A stretch of DNA of 64,000 nt, from assembly GCA_003228095.2 (NCBI GenBank), contig QGNM01000001.1:1-64000 (forward strand). Direction: 5' to 3'. Position 1 is the first letter of the stretch; each line of letters begins with the position of its first letter. Shown here piece by piece: positions 1-64,000 of this stretch. The translations under genes were made by a program, and so were the position numbers. Below the pieces are notes generated by a model. The model saw nothing but the letters and a program-made list of their open reading frames with translations. It had not been told where the DNA came from and searched no databases. The stretch comes from Chloroflexota bacterium. GTDB lineage: Bacteria; Chloroflexota; Dehalococcoidia; Lucifugimonadales; UBA2962.

Positions 1-70
1 AGATAATCTCGGATTAATACATGAAATAGGTTGGAACCAACGATATCCTGTCCTCATTATTAATAACCCA

Positions 71-136
71 GATTTATACCCGAATTATTAGCGATTTATA
101 CCCGAATTATTAGCGATTTATACCCGAATTATTAGC
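71..136. repeat. three perfect tandem copies of a 22-bp unit GATTTATACCCGAATTATTAGC
   Basis: Read directly: copies at 71-92, 93-114, 115-136, ending about 37 bp before the tRNA gene. Confidence 0.95.
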
Positions 137-172
137 GTGAAATATTAAGAGGTATAATACATACAATACTAT

Positions 173-248
173 GCGCTTGTAGCTCAGTGGATAGAGCGCC
201 GCCCTGCGGAGGCGGAGGCCGAGGGTTCGAATCCCTCCAAGCGCACCA
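173..248 (+). tRNA. tRNA-Arg, anticodon GCG (206-208), CCA encoded
   Basis: Complete cloverleaf by eye: acceptor GCGCTTG/CAAGCGC, D-stem GCTC/GAGC, anticodon stem CCGCC/GGCGG with loop CTGCGGA, T-arm GAGGG-TTCGAAT-CCCTC, then ACCA. Confidence 0.93.
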
Positions 249-389
249 CTCTATTTTGAACTTAAAATCAACTGTTTTGAGTGGTTTATAGATACTGTGA
301 TTGAATAAGGAAAACCTTTTCTTACAATTATAGATCGATTCCTTTATTTATTACTCCAGGCATATGGACTAAGTGTTATATAGCTTTCA

Positions 390-594
390 TTACATAAGAA
401 AATTTCTGGCTATCATCATATATCCAAAATTCTTTGATTTTTCCGTCTACTAATCTATGATAATGGCCAGAATTCGCATCCATTCCTTCAGATTTAACAT
501 GTAGCTGAAGGTTACTGGAATGGTAATATTTGAGGATGGTTGATGAAAGTAAAGAATTGAATACACCTAACTTACTAAGGTCTAGGGAATCAAG
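390..594 (-). pseudogene. C-terminal fragment of a SnoaL-like/NTF2-type protein
   Basis: Open minus frame without an ATG until late: ...HSSNLQLHVKSEGMDANSGHYHRLVDGKIKEFWIYDDSQKFLM*; the DGKIxEFWxYDD ending is typical of SnoaL-like folds. Confidence 0.4.
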
Positions 595-621
595 TTAGTA
601 AGTAACTTCATAGGAGCTAAA

Positions 622-699
622 TTGGATAATCTATTAGTAGCAATTGGGACTATATTACTTATAGCGGTTGTTGTGGTATTTTTGGTTAGGGTCTTTTGA
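622..699 (+). CDS. possible 25-aa single-transmembrane micropeptide (M)DNLLVAIGTILLIAVVVVFLVRVF
   Basis: TTG start with AGGAG 5 nt upstream (612-616); almost entirely hydrophobic translation; TGA stop. Not in ORF track. Confidence 0.3.
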   Translation: MDNLLVAIGTILLIAVVVVFLVRVF

Positions 700-733
700 A
701 CAGAAACCTTATATGAGGTAAATATGAAAACCT

Positions 734-1954
734 TTATGGAGTAAAACTCTCCACCTCGGCAGTCACTCCACCTTTACCTTGCCCACCTATTATCAATATT
801 AAATCGCTCTTTAGCCGAATCATTTCATGTCTGTATCTATCGTTATTCATATCTTCAACTTCTTCCCAAACACCAGTAGATGGATCATACAATGCAGCTG
901 CACGCAGTCCATAGCCTATTCCGCCTGTAATTAGTATTTTCCCTGTACTCAATCTGATAATTGACGCTTCAGCATGAGGTTTTATTGTGCTACCTGTTTT
1001 CTCCCATGTATTCATTTCAGGGTCATAAATTTCACTAGTTAATTTTTTACCCCTACCTCCTACTACTAATACTCTGCCATCATCCAACAATACTGCTGAA
1101 TGATCAGCTCTACCTACAAACATTTCAGGCACTACGGTCCAAGTGTTTGTAGTAGGGTCAAATATCTCAGCACTTTTTTCGTATGGAGGGTCTAATTTCC
1201 CTCCACCAGTAATTAAAACTCTGCCATCATCTAATAAAGTTGCAGTGTGTCTTGCTCTAGTAACAGACATGTCAAGAACAGATTCCCATTCACCTTTTGC
1301 AGGGTCATAAACTTCAGCGGAGCTTAAGTCTTGATAATCTCGACCCTCGCCCCCAGTGATTAAAACTCTGCCATCATTCAAAGAAGTACAGGGCATATAA
1401 TCTCGTTCAGTAAATAATTCTCCTGTTGAACTCCAAGTACCTAAATCAGCGTCATATATCTCTGATGTAGGTATAGCCATATTCAAATTACCCCTTCCTC
1501 CAGAGATCAATACTCTTCCATCTAACAATACTGCTACACACAAATCATGGCGGTGTTCCTCCATATCGCCTGCCGTTTCCCATACTCCAGACTTAGAGTC
1601 AAACACCTCTGCTGAAGTATAAATGATGCCTCTCTGGCTGCCTGAACCTTGTCCTCCAACTACAAAAACTCGTCCATCCTTAAGTAGTACTGCGCCATGA
1701 GATGCTCTTTTGTTCCTCATAACGCTGGCTGTTTCAAATCCTTTTGCTTCTCCCGCCACCACAGGTTTTGCTTCACCCGTATATTCTTCATCTCCGGATT
1801 GCCCGGTAAAAAACGTTACATCAGTTGAGAAATCCTCTTCTTGTTGCTCTTCGGATCCAGTTCCAGAACAAGCGACAATCATCACCGATAAAAGCAGAAT
1901 TATAAAAACCGATGACGATAACTTGAGAACAGATTTGAGTTGAATGTTATTCAT
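734..1954 (-). CDS. lipoprotein with Kelch-type beta-propeller repeats
   Basis: Signal peptide with lipobox (VMIVAC); about seven repeats of the type HTATLLDDGRVLITGG...AEIYDPxTNTW. Confidence 0.85.
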   Translation of the reverse strand: MNNIQLKSVLKLSSSVFIILLLSVMIVACSGTGSEEQQEEDFSTDVTFFTGQSGDEEYTGEAKPVVAGEAKGFETASVMRNKRASHGAVLLKDGRVFVVGGQGSGSQRGIIYTSAEVFDSKSGVWETAGDMEEHRHDLCVAVLLDGRVLISGGRGNLNMAIPTSEIYDADLGTWSSTGELFTERDYMPCTSLNDGRVLITGGEGRDYQDLSSAEVYDPAKGEWESVLDMSVTRARHTATLLDDGRVLITGGGKLDPPYEKSAEIFDPTTNTWTVVPEMFVGRADHSAVLLDDGRVLVVGGRGKKLTSEIYDPEMNTWEKTGSTIKPHAEASIIRLSTGKILITGGIGYGLRAAALYDPSTGVWEEVEDMNNDRYRHEMIRLKSDLILIIGGQGKGGVTAEVESFTP

Positions 1955-1979
1955 TCCTAAATTTACTCCATTAATTAAT

Positions 1980-2402
1980 TTAGCTTTTCGCCAATATAAA
2001 TTTTGGCAGGCTTAATTCGTCGGTAATCTTATCAAAAACAACCGTGACTGGCATACCTATTCTAAGTTTGTCTGGGCTAGGGGTATCAACCCCAACGATG
2101 TTGCTAGTCATTCGAGGACCCTCTTCCAGCTCAATTATAGCAACGATAAAAGGTGCTTCTTCCTGAAAACCTTGATTAGGAGATCGGTAAATAATTGAAA
2201 ATGCATACAATCTCCCGCGCCCGCTTGATTGCGTCCATTCTGTATCGCGCGAAAAACAACAAGGAGAAATATCTCTTGGGTAAAAATATGCCTCGGAGCA
2301 TCTATTACATTTTCTAAGCCACAGTTGTTCTTGTGAGGTTTTATTCCAATAAAACTCAGACTCTCCTTGTGGAATTGGTATTATTTTTTTATAGTTGTTC
2401 AT
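1980..2402 (-). CDS. DUF35/OB-fold acyl-CoA-associated protein (Zn-ribbon + OB-fold)
   Basis: CNRCSEAYFYPRDISPCC zinc-ribbon-like motif; adjacent to thiolase-like gene, the usual pairing. Confidence 0.8.
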   Translation of the reverse strand: MNNYKKIIPIPQGESEFYWNKTSQEQLWLRKCNRCSEAYFYPRDISPCCFSRDTEWTQSSGRGRLYAFSIIYRSPNQGFQEEAPFIVAIIELEEGPRMTSNIVGVDTPSPDKLRIGMPVTVVFDKITDELSLPKFILAKS

Positions 2403-2410
2403 AGATTTTA

Positions 2411-3550
2411 TTAAACACTTAATATGGCTGTGCCGGCTGATGAAAGATATCCTCCTGTTCCATTAATTAGAGCAGTTTTCGGCGATGTAAGCTGACGGGC
2501 TCCAGTCTCACCTCGTAATTGTCTCACTGCCTCTAAAACCAAGAACATTCCATACATACCAGAATGAGTGTAAGACAAGCCTCCTCCAGAAGTGTTCATA
2601 GCAAAATCTCCTCCTGGTGCTGTGCGTTGATTAGCCACGAATTCTGGACCTTCACCCGGCTTGCAAAAACCTAATGCTTCCAGGGTAACCAAAACAGTAT
2701 ATGTGAACGAATCGTAGATCATTGCCAAGTCAATATCTGAATGCCCCATACCAGCCATGTCAAAAGCACGGGCTCCAGTATTCTTAGATATAGGTGAGGT
2801 TAAATCAGGCATTTGGCTAATAATGGCATGATCATGGCTTTCAGCAGCTCCCAAAACCCAGATCGGCTGCTTTTTCAAATCCTTTGCTACCTCAGCCGAC
2901 GTAATAACGTACGCCCCTCCTGCATCCGTAACGATGCAACAATCCAGTAAGTGGAAAGGCCATGCTACCCATCTGGAATTATGGTAATCATCTTTTGTCA
3001 TCGGATCACGTAAATAAGCCTTGGGGTTTAACTGCGCCCACTTCCTAGTGGCTACGGCAATTTCGGCCATAGCATCTCGAGTTCTATCTTCTCCATAAAT
3101 GTGCATATATCGCGAAGCTGCCATGCTGTACGCAGCGGGTGCATTTATTATCCCATATGGTGCTTCGAACTGGGCTCCTGGCTCTGCAGGGTCTGCAACA
3201 GCTTTAGTACGCGCACTACGTCCCGCCTGCCCATGAGTCACAAGAACAACTTTACAGTACCCTGCTCTTATTGCAGCCATTGCGTGGGCAATATGAATTA
3301 TAAAAGATGATCCTCCTACATTTGTACTATCAGTATATGTTGGCGTTATTCCTAAATATTCAGCTACTACCATAGATGAATAGCCGGCGGTTAAAAGACC
3401 ATCAACCTGATCAATTGAGATTCCTGAATCTTCCAAAGCGTTGTAGGCGGCTTCAGCATGGTGTTGAAGGGATGATTTACCTGGGACTTTTCCAATTTCG
3501 TCTGACTCGCCTACACCGACGATCGCAATTTTGTTACTCATAAAGTTCAA
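2411..3550 (-). CDS. thiolase family / acetyl-CoA acetyltransferase-like (SCP2-thiolase type)
   Basis: NVGGSSFIIHIAHAMAAIRAGYCKVVLVTHG, NTSGGGLSYTHSGMYG motifs; pairs with DUF35 gene. Confidence 0.82.
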   Translation of the reverse strand: MNFMSNKIAIVGVGESDEIGKVPGKSSLQHHAEAAYNALEDSGISIDQVDGLLTAGYSSMVVAEYLGITPTYTDSTNVGGSSFIIHIAHAMAAIRAGYCKVVLVTHGQAGRSARTKAVADPAEPGAQFEAPYGIINAPAAYSMAASRYMHIYGEDRTRDAMAEIAVATRKWAQLNPKAYLRDPMTKDDYHNSRWVAWPFHLLDCCIVTDAGGAYVITSAEVAKDLKKQPIWVLGAAESHDHAIISQMPDLTSPISKNTGARAFDMAGMGHSDIDLAMIYDSFTYTVLVTLEALGFCKPGEGPEFVANQRTAPGGDFAMNTSGGGLSYTHSGMYGMFLVLEAVRQLRGETGARQLTSPKTALINGTGGYLSSAGTAILSV

Positions 3551-3559
3551 CTAAGACAG

Positions 3560-3679
3560 TTACCGTCCTCCAGTAGTTCTTCCAGGCTCATGAAAAACAT
3601 TCATCTCCGTACTAACCCCGTCTTTGTATGGAATTCTATATTGGGTAATTTCTATTTTTGTTATTAACAGGATAGGCAT
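3560..3679 (-). CDS. possible 39-aa ORF MPILLITKIEITQYRIPYKDGVSTEMNVFHEPGRTTGGR upstream of thiolase
   Basis: Own reading of minus strand; N-terminal portion resembles the first strand of mandelate racemase/enolase superfamily proteins. Not in ORF track. Confidence 0.25.
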   Translation of the reverse strand: MPILLITKIEITQYRIPYKDGVSTEMNVFHEPGRTTGGR

Positions 3680-3805
3680 ACAGGCTCTCGTATTTTCGAT
3701 GAATTTCTAGGTACCTTACAGATATTTGAATTAAATTGTAATATCTTTATAGGAAAATAATATATTAGGTCTAAGTTACCGTCAAAGAAAAGATTAATTG
3801 AATAA

Positions 3806-4633
3806 ATGGAGTGTAAATTGTTAAAAGAAATGGACCTAACTGGTCGAGTAGCTGTCATAACTGGTGGTGGTAGAGGAATCGGAAGAGAAATCGCTTTAGC
3901 TATGGCAGATTGTGGAGCTGACATCTCATTAGCGGCAAGAACAGCACAGGAAATCGAATCGGTAAAACAAGAGGTGATTGAAAAAGGAAATCGCTGCATC
4001 GCTTTCATAACTGACGTATCAGACTCAAGTCAGGTAGATAATCTTGTTAAAAACACAATCGCTGAATTTGGGCAAATTGACATTATGGTTAATAATGCTG
4101 GCGCTTTGCACTTTCTCCCTTTAGTACCTATACCAGATCAAGTACCAAATCCTGCAAGACTTTCAAGAACCCCAGATTCGCGAATAAGCGATGAAGAGTG
4201 GCAGAAAATAATGGATGTTAATGTCAACGGGGTAATGTATGGGTGCAGGGCAGTTGCTCCGCACATGATAAAAAGAGGTTATGGCAAAATCATAAATATT
4301 TCATCAAGTAATGGTGCCCAGGGCACTCCATACTGTGCTCCATATAATGTATCTAAGGCAGCAATCAATATGCTTACTAGGGTTCTAGCATTGGAATGGG
4401 CTTCATATGGAATTACAGTAAATGGGCTAGCTCCGGGGTCCTTCCACACTGAAATGACTAATGCTGTATGGTCAGATAGTAAATCCATCGAAAAACACCA
4501 GGATACAATCCCTGTTAAACGTGTAGGCAAGTTGAGAGACCTTGGTGTATTAGCAGCTTATTTAGCAAGTGAAGCCAGCGATTATATGACTGGTCAAGTT
4601 GTGCATATCGATGGTGGTAGAACTGCAGTTTAG
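3806..4633 (+). CDS. SDR family NAD(P)-dependent oxidoreductase
   Basis: TGGGRGIG cofactor motif, NNAG, YNVSK active site, C-terminal TGQVVHIDGG. Confidence 0.92.
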   Translation: MECKLLKEMDLTGRVAVITGGGRGIGREIALAMADCGADISLAARTAQEIESVKQEVIEKGNRCIAFITDVSDSSQVDNLVKNTIAEFGQIDIMVNNAGALHFLPLVPIPDQVPNPARLSRTPDSRISDEEWQKIMDVNVNGVMYGCRAVAPHMIKRGYGKIINISSSNGAQGTPYCAPYNVSKAAINMLTRVLALEWASYGITVNGLAPGSFHTEMTNAVWSDSKSIEKHQDTIPVKRVGKLRDLGVLAAYLASEASDYMTGQVVHIDGGRTAV

Positions 4634-4664
4634 ATTAATATTTTAAAATAACAGAGAGGTAAAA

Positions 4665-4994
4665 ATGTTTCGTATACGAAGAATATGTAAACCTAAAACC
4701 AGACCTGATACATGGAAAATCGCTGGTATATTAAAGAAGGTTTGCGCTGAGTATGAACAAAAAGGGAGAAGTCCTGCAACAATTTCGATAACTGGATTCG
4801 GCACTCCGGGCTCCGAAATAATCGTATGCGCTGAATGGGATCAAGAATCGATCGAAACTAACCCCAGAAAAGATGTGCCTGACATAATCACAAATAAATA
4901 CAGCAAAGAGCTGGCAAGTCTTGTCCAGTCAAACGAAATCGAGTTTTATGAAATTGCAACTGCAGAAAAATTAAATCAATGGGGCGTGATATAA
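4665..4994 (+). CDS. hypothetical protein
   Basis: Intact 109-aa ORF following SDR with AGAGAGG SD; no family recognised. Confidence 0.65.
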   Translation: MFRIRRICKPKTRPDTWKIAGILKKVCAEYEQKGRSPATISITGFGTPGSEIIVCAEWDQESIETNPRKDVPDIITNKYSKELASLVQSNEIEFYEIATAEKLNQWGVI

Positions 4995-5014
4995 AGAGTT
5001 TAAAAAGTGACTTA

Positions 5015-8000
5015 TTAGTGCCCAGACAAAGCAACGGATCCTGATTCGCCTAATATTTCAGAAGCGTATTCTGCCAGTTCAGTAGTTGCTTTCACCTTAA
5101 TTAATGGCCATGCTAATGTGACTACACTATTCTCTGTTTTAATTTCCATTTCCACATCATCACTTCCATTATGTTCTAGTAATTCACGAATTAAATTATT
5201 AAGTAATACTCTATCTGATTCCACTTTTTTTGACTCAATGATAGTTATTAATAATTTTTTCTGTAAGAAGTTTGTATCTTGTGTAGTACTATTTTCAATC
5301 TCTTTATTCACATCAACCCCATTTGTCGACAACACCTGAAATTTAGCGTTTTCGACATTTTTTATTTCATTTATTTGAGTTTCTTTTTTATTATCCAAGA
5401 ACAAGCTTGACTCAAGGTCTTGTGCTGGTTTATCTGACTCATCAAAAGGCATTTCCTTAAGTATGAACTCACTAATATCAGCAGCAGATATACTGAGTTG
5501 ATCTTCGCCTCTGTTTTTTACCATTCCTGTTACTTTAATAGGTTTTCCATCTTTGAGTATTTCCCTCGTTGTTGCCAGTAATTCTTCCCATACGAAAACT
5601 TCTATAGAGCCATTAAGCATGCTTACATTGACAATCGAAAATGCCTTTCCTTCACGTGTATTTCTGAAAGAGACAGTTTGAATCTGCCCAGCAATCTTAA
5701 TTTTACGATTACTCATGTTCGATTGAATTAAGTCACGAGAAACCACTGTATTAGAGTCTGCATTAGAGGCAATCAAAGCTAGAGAATCTTTGGTAGATAA
5801 ATTCACCCCTAACAATTCTAATTCCCACTCTCCTTTTTGGTTGTCACTCGTATGTCCTTCTTCGATTTCGATCTTAGTTAATGGAGCTTGTACAGATTCA
5901 CCAAACATATCAAACATTGAGGTTTGATTTGAATTTCTTAGATGAGACTCACTTTGTGCCAATGATGTAACTCTATCGGCTATGCTCAGTATTGAAGTCC
6001 TATCTCCAAACGAATCAAATGCTCCAACTTTAATCAAACTGTCTAAAGCTTTGCGGTTCAAACCAGTCATATCGCCCACTCTACACATCTCTTCTATAGA
6101 AACAAATTCTCCATGTTCATGTCTGATTTTAATCAACTTTTCCAATGCAGAAACACCAACATTTTTTATAGAAGACATGCCAAAGCGAATTATTAATTTT
6201 CCATCATCATCATGCAAGGAGAACTCTGATTCCCCGGAATTAATATCTGGACCTTCAATTTTAATTCCTAGCCGCGCGCATTCAATAACCGCTGTAGATA
6301 CTCTATCTCCATTACCAGAATAGGAATTAAGCAGTGATGTCATGTATTCGCCAGTGTAGTTTGCTTTAAAATAAGCGGTCCAATATGAAATCAATCCATA
6401 ACTTATGCTATGTGCTTTATTGAAAGCATATCCCGCAAACGGTTCAATAAGCTCAAACACTCTCTCAGCCACAGCTTGAGAATACCCTTGATTTAAAGCA
6501 CCTTTCATAAATCGTTCACGTTCTTCCATCATGATTTCAGGGATTTTCTTTCCCATTGCCTTTCTAACTACATCGGCTTGCCCAAGAGAGAATCCAGCAA
6601 ACCTTTGTACTATGTATAAAACCTGGTCTTGAAAAACTATGACACCATATGTTTCTTTAAGTATTTCTTCTAAGTCTTCATGTGGATAATAGACTTGACT
6701 TCTTCCATGTTTAGCCTCGATAAAAGTATCAATATGTTCCATTGGGCCCGGCCTATATAGAGCAATCATAGCCGCCACATCACCTAAAGAAGATGGCTTC
6801 AGGTCTTGGACATGCCTTTTCATTCCGGGGCTTTCTAATTGAAACACGCCTACAGTTTCACCATTTGAAAGTAATTCAAATGTTTTAGCATCATTAAGAG
6901 GTATATCCGTTAGAGCTAAATGTCGACCTGTACGTTTTGATATAAGGTTTCTTGCCCTTGCCAGAATTGTCAAATTTGCAAGACCCAAAAAATCCATCTT
7001 AAGTAAGCCAAGATCTGCAAGGGGTTTCATTGCATACTGGGTAGTGTTAACTCCATTCTCAAGCCCATTAGCAGGTCTTTGAAGTGGTATGTAATCCTCT
7101 AAAGGTTCCTTTGATATTACTACTCCAGCAGCGTGAGTACTCGAATGCCTTGTTAGCCCTTCAACACCTTTGGCTGTATCTAAAAGTTTATTTACGGCTT
7201 GGTCATTTTGATACAAACTAGCTAATTCTGAACTTAAATTCACAGCCTCATCTAATGTTATATGTAATTTTTGAGGCACTAATTTAGCAACTCTATCAAC
7301 ATCAGGATACGGCATGGCTAGTGCTCTACCAGAGTCTCTGATCGCTGCTCTTGCACCTAGTGTTCCAAAGGTGATTATCTGAGCTACATGATCTTCTCCA
7401 TATTTTTGAACGACATAATTAATAACCTCTTCACGCCTATCGTCCTGAAAATCCATGTCTATATCAGGCATCTCTTTACGTTCAAGATTCAAAAATCGCT
7501 CAAAAACCAAATCAAAATCTAAAGGGTTAATATCTGTTACTTCTAAACAAAAGAGCACTAAACTAGCAGCAGCACTGCCTCTAACCGCAAAAAATATGTC
7601 GTGCTTTCTCACAAATCGAGCTATGTCCCAAACAACTAAGAAATAATTAGGGAAATGAGTTTCTTCAATGACACTTAATTCGTATTGCAGTCTATCTAGC
7701 TCTTTTTGCTTTGGATTAGAAATTTTATTCGTTAAACCGATTTCACATAACTCGGTTAGGTATTCAATTGATGTTTTGCCTTCTGTATCTTTATACTCTG
7801 GTAGTCTTAAAGTTTCAAAATCAAGCTCTAGATTGCATTTGTCAGCAATTACCGAAGTGTTTGCTATAGCCTCAGGTAAATCTTGATAGATTTCTGCCAT
7901 TTCAGATGGACTTTTCAGATAATATGAATCTTCTTCCATACGTAGTCGTTTTGAATCTTTAACATTAGTATTGGTATGAATACAAATCAATATATCTTGA

Positions 8001-8653
8001 AAAGGTGCGTGTTCTCTTAGTACATAATGTGCATCATTAGTAGCTACTATATCGATTTTAAGATCGCCTTTAAGCTTCAATAATCCTTCATTGATAGCTG
8101 GTAAGTCAGGCACGTCGCCATGACGCATTATTTCAAAGTAGTAATCTTCGAAGGTGTCTCGATACCATGTTGCAGCTGACTTTGCATCATCCAAACGCCC
8201 TTCAACAATTGCACGAGGAACCTCACCGCTTGGACACCCAGACATAACTATCAGGCCTTCACTATATTTTTCTAAAGCTTCTCTATCTACTCTGGGCTTA
8301 TAGTAAAATCCTTCTAGGTGAGCTAATGTAACTAGTTTAACAAGGTTTTTATATCCAGTATTATCCTTAGCTAAAACAGTTAAATGGTATGGTCTTTTAT
8401 CAGATGCTTTCCGCTCTAACCTACTAGCTGGCGCTACATATAACTCACATCCAATTATTGGCTTAACGCCGTGCTTCTTTGCAATTTGATAAAAATCAAC
8501 TACACCATACAATCCACCATGATCGGTTATAGCTAACGATTGCATTCCTAATTCAGAAGCTCTTTTCACTAATTGTTCAAGGCGGCTAAGTCCATCAAGT
8601 AAACTATACTCGGTATGTACATGCAAATGTGAAAAGTTATGATTATCTGTCAA
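5015..8653 (-). CDS. dnaE: DNA polymerase III subunit alpha
   Basis: N-terminal PHP domain FSHLHVHTEYSLLDG; PDIDMDFQDDRR; VFQDQV; length 1212 aa. Confidence 0.97.
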   Translation of the reverse strand: MTDNHNFSHLHVHTEYSLLDGLSRLEQLVKRASELGMQSLAITDHGGLYGVVDFYQIAKKHGVKPIIGCELYVAPASRLERKASDKRPYHLTVLAKDNTGYKNLVKLVTLAHLEGFYYKPRVDREALEKYSEGLIVMSGCPSGEVPRAIVEGRLDDAKSAATWYRDTFEDYYFEIMRHGDVPDLPAINEGLLKLKGDLKIDIVATNDAHYVLREHAPFQDILICIHTNTNVKDSKRLRMEEDSYYLKSPSEMAEIYQDLPEAIANTSVIADKCNLELDFETLRLPEYKDTEGKTSIEYLTELCEIGLTNKISNPKQKELDRLQYELSVIEETHFPNYFLVVWDIARFVRKHDIFFAVRGSAAASLVLFCLEVTDINPLDFDLVFERFLNLERKEMPDIDMDFQDDRREEVINYVVQKYGEDHVAQIITFGTLGARAAIRDSGRALAMPYPDVDRVAKLVPQKLHITLDEAVNLSSELASLYQNDQAVNKLLDTAKGVEGLTRHSSTHAAGVVISKEPLEDYIPLQRPANGLENGVNTTQYAMKPLADLGLLKMDFLGLANLTILARARNLISKRTGRHLALTDIPLNDAKTFELLSNGETVGVFQLESPGMKRHVQDLKPSSLGDVAAMIALYRPGPMEHIDTFIEAKHGRSQVYYPHEDLEEILKETYGVIVFQDQVLYIVQRFAGFSLGQADVVRKAMGKKIPEIMMEERERFMKGALNQGYSQAVAERVFELIEPFAGYAFNKAHSISYGLISYWTAYFKANYTGEYMTSLLNSYSGNGDRVSTAVIECARLGIKIEGPDINSGESEFSLHDDDGKLIIRFGMSSIKNVGVSALEKLIKIRHEHGEFVSIEEMCRVGDMTGLNRKALDSLIKVGAFDSFGDRTSILSIADRVTSLAQSESHLRNSNQTSMFDMFGESVQAPLTKIEIEEGHTSDNQKGEWELELLGVNLSTKDSLALIASNADSNTVVSRDLIQSNMSNRKIKIAGQIQTVSFRNTREGKAFSIVNVSMLNGSIEVFVWEELLATTREILKDGKPIKVTGMVKNRGEDQLSISAADISEFILKEMPFDESDKPAQDLESSLFLDNKKETQINEIKNVENAKFQVLSTNGVDVNKEIENSTTQDTNFLQKKLLITIIESKKVESDRVLLNNLIRELLEHNGSDDVEMEIKTENSVVTLAWPLIKVKATTELAEYASEILGESGSVALSGH

Positions 8654-8777
8654 ATTAATATTTTTAAATTAAATTCTGATTATTAAGGATTTTTAACAAC
8701 CCTATATTATAGTCACGAGTATATACTTTTCCAGTCAAGATATATCGATTTAGATAACCGAGTTTAATGACATTGAA

Positions 8778-8805
8778 AAAGGCCTCCAGAATTCTGGAGG
8801 CCTTT
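8778..8805 (-). terminator. rho-independent terminator of groES-groEL
   Basis: Perfect palindrome AAAGGCCTCCAG-AATT-CTGGAGGCCTTT followed on the minus strand by a T-run, 26 bp past the groEL stop. Confidence 0.85.
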
Positions 8806-8830
8806 CCAATTAACTGATTTTTACTACTTT

Positions 8831-10462
<1,632 letters not shown>

Positions 10463-10501
10463 TTACCTAACTAAAATTTCAATTCCGGTAACACTATTAA
10501 T

Positions 10502-10792
10502 CTATTTTTTAAAAAGAATATCGTCTTCTCTAACGATCAGATATTCTGTATCACCTTGTTTGTATTCGGTACCAGCGTATTTCGAATATACGACAGTGTC
10601 TCCAACCGACACCTCTAATTCACTCCTGGAACCATCTTCATTAAGCTTGCCTGGCCCTACAGCCACTACTTGACCTTCCTGTGGTTTTTCTTTAGCTGTA
10701 TCAGGGATATAAATTCCACCAGCAGAAATCTGTTCATCAGATTCCGTCGGCTTAATCACAACCCTATTACCTAGCGGTTTGAAATCGGCCAT
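10502..10792 (-). CDS. groES: co-chaperonin GroES
   Basis: [43 protein letters not shown]. Confidence 0.98.
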
Positions 10793-10828
10793 ATTCGCTA
10801 TCCTCCTAGTGTTTTAATGATATTTGAT

Positions 10829-10855
10829 TAAGTCATTATGTTTTAATATGACTTA
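10829..10855. promoter_or_regulatory. inverted repeat TAAGTCAT-N11-ATGACTTA upstream of groES
   Basis: Perfect 8-bp arms read directly, 37 bp upstream of groES start; no CIRCE consensus visible. Confidence 0.4.
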
Positions 10856-10998
10856 CAAAATAGTCTTAGATAATTAATAATTGACGTCGTTTTCAACATT
10901 ACCAATCCAATAAGACAACAAAAAGTTGTAAAAAGAAGACAGTATATATGTCAATAGAAATGTAAAATTAATGCTCTATACACAACAATTATCAGGCA

Positions 10999-11943
10999 AT
11001 GAATAAACAAAAACAATACAAAAACGGTTCAAACCAGCAAATATCGGACGTAGTAACTGCGATATTGGTAACTATGAGGCCAAAGCAGTGGAGTAAAAAC
11101 TTACTCGTGTTCTTTGCGTTATTGTTTAGTGTGCAAGAATCATGGGATATAGCTAGATGGTCAACATTAGATCACATGCTGATAAATTCAATTATCGCAT
11201 TCATTGTGTTTTCAATCATATCCGGCTCTGTATATCTAATAAACGATGTGCTTGATTATGAGACAGATAGTATCCATTCCGTAAAGTCTATGAGGCCAAT
11301 TGCTTCAGGAAAACTATCAAAGCGCATTGCTATAATTGCTGCCACATCGCTTTTTATTCCCGGATTAATCTTTTCCTTTTTTATAAATATAAACTTTGGG
11401 TGGGTCGTAATCGGGTATGTATCTTTAATGATTTTATATTCGATAGGTTTAAAAAACTTGGTTCTTATCGATTGTTTTAGCATCAGTGCTGGATTTGTTT
11501 TAAGAGCAATTGCAGGTGCCATCGTAGTGGATGTACCTATATCACTATGGCTTTATTTATGTACTGGGTTAGGTGCGCTTGTAATTGCATTAGGTAAACG
11601 AAAAAGTGAGTTATCAACCTCTGGAGACAAGGCTCATTTACAAAGAAAAAGTATGCGAGCTTACTCAATAAAGCTAATTGATAGCGTGGCTGTATTAGCT
11701 ATAATATCGACTATAGTCGTTTACGCAACTTATACTTTTGCGGCATCTAATTTACCGAATAATTTCCTCATGTCATTAACAATACCAATTGTAATATATG
11801 GGTTGCTTAGATATGTGTATCTAGTGCACTTTAAAAACCTTGGTGAATCACCAGAAGATTTACTATTAACGGATAAACACTTATTCGGCACTGTAACCAT
11901 TTGGATCGTAATCACAGCTTTAATACTAGTCATATTCAGATAA
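10999..11943 (+). CDS. UbiA-family prenyltransferase, decaprenyl-phosphate phosphoribosyltransferase-like
   Basis: MRPKQWSKNLLVFFALLFS start motif, LINDVLDYETDSIHSVKSMRPIASG (NDxxDxxxD), multiple TM segments. Confidence 0.85.
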   Translation: MNKQKQYKNGSNQQISDVVTAILVTMRPKQWSKNLLVFFALLFSVQESWDIARWSTLDHMLINSIIAFIVFSIISGSVYLINDVLDYETDSIHSVKSMRPIASGKLSKRIAIIAATSLFIPGLIFSFFININFGWVVIGYVSLMILYSIGLKNLVLIDCFSISAGFVLRAIAGAIVVDVPISLWLYLCTGLGALVIALGKRKSELSTSGDKAHLQRKSMRAYSIKLIDSVAVLAIISTIVVYATYTFAASNLPNNFLMSLTIPIVIYGLLRYVYLVHFKNLGESPEDLLLTDKHLFGTVTIWIVITALILVIFR

Positions 11944-11985
11944 ACTTAAAATAATTGGCGAACTAAAATAGAAAGACATACCTAA

Positions 11986-14031
11986 ATGAGTCATCCCGAC
12001 ATACTATTTAACACCATCCCAATCTGGGTTGGAGTTTACGCCTTAACAGCAGTTTTTTTCGGTATCGCGACTTTTATATTGTATAAAGACGCGATCCGGC
12101 TAATCCTGCTTGGTAAAAAATCCAACCTTTTAGATAATAAATTAGAACGTTTTATTGGCATATTGAATCCTGTTTTTGGTCAGAGTAAAGTTTTACAAAG
12201 TTTTTCAATAAAAACTGATGTCGCTGGTCTCGCACATTTCTTTATATTTTGGGGGTTTTTATCCTTCGCTTTAAGTTACATATTATTCATATTCGGAGAT
12301 TCGATTTGGCATCGATTCTCCGAAACAATATTGACCGACAAGGGGATTCGAATTTTTGTGTCATATCTAGACGTATTAGCTTTAATATTTTTATTAGTTA
12401 TACTTCTTGGAGTTGGGCGAAGATGGTGGAAAACTCCAAGAAGGCTTTCATTTGATTTAACTCAAAAACTTGATGCAGCTGTAATACTCACTTTTATTAC
12501 ATTACTAATGAGCTTAACAATTTTAACTGAAGCTTTTTATGTAGTTGGTTATGGCAAAGGACCCCATGCAGAAGCTTTGATCGGCAAAGCTATTGGCAAA
12601 GCTTTTATTTCATCTAACATGCCTCAAAGTACTGCAATAATTCTTCATGAGATTGGCTGGTGGTTACATTTACTTATAATTCTGTCATTTTCCATAGTAA
12701 TCGCTTTATCAAAACACACACATCTAATAGGTGCTCCCTTTAACTTCTTTTTCCGGTCATTGGAAACCCCAGGAACTCTTACAACTCCTAACCTAGAAAC
12801 TGCCGAATCCTTCGGGGCCTTTAATATTAAAGATTTCACTTGGAAGCAACTACTTGACGGATATGCTTGCGCTGTATGTGGTCGGTGCAGTGATGTATGT
12901 CCAGCTAACTTCAGCGGCAAACTTTTATCCCCGATGCACATTGTTGCCAATCTAAAAGATCATATGCAAGAAGTAGGTCCGTCCATAATTAAGGGTGAAA
13001 GTATTGAGGGCAATAACCCATTAGTACCTAACAACATACCTAAAGAGGCAATTTGGGATTGCTTAACTTGCGGGGCATGTGTGGCTGAATGTCCAGTTGG
13101 GGTTGAACACGTGCAAACAATTGTTGATATCCGTAGACACTTAGTGATGGAAAAAGCTGAAATACCGGAAACAGGACAAGCAGCTTTGGTTAGCTTGGAA
13201 CAGAGAGGCCATCCTTGGAGAGGTACAACCTACAATAGAACAGATTGGATGAAGGATATGAATGTGCGCACAGTTGATGAAAATCCTAACGCAGAATATC
13301 TTTTATGGATCGGCTGTACATCTGCTCTGGAAAAAAGAGGCCACACAGTAGCTAGGTCTTTATCCAGGGTACTTCAAAGAGCAAAAGTTGATTTCGCTGT
13401 TTTAGGTCAAAAGGAAACATGCACAGGCGATCCTGCAAGGAGATTGGGAAATGAGTATCTATATCAAAATATAGCAAGTCAGACTATTGAAACTTTAAAA
13501 ACTCATAAAGTAAGGAAAATAATCACATTATGCCCACACTGCTTTAATGTAATGAAAAATGAATATCCTCACTTAGACGGAAATTTTGAAGTCATTCATT
13601 ACAGCAAATTCGTTGACACGCTTATATCTACTGGAAAACTTAAAGTTATCGGAGAGATAAAAGAAAACGTCTCTTATCACGATTCTTGCTACTTGGGCAG
13701 GCATAACAACATTTACGAAGAACCTAGAAATATAGCAACTTCAATTCCAGGTTTAAATTTGTTGGAGATGAAAAAAAATAGACAACAGGGTTTTTGTTGT
13801 GGTGCTGGTGGAGGTCATGCCTGGCTAGAAGAGAATCAAGGAACACGCATTAATCATATGCGGACAGATCAATTCTTAGAAACAGGAGCTGACACCGTAG
13901 CGGTGTCTTGCCCATTTTGCTTGCAAATGTTTGACGAAGGGTTAAGCTCCAGAGATGAATCTAAAAAGCGTAAAGCCGTTGATCTGATAGAGCTAGTTGA
14001 CCAAAGCACATCCGCCACACAAGAAAAGTAG
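11986..14031 (+). CDS. membrane (Fe-S)-binding protein, heterodisulfide-reductase/FadF-like with CCG domains
   Basis: N-terminal TM region; two 4Fe-4S motifs (CAVCGRCSDVCP, CLTCGACVAECP); CCG domain CCGAGGGHAW. Confidence 0.88.
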   Translation: MSHPDILFNTIPIWVGVYALTAVFFGIATFILYKDAIRLILLGKKSNLLDNKLERFIGILNPVFGQSKVLQSFSIKTDVAGLAHFFIFWGFLSFALSYILFIFGDSIWHRFSETILTDKGIRIFVSYLDVLALIFLLVILLGVGRRWWKTPRRLSFDLTQKLDAAVILTFITLLMSLTILTEAFYVVGYGKGPHAEALIGKAIGKAFISSNMPQSTAIILHEIGWWLHLLIILSFSIVIALSKHTHLIGAPFNFFFRSLETPGTLTTPNLETAESFGAFNIKDFTWKQLLDGYACAVCGRCSDVCPANFSGKLLSPMHIVANLKDHMQEVGPSIIKGESIEGNNPLVPNNIPKEAIWDCLTCGACVAECPVGVEHVQTIVDIRRHLVMEKAEIPETGQAALVSLEQRGHPWRGTTYNRTDWMKDMNVRTVDENPNAEYLLWIGCTSALEKRGHTVARSLSRVLQRAKVDFAVLGQKETCTGDPARRLGNEYLYQNIASQTIETLKTHKVRKIITLCPHCFNVMKNEYPHLDGNFEVIHYSKFVDTLISTGKLKVIGEIKENVSYHDSCYLGRHNNIYEEPRNIATSIPGLNLLEMKKNRQQGFCCGAGGGHAWLEENQGTRINHMRTDQFLETGADTVAVSCPFCLQMFDEGLSSRDESKKRKAVDLIELVDQSTSATQEK

Positions 14032-14037
14032 GAGAAG

Positions 14038-15540
14038 ATGACCGAACTTAATGCAATAAACTTAGAATATATATTCTCATTAAATGCAAACGTAAACGTA
14101 AGCGCATCACCAACCATTAAGGCTCATATAATACAGAATTTTTCCGAAACTCCAATAAATGTTTGGTGTGATTACCATGTATCTTCAAACAATAAGGACC
14201 CTATTACTGAATTCCAACAATTAATGTTTTCCAAAGGAAAGAAGCATCATAACTTTGTGAACGAAACCTTGTTTAACGGAGCAACAAATCTGCCGTTCAC
14301 CTTAGAGGCTGATGGATTTAAACAAGTACTCGAATTAATGAATCAGAAGGTGCTTGGAATTTTAGACATGCCATTAATTTGTAAGGATTTAGATATTAGT
14401 GGACGCCCTGACGTAATGAGAAAAGTAAATGATAAACCGTCAGTTTTTGGCAATCACTCATATGAAATAATTGAAATTAAGTCAGCTATAAACATCAAGA
14501 CTTCTCACATACTTCAGGCAGCGATTTACAATCGAATGATAGGGAAAATACAAGGATTCACTCCATCAATTTTTTACGTGATAAATGGTAATCTAGAAGA
14601 ATTTTCATACTACACAGAGGAGTGGGACGAGCTTCTAAATGAAACCATTCAATCTCTTATTAAAGTTATTAATGGAGAAAAAATAGCACCAACGTTAAGA
14701 GGTGCAAGGTGGCCTTGGGAATCATACGTGAATAACCTTGCAATAAAAGCTAATGATGCATCTCTAGTACCTGGCATAAAAGCAAAAAAACGTGATCAAT
14801 TGTTCAACGCCGGACTTCAAACTGTAAACAAAATAGCTGATGCATCAATAGAAGAACTTACAAATATTAAAGGTATCGGAGTTTCATCGGCTGGAAAAAT
14901 AAGTGCATGTGCTAAAGCTCTAGCAAGCGAATCTATATATATTAAACAACTAGTTCCTCAGTTACCAAAATCTGCCACACAAATATTTATCGATCTAGAA
15001 GGTAGTCCTGAACACAAAGTTGAATCTGGCTCATCGACGGTGAATTATCTGATAGGAACAATTGTTAGAAAAAATAATTCAGTTCCACAATTTGTCTCAT
15101 TTTTCGCTGACACAGTTGCGGAAGAACCCGATAACACCAGAGACTTTTTCGAATGGACTTTATCTTTAGATGATCCTGTTTTCTTTCACTGGCATAACTA
15201 TGAATACACCCACTTGAAGTCTATGGGACAACGATTCAATATTAACGATGAGATTGTAAATTTTGTATTAGACAGAATGGTCGATTTACGTCCTATTGTG
15301 TTAAATAGCTACGCTTTCCCAATATACAAAGAGGGGTTAAAAGAGATTGCTCGGCATCTTGGCTTCAATTGGAGACTAAGCGATGTAGATGCTATGGGAT
15401 CCATTGCGCTATTTGCTAAGTTTATTCAATCTAAAGGAACTGATATCGAAAGCAAAACCAAAATCCTAACTTATAACGAAGATGATTGTGAAGCTACAAA
15501 ATTTATTTTTGACTGGTTAACTGGCAATCCTATTAGTTAG
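14038..15540 (+). CDS. TM0106-family RecB-like putative nuclease
   Basis: GRPDVMRK...YEIIEIKSA nuclease motif, HhH segment NIKGIGVSSAGKI, C-terminal RNase H-like FIDLEGSPE. Confidence 0.82.
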   Translation: MTELNAINLEYIFSLNANVNVSASPTIKAHIIQNFSETPINVWCDYHVSSNNKDPITEFQQLMFSKGKKHHNFVNETLFNGATNLPFTLEADGFKQVLELMNQKVLGILDMPLICKDLDISGRPDVMRKVNDKPSVFGNHSYEIIEIKSAINIKTSHILQAAIYNRMIGKIQGFTPSIFYVINGNLEEFSYYTEEWDELLNETIQSLIKVINGEKIAPTLRGARWPWESYVNNLAIKANDASLVPGIKAKKRDQLFNAGLQTVNKIADASIEELTNIKGIGVSSAGKISACAKALASESIYIKQLVPQLPKSATQIFIDLEGSPEHKVESGSSTVNYLIGTIVRKNNSVPQFVSFFADTVAEEPDNTRDFFEWTLSLDDPVFFHWHNYEYTHLKSMGQRFNINDEIVNFVLDRMVDLRPIVLNSYAFPIYKEGLKEIARHLGFNWRLSDVDAMGSIALFAKFIQSKGTDIESKTKILTYNEDDCEATKFIFDWLTGNPIS

Positions 15541-16279
15541 ACTCTATTTCTTTTGCAAAAATAAATTGATATAACGTTCCCCCTAATATAGCTCCAAGTA
15601 TTGGAGCAACCCAATATATCCAATGATCCGTCCAGAAACCAGAGACAATTGCAGGTCCCAAACTTCTTGCAGGATTAATGCCTGCGCCGGTTAAAGGGAC
15701 TGCTACGAGGTGGACAACAGCAACCGTTATGCCAATTGCTACCGGAGCCATAGCTCCATGACTTCTTTTATCCATAGCTGTAGCAAAGACCACAAAGGAT
15801 AATAAGAAAGTAAATATTAGCTCTATGGTAAATCCCATACCTACAGAGACTCCTTCTCCTAGTCCATGTGCACCTAAATTCCCTTCATTCACGTCTGGAA
15901 TAACTGCCATTAGTATTAAAGCAGCGACAATACCTCCAGCAATCTGTCCTGATATATATATTTGACCTCTTATCCAGCCAATTTTGCCATTTATAATTGC
16001 TGCTATCGTAATCGCAGGGTTAAGGTGAGCGCCCGATATGTGTCCCACAGAATACGCAAGTAAACAAATAGCCAATCCGTGTGCTAGAGCTATTACCACT
16101 AGCCTACCCGTGTCCAATTCCCCTGAACTAGCTATGCCACTAGCGGCTACGGCACCTGCTCCTATGAAAACGAAGAGCCCTGTTGCAAAGAATTCTGCGA
16201 GGCACTGCCTCCATACAGAAATATTATTAAATTCGGTGATAATATTTTGAATTATCTTGCTCAATTTTCTTCTCCCCAA
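15533..16279 (-). CDS. MIP/aquaporin family channel
   Basis: SGAHLNPAITIA and GAGINPARSLGPA NPA boxes. Confidence 0.95.
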   Translation of the reverse strand: MGRRKLSKIIQNIITEFNNISVWRQCLAEFFATGLFVFIGAGAVAASGIASSGELDTGRLVVIALAHGLAICLLAYSVGHISGAHLNPAITIAAIINGKIGWIRGQIYISGQIAGGIVAALILMAVIPDVNEGNLGAHGLGEGVSVGMGFTIELIFTFLLSFVVFATAMDKRSHGAMAPVAIGITVAVVHLVAVPLTGAGINPARSLGPAIVSGFWTDHWIYWVAPILGAILGGTLYQFIFAKEIESN

Positions 16280-16349
16280 AATGACTACTTTAGATTACGG
16301 AATCCTAATGACTTGCAGTATATATGTCAAAGGATTTTACTGACAATAT

Positions 16350-17150
16350 TTAGATATTCAATGATTTAATGAAACTTATCAGTCTGGGCCCTTTTCCCAC
16401 ATCTTTAACAGCATAGGCTATCGAGGCCTGTAGTAAACCGTCAGGATTACCTGTGTCGAAATGTTCCCCGGGAAATTTATACCCAAAAACAGAATTCTTC
16501 ACAGCCTGAGCGTTAATTGCATCGGTTATTTGTATCTCACCCAATGCCCCTTTAGGAGTATTACTAATGTAGCCAAAAATATCATTTGTAAAAATATATC
16601 TGCCAATTATTGCCAAGTTTGATGGGGCATCTGCTAATTGAGGTTTTTCTACACATCTATTAATTCTATGCATGGATTTATCAATCTCTTGAGACTCTAC
16701 AACACCTAAAAAGGGTATCTTTTCAGGTTCAACGGCTTTGAGTGCAACTACGCTCGACTTAAACTGAGAATGAATTTTAATCATCTCTTCAATTGTCGGG
16801 CTTTCATTAAAAATTACATCGTCAGGTAGCACTACACAAAACGGTTCCCCATTAACCCATTTTTCAGCTTGAAGAATCGCATCACCTAAACCATTCGCCT
16901 TCTCTTGTAATATAAATTCAATATCAACATCATGAACGCTTTCAAAATATTTATGAATATCAGAGTTTAGTTCACTTACGATAATAGCTATCTTACTAAC
17001 CCCACTGTTTTTCAATTCCCTTACTGCAAACTCAATTGTAGGTACGCTTAAAATTGGCAACATGACTTTTGAGACTGCTCGTGTAACAGGAAAAAACCTG
17101 GTCCCCAGGCCAGCCGAAGGTATCACTGCTTTTTTAACACTCGATGACAT
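16350..17150 (-). CDS. galU: UTP--glucose-1-phosphate uridylyltransferase
   Basis: AVIPSAGLGTRFFPVTRAVSKVMLPI; VVLPDD; GALGEIQITDAI. Confidence 0.93.
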   Translation of the reverse strand: MSSSVKKAVIPSAGLGTRFFPVTRAVSKVMLPILSVPTIEFAVRELKNSGVSKIAIIVSELNSDIHKYFESVHDVDIEFILQEKANGLGDAILQAEKWVNGEPFCVVLPDDVIFNESPTIEEMIKIHSQFKSSVVALKAVEPEKIPFLGVVESQEIDKSMHRINRCVEKPQLADAPSNLAIIGRYIFTNDIFGYISNTPKGALGEIQITDAINAQAVKNSVFGYKFPGEHFDTGNPDGLLQASIAYAVKDVGKGPRLISFIKSLNI

Positions 17151-18544
17151 TAAACAGTTGCTTTCCCAGTTCTATATATAGTTCTTAATTTTGGGATTGA
17201 GGTGGATATAGCCATTAAAAATATTACAAATATTAACCCAGTAATTATAAATATAACACGAGCATTAAATAAATCAGCCAAAAAGCCATACCCTAAATTC
17301 GAGAATGCCATTATGCCACCAGCATGCAACACATACAAGCTAGAGACACGGCCTCGTAGCCTATCCGGACTCTCTGTCAAAACATAGACATTAGTAATAG
17401 CCATAAAGCTAGCTTGAGTTGCCCCCATTAAACCTGCGAACAGCATGGATAAGCCTGTCTCTTGCATTAATGCCATTAGTATAGGTGAGATTCCACTTCC
17501 TATTGCAGCAAAAAGAAGCACCCAACCTTTATGCTTCTCCTTAGTTAAACCAGCTACTAATAAGACCCCCACTATTGACCCACCACCAAAAGCCATAACT
17601 AAATAACCAAGAATTGATCCATCGGTCGCTCCAAGTGAATCTCGTGAGAAAACAGGCATTATTGACTCAAAAGACATAACTAATGCGCAATGAAAAGCCA
17701 CTAACATAATAAAAATTGAAATTACTCTATGTGAATATATAAACTTAAATCCCTCTAGCATTCCCCCAGCAACATATCCAATGCCACTTAAAATATCTGA
17801 CAACTTTTTATTAATGTCCAAAAACGAGTGATTGGCTTCTTTAATCACATCTCTTGTTTCAGCATTAGAAGTTATTTCTCCATATGAAATGGTTGTGCAA
17901 AACATAGAACTTATAGCACTGAGCGCTGTGAAGATTGCGCTCAATATAAGGACAGTTTCTGTTCCGCCTGGAGCAATGGTCAACCCTGAAATTGATATCG
18001 CGACCCCACTAGCTAACAATGGTGACGCAATTAATAATCCGAAAAATCTTGAGCCATGATGGGTTAAGGCATTCAAAGTTATAGCATTTAACATATGTTT
18101 TTCGGCGACTTGATTAGGAATCAAAGCTTGTATTGCAGGTTCCATTAAGGCTCTGAGTCCGCCAGCAATAAATGCCCCAACAGCTAAATGCCATAGATCT
18201 AAAATACCCATAACAACCCCAAGGACAATTAATATTGCCAAAATTGTATTCCCAACACAGGTTATTATTACTATGTTTTTACGGTTATATCGATCAGCAA
18301 AAAATCCTCCGAGGGCAGAGAAGATTAAAAATGGCAAAAGGCTTGAAAATGCAATTATCCCAGGCCATGTTGAACTGCCTGACTTTTCCACCGCCATCCA
18401 TGTGGCGGTTACAGTAAAAATCCACATCCCGCCAAATGAAAATATTCCAGTAAGCCAAATATACCGAAAATCAGGGTATATAACTAAGGATACCAATTGA
18501 TCTCGTATTGGCAGAATAACAAATTGATTTAACAGTTTTTGCAT
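17150..18544 (-). CDS. MFS transporter (EntS/DUF894-like)
   Basis: 12-TM pattern; ALGGFFADRYNRKNIVI; SPDRLRGRVSSLY. Confidence 0.85.
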   Translation of the reverse strand: MQKLLNQFVILPIRDQLVSLVIYPDFRYIWLTGIFSFGGMWIFTVTATWMAVEKSGSSTWPGIIAFSSLLPFLIFSALGGFFADRYNRKNIVIITCVGNTILAILIVLGVVMGILDLWHLAVGAFIAGGLRALMEPAIQALIPNQVAEKHMLNAITLNALTHHGSRFFGLLIASPLLASGVAISISGLTIAPGGTETVLILSAIFTALSAISSMFCTTISYGEITSNAETRDVIKEANHSFLDINKKLSDILSGIGYVAGGMLEGFKFIYSHRVISIFIMLVAFHCALVMSFESIMPVFSRDSLGATDGSILGYLVMAFGGGSIVGVLLVAGLTKEKHKGWVLLFAAIGSGISPILMALMQETGLSMLFAGLMGATQASFMAITNVYVLTESPDRLRGRVSSLYVLHAGGIMAFSNLGYGFLADLFNARVIFIITGLIFVIFLMAISTSIPKLRTIYRTGKATV

Positions 18545-18651
18545 TTGATAAACTCCATTATTACAGATTTGAGCTGCAATGATTTTTCCATTAAGCTTTT
18601 ACTGGAATCAAGCGTGCACTCTCTTCAATAAAACTAAATAGGAAAGTATAA

Positions 18652-18987
18652 ATGTCATTACTGAACAAAGATTGCGTCAAAGTTAAATCTAATGCACCAC
18701 AATTACAAGAACCAGATATTAAAGAATTTCTCAAAGAAATACCTAATTGGATAGTTTCTTATGAAACTGATCCTCCTCATCTTGTAAATCAATATACGTT
18801 TACTGATTTTAGATCTGCATTAACTTTTGTAAACCAAGTTGGCATCGAATCAGAAAAACAAGACCACCACCCTAAGATAATTTTAGAATGGGATCTAGTC
18901 ACTATCGAATGGTGGACACATTCCATAGGTAGGCTTCACATAAACGACTTTATAATGGCTTATCGCTCTGACCTATTAAGTCAATGA
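18652..18987 (+). CDS. 4a-hydroxytetrahydrobiopterin dehydratase (pterin carbinolamine dehydratase)
   Basis: YTFTDFRSALTFVNQVGIESEKQDHHPKIILEWDLVTIEWWTHSIGRLH pattern. Confidence 0.9.
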   Translation: MSLLNKDCVKVKSNAPQLQEPDIKEFLKEIPNWIVSYETDPPHLVNQYTFTDFRSALTFVNQVGIESEKQDHHPKIILEWDLVTIEWWTHSIGRLHINDFIMAYRSDLLSQ

Positions 18988-19071
18988 TCAATTTAGCTGA
19001 AAACTTGTTGGCAAGTACAGTTATATTGAGATAGGATTAAAACCTGTGTTAAACATGTTAATGAGTGCAGA

Positions 19072-20289
19072 TTGCTCGACGTAATCATCATAGGTGGAGG
19101 CCCAGCAGGGAACCTCGCAGCGCTAAATATTGCCAAATCTGGTTTTTCGGTTGAAGTTTATGATTGGAGAACTAAAATCGGAGATAAACTATGCACAGGC
19201 ATAATAGGGCAATCATGCTTCAATGAATTTCCTCCATTACAAAACGATATATACCAATCAACTTCAAGCGCAAATATTGTTTCCCCATCAGGCAAAAACT
19301 ATTTAGTTAACCATAAAAATCCTCAAGCCTACGTAATCAATCGGATTTCATATGTGCGGTCTTTTGCGGAAAAAGCATCTAACACAGGAGCCATTTATCA
19401 TCTTAACGAGAAAGTTGTTTCTTTAAATATTACGGATAAAGAAGTCTCAGTTGTAAGCGAGATCAATGGCCGGCAGAGAACAAACATCAGCAAAGCAGTA
19501 ATAATAGCTACGGGATTTGGTTCGCCTCTTATAAAAATGGCTGGACTAGGTAACAGTGGGAGTAAAAAGTTTTTGACTGGGTGTCAAACTATTGTATATA
19601 CAGAACAACTTTCAAGACCTACCGTGTTCCTTGGATCACAGGTTGGGCATGGTTCATTTGGTTGGTTAGTACCAACTCAAAATAACCATGCCTTAGTAGG
19701 TTTGGCAACGTCTCACAAGTTGAATGGGGATATGAATAATTTGAAAAAAATATTGAAGTCCAAAGGATACCTTAAGAAAACAGAAAGTCCTGAACAAAGA
19801 TGGGGTATCCCTGTGAGTCCATCAACACCAACATACAGTAACAGGGCACTATCCGTAGGTGACGCAGCAGGGTTAACGAAACCTACAACAGGAGGCGGGA
19901 TTTATTATTCTTTAATATCTGGCCAGTTAGCAGCTCAAACTTTAATCGACGCATTGCGTAAAGATGACTTGTCATCAAAACAATTGAAACAATACGAATC
20001 ACAATGGAAAAAAATTCTAAGTAATGAAATCAGGTTAGGGAATTTCGCAAGACGAGTGTTTGAGTCTTTAAAAGATTCTCAAATCGAATTTTTGATTTCT
20101 AAACTGATGACCGATGATGTGAGAGAGGATATTTTAGAATCCAATGAAGTTTCCTTCGATTGGCATGGGAAAATAATAAAAAGTGCTTTTATGCATTCAA
20201 ACTTTGGTAAATATCTTGGCACTCTAACACCAGAATTTAACCAACAACCATCGGACATTAGTCCACCGGGGTCGATTGAAGTGGCTTAA
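19072..20289 (+). CDS. geranylgeranyl reductase family FAD-dependent oxidoreductase (TTG start)
   Basis: DVIIIGGGPAGNLAALNIAKSG; SVGDAAGLTKPTTGGGIYYSL. Confidence 0.88.
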   Translation: MLDVIIIGGGPAGNLAALNIAKSGFSVEVYDWRTKIGDKLCTGIIGQSCFNEFPPLQNDIYQSTSSANIVSPSGKNYLVNHKNPQAYVINRISYVRSFAEKASNTGAIYHLNEKVVSLNITDKEVSVVSEINGRQRTNISKAVIIATGFGSPLIKMAGLGNSGSKKFLTGCQTIVYTEQLSRPTVFLGSQVGHGSFGWLVPTQNNHALVGLATSHKLNGDMNNLKKILKSKGYLKKTESPEQRWGIPVSPSTPTYSNRALSVGDAAGLTKPTTGGGIYYSLISGQLAAQTLIDALRKDDLSSKQLKQYESQWKKILSNEIRLGNFARRVFESLKDSQIEFLISKLMTDDVREDILESNEVSFDWHGKIIKSAFMHSNFGKYLGTLTPEFNQQPSDISPPGSIEVA

Positions 20290-21179
20290 GCCAATATTTC
20301 ATTCAAGACAGCCATCCTAACAATCAAAGCATTTTCTGATTGCCGGTAAAATGCCAATCTTTCATCTGTAACTTCTATAGAGAAATCCCCGCTACGTTGA
20401 ATAGGGTTCATAACGATTGCTTTGTCATGAAGAGAATTCATAAATTCTTGATTTATACTTATCGTTGGTATTCCCCTAGATCTCAATAAGGCTGTATGAG
20501 CCTCCGTTCTCGGAGCGTTTAGATAGACGACGTCTGCATCTTTTATCTCATTCATCGAATTTACGTATTTAAGCTTAATCCCACGCTCGGCACATAACTG
20601 CAATATTTCTGGATTTATGGCCCCACTTAAAGAAAACATACTAATAGTTATATCTCGGAAAAGAGATAATCCGAGAATCCAAGCATTTACATTCCGATGT
20701 TCGATGCGACCTGCAATCGCTACATGTGCTCCATCGATAGATCCTCTTTCTAAATGCAAAGTGTAAAGATCTGCCAAAGCTTGTGTTGGATGATCATGTG
20801 TCCCACCCCCGCTGACCACTGGTATTAAATCAGTGCCAGCAGCCTCCCTCATTACATTAGCTTCGTTACTCCGTATTACAACTGCATCCATCCGCAAACT
20901 ATGTAATATAGCTACTACATTATCAATATGTTTGGTTTCAGTTACAGGGAATGACTGAGACGCATTTTCAGTCTGATAAAACTGCCCTCCTAACAAATGC
21001 ATGGCCCGTTGAAAAGAAGCTCTTGTTATGAAACTAGGGTCATAAAATAAACAATAAAGAGATTTACCTTCAAGTTCTCGGCCTGTGCCTTTTTTAAGGC
21101 GAAAATACTCACACTGTGGAAACAAAGTGTTTTCTATCCAGTTACGTTCAATTGTGGTGGTTTCAATTAGATTTTTCAT
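20286..21179 (-). CDS. aspartate/ornithine carbamoyltransferase superfamily protein, divergent
   Basis: HDHPTQALADLYTL and C-terminal SENALIVRMAVL are transcarbamylase-like; canonical STRT motif replaced by SFIT. Confidence 0.75.
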   Translation of the reverse strand: MKNLIETTTIERNWIENTLFPQCEYFRLKKGTGRELEGKSLYCLFYDPSFITRASFQRAMHLLGGQFYQTENASQSFPVTETKHIDNVVAILHSLRMDAVVIRSNEANVMREAAGTDLIPVVSGGGTHDHPTQALADLYTLHLERGSIDGAHVAIAGRIEHRNVNAWILGLSLFRDITISMFSLSGAINPEILQLCAERGIKLKYVNSMNEIKDADVVYLNAPRTEAHTALLRSRGIPTISINQEFMNSLHDKAIVMNPIQRSGDFSIEVTDERLAFYRQSENALIVRMAVLNEILA

Positions 21180-21236
21180 TTATATATACAAGTAGTTAAA
21201 AGTTTACACTAAAGATTGTCGCTTAAACAAAATCTT

Positions 21237-21271
21237 TTATTAGATACGTTTTACGTCATAATATCTAATAA
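21237..21271. promoter_or_regulatory. inverted repeat TTATTAGATA-N15-TATCTAATAA in divergent intergenic region
   Basis: Perfect 10-bp arms read directly, between genes starting at 21179 (-) and 21399 (+). Confidence 0.45.
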
Positions 21272-21398
21272 TCAGTGCGTTTCTTAACTGAAACTAACGT
21301 AAAAATAACAAATAATGTTATACTCTCGCAAAACATTGACCAAATAATCTTCAATTCGTAAGTCAAACTATTAAGTTTTTAATTAAGGGGCTATAAAC

Positions 21399-22634
21399 AT
21401 GAAAGTATCGATGTTCCACCTTATGCCGCATCGTGAACTGCCACAGGATTTTGAAAAGCGATACGATTCTGTATGGGTTACACCACCATGGGCAGAACTA
21501 GCTGATCCTGTTCGAGTTGGCCAGTACTACAATTGGACGCTTGATGAATTAGAATTTGGCGCTCAAATGGGATTTGATGGAATATGTGTGAATGAGCACC
21601 ATCAAAACGCATATGGATTTATGCCCTCGCCTAATATTATGGCATCTGCGTTGGCACGTAACACTAAGGATACGGCCATAGTTGTTATGGGATCCACACT
21701 TCCTACTAACCCTCCTCAACGCATAGCAGAGGAGTACGCAATGTTAGATGGAATTAGCGGTGGAAGGTTAGTTGCCGGAATGCCACTTGGTAGCTCTTGC
21801 GACGTAAATTGGTGTTACGGTATAACTCCTATTGAACAGCGAGAAAGATTTCGCGAAGCCCACGACCTTATCATTGAAGCATGGACTAGAAAAGATGTAT
21901 TTGCTTTTAACGGAAAATACAACCAACTAAGATACGTTAATACTTGGCCTAAGCCTATTCAGCAGCCACATCCACCAATATGGGTGCCTGGTACAGGAAG
22001 TAAATCAACGGTTGATTGGGTAGCCGAGCGTGATTATTGTTACTGTTTTCTAAGTTATTTCGGCAGTAAATTTGCCAAGAAGAATGTAGATAAATACTGG
22101 GAACGTCTTGATGAACTAGGTAAAGATGCGAACCCTTACCGACTTGGCTTTTTACAGTTGGTATTAGTCGCTGAAACGGATGCAAAGGCTGAGGAGCAAT
22201 ATTTTGAGCATGTTAAATACTTTTACGAAAAATCTCTTCACACCCCATTACATTTCTTTATGGCACCGGGGCATATAGATCACAGTAGTCTAGTTAAAGC
22301 AACACGGGCTGGAGGTTACGGCATCCCAGCCGATCTTGCCGCTCAAAGAAAAGATTGGAAATTTCAAGATTATATTGATAACAGATTTATCGTTGCTGGC
22401 AGTCCGGAATCTGTTAAGCAGCAATTAGAGGACGTTATAAAAGATCTAAATTGTGGAAATCTAATGGCATTGATGCATCTCGGTTCAATGCCACATGAAT
22501 TAACAAAGAAAAATATTCAGATATTTGGCGAGGAAGTCTTGCCTAAAATCAGGAATATTTGGGATGATCAGGGCTGGGAAAATCATTGGTGGCCACAAGG
22601 TGCAAAAAGAGCTGAGGAAACTATAACCGCATGA
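21399..22634 (+). CDS. LLM class flavin-dependent oxidoreductase (luciferase-like)
   Basis: EFGAQMGFDGICVNEHHQNAYG; RIAEEYAMLDGISGGRLVAGM. Confidence 0.93.
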   Translation: MKVSMFHLMPHRELPQDFEKRYDSVWVTPPWAELADPVRVGQYYNWTLDELEFGAQMGFDGICVNEHHQNAYGFMPSPNIMASALARNTKDTAIVVMGSTLPTNPPQRIAEEYAMLDGISGGRLVAGMPLGSSCDVNWCYGITPIEQRERFREAHDLIIEAWTRKDVFAFNGKYNQLRYVNTWPKPIQQPHPPIWVPGTGSKSTVDWVAERDYCYCFLSYFGSKFAKKNVDKYWERLDELGKDANPYRLGFLQLVLVAETDAKAEEQYFEHVKYFYEKSLHTPLHFFMAPGHIDHSSLVKATRAGGYGIPADLAAQRKDWKFQDYIDNRFIVAGSPESVKQQLEDVIKDLNCGNLMALMHLGSMPHELTKKNIQIFGEEVLPKIRNIWDDQGWENHWWPQGAKRAEETITA

Positions 22635-23431
22635 ATAAATCAAATGTTTCTAAAACTGTACTAAAAACTATGAATGGCAGAGTTGAATCTCATGTGCATC
22701 AAGCCGGAAGTGGACCTCCTGTTGTATTTCTTCATGGAGCAGGCGGGCCGACTTGGGACCCATTCCTAGATGACCTGGCGGAACACTTTACAGTTTATGC
22801 CCCATCGCTTCCAGGTACCGAAGGCGACCCGGATGCTGTAAGAGAAATCCGAGGACTTTGGGAATTGATGCTTCACTACTATGAATTATTTGACCAGTTA
22901 GGATTAAATTCTCCCGCAGTAATTGGGCATTCGTTTGGCGGAATGCTCGCAGCTGAATTAGCATCCACAAATCCTGAAAGAGTTAGTAAACTTGTACTCA
23001 TTTCATCAATCGGGTTATGGCGCGATGAGCAGCCTGTTGAAGATTGGATGAGATTAACACCTGATAAATTAATACCTCTATGCTTTTACGAGCCTGAAGG
23101 CAAGGTTGCAACTGAAATATTTAAAATGCCTGAAGATAAGATTGAAAGACAAGATGAAGAAATCAGAAGATCATGGTCTCTAGCATGTTCAGCAGCATTT
23201 ATTTGGCCAATACCTGAAAAAGGATTAACTAGGCGTATTCACAGAGTCAAAGCTCCTGGATTTATCGTTTGGGGGAAACAAGATGGGTTAGTACCACCAA
23301 TATATGCAAATGATTTCAAAAACCTTTTGCCAAATTCTGAGGTTTTGATAGTTGATAAAGCAGCTCATGTACCTCAACTAGAACGACAGGACTTGGTGTC
23401 TCCTGCAGTTATTAAATTCCTGAATCAGTAA
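22631..23431 (+). CDS. alpha/beta hydrolase
   Basis: VVFLHGAGGPTWDPF; VIGHSFGGMLAAELA; KAAHVPQLE; overlaps upstream gene by 4 bp. Confidence 0.93.
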   Translation: MNKSNVSKTVLKTMNGRVESHVHQAGSGPPVVFLHGAGGPTWDPFLDDLAEHFTVYAPSLPGTEGDPDAVREIRGLWELMLHYYELFDQLGLNSPAVIGHSFGGMLAAELASTNPERVSKLVLISSIGLWRDEQPVEDWMRLTPDKLIPLCFYEPEGKVATEIFKMPEDKIERQDEEIRRSWSLACSAAFIWPIPEKGLTRRIHRVKAPGFIVWGKQDGLVPPIYANDFKNLLPNSEVLIVDKAAHVPQLERQDLVSPAVIKFLNQ

Positions 23432-23432
23432 A

Positions 23433-23810
23433 TCATCCGACTGTTGCTATTTTGTAACCAATCCAAACAGCACATAGCCCCAATACTATCTGCGTTACAA
23501 CATTTACAATTGCTGGAGTGATATTGCCTTCTCTAATTAAAGATATAGTTTCATATCCAAAAGCAGAATACGTGGTAAATCCACCGAGAATTCCTATTAG
23601 TATGAATGCTCTCATTTCTGCAGTGGCGACCTGCTTATGATCTATCAAGCCTGCCGCAAGTCCTATAAAGAGACACCCAACAACATTCACTGTTAAAGTC
23701 CCATATGGTACCCATTGGTCATTTAATAACTTACCATACCCTAAATGTATGCTGTATCTTGCTATAGCGCCAATAAAGCCTCCTGCTCCAACTAGTAACG
23801 CAATTAACAT
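23433..23810 (-). CDS. crcB: fluoride efflux transporter CrcB
   Basis: GGFIGAIARYSIHLGYG; GTLTVNVVGCLFIG; GGFTTYSAFGYE. Confidence 0.95.
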   Translation of the reverse strand: MLIALLVGAGGFIGAIARYSIHLGYGKLLNDQWVPYGTLTVNVVGCLFIGLAAGLIDHKQVATAEMRAFILIGILGGFTTYSAFGYETISLIREGNITPAIVNVVTQIVLGLCAVWIGYKIATVG

Positions 23811-23935
23811 TTTTTATTCCTTTAAAAGCTAATGGATTTCAACACTTATTTATCTAATCACTCATATAATAGATTAAATATCTATTTCAGGATTTGTAAT
23901 ACCTAAATCTTATGCCCTTTTTAACTTTTTATTAA

Positions 23936-24865
23936 ATGTTTCTTTCATTTTTACCAACTGAGTCTTGGATTGCATTAGCAATCTTAGCTGCAGCACTAAT
24001 CGGGATCGGCGGCACAGGCGAAAAAATCCTGTCACTTCGCTATCTACCAGATGCAACTACTCTAATGATGTGGCTGGGGGTATGTCTTATTGTATACGGC
24101 ATAATTTTTGGGATACTGTACCCATTTGATGAAGGGGTACCCACAACACATATAGTTGCTATTTTTGGTAGCGGGGCAATGTATGGAGTCGCCATTACAA
24201 CATTTTATCGAATCCTAAAAAATACAGATGCATCGATTAGTTTTTCGATATTTAATACCAGTCCGATTTTTGTTGGAATTTTCGCTTTGTTATTATTAGA
24301 TCAATCTCTTACCCTCTTTCAATGGAGCTCAATCATATTAGCCATTTTAGGGATAATGATTCTCTCCAGGGAGCCATCTCAAAACAGTAATGATAGAACC
24401 AAGATATACATGGCAGGGGGGCTATTGGTTTGCGCGGCATTATCTGGGCTCTCACAGGTAATCAGTGGTTATGCACTCGAAGAGATCACCGCTGAGAATG
24501 CTTTCTGGGCTCAGCGAGTAGGAGCAGCAGTACCTATATTTTTTAACATTAGACGAGATTCATTTGGAAAATTTTGGTCTACCGTTAAAAAACCTAAGGT
24601 TGTGATTTTCGTTTTAGTAGTAGAAGGCGTAATTTTACCTATGAGTCATATGGCATTTTTGACTTCAATGAAAATTGGTAGCTCTGTAGCATTAGTAGCA
24701 ACTTTATTTGCGACAGCTCCAGTATGGGTATTCCTTTGCAGCAGCCTATTAAGTACTGGGAAATTAAGGATTCTCAATGAAAATATTAGCCCTAAGCGTC
24801 TTTTTGTAAAATCTATTGCCATAACTATCACAGTACTGGCCATAATAGGAATAACACTCTTATAA
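23936..24865 (+). CDS. EamA/DMT family transporter
   Basis: Multiple TM helices, two EamA-like halves (FSIFNTSPIFVGIFALLLLDQSLTLFQWSSIILAILGIMI). Confidence 0.8.
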   Translation: MFLSFLPTESWIALAILAAALIGIGGTGEKILSLRYLPDATTLMMWLGVCLIVYGIIFGILYPFDEGVPTTHIVAIFGSGAMYGVAITTFYRILKNTDASISFSIFNTSPIFVGIFALLLLDQSLTLFQWSSIILAILGIMILSREPSQNSNDRTKIYMAGGLLVCAALSGLSQVISGYALEEITAENAFWAQRVGAAVPIFFNIRRDSFGKFWSTVKKPKVVIFVLVVEGVILPMSHMAFLTSMKIGSSVALVATLFATAPVWVFLCSSLLSTGKLRILNENISPKRLFVKSIAITITVLAIIGITLL

Positions 24866-24904
24866 TGCAAAAGATTAATTACTATTTGTATAAAGGAATT
24901 AGAC

Positions 24905-25609
24905 ATGGACAGGCAAATTGGCTACGTAAAAGTTGGAGATACCGCTCCTGACTTCTGTTTACCTTCGGTGACTGGCAAAGATATTCATCTTTCAGATTAC
25001 TCAGGCGATAAAGTTGCTTTATTTTTTTGGGCGTCTTGGTGAGCTTGCAGAGCTCAATTGCCAGTTTGGCAAACATTCTCAAACGACAATAAAAAAAACG
25101 TTACGGTAATCACTATAGCTATGGATGTTCAAGGTCCTGAAAAACCAAAATTCTACTTGCAAAAAGCTGAAACGACTCTAACTACACTAGTTGATGAAAA
25201 AAATGTTATGGGTCAATTATATGGATTCAAGGCTATTCCTAACGTTTACCTCATAAACTCAGATGGAAAAGTAGAATACATCGAATTAGGAACGTTCAAC
25301 ATAAAGGAACCTAATAAAAGAACTTTGCTTCAAAATTGGTCATCCGGAAAAGAATTCAGGAGTTTACAAGTAGAATCATTTGAACAATCCATTCATGAAA
25401 AAGCAAATTCCTTATTTGTAGTGGGCCAGCAATTACTTAATGACGGAAAGCCGCAAGAGGCAGTAGAAATATGGCGTAAAGCCATATCAATTGACCCCAA
25501 TAATTACATTATTAGAAAGCAGATTTGGGCAATAGAAAACCCGGATCGTTTTTATAAAGATAAAGTCGATTACCCATGGCAAGACGCTCAACTTGAAAAA
25601 GGATTGTGA
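24905..25609 (+). CDS. candidate selenoprotein: TlpA/redoxin-like thioredoxin-fold protein with C-terminal TPR-like tail; in-frame TGA (25040-25042) at the catalytic Cys position
   Basis: Translated by hand: MDRQIGYVKVGDTAPDFCLPSVTGKDIHLSDYSGDKVALFFWASW-(TGA)-ACRAQLPVWQTF... 235 codons including stop, only one internal TGA; SD AAAGGA upstream of ATG; ORF track shows only the 3' part (25058-25609). Confidence 0.75.
25043..25072 (+). promoter_or_regulatory. candidate bacterial SECIS hairpin (TTGCCA-GTT-TGGCAA, 25058-25072)
   Basis: 6-bp stem with 3-nt loop starting with G, loop begins 22 nt after the TGA; matches the published general description of bSECIS elements. Confidence 0.55.
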
Positions 25610-26409
25610 TTGATAACTTGACCACGTTAAAGAAACTATTTGACATGTCAGGTTCTATTGCCATAGTAACTGGTGGTGGCACGCACTTAGGAGCAGCAAT
25701 CTCAGAATCATTATGTGAATTAGGCGCCACTGTAATAGTTGCAAGTAGAAACTTAAACAATTGTAAAGAAATGTCTGCTCAACTTACGTCAGCAGGACTC
25801 AAAGCATACGCATTACAATGCGATGCAACAATTGAAAGTGACGTCAACTCATTAATTAAATCAGTAATAGAAACCCATGGAAAACTAGATGTGTTTGTAT
25901 GTAATGCGGGAGGTTCAACTCCAGATAATGATTTCCCTTCCTCTTCTACACAAGCATTCAGGGACACCATATCCATGAATATCGATACAACTTTTATGTG
26001 CGCCCAAGCGGCTGCAAAAGTCATGATTAAGCAAGGACATGGAAAAATCATCACTATCGGTTCAGTTCATGGAGTGATGGGAACAGATAAGAGACTATAT
26101 AAAGGCCTTAATCACAAAAGGTCTTCCATTGGTTATTTTGCTGCAAAAGGTGGCGTCATTAATTTAACTAAAGCGTTAGCTGCTGAGTTAGGAGAGCATG
26201 GAATAACCGTTAACTGCATTAGTCCAGGACAAATACCAAAACCGACTGTTAAAAAAGAAATGATTAACCGAATGGTGAATAGACAGCCGATTGGCAAAAT
26301 GGGCAAACCGCATGATTTAAAAGGCGCTGCTGCTTTATTTGCCTCACCAGCAGGCAACTGGATTACAGGTCAAAACCTAATTGTAGATGGTGGTTGGACG
26401 ATATTTTGA
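25606..26409 (+). CDS. SDR family oxidoreductase (GTG start)
   Basis: VTGGGTHLG, NAGG, YFAAKGG, ITGQNLIVDGGW. Confidence 0.9.
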   Translation: MIDNLTTLKKLFDMSGSIAIVTGGGTHLGAAISESLCELGATVIVASRNLNNCKEMSAQLTSAGLKAYALQCDATIESDVNSLIKSVIETHGKLDVFVCNAGGSTPDNDFPSSSTQAFRDTISMNIDTTFMCAQAAAKVMIKQGHGKIITIGSVHGVMGTDKRLYKGLNHKRSSIGYFAAKGGVINLTKALAAELGEHGITVNCISPGQIPKPTVKKEMINRMVNRQPIGKMGKPHDLKGAAALFASPAGNWITGQNLIVDGGWTIF

Positions 26410-26481
26410 TACCACGTTTTAAACCACTGAAGGCCCATTATCTTCTAGATAATGTCCGCTGAATGAATTGATACTAAATTG

Positions 26482-26988
26482 TTAAACGTTGACCCTGAGC
26501 ACCTTATTGAATTGGGTAGCATTTGGAACTGCAAAATCATGTTTAGGCTCTAAGCTGCTTATCTCATTCAGTATTTCCCATTCAACTCGTGTAAGTTCTT
26601 CTAATTCCATCCTGTACATATCCCTACTGTGTCCCATCATTACTCTTGGCACTTTTTGAATAAAGCCTTTATTAATCAGCGACTGAATCCTGTGGTCAAT
26701 AGTTCTTTGTGCTCCCAAGTCATCCCAATCAGGCCTATCAAACCACTCTGGATATATTTTCGCCCATGTAACGGATTTATCTGACAGCTCAATAATATTG
26801 GAATTTAAATCCAGCTCTGCAAAACCGAATTGCATCTTGTTTTTAACTGCTTTAAAAATATTAGATTTGTGCCGTCTACCGTAAAGAATTTTTGATGAAG
26901 ACTCTCCTCGGTTGGACCAATATTCCAATGATTCATGGTGCCAGCAAAGTAATATCTCAACATCTATAATTTCAAATAAAGGTGTCAT
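26482..26988 (-). CDS. hypothetical protein
   Basis: 168-aa intact ORF downstream of phosphotriesterase-family gene; no family recognised; internal segment TIDHRIQSLINKGFIQKVPR looks winged-helix-like. Confidence 0.6.
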   Translation of the reverse strand: MTPLFEIIDVEILLCWHHESLEYWSNRGESSSKILYGRRHKSNIFKAVKNKMQFGFAELDLNSNIIELSDKSVTWAKIYPEWFDRPDWDDLGAQRTIDHRIQSLINKGFIQKVPRVMMGHSRDMYRMELEELTRVEWEILNEISSLEPKHDFAVPNATQFNKVLRVNV

Positions 26989-27011
26989 ACACCTCTCCGA
27001 ATAACGCCATA

Positions 27012-28073
27012 TTACTTAAATGTTAATAGTCGTTTTGGATTTTCGATCAAAATATTGTCGATATTTTTGGTAGAGAATCCACGTTTACGCATCCGTGGAA
27101 TAATGCTGTCAAGAATATGAATATACCCTCCTCCACCATGTGATACTAAATCAGTTTTTAGACAGACATCCTGGGCAACAACAATTTGACTTTCATACCC
27201 CCATTCTATCAATTTCTCTATACGCTCTATCCTCTGAACGTCAGAAGGAAAGGCTATATCATGGCCTCCTTCTTGTGGGGTATTGGTGTTTTCACTACCA
27301 AAACGATCAAACTCTAGGGTGGCACCGGTCTCAGCAATTTCCTTAACTACTTCCGGAGAATAAGGGAATACATCTAAGTGTCCCATAATTATCCTGGTAG
27401 GATCAGCTCCAGCTTCAATTAAATCATTTAAATGATGCAAAAGCGCGTCTGGATGTCCCCCTGGATGAATAGAAATTGCAGCACCAGTCTCAACTGACGC
27501 ATGCGCTGAAGCTCTGAGGATTTTTCTGGATGTCTCATTTGTTGGCCAGAAATTACCTATCTCTCCGATGATGCCCGATTTAACTCCAGTATCTTTAACT
27601 CCTACCGTTACATCTTTAATTATCGAATCGGTAATATCTTGCTCAGGTTTTTCGTGAATGTCATCAGGGTAAGAAAGTGGAACGTAATACGATGCTCCCA
27701 TTATTATGTTAAGCCCAGTAGCTCGCGACATCCTGGTTAGAGCCAAAGGATCTCTAGCAATGCCATTTGAAGTCGTATCTACTAATGAATTACCTCCAGA
27801 AAGGTAATATTTATACAATTCCTCTGTTTGATGCTTTTCATCGCATAGGTTCGCAACATCTTTGTTACTAAATAGACGCTTCATTACCGAGCCTAAAATC
27901 TCCATGGTCACCGGTTGGTCCACATACCACCGCTCAGTAGCTTCTTCAGGCATGTCAAAATAGCAAGACAAATCAATTAATGAATGTTCATGAGCCAAAG
28001 TTACTCCCATATCATCTGGATCGATTAACCCAAGCACAGTTTGTATTTTCCCTGTCCTCTCTGACTTTGACAC
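27012..28073 (-). CDS. phosphotriesterase-family amidohydrolase
   Basis: GVTLAHEHSLIDLS (HxH), SGIIGEIG, AISIHPGG, IIMGHLD. Confidence 0.9.
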   Translation of the reverse strand: MSKSERTGKIQTVLGLIDPDDMGVTLAHEHSLIDLSCYFDMPEEATERWYVDQPVTMEILGSVMKRLFSNKDVANLCDEKHQTEELYKYYLSGGNSLVDTTSNGIARDPLALTRMSRATGLNIIMGASYYVPLSYPDDIHEKPEQDITDSIIKDVTVGVKDTGVKSGIIGEIGNFWPTNETSRKILRASAHASVETGAAISIHPGGHPDALLHHLNDLIEAGADPTRIIMGHLDVFPYSPEVVKEIAETGATLEFDRFGSENTNTPQEGGHDIAFPSDVQRIERIEKLIEWGYESQIVVAQDVCLKTDLVSHGGGGYIHILDSIIPRMRKRGFSTKNIDNILIENPKRLLTFK

Positions 28074-28109
28074 GGTTAACTCCTTATTACTAGTTATGTA
28101 TTTATCGCT

Positions 28110-28190
28110 TTAACACTCACATGGGTCGCATTCACATGGGTCGCATGTACAGTTTGGCCTATCACATTTTGGCTTATCAGTTTTCGACAT
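28110..28190 (-). CDS. 26-aa Cys-rich metallothionein-like peptide MSKTDKPKCDRPNCTCDPCECDPCEC
   Basis: Hand translation; SD GGAG 6 nt before ATG (GGAGTTCCTTATG); 7 Cys in 26 aa; CxCxPCxC motif as in bacterial SmtA-type metallothioneins. Not in ORF track. Confidence 0.65.
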   Translation of the reverse strand: MSKTDKPKCDRPNCTCDPCECDPCEC

Positions 28191-28288
28191 AAGGAACTCC
28201 TTTTTTTACAATTTCAGCTTAAGTATATCCAAAGCTCTTAATAAGAGCCATTCAATCTAAAAACTAACAGGAATTACAATTTATTGTT

Positions 28289-28954
28289 CTAATATTTGGC
28301 CCTATCTCTTTTTACATTCCAAGATTCCCAATAAGTAACTTCTTCTACCGACTTTCTTTTCGGCTGAGACCACCTACCTTTAACTGGATACCCAAGAGGA
28401 ATTATTGCCATTGTTAAGGCATCATCTGGAAGGTTAAGGAGGCTTTTAATTTGAGTTTCATTTGTAGAATGAAGCGCTGTTAGCGTTGATCCAATCCCAT
28501 ATGCTCTTGCTGCTAACATTAAGTTTTGAACTGCCCCATAAATAGATGATCCGACTCTAGGATCTTGAGAATCAGCAACATCTCTTAGAACTGGAATAAT
28601 CCATAACGGAGCATCTTGTATATGATTTGCCAGGTGATCTGCGCTCAGGAAGTTTTTTGGCCCTAGTGCATCATCGTCGATTCCAGATAGTATTTCTTTT
28701 CTCCTAATTCCATATACCTTATTCCAGTTTTTAAGATACCAATGAGCAATTTTTGTTTTAGTGTTTTTATCTCTAATCACCATCCATACCCAACCTTGTT
28801 TATTTCCACCTGAAGGGCCTCGTATGGCGGCATCAATAATGTTCCATATAATTTCGTCCGGTATTGGAGTGTCAGACAGGTATCTTCTGGACGGAGTGGA
28901 ATGTAACCCATCAATTAAACTTATGGTCTCAAAGCTTTTCTTATCCATTGACAA
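28289..28954 (-). CDS. nitroreductase family protein
   Basis: HSTPSRRYLSDTPIPDEIIWNIIDAAIRGPSGGNKQGWVWMVI; AYGIGSTLTAL. Confidence 0.9.
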   Translation of the reverse strand: MSMDKKSFETISLIDGLHSTPSRRYLSDTPIPDEIIWNIIDAAIRGPSGGNKQGWVWMVIRDKNTKTKIAHWYLKNWNKVYGIRRKEILSGIDDDALGPKNFLSADHLANHIQDAPLWIIPVLRDVADSQDPRVGSSIYGAVQNLMLAARAYGIGSTLTALHSTNETQIKSLLNLPDDALTMAIIPLGYPVKGRWSQPKRKSVEEVTYWESWNVKRDRAKY

Positions 28955-28984
28955 ATCCTTTTTAAAAACGAATTTTGAAACTTA

Positions 28985-30037
28985 TTGCTCAAGTATAATC
29001 ACAGTCATCTTAAAAGCAAGAGTAAGGATCAAATAATTATGTCTCTGCAAAATAAATCAACAAGTTTGGGCGGCCCCCTTGTGCAAGCACCAACAATTGA
29101 ATCAGTAAAATTAGCTGTACAGACGTTAAATAATATCTGTATAAGAACGCCTATAGTTGACCTAGGTAATTATGATTATGCAGATGATATATCCCTTAAG
29201 GTCGAAACTTTACAACCTATTGGGTCGTACAAGATCAGGGGTGTTTATAATTGGGCCGCTTCTCTCACGAAAGAACAATTGGCATGCGGGCTCAGCACTC
29301 ATAGCGCAGGCAATACAGCTCAAGCTCTTGGTTACGTATCTCGCCTGTTAAATGTTAAAGCTAGGAGTATATTACCTGATACAACTCCTCTAGTGAAAGT
29401 CAAAGCAATTAAACAGTATGGAGTAACACCAGTAATGATGCCTTTTGCGCAACAACTAGACTTTGCATTGAATGAGGGCTGGAAGCAAGAGCCATATACA
29501 TGGTTAAATCCTTGGGGAGACCAGATGATGATTACTGGCAACGGCACCATAGCCCTAGAAATACTCGAGGACTGCCCAGATGTTGAAACAGTGTTTATAC
29601 CAGTTGGAGGAGGAGGACTAATGGCCGGAGTTGGAAGCGTCTTAAAAGAACTTAAACCTTCAGTTCAAATAATTGGCGTCCAGGCCGAAGCTTGTCCGGC
29701 TCTACATGCCGCTTTCGAACAGGGATCCCCTTTATGGGTTGAATCACAAGACACTATCTGCGAAGGCGTTGCAGTGCCATTTATTTCAGACGAAATATTT
29801 CCATTATTAAGCAAAATAATAGATAAGGTTGTGCTTATCTCTGAAACATCAGCTAGAAAATCCATAAAGCGAATAGCAATCCAAAACAATCTAGTAGTCG
29901 AGGGTTCAGGGGGACTGTCGGTTGCTGCAGCATTATCAACACCACAAAGCCAACGAGGGAAATCGGTTTGCATTCTAAGCGGAAGTACAATTGAACCATC
30001 CACTCTGGCTGATATCATAACCACATCTGAAAATTGA
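28985..30037 (+). CDS. threonine/serine dehydratase-like PLP enzyme
   Basis: VETLQPIGSYKIRGVYNW (PLP lysine), PVGGGGLMAGVG. True start probably 29040 (ATGTCTCTGC). Confidence 0.88.
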   Translation: MLKYNHSHLKSKSKDQIIMSLQNKSTSLGGPLVQAPTIESVKLAVQTLNNICIRTPIVDLGNYDYADDISLKVETLQPIGSYKIRGVYNWAASLTKEQLACGLSTHSAGNTAQALGYVSRLLNVKARSILPDTTPLVKVKAIKQYGVTPVMMPFAQQLDFALNEGWKQEPYTWLNPWGDQMMITGNGTIALEILEDCPDVETVFIPVGGGGLMAGVGSVLKELKPSVQIIGVQAEACPALHAAFEQGSPLWVESQDTICEGVAVPFISDEIFPLLSKIIDKVVLISETSARKSIKRIAIQNNLVVEGSGGLSVAAALSTPQSQRGKSVCILSGSTIEPSTLADIITTSEN

Positions 30038-30073
30038 TTATCGTCATATCTTAAACACAGTTACGGCATTAAT

Positions 30074-30385
30074 ATGGCACACAAACCTTCCACCACTTTC
30101 ACGAAAATATATAGGATTGTTAATTCGATACCTTATGGGCAAGTAACAACCTACGGCCAGGTAGCACAAATGGTGCCAATATCTAGTGCGAGAATAGTTG
30201 GATTTGCTCTTGCAAGCCTTGCTGAGACTGATGAAAATATCCCTTGGCATCGTGTGATTAATCGTGATGGAAAAATCAGTAGTAGACACACAGACGACGT
30301 GATTCTACAAAAAGAATTACTAATGAGTGAAGGAGTCGAATTTGATAACAATGGGAAAGTCGATTTAAGAAGATTCGGATGGTGA
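30074..30385 (+). CDS. alkyltransferase-like protein (ATL; MGMT DNA-binding domain, Trp at active-site Cys)
   Basis: IPYGQVTTYGQVA...RIVGFAL...IPWHRVINRDGKIS: PWHRV in place of PCHRV. Confidence 0.92.
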   Translation: MAHKPSTTFTKIYRIVNSIPYGQVTTYGQVAQMVPISSARIVGFALASLAETDENIPWHRVINRDGKISSRHTDDVILQKELLMSEGVEFDNNGKVDLRRFGW

Positions 30386-30387
30386 TT

Positions 30388-31326
30388 CTAAGAATATCCA
30401 GTGGAGCCAAAGTCAATTAATGAGAGATCGTTATCTGATTTATCAGGGTCATTTCTTCGCATAAAATCGGAGACGACTTTTATATAGCGTTCTGGCTCGT
30501 CCCAATAAGGCATATGAGCACTATTTTCATAGATTACAAACTCTGAGCCAGGAATCAAAGATTGATAATGCCCAGTAGTTTCTGGAGTGGCTTCATCAAC
30601 TCTACCGCAGGAAAACAAAGTAGGAACTTTTATTTCATGCAATCTATCAGTTCTGTCATAACCTGCTAACGTACCTGTCATATAGAACTCATTTGGTCCC
30701 CACATAGTTTCGTAAACTATTCGGCCTCTTTGTTTAGCAGTGCTTTTTAATATCTCAGGTTTTGTGTGTAAGGGATTAACGTGCTTGTTATTAAATATCT
30801 CGACGGCACTTTTATATTCCTGAGAATCAATTGTTCCGTTTTTCTGATGCACAGCTAAAGTGCCTTGAACACCTTTATCTAATAGCTTTATGTAGGCATC
30901 ACAGTCTTTAATCCACATAGGTATGCTGATGCACGGACTCGACATTATTACGCTCTGAACCCCTGTAGGCTGTGTAAGCAAATAGTCGGTAGCCAGCATT
31001 GTTCCCCACGAGTGACCTAAGATGTGAACCGAGCTAAATCCTAAAGCATCTCTAAGTTCAGCTAACTCTTGTACGAAACGATCGGTATTCCAAAGGCTTA
31101 AGTCATCTGGACGATCAGACTTCCCACAACCAAGCTGGTCATAAAATATGACTCTTCGTTCGTCCGCTAAAGCCTCTAATGGAGCAAAGCCATTATGAGT
31201 AGAGCCTGGACCACCATGTAGGGTTATTAGAGGCACACCGTCACCTTCGCCCATGATTTTGTACCAAACCTTACCGCCAGGAACATCAGCGTACCCTTCT
31301 AATATTTTATGTTTCTTTTCTGCCAT
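30388..31326 (-). CDS. proline iminopeptidase-family alpha/beta hydrolase
   Basis: LHGGPGSTHNGFAPLEAL; FYDQLGCGKSDRP; ILGHSWGTMLA. Confidence 0.9.
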   Translation of the reverse strand: MAEKKHKILEGYADVPGGKVWYKIMGEGDGVPLITLHGGPGSTHNGFAPLEALADERRVIFYDQLGCGKSDRPDDLSLWNTDRFVQELAELRDALGFSSVHILGHSWGTMLATDYLLTQPTGVQSVIMSSPCISIPMWIKDCDAYIKLLDKGVQGTLAVHQKNGTIDSQEYKSAVEIFNNKHVNPLHTKPEILKSTAKQRGRIVYETMWGPNEFYMTGTLAGYDRTDRLHEIKVPTLFSCGRVDEATPETTGHYQSLIPGSEFVIYENSAHMPYWDEPERYIKVVSDFMRRNDPDKSDNDLSLIDFGSTGYS

Positions 31327-31339
31327 ATTTGCTCCGAAG

Positions 31340-32308
31340 TTAAGGATTAACTATGTTGATCGGTTTGCCTTTTAGAAACGCTAAAACGTTCTTAACAGTA
31401 CCAGAATTTAGCACATCAACTCCTTCGGGAACTACATCAGCTGTATGAGGAGTAAGTACAACATTTTCACAGTCCAAAATAGGATGATCTTTAGTTAATG
31501 GTTCAATGTCAAAAACATCCAATCCCGCACCGCCTAATTGACCAGAATGTAGAGCAGACACCATAGCTGTCGTATCGATCAATGCTCCCCTACCGACATT
31601 AATTAACATGGCTCCCGGTTTCATTGACTTAATTTCTTTTTCCCCAATAAATCCTTCAGTGTCAGGACTTAATCTTGTGTGTAGACTAACCACATCTGAT
31701 GTTTTCAGTAGTTCATCTAAATCGACATAATTAATTCCGGTTGATTTCGACCACTCGATATTAGGATTATATGTCCATGCGATTACGTTCATGCCAAGCG
31801 CTTTAGCCATCTCAGCAGTCTGTTTTCCTATATTTCCCGTCCCTATTATGCCGAGTGTCTTTCCCCTTAGGAAAACCCCATTAACATAAGACCATATACC
31901 AGCTTTCAGCTGAGCGGTATATGACGAAGTTCTCTTGGCAACACCTAACATTAATGCAATCGCATGCTCGGACACGAACGGAGCATTGCTGCCTGGTTGA
32001 TTGCATATGATTATTCCGGCTTTTTTTGCACCATCTAAATCTAAACCATCGGTGCCAACTGAACATGTAGACATCATTTTTAGTTTCGGCAAAGAACTAA
32101 ACTCTTCACCCGACCAATGCAAAGAACTTCTTGAGTTAATTAGAACATCTGCTTTTTCAACTCTTCTCATCTTCTCGGTTTGAGTCAACGGGAAATCAGA
32201 ATAGAGTTTAACTTCGGCATGTTCCTTTAATAACTCAAGATGCGGTGATCCTTCAATTTGAGTTGGAGAATCCGCAGGAATAACGATTAATTTCTTAGAT
32301 GTATTCAA
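31340..32308 (-). CDS. D-2-hydroxyacid dehydrogenase family protein
   Basis: GIIGTGNIGKQTAEMAKALGMNV; INVGRGALIDT; LDVFDIEPL; LTPHTAD. Confidence 0.92.
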   Translation of the reverse strand: MNTSKKLIVIPADSPTQIEGSPHLELLKEHAEVKLYSDFPLTQTEKMRRVEKADVLINSRSSLHWSGEEFSSLPKLKMMSTCSVGTDGLDLDGAKKAGIIICNQPGSNAPFVSEHAIALMLGVAKRTSSYTAQLKAGIWSYVNGVFLRGKTLGIIGTGNIGKQTAEMAKALGMNVIAWTYNPNIEWSKSTGINYVDLDELLKTSDVVSLHTRLSPDTEGFIGEKEIKSMKPGAMLINVGRGALIDTTAMVSALHSGQLGGAGLDVFDIEPLTKDHPILDCENVVLTPHTADVVPEGVDVLNSGTVKNVLAFLKGKPINIVNP

Positions 32309-32312
32309 CTAT

Positions 32313-33257
32313 CTACTCTTTCAATAATTTATTAATTTGCTCTACTTCGTCACTAGTGAGAACCCAATCTGCTGCTGCTGCATTTGATTTAATTTGCTCT
32401 ATCTTCGTAGCTCCTGCTATCACAGTGCTCACAATGTCTTTTGATAATAACCAGGCAAATGCCAATTCCAAAATTGTGTGCCCCCTATCAGTTGCAAATT
32501 TTTCTAGACTTTCTATCAAGTCAAAATTAGCTGTTTCATAAGGCTCTGACTTCGCTTCTAATCTAGAGCCCTTCGGAGGTTTCTGATTTCTTTTATATTT
32601 ACCAGTAAGCAATCCATGGGCCAATGGGAAATACGGGATAACTCCGATTTGATATTCTTCACAAAATGGAATGACTTCTCTTTCAATATCCCGATCAAGC
32701 AAACTGTAGGCCGGCTGAGTACTCACTATAGGCGTCAAATTTAGACTTTTTGATGTCCAAACGCTTTCACATAGCCTCCATGCTTCATAATTGGAGCATC
32801 CTATGTAACGCACTTTTCCCTGCTTTACTAAATCGTCCAAAGCCCTTAATGTCTCTTCAATAGATGTCTCTTTATCCACCCAGTGGAGTTGATAGAGATC
32901 TACATAATCTGTTTGCAATCTTTTTAAACTAGCTTCTATTTCATGAAATATTGATTTTCTAGATAATCCTTCCGCGTGAGGGCCTTCCCCCATAGGTCCA
33001 CGAACTTTAGTAGCAATTAATGCTTGGTGTCTTTTACTCTTTAGAGCCTTGCCTATATATTCTTCAGATTTGCCATTACCATAAACATTTGCTGTATCAA
33101 TCATGTTTATTCCAACGTCTAAAGCAGCATCAATAAGAGTAGCGGCTTCCTCAGGGCCCATGTGGAAAGGCCATTTATCGTTGGTTCCAAAATTATTTGC
33201 ACCAAAACCAATTTCAGAAACCTTAAGACCAGAATTACCTAAATTACGATATTTCAT
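32313..33257 (-). CDS. aldo/keto reductase
   Basis: MKYRNLGNSGLKVSEIGFG; DVGINMIDTANVYGNGKSEE; DLYQLHW. Confidence 0.95.
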   Translation of the reverse strand: MKYRNLGNSGLKVSEIGFGANNFGTNDKWPFHMGPEEAATLIDAALDVGINMIDTANVYGNGKSEEYIGKALKSKRHQALIATKVRGPMGEGPHAEGLSRKSIFHEIEASLKRLQTDYVDLYQLHWVDKETSIEETLRALDDLVKQGKVRYIGCSNYEAWRLCESVWTSKSLNLTPIVSTQPAYSLLDRDIEREVIPFCEEYQIGVIPYFPLAHGLLTGKYKRNQKPPKGSRLEAKSEPYETANFDLIESLEKFATDRGHTILELAFAWLLSKDIVSTVIAGATKIEQIKSNAAAADWVLTSDEVEQINKLLKE

Positions 33258-33292
33258 TTATCTATCCTTTATAGGTCGCCTACTGATATCAC

Positions 33293-33988
33293 TTATATTT
33301 TGACTGGCTTAGCAACCAATAAGCCATCTGTTTTTTCGATTCTAATAGCAAAATCTGCTGAGTCAATCTTTAAAGCTATATCTAAATCTTTTGGATGATA
33401 TTGAGGCTGATTAGAATCTCCATATTTTTGTGCCTCTTCGCCTACTCTAACCAAATTTAAAACTGATTCATGATCAGGCTTTCTGCCCTGCAGAAGATTC
33501 CGAAGGTATAAAGCACACTGTTCATCCTCATCAGACCTTGTTGTGCCCCAAGCTCCCATCGCAAATATACTTACGGATTCACATTTTGATAGCTTCACCA
33601 AATCAGCAGTAATACTTGCATTCATTAACGAAGCTGCAAATATTGTAGATGCTCCAGCTTTACTTGCTTTTTCAACTCCTGTCGTCCCAGCCCTGGTTGA
33701 CTGAACAACTGTAGCACCTTTAATCTTTGCATTTGATAACTCAAATGGTGAATTTCCGAAACTGAAACCTTCTGGTTTTATCCCATCTACCTCACCCATT
33801 GAGATATCAGCAAGGCCGGTTCTTTGTATTTCCAAAGCCTGTTCAACTTCTTCCACCATAATAATTTTGGTGACACCATTTTGAAAAGCAACCACAGCTG
33901 TCGAAAACGCTCTCAAAACGTCTATTACTATTACAGTGCCAGATATAGTTGATATCGATGCGGCAAGGCTGTCTATATTTACAAGCAA
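33293..33988 (-). CDS. comB: 2-phosphosulfolactate phosphatase
   Basis: VIVIDVLRAFSTAVVAFQNG; VVQSTRAGTTGVEKA. Confidence 0.88.
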   Translation of the reverse strand: MLVNIDSLAASISTISGTVIVIDVLRAFSTAVVAFQNGVTKIIMVEEVEQALEIQRTGLADISMGEVDGIKPEGFSFGNSPFELSNAKIKGATVVQSTRAGTTGVEKASKAGASTIFAASLMNASITADLVKLSKCESVSIFAMGAWGTTRSDEDEQCALYLRNLLQGRKPDHESVLNLVRVGEEAQKYGDSNQPQYHPKDLDIALKIDSADFAIRIEKTDGLLVAKPVKI

Positions 33989-34018
33989 GGTAATCTCGAA
34001 TTATCTACTTAGAGGTTT

Positions 34019-34936
34019 TTAATTACGCAGTTCTTTAGGCAAAACAAAAGTTATATCTTCATCCACTCCATCGATCCTATTAACTTCGTCGGGTTTTATT
34101 TTGTCAATCACAGCAAGTATCAATTCATCCGGCGTGGATGCTCCTGAAGTTATACCAACTTGCTCAATACCATCGAGCCAATCATCATCTATCTCATCTG
34201 GTCCATTAACTAAATATGCAGTTACACCCGCTGCCTCCGCCACCTCTCTTAACCTATTACAGTTAGAGCTGTTTGGAGCTCCGATAACTAACACTAAATC
34301 CACTAACTTGCATAATTGTTTAACTGCCGCTTGTCTATTGGTTGTGGCATAGCACAAATCGTTTCTGACTGTTACATTATCAAATTGGTCTGTTATACCA
34401 TCTATCGCTGCTTGAGTATCATCTACTGAGAGAGTAGTTTGTGTAAGTACCGCAACTGGTGCTTTTTTATCCCATGCGGGTATATCAAATCCTTCTCTCT
34501 CATCTATTAAATGCATTTCTGACTGGCCCATAGTTCCGATAACTTCCTGATGCCCTCTGTGGCCAACTAATATTACCCGCATCCCTTCTCTAGTATATTT
34601 CTTGGCTTCATTGTGTACTTTAGTAACGAGAGGGCAAGTAGCGTCAATTACATGCAATTTATTTTGCTCAGCTTTATCAAAATCTGAAGGGGGAGAACCG
34701 TGAGCAGAAAATACAACTGTTGAACCATGTGGTATTTCTTCTACCTTTTCAACAGTAATAGCTCCTTTGCTTTCAAGTGATTTAACTACATATGGGTTAT
34801 GGACAATCTCATGCTTAACATATATTGGCGTGCCAAACTTTTTCAAAGCAAGCTCAACAACATCTATAGCACGAACAACTCCAGCACAAAACCCTCTAGG
34901 AACTCCGAGATAAACTTTCAATTTGAAATCCTCCAA
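34019..34936 (-). CDS. ispH: 4-hydroxy-3-methylbut-2-enyl diphosphate reductase
   Basis: GVPRGFCAGVVRAIDVVE; VFSAHGSPP; DATCPLVTKVHNEA; TSGASTPDELI. Confidence 0.97.
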   Translation of the reverse strand: MEDFKLKVYLGVPRGFCAGVVRAIDVVELALKKFGTPIYVKHEIVHNPYVVKSLESKGAITVEKVEEIPHGSTVVFSAHGSPPSDFDKAEQNKLHVIDATCPLVTKVHNEAKKYTREGMRVILVGHRGHQEVIGTMGQSEMHLIDEREGFDIPAWDKKAPVAVLTQTTLSVDDTQAAIDGITDQFDNVTVRNDLCYATTNRQAAVKQLCKLVDLVLVIGAPNSSNCNRLREVAEAAGVTAYLVNGPDEIDDDWLDGIEQVGITSGASTPDELILAVIDKIKPDEVNRIDGVDEDITFVLPKELRN

Positions 34937-35046
34937 AAAGAAATTTTAGCATAGGCTTTGAAGGTAATCTGGAAATTTATAAAGTTGTATACTAATCTAC
35001 TATGCTTTTATGTTTACTAGCATAAGGATTAATAAAGGATTATTGA

Positions 35047-36231
35047 ATGTTTAAACTTGTGTTATTTATTGGATTACTATTGATCGGACTTTTAGCATGT
35101 AGTAACTCCACAGAACCATCAACAGGCACCATGTCTGCTGGAATTGATAAAACCGAAGATTCATCAGATCAGCTGGTTAACGAAAATAAATCAGATAGCT
35201 TAACTATCTCAACTGGTTCCATCAGTGACACGGGAGAAATGGCGGAAAAACGAATTCAGTTCACAGGAGTAGCACTTCCAGATGGGCGAGCTTTAGTGAT
35301 GGGCGGTATAAGTGAAGGTGCTTCACAAGGATATTCAAAAGCCATGAGCAAAACCTCTGAGATTTTCGACCCTGCAACTGGTACATGGGACTTTATTGCT
35401 GAACCAATAAAAGAGCGTAAGTCTCTAATTCTAGTAGTATTAAACGATGGCAGAGTTATAGCCACTGGCGGCGCGGGAAATCAAGAGTTTGCTTTAGACA
35501 GGGCTGAGGTATGGAATCCTGAAACTAATGCCTGGTCGGAAACTAGCACAATGAAGTTTGAACGTGTAGATGCTGCTGGAGTATTACTCAATGATGGGCG
35601 CGTACTTTTATCCGGTGGGGCTGATAACGAACTTCGAAAGCATTCATCAACTGAAATATATGACCCTTCTACTGACACTTGGACCGAAGTTGCCTCAATG
35701 ACAGAGAAACGTATCTTACATACGGCTACTCTGCTGAATGACGGACGTGTACTTGTTACCGGAGGGGGCAACCCAGATGGGCCTTTTATAAAAATGGCTG
35801 AAGTATACGACCCTCAAAACAACACCTGGTCTCTTGCGGGAGAAATGTCGACAGGAAGAACCTTACATACTGCCACACTACTAAAAGATGGACGTGTCCT
35901 AGTAATAGGAGGAATGGGTAAACGTAAAACTGCGGAAATCTGGGATCCGGCCACCGAAGGATGGACCTCAGCTGGAGAAACTGAAATCCCGCGAGCTAAA
36001 CATCAGGCAAACCTATTACCAGATGGTCGTGTACTAGTAACTGGAGCTCTAGGAAATAAAGTTGAGACAGAGATATATGACCCAGAGTCCAATGCATGGA
36101 CCCCTGGTCCGGATATGTCATCATCACGGTATAGTCATGTTGCATTAACTTTGTCAGATGGCAGCGTTATTATTACGGGTGGTTTCGGGCAGAAAAAATC
36201 ATTGGCAGTATCAGAGTTATATACTCCATAA
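35047..36231 (+). CDS. lipoprotein with Kelch-type beta-propeller repeats (paralog of 734-1954)
   Basis: Lipobox LLAC; repeats HTATLLNDGRVLVTGGG...AEVYDPQNNTW. Confidence 0.85.
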   Translation: MFKLVLFIGLLLIGLLACSNSTEPSTGTMSAGIDKTEDSSDQLVNENKSDSLTISTGSISDTGEMAEKRIQFTGVALPDGRALVMGGISEGASQGYSKAMSKTSEIFDPATGTWDFIAEPIKERKSLILVVLNDGRVIATGGAGNQEFALDRAEVWNPETNAWSETSTMKFERVDAAGVLLNDGRVLLSGGADNELRKHSSTEIYDPSTDTWTEVASMTEKRILHTATLLNDGRVLVTGGGNPDGPFIKMAEVYDPQNNTWSLAGEMSTGRTLHTATLLKDGRVLVIGGMGKRKTAEIWDPATEGWTSAGETEIPRAKHQANLLPDGRVLVTGALGNKVETEIYDPESNAWTPGPDMSSSRYSHVALTLSDGSVIITGGFGQKKSLAVSELYTP

Positions 36232-36284
36232 TAAAGACCCATAAAAACGTTTTGAGCCCAGTATACATGCATACTATTGAGCTC

Positions 36285-36304
36285 ATTAAATTACGTAATT
36301 TAAT
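36285..36304. promoter_or_regulatory. 20-bp perfect palindrome ATTAAATTACGTAATTTAAT
   Basis: Read directly, 43 bp before the aminotransferase start. Confidence 0.4.
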
Positions 36305-36347
36305 TAAACTTATATGAAAAATTTGACCCACTGAGCAGAGGTAATTA

Positions 36348-37511
36348 ATGAAGTTAGCAAACAGAATGAGTAGGCTAGGTACTGAGACTGCTTTTGAAGT
36401 ATTAGCTAGAGCAAAAAAATTAGAAGCTGAAGGCAGAGATATCATACATCTGCAGATAGGAGAACCTGATTTTGATACTCCTCCAAATATAGTAGCTGCT
36501 GGAGCTCAGGCTCTTAACGATGGCTATACCCATTATGGTCCGTCTCCAGGAATGCCAGATGTAAGGGCACGTATTGCTAAAGAAATTGAGATGACACGGC
36601 ACATTGATGTTTCTCCCGAAAATGTGGTTGTCACACCTGGTGGAAAACCCATAATGTTTTTTACTATGCTTTCATTAATCAATGAAGGCGACGAAGTACT
36701 ATACCCAAATCCTGGATTTCCCATTTATGAATCTATGATCAATTATGTCGGTGGTGTTCCAGTGCCAATGCAACTCCATGAAAGTAAAGAGTTCAGCATT
36801 GACATTGAAGAAATTGAATCAAAAATTACTTCTAAAACAAAATTGATGATATTAAATTCACCTAACAATCCTTGCGGCAGCATAATTACAAAGAATGACC
36901 TAGAGAAACTTGCCGAATTATCTATAAAACATGACATATACGTCATGTCAGATGAAATATACATAAGATTCTTGTATGAAGGTAAACACGAATCCATCAC
37001 ACAATTCCAAGGAATGGTGGATAGAACTATTATTTTGGATGGCTTTTCAAAAACGTATGCCATGACAGGATGGAGAATTGGCTATGGAATTATGCCTGAA
37101 AATTTAGCGAGTCAAATGGGTAAACTCATGGCTAATAGCGTTTCTTGCACCTCTTCAGCAACTCAGATAGCAGCCATTGAGGCACTTGATGGATCTCAAG
37201 ATGAACCGAACAAAATGGTTCAGGAATTTAAGAGACGTCGAGACATTATTGTTAATGGATTAAACAACATCAAGGGAATATCATGCCAGATGCCAAAGGG
37301 CGCTTTTTACGTTTTCCCGAATGTTAAAGAAACAGGAATGTCCAGCCGAAACTTTGCAGACAATCTATTACAGAAAGCTGGAGTAGCATGTTTAGCCGGC
37401 GAAGACTTTGGCAAATATGGTGATGGCTTCGTACGTTTTTCATTCGCTAATTCAGCTGAAAATATACAAAAAGCCTTGGATAGAATTGATAGTTTTGTTC
37501 AGAAAATCTAA
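36348..37511 (+). CDS. pyridoxal-phosphate class I/II aminotransferase
   Basis: IIHLQIGEPDFDTP; NSPNNPCGS; DGFSKTYAMTGWRIGY. Confidence 0.93.
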   Translation: MKLANRMSRLGTETAFEVLARAKKLEAEGRDIIHLQIGEPDFDTPPNIVAAGAQALNDGYTHYGPSPGMPDVRARIAKEIEMTRHIDVSPENVVVTPGGKPIMFFTMLSLINEGDEVLYPNPGFPIYESMINYVGGVPVPMQLHESKEFSIDIEEIESKITSKTKLMILNSPNNPCGSIITKNDLEKLAELSIKHDIYVMSDEIYIRFLYEGKHESITQFQGMVDRTIILDGFSKTYAMTGWRIGYGIMPENLASQMGKLMANSVSCTSSATQIAAIEALDGSQDEPNKMVQEFKRRRDIIVNGLNNIKGISCQMPKGAFYVFPNVKETGMSSRNFADNLLQKAGVACLAGEDFGKYGDGFVRFSFANSAENIQKALDRIDSFVQKI

Positions 37512-37591
37512 TAACGTTAAAATGCTAACTAATTAGCAAAAAATAATCTTTATTTGATTTGCCTAAATAATAGATCAATCGGACATTCTAA

Positions 37592-39244
37592 ATGCGCATC
37601 GCTCTATCACAGATTAATGTAACTGTCGGAGATATAGATGGAAACATCGATAGGATCTTGCAATGCATTAAATCAGCGAGAGATTTAGGGGTTAACCTTA
37701 TAGCGTTTCCCGAGCTATGTATCACAGGATATCCTCCCGAAGATCTCGTATTTAAAAAACAGTTTGTAAACGACAATCTGACAGCACTTCAAAGTGTAAT
37801 CTCAGCTTCGAGTAATATCTGTGTTGTAATCGGGTATATAGATAAAGATGCAGATGCCATTTACAACGCTGCAGCCATAATTGAGCGCCAAGCCTTAATA
37901 GGCACATATCGAAAAATGGTATTGCCAAATTATGGGGTGTTTGATGAGCAGCGATATTTTACTCCAGGTAATAAACCAACAATCTTCAACATAAACGGAA
38001 TTAAAACTGCGGTAAATATTTGTGAGGATATCTGGTCAGATGAAGGTCCAATTAAGTATCAACGAGAATCTGGTTCCAAATTACTGATTAATATTAATGC
38101 ATCCCCATATCACAGAGGTAAACGTGAAGAGAGAGAATTATTATTATCTAAGCGAGCTTTAGAAAATAATCTAGCCATTGCCTATGTTAATTTAGTTGGA
38201 GGCCAAGACGAATTAGTTTTTGATGGGACTAGCGTTATTGTTTCCCCTGAAGGTGAAGTGCTTGCCAGAGCATCACAGTTTTCTGAGGACAGCTTGGTAT
38301 TCGACATCAGTTTAGAGGAAGATCTCAACACCAAAAAATGTAAAGTGAGCAACTTTAATCTTGCAAAAAATAGCAAGGTTAAAAACAAAGAACCTATGGA
38401 TGATTTAGAGGAGGTTTACGCGGCACTTGTCACAGGAACAAAAGATTATGTGAAAAAGTCAGGGTTTGAAAAAGTAATAGTAGCAATTTCAGGAGGTATT
38501 GACTCAGCTCTGGTGGCAACGATAGCCGTTGATGCATTAGGTAGCGAAAATGTTGTAGGGCTTTCTATGCCATCTCGGTATTCCTCAGAAGGGAGCGTTA
38601 CTGACAGTGAATTGTTGGCAAAGAACATTGGCATTGATTTACTTAAAACATCCATTGAACCAGTTTTTTCCGAGTACTTAGCCACATTAAAAGGTTTATT
38701 CAAAAAAGCTAAGCCAAATATAGCTGAAGAAAATTTGCAATCTAGAACTAGGGGTACTCTAGTAATGGCAATGTCCAACAAATTTGATTGGTTGACGTTA
38801 ACCACTGGTAATAAGAGTGAATATGCAACTGGCTATGCAACTTTGTACGGGGACATGGCTGGTGGTTTTGCTGTCATTAAAGACGTACCAAAAACCCTAG
38901 TTTATAAACTTTGCGACTATAGAAACACAGTTAACAAATCAATACCAACGGAGATCATCCAAAAACCACCTAGTGCGGAGCTCAAGCTCAATCAACTAGA
39001 TGAAGATTCGTTACCACCATACGATCAACTTGACGAAATCTTGAAAGCTTACGTGGAGGATGACAAAATGTACAAAGAAATCATCGCTGATGGCCACGAT
39101 CAAAAGGTAGTGAGAAGAGTTATTGACTTGGTAGACAGCTCAGAACATAAAAGGAGACAAACTCCGCCAGGAGTTAAAATAACTAAGCGGAACTTTGGTC
39201 GAGATAGACGCATGCCAATAGTAAATCGTTATAAATCATACTAA
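37592..39244 (+). CDS. nadE: glutamine-dependent NAD+ synthase
   Basis: N-terminal nitrilase-like domain (FPELCITGYPPEDL, NICEDIW); VAISGGIDSALVATIA; TGNKSEYATGYATLYGDMAGGFAV. Confidence 0.96.
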   Translation: MRIALSQINVTVGDIDGNIDRILQCIKSARDLGVNLIAFPELCITGYPPEDLVFKKQFVNDNLTALQSVISASSNICVVIGYIDKDADAIYNAAAIIERQALIGTYRKMVLPNYGVFDEQRYFTPGNKPTIFNINGIKTAVNICEDIWSDEGPIKYQRESGSKLLININASPYHRGKREERELLLSKRALENNLAIAYVNLVGGQDELVFDGTSVIVSPEGEVLARASQFSEDSLVFDISLEEDLNTKKCKVSNFNLAKNSKVKNKEPMDDLEEVYAALVTGTKDYVKKSGFEKVIVAISGGIDSALVATIAVDALGSENVVGLSMPSRYSSEGSVTDSELLAKNIGIDLLKTSIEPVFSEYLATLKGLFKKAKPNIAEENLQSRTRGTLVMAMSNKFDWLTLTTGNKSEYATGYATLYGDMAGGFAVIKDVPKTLVYKLCDYRNTVNKSIPTEIIQKPPSAELKLNQLDEDSLPPYDQLDEILKAYVEDDKMYKEIIADGHDQKVVRRVIDLVDSSEHKRRQTPPGVKITKRNFGRDRRMPIVNRYKSY

Positions 39245-39250
39245 TTTAAA

Positions 39251-40141
39251 TTGACTATATTAAAACCAAAAATAGGTGCAGTATTTCCTCAAACTGAGAT
39301 CGGTAACGATCCTGATGAAATAAAACAATATGTTACTGCAGTAGAGTCAATGGGGTTCGATCACATACTAATTTATGATCATGTTTTAGGGGTTAATACC
39401 GCAAATCGCCCAAATTGGAAGGGTGCTTATAAACTTGAAGATTCATTCCACGAAGTCATGGTTTTATTCGGTTACATAGCAGCGATAACCACAAAGATAG
39501 AATTAGCTACAGGTATTCTAGTATTGCCTCAAAGAGACACTGCTCTAGTCGCAAAACAGGCAGCCGAATTAGACATTTTAAGCAATGGCAGGTTACGCCT
39601 TGGTGTGGGAACAGGATGGAATGGTGTGGAATTTGAAGCTCTTAATAGTGACTTTACTAACCGCGGTGTAAGAATAGAAGAACAGGTGTCGGTACTTCGT
39701 GAATTTTGGACGAAAGAATTAGTCGCATACGAAGGTAAATGGCATCATTTAAATGATGTTGGGATAAATCCGTTACCATTGCAGCGCCCCATACCTATAT
39801 GGTTTGGTGGAGCAGCTGATGCTGTTATGCAAAGGATAGGTAAAATGGGCGATGGGTGGATATACCCAGGTTATTCTCCATTCCCAGAGATACAATCAAA
39901 AACTATGCTCGACTCGATCAAAAACTCTGCAATTCAGTCTAATAGATTGACAAGCGATATAGGGGTTGAAAAAATCCTTGCTGAATCAGAAAAACCGAAA
40001 GATGGATGGGCAGATCCAGTAAAAAGCTGGATGGAATTCGGAGCAACTCATCTTTCACTCAATACAATGGGAGCAGATTTGAGGTCAACCAACAGCCATC
40101 TTCACGCTTTAGAAACATTCATTAATGAGATAATAAGGTAA
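39251..40141 (+). CDS. LLM class flavin/F420-dependent oxidoreductase (TTG start)
   Basis: AVFPQTEIGNDPDEIKQYV; LATGILVLPQRDTALVAKQAAELDILSNGRLRLGVGTGWN. Confidence 0.92.
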   Translation: MTILKPKIGAVFPQTEIGNDPDEIKQYVTAVESMGFDHILIYDHVLGVNTANRPNWKGAYKLEDSFHEVMVLFGYIAAITTKIELATGILVLPQRDTALVAKQAAELDILSNGRLRLGVGTGWNGVEFEALNSDFTNRGVRIEEQVSVLREFWTKELVAYEGKWHHLNDVGINPLPLQRPIPIWFGGAADAVMQRIGKMGDGWIYPGYSPFPEIQSKTMLDSIKNSAIQSNRLTSDIGVEKILAESEKPKDGWADPVKSWMEFGATHLSLNTMGADLRSTNSHLHALETFINEIIR

Positions 40142-40148
40142 AGATATA

Positions 40149-41231
40149 ATGAATTTACTAAAAACTCCATTACATAAAACTCATATAGAATCTGGTGCCC
40201 GCATGGTACCTTTCGCTGGCTGGGACATGCCTGTTCAATATAGTGGGATATTAGATGAAGTTAAGGCAGTGAGAACTAATTGCGGTCTATTTGATGTGTC
40301 ACATATGGGTAGGCTAGATATACATGGAGCACATGCCACTGACTTCCTCAATAAAACTCTGAGCGTCGACGTTATTAAACTTAGACCAAACAGGGCGAGA
40401 TATGGGGTTATATGTAATGCTGCTGGTGGAATAATAGATGACTGCATTGTATATAAATTTGACCCAGAACACTTTTTGCTTGTCCCAAATGCATCAAATA
40501 AAAATTCGGTTATCGATTGGTTAAATCAACATGTCAGCAATGCTGAAGTTACAATCACCGATATAACAGATCAACAAGCAATGATAGCTTTACAAGGACC
40601 TAATTCTATAAAGGCACTGAATAGTCAAGTGTCAAATGATATATCGAATTTAAAAATGTTTAACTTCACGCAAGATTCGATTGACGGAGTCGAAGTAATG
40701 ATTGCAAGGACTGGATACACTGGTGAAGATGGGGTCGAATTATTTGTCCCTAAGTCTAAAGCTCCAAAAATTTGGGAAACTTTTGCTCGCAATGGAGCAA
40801 AACCATGTGGTCTTGGGTCACGCGACTTACTCAGAATAGAGGCAGGACTTCTGTTACATGGTAACGATATGGATATAACAATAAATCCTTTTGAGGCCGG
40901 TCTCGATAAATTTGTTAACCTTGATAAAGATGATTATATTCCAGGCCCTGCTTTAAGAATAATATGCTCTAATGTACCTGATAAAAAGCTGCTGGCTTTA
41001 TATATCAGTGGTAATCGAGTAGCTAGACCAGGGTACTCATTAATTTATAAAAATAAGGAGGTAGGGCATATTACATCTGGCACTTACTCACCGACACTAG
41101 ATAGAAATATTGCCTTAGGCTATGTTCAGACAGCGCTTATTGATAACTACACTAACTTAAAGTGTGATATAAGAGGACAAATTACAGATTTAGAAGTCAC
41201 AGGACTGCCTTTTTACTCTAGAAATATTTAA
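40149..41231 (+). CDS. gcvT: glycine cleavage system aminomethyltransferase (T protein)
   Basis: TPLHKTHIESGARMVPFAGWDMPVQYSG; ARTGYTGEDGVELF. Confidence 0.97.
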   Translation: MNLLKTPLHKTHIESGARMVPFAGWDMPVQYSGILDEVKAVRTNCGLFDVSHMGRLDIHGAHATDFLNKTLSVDVIKLRPNRARYGVICNAAGGIIDDCIVYKFDPEHFLLVPNASNKNSVIDWLNQHVSNAEVTITDITDQQAMIALQGPNSIKALNSQVSNDISNLKMFNFTQDSIDGVEVMIARTGYTGEDGVELFVPKSKAPKIWETFARNGAKPCGLGSRDLLRIEAGLLLHGNDMDITINPFEAGLDKFVNLDKDDYIPGPALRIICSNVPDKKLLALYISGNRVARPGYSLIYKNKEVGHITSGTYSPTLDRNIALGYVQTALIDNYTNLKCDIRGQITDLEVTGLPFYSRNI

Positions 41232-41254
41232 TATGTAAATTAAGAGGTAATTTA

Positions 41255-41635
41255 ATGATTCCTGCAGAATTTAAATATTCAGAAGAACATGAATGGATTA
41301 ATTCAAAAGATATTGATGAGATCATAATAGGTATAACAGATTTTGCTGCCGACACATTGGGTGACATTGTATTCGTAGAGTTACCGAGCATTGGCACTGA
41401 AGTAAAGCAATTTGAAAAATTTGGCGAAATCGAATCGGTTAAAGCGGTTTCGGATCTGTTTTCACCTATAAGTGGGACGATAATTAAACGGAATGAAAAT
41501 CTAGTACCAAAACCAGAACTCGTTAACCAAGATGCTTATGGTGACGGCTGGTTGATTACGATATCTCCAACAGATTTAAAAGAGATAGATGGACTTATGT
41601 CATCTAAAGATTACAATAAATTTACCGAGTCATAG
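41255..41635 (+). CDS. gcvH: glycine cleavage system H protein
   Basis: YSEEHEWI; FGEIESVKAVSDLFSPISG lipoyl-lysine motif. Confidence 0.97.
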   Translation: MIPAEFKYSEEHEWINSKDIDEIIIGITDFAADTLGDIVFVELPSIGTEVKQFEKFGEIESVKAVSDLFSPISGTIIKRNENLVPKPELVNQDAYGDGWLITISPTDLKEIDGLMSSKDYNKFTES

Positions 41636-41651
41636 GCGAGTTAACTTAACA

Positions 41652-42998
41652 ATGAGCTCTGATAAGAACACAGGTTTGAAATTTTCATCACCATACACAC
41701 CAAATACTGAAAATGACCGAGCAGAAATGCTCAAAGCAATAGGAGTTAATACAGTAGACGACCTTTTTAAAGATATCCCGGCGTCTTACTTAAACCCTGA
41801 ATTAAAAATTCCCGATGCTATCTCTGAGATGGAGTTAGTCCAAGAGATGGAAGATCTCGCAAATTTAAATAGTGTTCCTGGAGAATATGCATCTTTTATG
41901 GGATCTGGAGCTTACAAGCATTTCATCCCATCTATTGTTAATAGGCTAGCGTTACGATCAGAGTTCATGACTTGCTACACGCCTTACCAGCCTGAAGTTT
42001 CACAAGGTACACTACAAGCTCATTTCGAATTCCAGTCAATGGTTTGCCAACTAACTGGTATGGACGTGGCAAATGCTGGAATGTATGACGGCTCTACAGC
42101 TTTATCAGAAGCAGCATTGATGGCCTGTAGGGTCACTAAAAAACAGGTGGTCAGCGTTTTCGATTCAGTATCACCTTACTATAGAGATGTACTCAAGACT
42201 TTTCTAGACGCGCCTGGAATAAAAATTGAATCGGCAAAAGATGGAAACTTAAAAGTTAATAAAAATCATGCATGTTTGATAGTGCAGCAGCCAAATTATT
42301 TTGGTTATTTCGAAGATTTATCTAAATTATCAGACGACATTCACAATGCAGGAGGGCTGCTAATTGTGGTGACCGACCCCATATCTTTAGGCATGTATAA
42401 ACCTCCTGCAGATTATGGCGCTGATATAGTAGTGGCAGAGGGGCAATCCATGGGTATAGCCACATCATTTGGCGGCCCTTATGTCGGACTATTTGCATGT
42501 AAACAGCAATATATTAGGCAAATGCCTGGCCGGATAGTTGGAAGAACAAAAGACACTAACGGTAACACTGGTTACGTATTAACCCTTCAAACTCGAGAGC
42601 AACACATACGTAGAGATAGAGCTACTTCTAATATATGTACGTCCGTAGGATTGATTGCTTTAATGTCAACAATTTACATGATCTCACAGGGAAAACAAGG
42701 CCTAAAGCATATTGCCAACCTTTGCTATCAAAAAGCACATTACGCTGCTGCTAAAATAAATGAAATCGATGGATATATCGTACATACAGACAAACCATTT
42801 TTCAAAGAGTTTGTAGTTTCATGCCCAATGTCACCCAAAGAGATTAATAAAAGATTACTCCACAATAAAATAATCGGTGGTGTTGATGTTAGCAACCTCA
42901 CAAAAAACGGGATGTTGATTTGTGTTACGGAAACCAATAGTAAAGATGAAATCGATTTGTTAGTTAGTAGCCTTAGCGAAATTATAACTGAAGGTTAA
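41652..42998 (+). CDS. gcvPA: glycine dehydrogenase subunit 1 (P protein alpha)
   Basis: AMLKAIGVNTVDDLF; TPYQPEVSQGTLQAHFEFQ; start chosen at ATGAGCTCTGAT rather than ORF-track 41589, which overlaps gcvH. Confidence 0.95.
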   Translation: MSSDKNTGLKFSSPYTPNTENDRAEMLKAIGVNTVDDLFKDIPASYLNPELKIPDAISEMELVQEMEDLANLNSVPGEYASFMGSGAYKHFIPSIVNRLALRSEFMTCYTPYQPEVSQGTLQAHFEFQSMVCQLTGMDVANAGMYDGSTALSEAALMACRVTKKQVVSVFDSVSPYYRDVLKTFLDAPGIKIESAKDGNLKVNKNHACLIVQQPNYFGYFEDLSKLSDDIHNAGGLLIVVTDPISLGMYKPPADYGADIVVAEGQSMGIATSFGGPYVGLFACKQQYIRQMPGRIVGRTKDTNGNTGYVLTLQTREQHIRRDRATSNICTSVGLIALMSTIYMISQGKQGLKHIANLCYQKAHYAAAKINEIDGYIVHTDKPFFKEFVVSCPMSPKEINKRLLHNKIIGGVDVSNLTKNGMLICVTETNSKDEIDLLVSSLSEIITEG

Positions 42999-43003
42999 TC
43001 TCA

Positions 43004-44485
43004 ATGAATAACAGCCCCATAAATACAAATGAATCCAAAAGAAAACTAAGTATGGACCGAAGTGTTGCTGGTCGTATTGGTACAACCTTGCCAAAACTAG
43101 ACGTGCCGCTTCAAACAGAACCTCCGAAAGATCTTCTTAGGGAATCTTTAGAAATGCCGGAATTAAGTGAGAGCGAAATTGTTCGTTATTTAACACAAAT
43201 TAGCACATTCAATTTTTCCATTGATCACAATTTCTATCCTCTGGGCAGCTGCACAATGAAATATAACCCCAAAGTAAATGATGATATTGCGGCCTTACCA
43301 GGGTTCTCCGCAATTCATCCCCTACAGGCAGAATCGACTGTGCAGGGCGCATTAAAATTAATGCATCACCTACAAGATTTACTAGCCGAAATAACAGGAA
43401 TGGCTGGCACCTCATTAGCACCAATGGCAGGCGCAGAAGGTGAGCTGGCTGGCATGTTAATGACAAAGGCATATCACCAGGCTAACGGAGATAAAAAACG
43501 AACGAAAATACTAATTCCAGATAGCGCTCATGGTACCAATCCAGCCTCAGCAGTTATGGCCGGGTTCGATGTGATCTCACTAAGCACAGACGATAATGGG
43601 AATACGGATATCGAAGGATTAAAATATGCACTTTCAGACGACATAGCAGGGTTTATGTTAACTCAACCAAGTACCCTTGGGTTATTTGATACAAATATTC
43701 TTGATGTTGTAAACATGGTCAGAGATGCTGGAGGAATAATATATGGAGATGGTGCAAACCTTAATGCTGTTTTAGGCAAACTAAAACCGGGACAGTTAGG
43801 TTTTGATATATTACATTCGAATTTACACAAAACGTTTACCCAGCCCCATGGGGGTGGTGGGCCAGGTGCAGGAGCTGTAATGGTTAGTGATCGTATTTTG
43901 CCATTTCTACCAACACCTGTGGTTAATCGTCGAACTGACAAATCAAATAATGAATTCTTTACTTTTGCAAGTCCAGAAAAAACTATTGGGAAAATGGGAG
44001 CGTTTCATGGAAATTTTGGAGCTTTAGTACGAGCATATGCTTACATTAGAACACTAGGAAAACAGGGTATACCTAAAGTTAGTGAAGATGCGGTAATAAA
44101 TGCTAATTACATACGCTCACAAATAAAAGGGGTTTTTGATTTACCCTATGATAGAACCTGCATGCATGAGGTGGTTATCTCAGCTAGAAACTTAAAACAT
44201 GATAATGGAATTACAGCATTAGACGTTTCAAAAAGATTGATTGATTATGGTATTCACCCACCAACTATGTACTTTCCATTAATTGTTGAAGAAGCACTCA
44301 TGATAGAACCTACTGAAACTGAATCTAAAGAAACTATAGATGAGTTTATAGATATCATGAAGACTATAGCACAGGAGGCTGCTGATAATCCTTCGCTATT
44401 AAAAGAAGCTCCTCACAACGCCCCAAACACTCGCCTAGATGAGGCTTTAGCTGCGCGGGAACCAGATCTTAGATGGACTAAGTAA
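43004..44485 (+). CDS. gcvPB: glycine dehydrogenase subunit 2 (P protein beta)
   Basis: DHNFYPLGSCTMKYNPK; LIPDSAHGTNPASA; NLHKTFTQPHGGGGPGAG. Confidence 0.97.
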   Translation: MNNSPINTNESKRKLSMDRSVAGRIGTTLPKLDVPLQTEPPKDLLRESLEMPELSESEIVRYLTQISTFNFSIDHNFYPLGSCTMKYNPKVNDDIAALPGFSAIHPLQAESTVQGALKLMHHLQDLLAEITGMAGTSLAPMAGAEGELAGMLMTKAYHQANGDKKRTKILIPDSAHGTNPASAVMAGFDVISLSTDDNGNTDIEGLKYALSDDIAGFMLTQPSTLGLFDTNILDVVNMVRDAGGIIYGDGANLNAVLGKLKPGQLGFDILHSNLHKTFTQPHGGGGPGAGAVMVSDRILPFLPTPVVNRRTDKSNNEFFTFASPEKTIGKMGAFHGNFGALVRAYAYIRTLGKQGIPKVSEDAVINANYIRSQIKGVFDLPYDRTCMHEVVISARNLKHDNGITALDVSKRLIDYGIHPPTMYFPLIVEEALMIEPTETESKETIDEFIDIMKTIAQEAADNPSLLKEAPHNAPNTRLDEALAAREPDLRWTK

Positions 44486-44520
44486 TGTTTTGATAATCAG
44501 TGATTTGGTTATCAAAACAT
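44485..44520. terminator. perfect 12-bp inverted repeat ATGTTTTGATAA-N12-TTATCAAAACAT at the end of the gcv operon
   Basis: Begins at the last base of the gcvPB stop codon; long AT-rich hairpin, weak U-tract. Confidence 0.5.
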
Positions 44521-44614
44521 TAACAATATAAATTAGTTACAGACGAAAGACACAAGTAAGGTGTTGATATGAAAAATATACTCGGGTTAACCCAGCCCTC
44601 TGGAGCTTAATTTT

Positions 44615-45073
44615 ATGGAAATCGGATCACCAGCTTTCGACTTTGAAATACCTGACCAGCATGGACACATACACAAACTAAGTGATTATGCTGGTAAAGC
44701 AAATGTATTACTTTCATTCCATGTATATTCATTTACTGGAGGGTGTACTAATCAAATGATTGGCTTCAGGGCAGCTTACCCAGAATTTAAAGAACTAAAT
44801 ACTAAGGTATTAGGAATAAGCTGCGACGCACAACCAACTCAGGCAGCTTATTCAACTTCATTAGGCAACTTGCCATATCCAGTACTATCAGATTTTCACC
44901 CCAAAGGGCAAGTGTCTAAAGAATATGATATCTATAATGAAGAACGAGGCGCTTCAAATAGAGGAATATTTATTATGGATATTAACGGGATTATCCAATA
45001 CATTGAGATATATCCAAGAGCAGAAGATATAAGTATAGATCATTTATTACAAGTAATTAAAAACCTTTCTTAA
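44615..45073 (+). CDS. peroxiredoxin/redoxin family protein
   Basis: GSPAFDFEIPDQHGHIHKLSDYAGKANVLLSF...SFTGGCTNQMIGFR; GIFIMDINGIIQY. Confidence 0.85.
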   Translation: MEIGSPAFDFEIPDQHGHIHKLSDYAGKANVLLSFHVYSFTGGCTNQMIGFRAAYPEFKELNTKVLGISCDAQPTQAAYSTSLGNLPYPVLSDFHPKGQVSKEYDIYNEERGASNRGIFIMDINGIIQYIEIYPRAEDISIDHLLQVIKNLS

Positions 45074-45101
45074 AAATATACTTAAGTAGTAGGAGAAAAA
45101 T

Positions 45102-45890
45102 ATTCAAGGTAATTTCAAAGAATCTGACGTTGTGTTATTGACAGATCGTCGTGGTAGACAATACATGATTAAGTTGGAATCCGGGAAAGTATTTAGTTCT
45201 CATAACGGTCATTTCAAACATGATAGTTTATTCAATAAACCTGCAGGTTCGTGGGCTAAAACATCTCAAGGTAATTTAATGTTGGCTTTATATCCTACAA
45301 TGGGGGATTTCACAAAGTTAATGCCTAGAACTGCTACTGTAATCTATCCGAAGGATCTAGGAGCCATACTTGTATCAGGTGACATCTTCCCGGGAGCAAA
45401 AGTGCTTGAGGCTGGATGTGGATCTGGCGCTTTAACTATATGCCTCATGAGAGCTGTAGGACAAAAAGGACATGTATACTCCTATGACATTAGAGAAGAC
45501 ATGATAGAAAGAGCCCAGCGAAACGTTAACGAAATGTTACCTAATATGACCAACGCGTCCATTCAGCTTGGTGACGTATCATCTACAATCGACCACAATG
45601 ATTTAGATAGAATCGTATTAGATTTACCAGAGCCTTGGAAAGTTGTTGGAAACGCATCTAAATCACTAGTATTAGGAGGAATATTCGTAAGTTTTCTACC
45701 AACAATACTACAGGTTCATGAGTTAAGTGAGACATTGAAAGTAAATCCAAACTTCACACTTGTAGAGACATCTGAATTAATGGTTAGGTCATGGCAAGTG
45801 GCGCAACGTTCAGTAAGGCCAGACCACAGAATGGTCGGACATACTGGATTCATCACTACTGCCAGAAAGTGTGTCTCATTAAAAACCTGA
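45102..45890 (+). CDS. trmI: tRNA (adenine-N1)-methyltransferase (TrmI-like), probable ATT start
   Basis: VVLLTDRRGRQYMIKLESG; IYPKDLGAILVSGDIFPGAKVLEAGCGSGALT; SD AGGAG at 45091-45095, 6 nt before ATT at 45102; ORF track starts at internal GTG 45132. Confidence 0.8.
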   Translation: MQGNFKESDVVLLTDRRGRQYMIKLESGKVFSSHNGHFKHDSLFNKPAGSWAKTSQGNLMLALYPTMGDFTKLMPRTATVIYPKDLGAILVSGDIFPGAKVLEAGCGSGALTICLMRAVGQKGHVYSYDIREDMIERAQRNVNEMLPNMTNASIQLGDVSSTIDHNDLDRIVLDLPEPWKVVGNASKSLVLGGIFVSFLPTILQVHELSETLKVNPNFTLVETSELMVRSWQVAQRSVRPDHRMVGHTGFITTARKCVSLKT

Positions 45891-45892
45891 TC

Positions 45893-47092
45893 TCAGAAAG
45901 TTTCTGTGAAATCTTCGAATAAATTATCGATTTCAACATATGAGCTTGAATATTGATTAGGTAATATTCCAATATGGTCGTGTTTTTTTAAAGGTGGGTT
46001 TTTAGCTAAACCATCTAGTGCATCTCTGGATGTCCATAATTTCTCTAGGATTCGAACGTCTTGATTCTTAGACTGAATCAAAACCTTGAATCCGCCAAGA
46101 CGATCTGCCCTACACAGCATATCGATCGCATATAAATTTTCCTGCTTCTCCCTATTGCCTAAGTTTAAATTTCTAATCTGATTTTCCATTTCTTTAATAC
46201 CATTATTTTTCAAAAACTCAGCCTGTTCAATCAATCCTATGTTACACATCCCATTGGCATATCCTGCATCTATTACTCTTGAAAAATCTAATTTTGCTGT
46301 TAAATCTTGTTGGCCAACTTTTTGATATGGGCTCAAACCGTAAACATGTTTATAATACGTTTGAAGAGTTCCTTTACTATTAGATTTAGAGTACACATCT
46401 TCTTTATACCCTCCATAATCAATAGTAATAACAAAACCTTTACTGAGAATGTCAGTGACTTTTCTCATCCAATCGTCTATGCCAACATTAAATTCACCTT
46501 TATGACCTTCTTGAAGAGGATTTTCCAGAGAGGCAAGATATTCATTTATCTGTGGGTTAGAGCATTTTTCAGTAACTTCGATTATATTTTCATTCTCATC
46601 TAAAGTGACAAAAACCTCATTAATTGAACCTTCAATAACTCTAAATCTTGCAACCGGAAAAGCATCTAAAAGTTCATTAGAAATTACACATCCAATTATT
46701 TGACTCGGAACTTGGTCATCAATATCAGTAGGAAAATATTTCAAGCAAGCTGCAAATTCAGCATTTACTTTTGATGCAAAGTTGGTAATGTCACGAAACA
46801 GATTTCCGTTACCACATCCAATCTCAACTACGGCAAACTCTTTTGGTTTACATAGCAAAAGCCACATTTGCATTAACTGAATGGCAATACATGCACCAAA
46901 TACGGGCGAAACCGACGGGCTTGTGAAGTAATCTTCTTGATATGGTTGCTTTTCATTTACACAATAGTAACCATATTTAGGCAAATACAAAGCAACTTCC
47001 ATAAATTCTGAGAATGGAATTTTGCCTGTTCTTTTTATTCTAGATCTAATCTCACCGATCACATGGCTTGAATGTTCGCTATTTAAGTTCAT
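45893..47092 (-). CDS. MidA/NDUFAF7-like SAM-dependent methyltransferase
   Basis: IPFSEFMEVALYLPKYGYY; YFTSPSVSPVFGACIA; VVEIGCGNGNLFRDI; ISNELLDAFPV. Confidence 0.9.
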   Translation of the reverse strand: MNLNSEHSSHVIGEIRSRIKRTGKIPFSEFMEVALYLPKYGYYCVNEKQPYQEDYFTSPSVSPVFGACIAIQLMQMWLLLCKPKEFAVVEIGCGNGNLFRDITNFASKVNAEFAACLKYFPTDIDDQVPSQIIGCVISNELLDAFPVARFRVIEGSINEVFVTLDENENIIEVTEKCSNPQINEYLASLENPLQEGHKGEFNVGIDDWMRKVTDILSKGFVITIDYGGYKEDVYSKSNSKGTLQTYYKHVYGLSPYQKVGQQDLTAKLDFSRVIDAGYANGMCNIGLIEQAEFLKNNGIKEMENQIRNLNLGNREKQENLYAIDMLCRADRLGGFKVLIQSKNQDVRILEKLWTSRDALDGLAKNPPLKKHDHIGILPNQYSSSYVEIDNLFEDFTETF

Positions 47093-47183
47093 AACTTTAC
47101 TACGTTCATATATCTGTCTTGGCCATATTTAATTAACTTGAAGACAATTAAGAAATATTCAAATCAGATGAAAAACGTACCTA

Positions 47184-48323
47184 CTAACGATCTTGCATCT
47201 TAATATATTCTCGATTCTTATCACCAACATATAAAAGCCGAGGGCGTAAGAGTATATTATTTTCTAACTGTTCTAAAACTTGTGCTGTCCATCCAGGTAC
47301 GCGTCCCATGGCAAATATAGAAATATACAATTGTTCGGGAATAGACAGGATTTGATATATTGCCCCTGACCAAAAATCTACATTCTCGGCTATTCCTTTT
47401 TTTGCATATGGTTTCATTGCTTCTGCAACCTCTTCAAGAATCCCAAACCATCTAGGATCGCCTTTACGTGCGCTAAGTTTTCGTGCATCTTCTTTTAAAT
47501 GTTTAGCTCTCGGGTCTTCAGTCCTATATACCCGGTGACCAAATCCAATTATGACTTTTCTGTCCTTTAACCTGGATTTCACGTAATCTCTGGCATTTTC
47601 TTTTGAACCTATCTCCAGAGCCATTTGCATGACGCCTTCTGCAGCTCCTCCATGAGAAGGACCTTTCAAAACCGCTATCCCAGCTGTGATAGCACAATGT
47701 ATATCAGCTTTAGTTGATGCTGCTATTCGAGCAGCGAAAGATGAGGCATTAATTCCATGTTCTGCATGTAAAACAAAATCTTTATCTAAAAGTGCTGCAT
47801 CCTCAGGATCAGGCGTTTCCCCAGATAACATGTATAGAAAATTAGCGGCATGGCTCAAATCATCTCTGGGTTCAATTGGAGTTTCGCTTATGCTTAAACG
47901 GTAATGAGCTGCCACTATAGTGGGAGCCATAGCAGTAAGCTTAATTCCTTTCTTCAACGTGGATTCAAGCGATACATCTTCTACATCATCCTCTAATATG
48001 GAACTGGCGGAAATAGCAGTTCTCAAAGCATCCATAGGGTGTGAATTTTTTACAATATTTAATACTTCTAATATCTCAGTTGGGATTGACCTAGATGACT
48101 TAAGCAAATAGTCGAAGCTCGATAACTGATTTGCGTTAGGCAAATCACCGTACAGCAAAAGATATGCGGTTTCTTCAAAGCATGAATTCCGAGCTAAATC
48201 ATCAATATTAAACCCTCGATACAATAAATGACCCTTTTTGCCATCAATGAAGCTCGAACGTGTCCGATCTATGTAAACGTCTCTAAGGCCCCGCCTTATA
48301 TCTATTTTTTCTTCTTTGCTCAT
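47184..48323 (-). CDS. gltA: citrate synthase
   Basis: LLYRGFNIDDLA; HAEHGINASSFAAR; GPSHGGAAEGVM; GFGHRVYRTEDPRA. Confidence 0.96.
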   Translation of the reverse strand: MSKEEKIDIRRGLRDVYIDRTRSSFIDGKKGHLLYRGFNIDDLARNSCFEETAYLLLYGDLPNANQLSSFDYLLKSSRSIPTEILEVLNIVKNSHPMDALRTAISASSILEDDVEDVSLESTLKKGIKLTAMAPTIVAAHYRLSISETPIEPRDDLSHAANFLYMLSGETPDPEDAALLDKDFVLHAEHGINASSFAARIAASTKADIHCAITAGIAVLKGPSHGGAAEGVMQMALEIGSKENARDYVKSRLKDRKVIIGFGHRVYRTEDPRAKHLKEDARKLSARKGDPRWFGILEEVAEAMKPYAKKGIAENVDFWSGAIYQILSIPEQLYISIFAMGRVPGWTAQVLEQLENNILLRPRLLYVGDKNREYIKMQDR

Positions 48324-48558
48324 ACCAATATTAAAGTCCTATAGCCATGATTCATATAATGGGAAATAACGGTAACAAACAACTAAATGTTAATCACTTG
48401 TAATCCAGTCTATCTATGCCTTCGAGCTTTTGAAAGGGTACCAGTTTAGAAGTGCAGTGTCAATAAATAAATTTCCCATAGATCCCTGTGACACGCGGTA
48501 AACAGTATTTTAACAGGGCCAATAATAAAGTTTTTATTTGGGTAACAAATAGTTTTCT

Positions 48559-48588
48559 TTGACTACACATATAACTAATCCGTACAAT
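48559..48588 (+). promoter_or_regulatory. sigma70-like promoter for rex (TTGACT-N18-TACAAT)
   Basis: Consensus-like -35 at 48559-48564 and -10 at 48583-48588, 28 bp upstream of start codon. Confidence 0.5.
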
Positions 48589-48616
48589 ATCGATAAATAA
48601 ACTCAATTATTAAATT

Positions 48617-49240
48617 ATGCCTAAAGAATCCATCGTCCCCGAAGTAGTGATATTACGCCTGCCTTTATATATTAGGGCATTGTCTCAAATGCTCTCAGAA
48701 GGGCAAACGGTAATAAGTTCGAACGAGTTAGGAAATAGACTTCAAGTGACTCCAGCTCAAATCAGAAAAGATTTGAGCTATTTTGGCCGTTTTGGAAAAC
48801 AGGGACGTGGTTACAAAATTGAGTCGCTAATTGAAGAATTAACAAAAATATTAGGCCTTAACCGGCAGTGGGATTCGTGTATTGTAGGCGTTGGTCGTTT
48901 AGGTAAAGCTATAATTAACTATCCTGGATTTGTTCCTGAAGGGTTTAAGATAATTGCCGCATTTGATAATGATCCGTCCAAGATTGGGGAAAATGTAAAC
49001 GAAATAGAAATATTATCAATCAAAAAAATTAAATCAACAGTAGAAAAAAAAAATATTAAAATAGCTATCTTGGCTGTACCAGCATCAATCGCACAAGATG
49101 TAATCACAAGTTTAGTTGACACAAAGATAAAAGCTATACTGAACTATGCTCCAATAGCACCTAAGGTCCCAGACACATTGATTTTAAGAAATATAGATCC
49201 TGTACTTTCATTACAGTCAATGACGTATTATTTAGACTAA
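48617..49240 (+). CDS. rex: redox-sensing transcriptional repressor Rex
   Basis: LPLYIRALSQMLSEG; VTPAQIRKDLSYFGRFGKQGRGY; IVGVGRLGKAI; NYAPI. Confidence 0.96.
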   Translation: MPKESIVPEVVILRLPLYIRALSQMLSEGQTVISSNELGNRLQVTPAQIRKDLSYFGRFGKQGRGYKIESLIEELTKILGLNRQWDSCIVGVGRLGKAIINYPGFVPEGFKIIAAFDNDPSKIGENVNEIEILSIKKIKSTVEKKNIKIAILAVPASIAQDVITSLVDTKIKAILNYAPIAPKVPDTLILRNIDPVLSLQSMTYYLD

Positions 49241-49296
49241 CCCCATAAAACGTTAAGACTTATGCTACAGCTGATTGACTGATGACGTATGCGTTA

Positions 49297-49728
49297 TTAC
49301 TTTACTTTTGTTCTAGAAGCAGAAGATCTTTTTCTTTTCGAAACATATACACGTGCTTGAGATCGCTTCAATGACTGTATTGCCCTTTCTAGATCTAGAT
49401 CTGAGTCTGATGAATTCACTTTATCCTGCGCACGTTTCAGGGCATCTTGAGCTCTTTCAACGTCAATATCTTCAGCACGCTCAGCTGTGTCTGCCAAAAC
49501 CGTAACAACATTCTGTAATACCTCAAGAAATCCACCAGATACAGCAATATTCACTTCTTTGTCTTCCTTCAAAATCCTCAATTCGCCCGGTTTCAATGAA
49601 GTAAGCAAAGGAGCATGATTAGGTAAAATACCCAACTGCCCTGCTGTTCCAGGTGCAACCACGCTACTAACCTCATCTGAGTAGATTATCTTTTCAGCAG
49701 TCACTATTTCTAACCGCATAATAGACAA
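49297..49728 (-). CDS. atpC: ATP synthase F1 subunit epsilon
   Basis: EIVTAEKIIYSDEVSSVVAPGTAGQLGILPNHAPLLTSLKPGELRI. Confidence 0.96.
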   Translation of the reverse strand: MSIMRLEIVTAEKIIYSDEVSSVVAPGTAGQLGILPNHAPLLTSLKPGELRILKEDKEVNIAVSGGFLEVLQNVVTVLADTAERAEDIDVERAQDALKRAQDKVNSSDSDLDLERAIQSLKRSQARVYVSKRKRSSASRTKVK

Positions 49729-49730
49729 AA

Positions 49731-51140
<1,410 letters not shown>

Positions 51141-51164
51141 CTATAAAAAACTTCATTATTTGGT

Positions 51165-52022
51165 CTATGCTTCTACTGCTGCTACTCCACCCACGATATC
51201 CAGCAGTTCACTAGTAATAGATTCTTGCCTTACTTTGTTCATTTCTAACGTTAAGTCAGATTTCATTTCGATTGCATTATCTGTCGCATTTCTCATAGCA
51301 ACCATACGTGCAGATTGCTCGCTGGCTACAGATTCCAATATTGAATGGTAAATTTCCATCTCAATATAACGAGGCACCAACTCATTTAATACTTCACGAG
51401 AGTCAGGTTCGTAAATATAACCAACCCTATCCTTCTGATCTAATACAGCAGGTTGAACAGGTAATATGGTTATTAATTCTGGCTTTTGAACAGTGGTATT
51501 TATATATTTTGAATAAACAACGTACACTGCATCTATATTTCCTGCTATATACTCGTCAACCATGACTTTAGCTATCGGTATAACAACATCAGGCGAAGGT
51601 CGATCTCCTATTTCAGTAAAAACTGCTTTAAGATTGGATGTTCTTGCAAAAAAATCTCTGGCTTTCTTTCCTACCGTCACTACTTCAGCTTGATGCCCAG
51701 AATTTAATATGTGTTGAGCAGCAAAACGGTTAACTCCCGTATTCAAACCTCCGGTAAGACCTCTATCTGGTGTTATAACTATAACCCCTATTTTACTTAT
51801 GTTTCTAACGGTTAAAAGAGGATGCGGATCGTCTTCAAATTGAGGCTGTGCAGCAAGGTCTGACAGCAAACTAACCATACGTTCAGAGTATGGTCGACTT
51901 TGCAAAGCCATCTGTTGAGCACGGCTCATTTTAGATGCAGCAATCATAGACATTGCTTTTGTTATCTTAGCAGTGTTATCAACGCTCTTTATTCTACGTT
52001 TTAATTGTTGTGCTGAAGGCAA
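51165..52022 (-). CDS. atpG: ATP synthase F1 subunit gamma
   Basis: MPSAQQLKRRIKSVDNTAKITKAMSMIAASKM; TPDRGLTGGLN; C-terminal RQESITSELLDIVGG. Confidence 0.97.
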   Translation of the reverse strand: MPSAQQLKRRIKSVDNTAKITKAMSMIAASKMSRAQQMALQSRPYSERMVSLLSDLAAQPQFEDDPHPLLTVRNISKIGVIVITPDRGLTGGLNTGVNRFAAQHILNSGHQAEVVTVGKKARDFFARTSNLKAVFTEIGDRPSPDVVIPIAKVMVDEYIAGNIDAVYVVYSKYINTTVQKPELITILPVQPAVLDQKDRVGYIYEPDSREVLNELVPRYIEMEIYHSILESVASEQSARMVAMRNATDNAIEMKSDLTLEMNKVRQESITSELLDIVGGVAAVEA

Positions 52023-52024
52023 TT

Positions 52025-53536
52025 TTAACCAACTATAGTCTTTTTAAATTCTTCGAGGGCTTTATTAAGCTTTTTGCTAACATCGTCGCCCAATTCACCA
52101 GAATCATTAATCGTATTTATAATATCAGTATGGCTCGATTGCATAAAACTGTTCAATGATCCTTCCGCTTCCTGTATCTTGTCCACTTCCACGCCATCCA
52201 AATACCCATTAGACAATGCATACATAACAATTACCTGTTCTGCAGAACTTAAGGGTTTATTTTGATCTTGTTTTAAGATCTCAACTGCTCTTTGTCCTCT
52301 GGCAAGTTGCGATCTTGTGGCTTCGTCTAAATCCTCAGTTCCGAACTGAGCAAAGGTAGCTAACTCTCTATATTGAGCCAATTGAATACGTAATCCACCA
52401 GCAACAGATTTCATAGCCTTGGTCTGTGCTGCCCCTCCCACACGAGACACTGATAAACCAGCATTTATAGCTGGCCTTATACCGGAGTTAAATAGTTCAG
52501 ACTCTAAATATATTTGGCCATCAGTAATTGATATAACATTTGTTGGCACATATGCTGACACGTCTCCAGCTGTAGTTTCGATAATCGGCAAAGCAGTTAT
52601 TGACCCACCTCCACTGGCTTCATCTAATTTTGCGGCTCGTTCCAAAAGACGGCTATGAAGATAGAAAACATCGCCAGGATACGCCTCACGTCCAGGAGGC
52701 CGCCTTAATAAAAGAGACATCTGTCTATAAGCCCAAGCATGCTTAGTCAAATCGTCATAAACAATAAGGGCGTCTTTGCCTTGATTCATAAAATGTTCTG
52801 CCATAGCACATCCAGCATAAGGTGCAAGGTATTGCAATGCTGCAGGGTCTGCAGCATTTGCAGCGACAACAATTGTATGCTCCATGGCTCCGTGTTTTTC
52901 TAACATCGCTACTGTCTGTGCCACTTTGGAAGCTTTTTGTCCAATAGCAACATAAACACAAGTTAAGTCACCGCCCTTCTGGTTAATAATAGTGTCAACT
53001 GCAATCATCGACTTTCCAGTCGACCTGTCTCCAATTATTAACTCCCTCTGGCCTCTTCCTATAGGTATCATACCGTCCACAGCTTTAATGCCAGTAGATG
53101 CGGGGGTATTTACCGGACTTCTAGAAGCCACATCTGGGGCCACAATTTCTGCAGGCATAGTCTCAGTAGTTCCTGTTGGGCCCTTACCATCAATGGGCTG
53201 ACCTAGTGAATCCACAACTCGACCAATAAGCTTTTCACCTACCGACACTTCAATTATTTTTCCAGTGCTTCTAACTTCAGAACCCTCTTTTACTGATAGA
53301 GGGTCTTCTAAAATAACAGCTCCAACAGAATCTTCTTCCAAATTCATAGCGAGACCAGTTATTCCACCTTCAAACTCAAGAAGCTCTGAATAACTCACTC
53401 CAGATAGCCCATGTATACGAGCAACCCCATCTCCAACTTCAATAACAGTACCAACATCGACAAGCGTCAGATCACTACCAAAGTTTTCGATTTGCTTCTT
53501 TATTACGGCCGCTATATCCTGTCCCTTACCTGCCAT
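52025..53536 (-). CDS. atpA: ATP synthase F1 subunit alpha
   Basis: [43 protein letters not shown]. Confidence 0.98.
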
Positions 53537-53564
53537 TTTTTTCTCCCAAATTTATCCTGATTTT

Positions 53565-54095
53565 TTATCTCGCTAAGTCGCTTCTCATTTTGGTAATTTT
53601 GTGCCTCAACGAAGCATCTATTAATTTGTCACCAATACGAGCCACCATTCCACCTATTATTGACTCATCTACAATATTAGTAAGAATTAACTCATTACCT
53701 ATACATCCCTGAAGTGAGTCTTTTATTTCTAATAATTGTTTATCATTCAACGGAATAGCTGAAATAATTTGTCCCCTAGCTACATTGTTTTGAGTATCAA
53801 TTATTGCCTTGAATTCCTTTATGATAGTTTCAAGGGCCTCAACGCCTTTTCTATTAATTAACAAAGCCATCATGTTTCTAGAAGAGCTACTAACTTTGTC
53901 TTTAATTAATATGTCTAGTGATTCCAGCTTCTTTGTAAAAGGCAATCTTGGGGAATTAAAAAACTCCACCACGCCTTCATTACCCAAAAGGTCTTTAATT
54001 AAATTCATGTCAGTAATCCAGGAATCTAGCTTCCCTTCCTTAGCAGCAATATCAAACGCTGCTTGCGCAAACCTTTTTGTCACGATAACTGCCAT
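53565..54095 (-). CDS. atpH: ATP synthase F1 subunit delta
   Basis: VTKRFAQAAFDIAAKEGKLDSW; IGGMVARIGDKLIDASLRHKI. Confidence 0.94.
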   Translation of the reverse strand: MAVIVTKRFAQAAFDIAAKEGKLDSWITDMNLIKDLLGNEGVVEFFNSPRLPFTKKLESLDILIKDKVSSSSRNMMALLINRKGVEALETIIKEFKAIIDTQNNVARGQIISAIPLNDKQLLEIKDSLQGCIGNELILTNIVDESIIGGMVARIGDKLIDASLRHKITKMRSDLAR

Positions 54096-54133
54096 TATTT
54101 AACTGTTCCTCAAAATTGACTCGGATTGCATAA

Positions 54134-54637
54134 TTACTTGTCTTTGCCTAAAGCAGAACTTTCTTTCATGACTTTATCTATTAGATCTTTATGTTTGGAT
54201 TGATCCACAGATTTTTCAACGATTTTCTCTGCTGCATCCACAACGATTGAAGCAAATTCTCTTCTGAGTCCATCTATAGCTGCATCTCTTTCCCTTTGAA
54301 TATCTGCTTCTGCTCTTTGTTTCTCCGCTTTTATCTCTTCTTTAGCTTTTGCCAATTCTTCTTCTTTAAAACGATCTGCTATATCTTTAGCTCCAGCAAT
54401 CATCTTTTGGCCTTCAGCACGAGCATCTGAAATTTGTTTTTCCATAGCCTCACGGGACGAATCAGCCTCTTCTCTTGCCTTATCAGCTGATTCTAAACTG
54501 TCTTGTATCTTTTTCGCTCTATCTCCCATAGCCTTTGCTATAGGTTTATACAAAACCATCCAAAGGGCCGCAAAAAGTATCGCGAAACTTACTAGCTGGG
54601 TTATTAACCCAGGTAGATTTATTCCAAGTGCATCCAT
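54134..54637 (-). CDS. atpF: ATP synthase Fo subunit b
   Basis: INLPGLITQLVSFAILFAALWMVLYKPIAKAMGDRAKKIQ; start set at MDALGIN to avoid overlap with atpE. Confidence 0.93.
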   Translation of the reverse strand: MDALGINLPGLITQLVSFAILFAALWMVLYKPIAKAMGDRAKKIQDSLESADKAREEADSSREAMEKQISDARAEGQKMIAGAKDIADRFKEEELAKAKEEIKAEKQRAEADIQRERDAAIDGLRREFASIVVDAAEKIVEKSVDQSKHKDLIDKVMKESSALGKDK

Positions 54638-54692
54638 AAAATACCTTCTAAATTTAAGCGTGTGGCCGAAAGCGTATCGGCCACTAAGTTGA

Positions 54693-54917
54693 TTAAACGA
54701 ATTTAATGATGATAGCGACCACCAAAGCATAAATAGCTATTGCTTCGGTAAACGCGATCGCCAAAATCATATTCTGCTGAATCAAACCAGCAGCATCTGG
54801 GTTACGCCCTATTGATTGCATTGCGCTTGAAGCTAAAAGACCTATTCCGATGCCAGGACCTAAAGCCCCTACACCCATAGCAATTCCGGCTCCTAAGCTA
54901 GCTACATCACCTTCCAT
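54693..54917 (-). CDS. atpE: ATP synthase Fo subunit c
   Basis: GVGALGPGIGIGLLASSAMQSIGRNPDAAG...ILAIAFTEAIAIYALV. Confidence 0.97.
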   Translation of the reverse strand: MEGDVASLGAGIAMGVGALGPGIGIGLLASSAMQSIGRNPDAAGLIQQNMILAIAFTEAIAIYALVVAIIIKFV

Positions 54918-54963
54918 GATAATTAACCTCCTAAGGTTTTTAATTTAATCTATCTATACGATT

Positions 54964-56004
54964 CTAATGATCATCATGTGCCGCCCCAGCAACACTAGCA
55001 AAGACTAGCGTCAACATGGAGAACACATATGCTTGTATTAAGCCAACAAATAACTCTAGACCTATAAATGGCATAATACCGATAATCGGTATTAAAAATG
55101 CCATGGCAACTAACAAAACTTCACCTGCAAAAATATTACCAAATAATCTAAAAGTGAAACTAATCACCCTTCCAACCTCACTGATTAATTCTAATATACC
55201 TACCGCAAACCAAATAGGCCCTTGTTTAAAATTTATGTATTTCTTTGCGTGAGATCTAAACCCTAATGTCCTAAGAGCCCAGAAGTGAACGAAAAACATT
55301 GCTACTAAAGCAATGGCGAGAGTCGTGTTAATGTCTGTATTTGCTGATCTCAAGAATGGTATTAAAATACCGGCCTGCTTTCCATCTTCAATAATGTTGT
55401 GGTCATGCTCCCATTCTTCAGCGGTGACTGTATCAGAAACTGATCCAAAACCTAGTATGCCTACATCTCCACTACCATTAAAAACATTTAACTTCACTTG
55501 AGATAAATCTTTATGCTGTTCTTCAGCATGATGTATTAAATCTTCTGGTGTTTCTATCCATCCAATTGTGCCAAATCCAGGAAGAACTCCAATCCAGTTC
55601 GCAACTAAAATAAACAGGAATATAGTCATAACAAGAGGTATGTATTGCGTTGAGCGTTTACCAGAAATACCTTCACCTAATTTTTGAAAATACTCAATTA
55701 TCACTTCAAAAACGTTTTGAAAACCAGTTGGAACTTCTTTGATTTTTCTTGTGGCTACAAAGCCCAAAACCATTAATATAACAATTGAAGCCCATGTAGT
55801 AATCATTGTATTCGTAATATGGAATCCTCCAATATTAGGCTCAGATGATATTGGTTCTGCCGGCAATTGCAATGCAGCGATTGGGGCACCTAAAAATCCC
55901 AACCCAAAAGCATCGCCCAAGGCTCCACCAGCCAACCCAATAACAAACAAAGCTCCAAAAACAATGATTGCAAGTAAAAGTTTCGGTTTCTGTAGCAATT
56001 TCAA
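54964..56004 (-). CDS. atpB: ATP synthase Fo subunit a
   Basis: GRVISFTFRLFGNIFAGEVLL; LIQAYVFSMLTLVF. Confidence 0.97.
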   Translation of the reverse strand: MKLLQKPKLLLAIIVFGALFVIGLAGGALGDAFGLGFLGAPIAALQLPAEPISSEPNIGGFHITNTMITTWASIVILMVLGFVATRKIKEVPTGFQNVFEVIIEYFQKLGEGISGKRSTQYIPLVMTIFLFILVANWIGVLPGFGTIGWIETPEDLIHHAEEQHKDLSQVKLNVFNGSGDVGILGFGSVSDTVTAEEWEHDHNIIEDGKQAGILIPFLRSANTDINTTLAIALVAMFFVHFWALRTLGFRSHAKKYINFKQGPIWFAVGILELISEVGRVISFTFRLFGNIFAGEVLLVAMAFLIPIIGIMPFIGLELFVGLIQAYVFSMLTLVFASVAGAAHDDH

Positions 56005-56047
56005 ATTATTTATAAACCTTTAATTTAACCTTAACTAAGTACAAACT

Positions 56048-56284
56048 CTAACTCTTCAAAGTCGCAATTAACATTCTATACATTCCCCAAACTGAAACAG
56101 CTAACCCCAGAAGAACTCCTGAGATAGTAAATCCAGGACTCGATCCTATTAAGCTATCCAAATAAACCCCTCCTAAAGCTCCCCCTGCAATTAAAATTGC
56201 AACAAACCACCCAATCCCTACAAGCCTAGCAACTAAATAAGTCTTTTTAGAATTTTTCGCCTTATCGAACAAAGGTTTCAACAT
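56048..56284 (-). CDS. AtpI/AtpZ-like small membrane protein
   Basis: Two TM segments, GGALGGVYLDSLIGSSPGFTISGVLLGLAVSVWGMYRM, head of atp operon. Confidence 0.85.
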   Translation of the reverse strand: MLKPLFDKAKNSKKTYLVARLVGIGWFVAILIAGGALGGVYLDSLIGSSPGFTISGVLLGLAVSVWGMYRMLIATLKS

Positions 56285-56390
56285 CCCAATTATTTAGCGG
56301 ACCTGTGATCCATTTGGCTTCGATTGAAAAGTTTATCACAATCTAAAAACCGTGGTAAAGAGGTTGTTGTCTATACCACTCAGCCCTCAT

Positions 56391-56966
56391 TTACGATTCC
56401 TCTCGTTGATCCCCAGAATCCCCCTCGTCAGATTTGGTTGGCCCTAAATCATCCAAATCTAAAGTTGAAACGAATTCAGTAAATGCCGATAAACTTTTAA
56501 GCTCTTCCTCGCGTAGAGGTGCTTTTTTATCCGAACTGCTAAACTCTTTGGGTTTACCAGTTTTAGCATCCATATCAACACCTGCTTTATCAAGAACAGA
56601 TTCATCAGCAAATATCGGTGCAGACGCACGTACAGCTAAAGCTATAGCATCACTAGGACGAGAATCAACTTCCATGGTGTTACCATCTATGGCTAATATT
56701 ACCTTCGCGTAAAACGTGTCCTGATCTAGTCCTGATACAACTATGCCATTAACTTTAGCTCCAAGTGAATTTATGATAGTACCAAGCAAATCGTGAGTTA
56801 AGGGTCGAGATAGAGCCACATCTTGTAACTTTACTGCAATTGCATCAGCTTCAGAGGCACCTATCCATATAGGCAGATATCTATCCGCGTCTTTCACCTT
56901 AAGAATAACGACTCGCTGATAATTCATTAAACTAACTCTAATGCTATCAATTAACATTTCGCGCAA
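56391..56966 (-). CDS. bifunctional nuclease family protein (DUF151)
   Basis: VVILKVKDADRYLPIWIGASEADAIAVKLQ; DSRPSDAIALAVRASAPIFADESVL. Confidence 0.93.
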   Translation of the reverse strand: MREMLIDSIRVSLMNYQRVVILKVKDADRYLPIWIGASEADAIAVKLQDVALSRPLTHDLLGTIINSLGAKVNGIVVSGLDQDTFYAKVILAIDGNTMEVDSRPSDAIALAVRASAPIFADESVLDKAGVDMDAKTGKPKEFSSSDKKAPLREEELKSLSAFTEFVSTLDLDDLGPTKSDEGDSGDQREES

Positions 56967-57010
56967 AAATTCATTCTCCTTAAGTCAAATATGACTAAAA
57001 TTTATTCTAC

Positions 57011-57047
57011 TTAGTAACTAATGATTTACTAATCTGTTAGTTACTAA
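57011..57047. promoter_or_regulatory. perfect 11-bp inverted repeat TTAGTAACTAA-N15-TTAGTTACTAA
   Basis: Read directly between pyrF and the DUF151 gene; the spacer contains a further TTTACTAA-like half-site. Confidence 0.45.
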
Positions 57048-57113
57048 TTCTAAAGTTGACTTTTCTACAGTGTCAACGCAAACCCCTTATTACTAAGAAA
57101 TATCTTATAAAGC

Positions 57114-57965
57114 CTACCAATTAAAACCATTTTCACAAAGAAATTTGTTTATGTCATCCTTTAGTCTCAGCGCAGCCACATTGGCCGCTCTACCAAAATT
57201 GGTCGATGAGCGTGATGCATATATGATTGATCGCGATGAATTGACCATCAACCCTCTTCCTGACTTATCAATACCATGTTCAATTACTGACTTCAGGTCT
57301 CCACCCTGTGCGCCTATCCCAGGTGTTAAAATTTGGACATTCGGTCCCATATTACGTAAATCCTGCAACTCACTGGTATAAGAGGCTCCTGCAACTAAAC
57401 CAACCACTGCTTTAGATTTCCATTTAATGGCGCTCAAAGCAACCTGTTCAAATAACTTGATACGCCTATTGTTTGGGGCTTGCACAGATAAATCTTGGAA
57501 TTCAACTGCCCCTAAATTTGATGACCTACACCATATATAAACGCACTTTTCTTTATATTCTAAAAACGGCTCTAAAGATTCTATCCCTCCATAGGCATTT
57601 ACCGTTGTTGCATCAAACCCCCAACGATTGAACATTGCATCTGCATAAGCTTCACTGGTGCTAGCAATGTCTCCCCTCTTCCCGTCTCCTATAATGATCG
57701 CATTGGGAGCTCGAACCCGTATATGCTCTATAGTAGCCTCAAGATGTTTTAATCCTTCTATCCCCAAAGCCTCGTAGAATGCAAGATTTGGTTTGTATGC
57801 GCAAACATGATCGGCGGTAGAATTTATAATTTCGCAATTAAACTTTGTGATATCAGTAATTGGCATTTTTGAGATGACCGGATCTAAACCCACGCAGATT
57901 AAACTGCGAGTTTTTCTCATTGATAGATCTAGTTTAGACAAATAGTTATGCAAATTATCAACCAC
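57114..57965 (-). CDS. pyrF: orotidine 5'-phosphate decarboxylase
   Basis: LICVGLDPVISKMP; CAYKPNLAFYEALG; IIGDGKRGDIASTSEAYA; TPGIGAQGGD. Confidence 0.95.
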   Translation of the reverse strand: MVDNLHNYLSKLDLSMRKTRSLICVGLDPVISKMPITDITKFNCEIINSTADHVCAYKPNLAFYEALGIEGLKHLEATIEHIRVRAPNAIIIGDGKRGDIASTSEAYADAMFNRWGFDATTVNAYGGIESLEPFLEYKEKCVYIWCRSSNLGAVEFQDLSVQAPNNRRIKLFEQVALSAIKWKSKAVVGLVAGASYTSELQDLRNMGPNVQILTPGIGAQGGDLKSVIEHGIDKSGRGLMVNSSRSIIYASRSSTNFGRAANVAALRLKDDINKFLCENGFNW

Positions 57966-58043
57966 AAGTAAATTGTTTAATGATTAATACTTTACAACAC
58001 TTTGAACCAATTATCGTTGCATCTGTTACATTTAGGCATTGAA

Positions 58044-59147
58044 TCAGTTTAGTTCAGCCACACCAACTGAATTGGCTTTGATTATTAAATGTACTTCCGA
58101 CCCTATTTTTAGATCTAATTCTCTTAACGATCTACGAGTAATCTCAGCTATTAGTATTGTCCCAACATCAACATAAATCACGGCACTTTGAACAGAGTCT
58201 GCAATGTCTGTGATAATCCCTTTTAATACATTTCTTGCACTTAAACCTTCAGGAGGGTACTTTGCAATAATTATGTCCGATGCTCTAATCGAGGCAGTAG
58301 CCTTTGATCCTATTTTTGCGTGGAATACAGGGACTTCTATTTCCAGATCATTCAACATAACAATGCCTAGTCCTGAAGTTTGACCATTATCTTTAACAAT
58401 TGATTCAAAAACATTTTCCAACTGCGATAGGTCAATGACGCTTGTTAATCCTCCGCTCGACAAAATTTCCCGCATTGAACCTTCAGCTACCTTCTCCCCC
58501 TTGTTAAGAAGAATTATATTTTGCGCAAGGACCAATACTTCAGAAATAGAATGAGAAACTAATATCATGTGCATATTCAGTTCGTTTTGAATTCGAGTCA
58601 AATAGCGAATTATTGAACCCCTAACACCAAAATCCAATCCTTGCATCGGTTCATCTAGCATCAATATATTTGGCGAAATAGCTAGGGCTCTAGCTATAGC
58701 CACTCTTCTTGCCTCACCTCCGGAAAGCTCCGTAGGCCTCCGGTCTAAAACTTCTGTTAGTCCCATAATCTGTATTAAATCATCAGGCTCAATCTTTCTG
58801 TTTTCACGGGGTACAAGCTTGTACCCATAATTGATATTGTCTATCACGGAAAGATGCGGGAAGATCAAGGAATCCTGAAGTACATACCCTATTCTCCTGT
58901 TTTCTGGTTTAACATTTATTTTAGATTTAGAGTTAAATAATTCCTCCCCATTTAAACGTATATACCCTCTATCTGGGCTCATTAATCCCGAAATACAATT
59001 CAATAAAGATGTCTTTCCGCTTCCTGAGTTACCGAAAATAGCGGTGACTCCTGATTTTAAATCGGCTTCAATTGATAACTTGAAACTTTTGTATTGTTTC
59101 TCAAGAGAAAATCCACCAATTACATTATTTTGACTATCTCGACCCAT
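58044..59147 (-). CDS. modC: molybdate ABC transporter ATP-binding protein
   Basis: GNSGSGKTSLLNCISGL; LSGGEARRVAIARALA; LDEPMQGLD; C-terminal TOBE-like region. Confidence 0.9.
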   Translation of the reverse strand: MGRDSQNNVIGGFSLEKQYKSFKLSIEADLKSGVTAIFGNSGSGKTSLLNCISGLMSPDRGYIRLNGEELFNSKSKINVKPENRRIGYVLQDSLIFPHLSVIDNINYGYKLVPRENRKIEPDDLIQIMGLTEVLDRRPTELSGGEARRVAIARALAISPNILMLDEPMQGLDFGVRGSIIRYLTRIQNELNMHMILVSHSISEVLVLAQNIILLNKGEKVAEGSMREILSSGGLTSVIDLSQLENVFESIVKDNGQTSGLGIVMLNDLEIEVPVFHAKIGSKATASIRASDIIIAKYPPEGLSARNVLKGIITDIADSVQSAVIYVDVGTILIAEITRRSLRELDLKIGSEVHLIIKANSVGVAELN

Positions 59148-59149
59148 AC

Positions 59150-59824
59150 TTATTCCCTGTCATCCCTATAACTATATTTGTTCATCAACCAGTTATGAAT
59201 TAGCAAAGTAATCACAGCAAATAAAATGCTTATGCCGATTAATTCGAAAACTTCGTTATCTTTACCGGTCAGTATTCTGCCATAAATTGCTACTGGTAAT
59301 GTTTCAGTCCTACCTGATATAGATCCGGCAACAACGATAGTAGCTCCGAATTCACTGAAAGCTCTAACAAATCCGATCAACAGACCAGCGAGCATGCCTT
59401 TATAGGCCAAAGGAACTGTAATTGTAAAAAATACTCTCCAAGCACCAGCTCCTAATATTTTTGCACTCTGTTCAAGACGAACATCCACATCAGCTATCCC
59501 TACCATTATCGACCGAACCATAAGCGGGAACGATACAACCGCTGAAGCAATAGCAGCAGCGAACCATGTAAACACAATGTCCTTACCAAATATGGATTGA
59601 CTTAATTGGCCCAAAGGACTGGAATTACTCAAAGCAGTAAGCAAAAAGAATCCCACTATCACAGGAGGCAGCGCCAAGGGCAATGAAACGATCAAGTCTA
59701 CTAAAAAATTTATTGGGGTCTTTCTTTTAACTAATAGCCACCCTAGGCCTACGGCAGGAATAATGTTCATTAGTGTGGCAACTATAGAAACCTGAAATGA
59801 AAGTAATATAATTTCTAAATACAT
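59150..59824 (-). CDS. modB: molybdate ABC transporter permease
   Basis: SLPLALPPVIVGFFLL; GAGAWRVFFTITVPLAYKGMLAGLLIGFVRAFSEFGATIVVAGSISGRTETLPVAIY. Confidence 0.94.
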   Translation of the reverse strand: MYLEIILLSFQVSIVATLMNIIPAVGLGWLLVKRKTPINFLVDLIVSLPLALPPVIVGFFLLTALSNSSPLGQLSQSIFGKDIVFTWFAAAIASAVVSFPLMVRSIMVGIADVDVRLEQSAKILGAGAWRVFFTITVPLAYKGMLAGLLIGFVRAFSEFGATIVVAGSISGRTETLPVAIYGRILTGKDNEVFELIGISILFAVITLLIHNWLMNKYSYRDDRE

Positions 59825-59867
59825 AGTAGTTAAATATCACTCATATTAATTTAAAGTCACGAACATA

Positions 59868-60632
59868 CTATGGAAACGAAAATCCATGATCACTAAATAT
59901 AGTTCTCGCCTTGTCCGTCAACAAAAATTCACAAAAATCCACAGATCCTCCTGGATTTCGGGCTGATTTATTTATAGCAGCCACATATAACACTTGATCA
60001 TAAGCATCCAAAGGAATTATATCCAAAACTGACAAGCTCTCTGCAAGCATAGCGTCTGTTCGGTACACAATGCCGACTTCGGCGTTACCACGCTCAACAT
60101 ATGTGAGTGCTATCCTAACATTTTCTCCAGTAACTATTTTTGAGGATAATTTCTGGTTTAATTTTAAATTGCTTAGTGCCTGTATTGAATATATTCCAGC
60201 AGGAGCAGTGTCTGGGTCAGCTATCGCTATTCTTGAAATTTCTTTTGCAAGTAAGTCTTCCAGTTTTTTTATTCGATCCTGAATATCGCTCGGTGCAACA
60301 ACAACAAGTTCATTGGTAAGAATATTGTATCGCTGTTGGGTAAGTAAGCCTCTAGTCTCTAGGAACTCAATTGGAGCAACTCCAGCGGACAATATTACAT
60401 CTGGGTTTGCCCCTAAAGATATTTGTCTTGCAAGTTTTTGAGATCCTCCGAAACTAAAGCTTATTTCAGTTTCATACTCAGCCTCATAAGCTATTGTTAT
60501 TTCTTTAAGTGAATCACCCAGGCTTGCCGCTGCAAATACTAAAACTGACTCGGAATCTCGATTACTGCAACTAAGGGAGAACAAAATGGATATCAACACA
60601 ACGATAATTGACAGATTTCGTGAAAATTTCAT
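59868..60632 (-). CDS. modA: molybdate ABC transporter substrate-binding protein
   Basis: Lipobox SLSCS; LVFAAASLGDSLKEI; SFGGSQKLARQISLGANPDVILSAG; PDTAPAGIYS. Confidence 0.93.
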   Translation of the reverse strand: MKFSRNLSIIVVLISILFSLSCSNRDSESVLVFAAASLGDSLKEITIAYEAEYETEISFSFGGSQKLARQISLGANPDVILSAGVAPIEFLETRGLLTQQRYNILTNELVVVAPSDIQDRIKKLEDLLAKEISRIAIADPDTAPAGIYSIQALSNLKLNQKLSSKIVTGENVRIALTYVERGNAEVGIVYRTDAMLAESLSVLDIIPLDAYDQVLYVAAINKSARNPGGSVDFCEFLLTDKARTIFSDHGFSFP

Positions 60633-60749
60633 TACTTGTAAATACTACTTGTTTATTGCGATTATTACTCTATTTTTGTTGGTTGGATATATTGTTAGTA
60701 ATAGTGCTTCTTGGTATACTCCAAGAACAACTTTTAAGATGGTAGAGAA

Positions 60750-60773
60750 GTGGGGACAAACCCCGCTTTTTTT
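60750..60773 (+). terminator. intrinsic terminator/attenuator in the nusA leader
   Basis: GTGGGG-ACAAA-CCCCGC followed by TTTTTTT, ending 24 bp before the nusA ATG. Confidence 0.75.
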
Positions 60774-60797
60774 GATTAATGGGGCATTTGTATAAAA

Positions 60798-62324
60798 ATG
60801 AAAAGTGATTTCTTAATCGCATTGACTCAGCTTGCAGCTGAAAGGAACTTGCCTAGAGACATTGTAATGTCTGCAATAGAAGCTGCCTTAGTATCTGCGT
60901 TCCGTAAAGATAGTGTATCAACAGGACAGGAAATCTCAGTCAAACTAGATCCTGGAACTGGAGAGGTCAGCGTATATCTGCTTAAAAAAGTAGTTGATGA
61001 AGTCGAAAATGATCTACTTGAAATCAATCTAACTGATGCGAAAAAATATAAAGAAGATGTACAAGTTGGAGACAATGTAGCTTATGAGGAGCTACCAGCT
61101 AGTGCAGGTAGAATTGCAGCTCAAACTGCTAAGCAAGTAGTTCTACAGCGATTGAGGGAAGCTGAACGAGAGCTAGTATACGAGGAATATGCTGATAAAG
61201 AGGGCCAAGTTTATACTGTTAGCGTGCAACGAATTGAGTCTAAGCACGTAATCTGTGAACTGGGCAGGGCTGAAGCAATTCTACCGTTATCTGAACAAAT
61301 GCAAACTGAACGATACCGTGTCGGACAAAAAATTAAGGTTCTTTTGAAATCTTTGGAAAGATCAGTTAAAGGTCCAGAGTTAATAATCTCCAGAGCTGAT
61401 GATGGTTTACTTAGAGGTTTATTTGAAATAGAAGTTCCAGAAATATACAACGGATCTGTTGAAATCAAAGCCATCGCTCGAGAAGCAGGGGCTCGCAGTA
61501 AAGTAGCCGTTCATGCAATCCAAGAAGGGGTAGATCCTGTAGGATCTTGTGTGGGGCTAAGGGGCATAAGAATACAGAATATTGTTAATGAATTGCATGG
61601 CGAAAAAATTGACGTTGTTCAATGGGACGAAAATCCAATCGTGTTTATCTCCCAAGCTCTTAGTCCATCACAGGTGTTGAGAGTAGATCTTCTCCAGGCC
61701 AACCTAACTGCAACTGCAGTGGTGCCAGAAAATACCCTGTCATTAGCAATAGGCAAAGAGGGTCAAAATGCAAGACTGGCTGCTAAATTAACTGGTTGGA
61801 AAGTAGATATTAAAAGCGATACTGAAATTGCTAAACTAGAACCTGTTAAACCAGTTAAAGTTAAACCAGTTAAAGTCGATGATGCAGTATCCAAAAAACC
61901 AGTAGTCATTCAAAAAGTAACAGAACCTGTAGCAGAAGTGACTGTCGATGAACCAGAGAGCAAAGAAAAAACTCAGGACCAAAAAACTAGCGATGCACTT
62001 AAGTCCGTTGATGCTCCAGTCACAAGTGATGCGAAAACAATTACAGGAGATTCTGCTGAGAAACAAGAGGTTCTTGAGGCCGTTGCTGATTTAGATAATG
62101 AACCTAAGGCTCAGGAAGTAACGAATGAACAGCTTGAACCTGTAAAATCGGCTGCTGAGTTATCAGAGGAAGTATGGAATATAAGAAAGCCTCCAGCGCC
62201 TGTAGATCCAGGTCAAATAAGGTTTGCAGAAGATATTGCAGAGCTTCATAAGAATGGTCCTTCAAAAAGAAAAGGAACAAGGAAGCGTAGGCCTAACACA
62301 GGCAGAACTACTCGTAGAAAATAA
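60798..62324 (+). CDS. nusA: transcription termination/antitermination protein NusA, extended acidic/basic C-terminus
   Basis: LIALTQLAAERNLPRDIVMSAIEAALVSAFRKD; DPVGSCVGLRGIRIQNIVNELHGEKIDVVQW; LAIGKEGQNARLAAKLTGWKVDI. Confidence 0.97.
   Translation: MKSDFLIALTQLAAERNLPRDIVMSAIEAALVSAFRKDSVSTGQEISVKLDPGTGEVSVYLLKKVVDEVENDLLEINLTDAKKYKEDVQVGDNVAYEELPASAGRIAAQTAKQVVLQRLREAERELVYEEYADKEGQVYTVSVQRIESKHVICELGRAEAILPLSEQMQTERYRVGQKIKVLLKSLERSVKGPELIISRADDGLLRGLFEIEVPEIYNGSVEIKAIAREAGARSKVAVHAIQEGVDPVGSCVGLRGIRIQNIVNELHGEKIDVVQWDENPIVFISQALSPSQVLRVDLLQANLTATAVVPENTLSLAIGKEGQNARLAAKLTGWKVDIKSDTEIAKLEPVKPVKVKPVKVDDAVSKKPVVIQKVTEPVAEVTVDEPESKEKTQDQKTSDALKSVDAPVTSDAKTITGDSAEKQEVLEAVADLDNEPKAQEVTNEQLEPVKSAAELSEEVWNIRKPPAPVDPGQIRFAEDIAELHKNGPSKRKGTRKRRPNTGRTTRRK
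61848..61877 (+). repeat. 15-bp tandem duplication AAACCAGTTAAAGTT/C in nusA
   Basis: Encodes KPVKVKPVKV in the NusA C-terminal extension. Confidence 0.8.
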
Positions 62325-62360
62325 AATCAAAAAACAAAACTTAATAAAGGTAGCGCGATA

Positions 62361-62636
62361 GTGGTTAGCGTCAAAAGGCTTCCAAAGCGAACTTGCATAA
62401 TTTGTAGAGGCAAAAAACCGAAACAAAGTATGATTAGATTAGCCGCTGTAGGTAGCGAAGTTAAGTTGGATTTAAAAACTCGACTTGATGGCAGGGGAGT
62501 ATATATCTGTATATCTAAGAGTTGTAGGCTGGCACAACTTGAAGTTAGTAAATTATCCTTCAGTCTAAAAACAATAGTAACGAAACAAAGTACTGCTTCT
62601 ATCACGGAGCAATTAAGGACGTTGATTAACGAATAA
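62361..62636 (+). CDS. YlxR (DUF448) family RNA-binding protein
   Basis: RTCIICRGKKPKQSMIRLAAV; LDGRGVYICISKSC; position between nusA and infB. Confidence 0.93.
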   Translation: MVSVKRLPKRTCIICRGKKPKQSMIRLAAVGSEVKLDLKTRLDGRGVYICISKSCRLAQLEVSKLSFSLKTIVTKQSTASITEQLRTLINE

Positions 62637-62647
62637 AGCCCCCAAAT

Positions 62648-64000
62648 ATGGTAAAAAAAACAGTTCAAGAAACTACAGACAGCACTAAGTCCAACGAAAA
62701 TATTTCCGTTAATCAAGCAGCCTCTGGGGCAGAGCCACCAGCGTTAGAAATTCCTAACGCAATTATAGTTGGAAACCTTGCAGGCATAATGCAAATAGGC
62801 CCTATAGATGTAATAAAGCAACTTATGCGCTTAGGGCACATGTATACCATAAACGACGTATTGGATTTTGAGCTGGCTGCTGAAGTGGCAGAATCTTTCG
62901 GATTCGATGTGTATGAGCCTGAAGAAATTAAACTTGATGCCACATCAATCGTACCTTCAAATGACTCCCCTGATTCAAAAGATTTAATAATTAGACCTCC
63001 AGTAATCACTATATTAGGACACGTTGATCATGGTAAAACCACGATACTAGATGCAATTAGAAACACAAAAGTTGTAGACGCAGAAGCCGGGGGAATTACC
63101 CAACATATTGGAGCATACCAAGTTGTCCATAATGACAAACTAATCACATTCATTGATACTCCTGGGCATGAAGCTTTTACAGCAATGAGGGTTCGCGGAG
63201 CACAAGTTACTGACATAGCTGTTTTAGTAGTTGCTGCTGACGATGGACTCATGCCTCAAACTCATGAGGCCATTGACCACATAACTGCTGCAGGTGTGCC
63301 AATGCTAGTTTGCATAAATAAGATGGATAAACCAGAAGCAGATCCTGAAAAAATAAAAAGACAACTTTCGGAAAGAGATTTACTTGTAGAGGATTGGGGA
63401 GGAGACATTATCTGTGTACCTGTCTCAGCCACTAAAAAAGATGGGATCCCTGCCTTACTTGAGAATCTTCAGTTGTTAGCAGAGATGGCTGAATTAAAGG
63501 GAAACCCTGATAAATTGGCAACAGGAGTTGTAGTCGAAGCTAGCGTAGATAAACGACGAGGCCCAGTCGCTACTGCCCTCGTACAAACAGGGACGCTAAA
63601 AGTAGGTGATTACATAACTATTCGTGATTTACGGGGTAGAGTTAAAGCGCTGCTAAATGATCAAGGAACTAAAATTGATCACGCAGGACCTTCGACTCCA
63701 GTCGAAATACTCGGTATATCAGGATTACCCGAAGCGGGAGACATTTTCAATGTATCTCCTGACGAAAAAACTGCAAAACAAATAACACTGGAATACCAAC
63801 AAACCGTAGCGAATCATACCTCTAAACTAGAAGATGCATACACACGCATAGAATCAGGATTGGCGAAATATATAAACCTGATCATAAAAACTGATGTTCA
63901 AGGTAGTGTAGATGCTGTTTTAAGTATGCTAAACAGCTTAAGTAGCGAACAATCAAAAATAAAAATTGTACGAGCATCTGCGGGCGGCATCACTGAAAAT
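62648..64000 (+). CDS. infB: translation initiation factor IF-2, truncated by window end
   Basis: Hand translation: [11 protein letters not shown]...[41 protein letters not shown]...[20 protein letters not shown]; open to the last base. Confidence 0.96.

Follow-up and report, generated by a model that had tools for sequence, protein, structure and literature searches.

To our knowledge, few bacterial metallothioneins have been characterised. SmtA is marked by the motif CACEPCLC, and MymT is about twice the length of the peptide described here and has His. The PDB entry 1T2Y, which we take to be the fungal copper metallothionein of Neurospora crassa, has 25 residues, seven of them Cys, is rich in C-x-C and has neither His nor aromatic residues. 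SmtA contains a zinc finger and the Pseudomonas metallothionein a Cys9His cluster, and MymT, a mycobacterial copper metallothionein, illustrates metal protection by Cys-rich peptides in bacteria (PMC7387436). Within the 64,000-nucleotide stretch of a Chloroflexota contig analysed here (the window) there is a peptide that is bacterial and Cys-rich like MymT and that resembles the SmtA/BmtA type in being small and Cys-rich, with a C-x-C-x2-C-x-C element that is common to it and SmtA. Unlike SmtA and the Pseudomonas protein, it lacks His, and it is only half as long. It is similar in size to 1T2Y and has the same number of Cys (7), but the spacing in 1T2Y is different (C-x-C-x5-C-x-C-x3-C-x-C-x2-C, with Gly/Ser-rich spacers). 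The features of the locus, in the order in which they would be transcribed, are as follows.

28289..28954, minus strand: nitroreductase-family gene (PF00881; Pfam, ORF), co-oriented with the peptide and 98 nt upstream of it
28222..28252, minus strand: promoter-like block AATGGCT...CTTTGGATATACT, largely conserved upstream of the peptide in four carriers
28197..28200, minus strand: Shine-Dalgarno sequence GGAG, 6 nt before the peptide ATG (read from the sequence)
28110..28190, minus strand: ORF of a 26-aa, 7-Cys metallothionein-like peptide, ATG...TAA (read from the sequence and by family comparison)
28116..28145, minus strand: two tandem 15-bp units, TGCGACCCATGTGAA and TGCGACCCATGTGAG, coding CDPCE-CDPCE (read directly, with matching codons in congeners)
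27012..28073, minus strand: phosphotriesterase-family (PTE) gene (PF02126; Pfam, ORF), GTG start 36 nt past the peptide stop
26482..26988, minus strand: 168-aa ORF without a Pfam match, after the PTE gene in four peptide carriers (Pfam, ORF)

The translation of 28110-28190 on the minus strand is MSKTDKPKCDRPNCTCDPCECDPCEC. It is small and 27% Cys, with C-x-C motifs and few aromatic residues, as metallothioneins in the broad sense are, and it lacks His. Re-reading of the sequence agreed with the first-pass annotation on the ORF, its strand and coordinates, the seven Cys in 26 residues, the CxCxPCxC motif and duplicated CDPCE, the GGAG with its 6-nt spacer and the co-oriented nitroreductase and PTE genes on either side. 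The 15-bp DNA repeat that it had described is also present, as a tandem of the form TGCGACCCATGTGA[A/G] in which 14 of 15 positions are identical and one is mismatched. A single instance of the exact pattern of seven Cys followed by a stop is present in the window, compared with an expectation of 0.00 from 100 shuffles, none of which contained it, and the peptide is present as a single copy in its own genome (1.36 Mb in 46 contigs, 77.5% complete).

The peptide is present in three of the four sampled congeners (G001, G002 and G004) with 80-85% identity to that of the window. Across an 18-codon core, third positions hold 38 of the 41 pairwise nucleotide differences between congeners and there is a single residue change (R/N), giving pairwise dN values of 0-0.05 while dS runs from 0.7 to saturated. 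Of the columns that vary over the final 20 codons, 0, 1 and 12 fall at codon positions 1, 2 and 3 respectively (P about 2e-5). Judged by this third-position bias and the low dN relative to dS, the ORF is a real protein-coding gene under purifying selection. Each of the Cys positions is encoded by both TGT and TGC among family members, with the residue itself invariant. Shine-Dalgarno-like sites precede many of the members; G001 and G002 retain an AAGGAG-type site, and G004 has GTGAGG in its place. The first-pass annotation had proposed an un-annotated metallothionein-like peptide, to be given up if the reading frame or the Cys positions were not conserved in related genomes. Both are conserved, which supports the peptide as real; it was probably left unannotated owing to its length.

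A first family profile, built from seven sequences, identified more members in the window's order together with one in G485, a genome from another order of the same class. With a 19-row core profile, 20 of the 247 genomes of the order gave a match at E <= 0.001, spanning 6 of 97 genera and 4 families, so that the peptide occurs order-wide. The distribution is nevertheless patchy, with most genomes of the order and the congener G003 being without it, among sampled genomes that are mostly incomplete MAGs. The 20 aligned members are 21-37 aa long and 35-85% identical to the peptide of the window. They share the arrangement C-x4-C-x-C-x2-C-x-C-x2-C-x-C, without exception at any of its seven Cys, and none has a His. 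N11 is nearly invariant, and the other positions drift, to identities as low as 35-50%. The motif lies at the C-terminus or is followed by a short tail, which in genus g28 is conserved and ends in SN[ED]TYI or CNETYI; the variant found in g61 is MTKCNNPNCKCDPCNCDPCNC. A phylum-wide profile search of the sampled set, with a model stretched by the C-terminal tails, returned only the peptide's own genome.

Several further observations were made during these searches. A copy in G512 (C16:8143-8205) looks decayed, with one Cys replaced by Tyr and the N-terminal frame shifted relative to the copy in G485, which may reflect sequencing error. Genome size is 0.9-1.9 Mb in each of the 20 carriers, and many of the listed non-carriers exceed 2 Mb, a comparison uncorrected for kinship and completeness. 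Scanning contigs with the Cys pattern gave, among the matches listed (80 loci), mostly poly-Cys or wrong-frame chance matches, and just L020, which is the locus of G117, and L091 look real by eye. The latter (L091:7647-7718) lies outside the Chloroflexota in a Mycoplasmataceae MAG and is a 23-aa Cys-rich peptide, MNNKKCLCNPCTCEKCTCENCEC, with a ribosome site; it had no match in 80 relatives and is unproven as a genuine case. Eight weak matches (L007-L010, L144, L145, L148 and L158) were dropped on reading, having no stand-alone Cys-rich ORF.

The peptide has no significant match in Pfam, NCBIfam, PHROGs or the PDB sequences; in Pfam this holds at E<=0.01 for the window peptide and at E<=10 for six family peptides. 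The bacterial metallothionein profile PF02069 (Metallothio_Pro), a 51-position model, did not match anything in the peptide's own genome, though the Synechococcus elongatus control was positive. The SmtA-type likeness suggested by the first-pass annotation therefore stands as a local resemblance of motif and does not extend to family membership: the profile is unmatched, the His ligands are absent and the members are 21-37 aa long as against about 50-60 aa. Homology to 1T2Y was likewise rejected. There is no significant sequence similarity, and neither phmmer nor profile searches of the PDB, run with the peptide as query, returned a metallothionein, so that 1T2Y is an analogue and not a homologue. 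Metallothioneins are the nearest known kind.

A longer relative, MCNNPECKCSNCTCDPCECSSENPCGCEFDDEQVAPV, is found at 9979-10092 of contig C40 of G002 (L159:2980-3093), with all seven Cys in register and two extra. This 28-kb contig, binned with the congener MAG, looks like phage from its PHROG matches, which include a RuvC-like resolvase (phrog_159) and two IscA-like proteins (phrog_17776) amongst others; the phage relative is thus known from one MAG-binned contig. A tblastn search in phages and plasmids gave no match, although peptides of this sort may be masked by the low-complexity filter. The IscA-like genes are some 440 nt upstream of the relative, and in genus g18 the peptide comes after alternative complex III genes, both of which would fit an electron-transfer micro-ligand whose Cys hold an iron-sulfur cluster and not soft metal ions. 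We consider this highly improbable, however, as the family has no consistent Fe-S neighbours and seven Cys with dense C-x-C are atypical of a 4-Cys Fe-S site, where such an arrangement would be unusual.

By examining the genes around the members we found that the neighbours depend on the genus. The peptide is directly upstream of the PTE gene in all four carriers of the window's genus, where the gene behind the PTE encodes 168-177 aa, but this pairing is confined to that genus. In g18 the genes before the peptide are actD and a cytochrome c gene that by position is actE; members in g28 have a DapA-family gene after them, with a thrS-looking gene in three of the four loci examined; and in g61 and g63 the neighbours vary. 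Opposite-strand genes flank the peptide on both sides in G117. Also in G117, about 2.5 kb from the family member, there is a protein that has a heavy-metal-associated domain (PF00403) together with a MauE domain (PF07291) (L162:1327-2070). An unsystematic look beside the peptides revealed no metal-resistance operon or SmtB/ArsR-type regulator.

The first-pass annotation had pointed to metal supply or storage for the phosphotriesterase, that is, a metallochaperone or metal store dedicated to a co-transcribed enzyme. Motifs expected to ligate metal in a PTE are indeed present in the window protein, namely HxH and, further along, those with His and Asp, and the juxtaposition is constant among the four carriers of the genus. 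In G003, however, the closest PTE homologue (93%) immediately follows a similar leader, the peptide being missing from between the two (L127:1400-1500, on C50), and though there are 17 PTE-matching places in that genome, the peptide was found nowhere by search. As the neighbours differ by genus and this PTE has no peptide beside it, the peptide is separable from the PTE, and a dedicated role, given the unrelated partners elsewhere, seems very improbable. The two ribosome-site segments (AAGGAGTT...ATGTC and AAGGAGTTAACCGTGTC) resemble one another, and it is plausible that G003 may have lost the peptide through a precise deletion between them.

The first-pass annotation had advised looking for the peptide beside PTE and nitroreductase genes in related genomes; the nitroreductase proved not to be a conserved neighbour. 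Where the window has the nitroreductase, G001, G002 and G004 have a divergent FecBCD-type importer, with a metal-chelate-type binding protein (PF01497) and a FecCD permease (PF01032) according to a Pfam run on G001. Such an importer could take up an exported, possibly modified, methanobactin-like metallophore derived from the peptide. Yet there is no evident leader-core division, no maturase was seen adjoining the peptide and neither the window nor any of the other genera examined has the importer beside it, so that a metallophore would be most surprising.

Short Cys-rich ORFs may also act in cis. According to PMC9094748, which cites Canestrari et al, 2020, polycysteine short ORFs in mycobacteria are regulatory, and these too are Cys-rich and lie upstream of another gene. 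The window peptide, 36 nt upstream of its neighbour, could similarly be a leader in which the pace of ribosomes over the Cys codons signals how much Cys is available and governs how strongly the gene behind it is expressed. In this family, though, the Cys are interspersed and not in runs, and their spacing is conserved along with non-Cys residues (N, P and D). Several members also have no co-oriented gene close by to regulate, the next one downstream being on the opposite strand in G117, G485 and G162 and 563 nt away in G111. The downstream genes are outside Cys metabolism, and the leader has no terminator or Rfam match and is no more structured than shuffled sequences (z +0.91). This explanation is very unlikely. 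The leader does contain the block at 28222..28252, which may be a promoter; a scan for the sigma-70 consensus did not find it, and in G003 the PTE that lacks the peptide is likewise preceded by a variant of the block's TTTGxATATACT half.

It would seem likely instead that the window peptide is an intracellular metal-buffering microprotein, a miniature metallothionein, since the Cys spacing is fixed while the spacers drift, and the composition fits a thiolate-cluster metal binder. We infer that the ORF is translated as a free-standing microprotein whose seven thiolates, at their fixed spacing, would wrap a small cytoplasmic cluster of soft metal ions, with Cu(I), Zn(II) and Cd(II) as candidates. 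By buffering or storing metal, the peptide would give protection from it. In the window's genus a promoter just upstream would lead to the peptide and the PTE-family gene being transcribed together, with the peptide's function independent of that neighbour. We see roughly an even chance that these peptides form an as yet undescribed class of bacterial metallothionein, minimal and His-free, with about 21-26 residues (some short-tailed), portable across Chloroflexota contexts, also carried by a phage, and working like the fungal 25-residue copper thioneins.

Going by sequence, the family is probably unlike the bacterial metallothioneins catalogued so far, and it lies beyond the reach of the PF02069 profile. 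The peptides are easily synthesised, and their natural variants are suited to testing how seven Cys choose their metal. If there is a conserved class of 21-26 residues below the usual limits of gene calling, thiolate metal buffering may be under-counted in small-genome bacteria.
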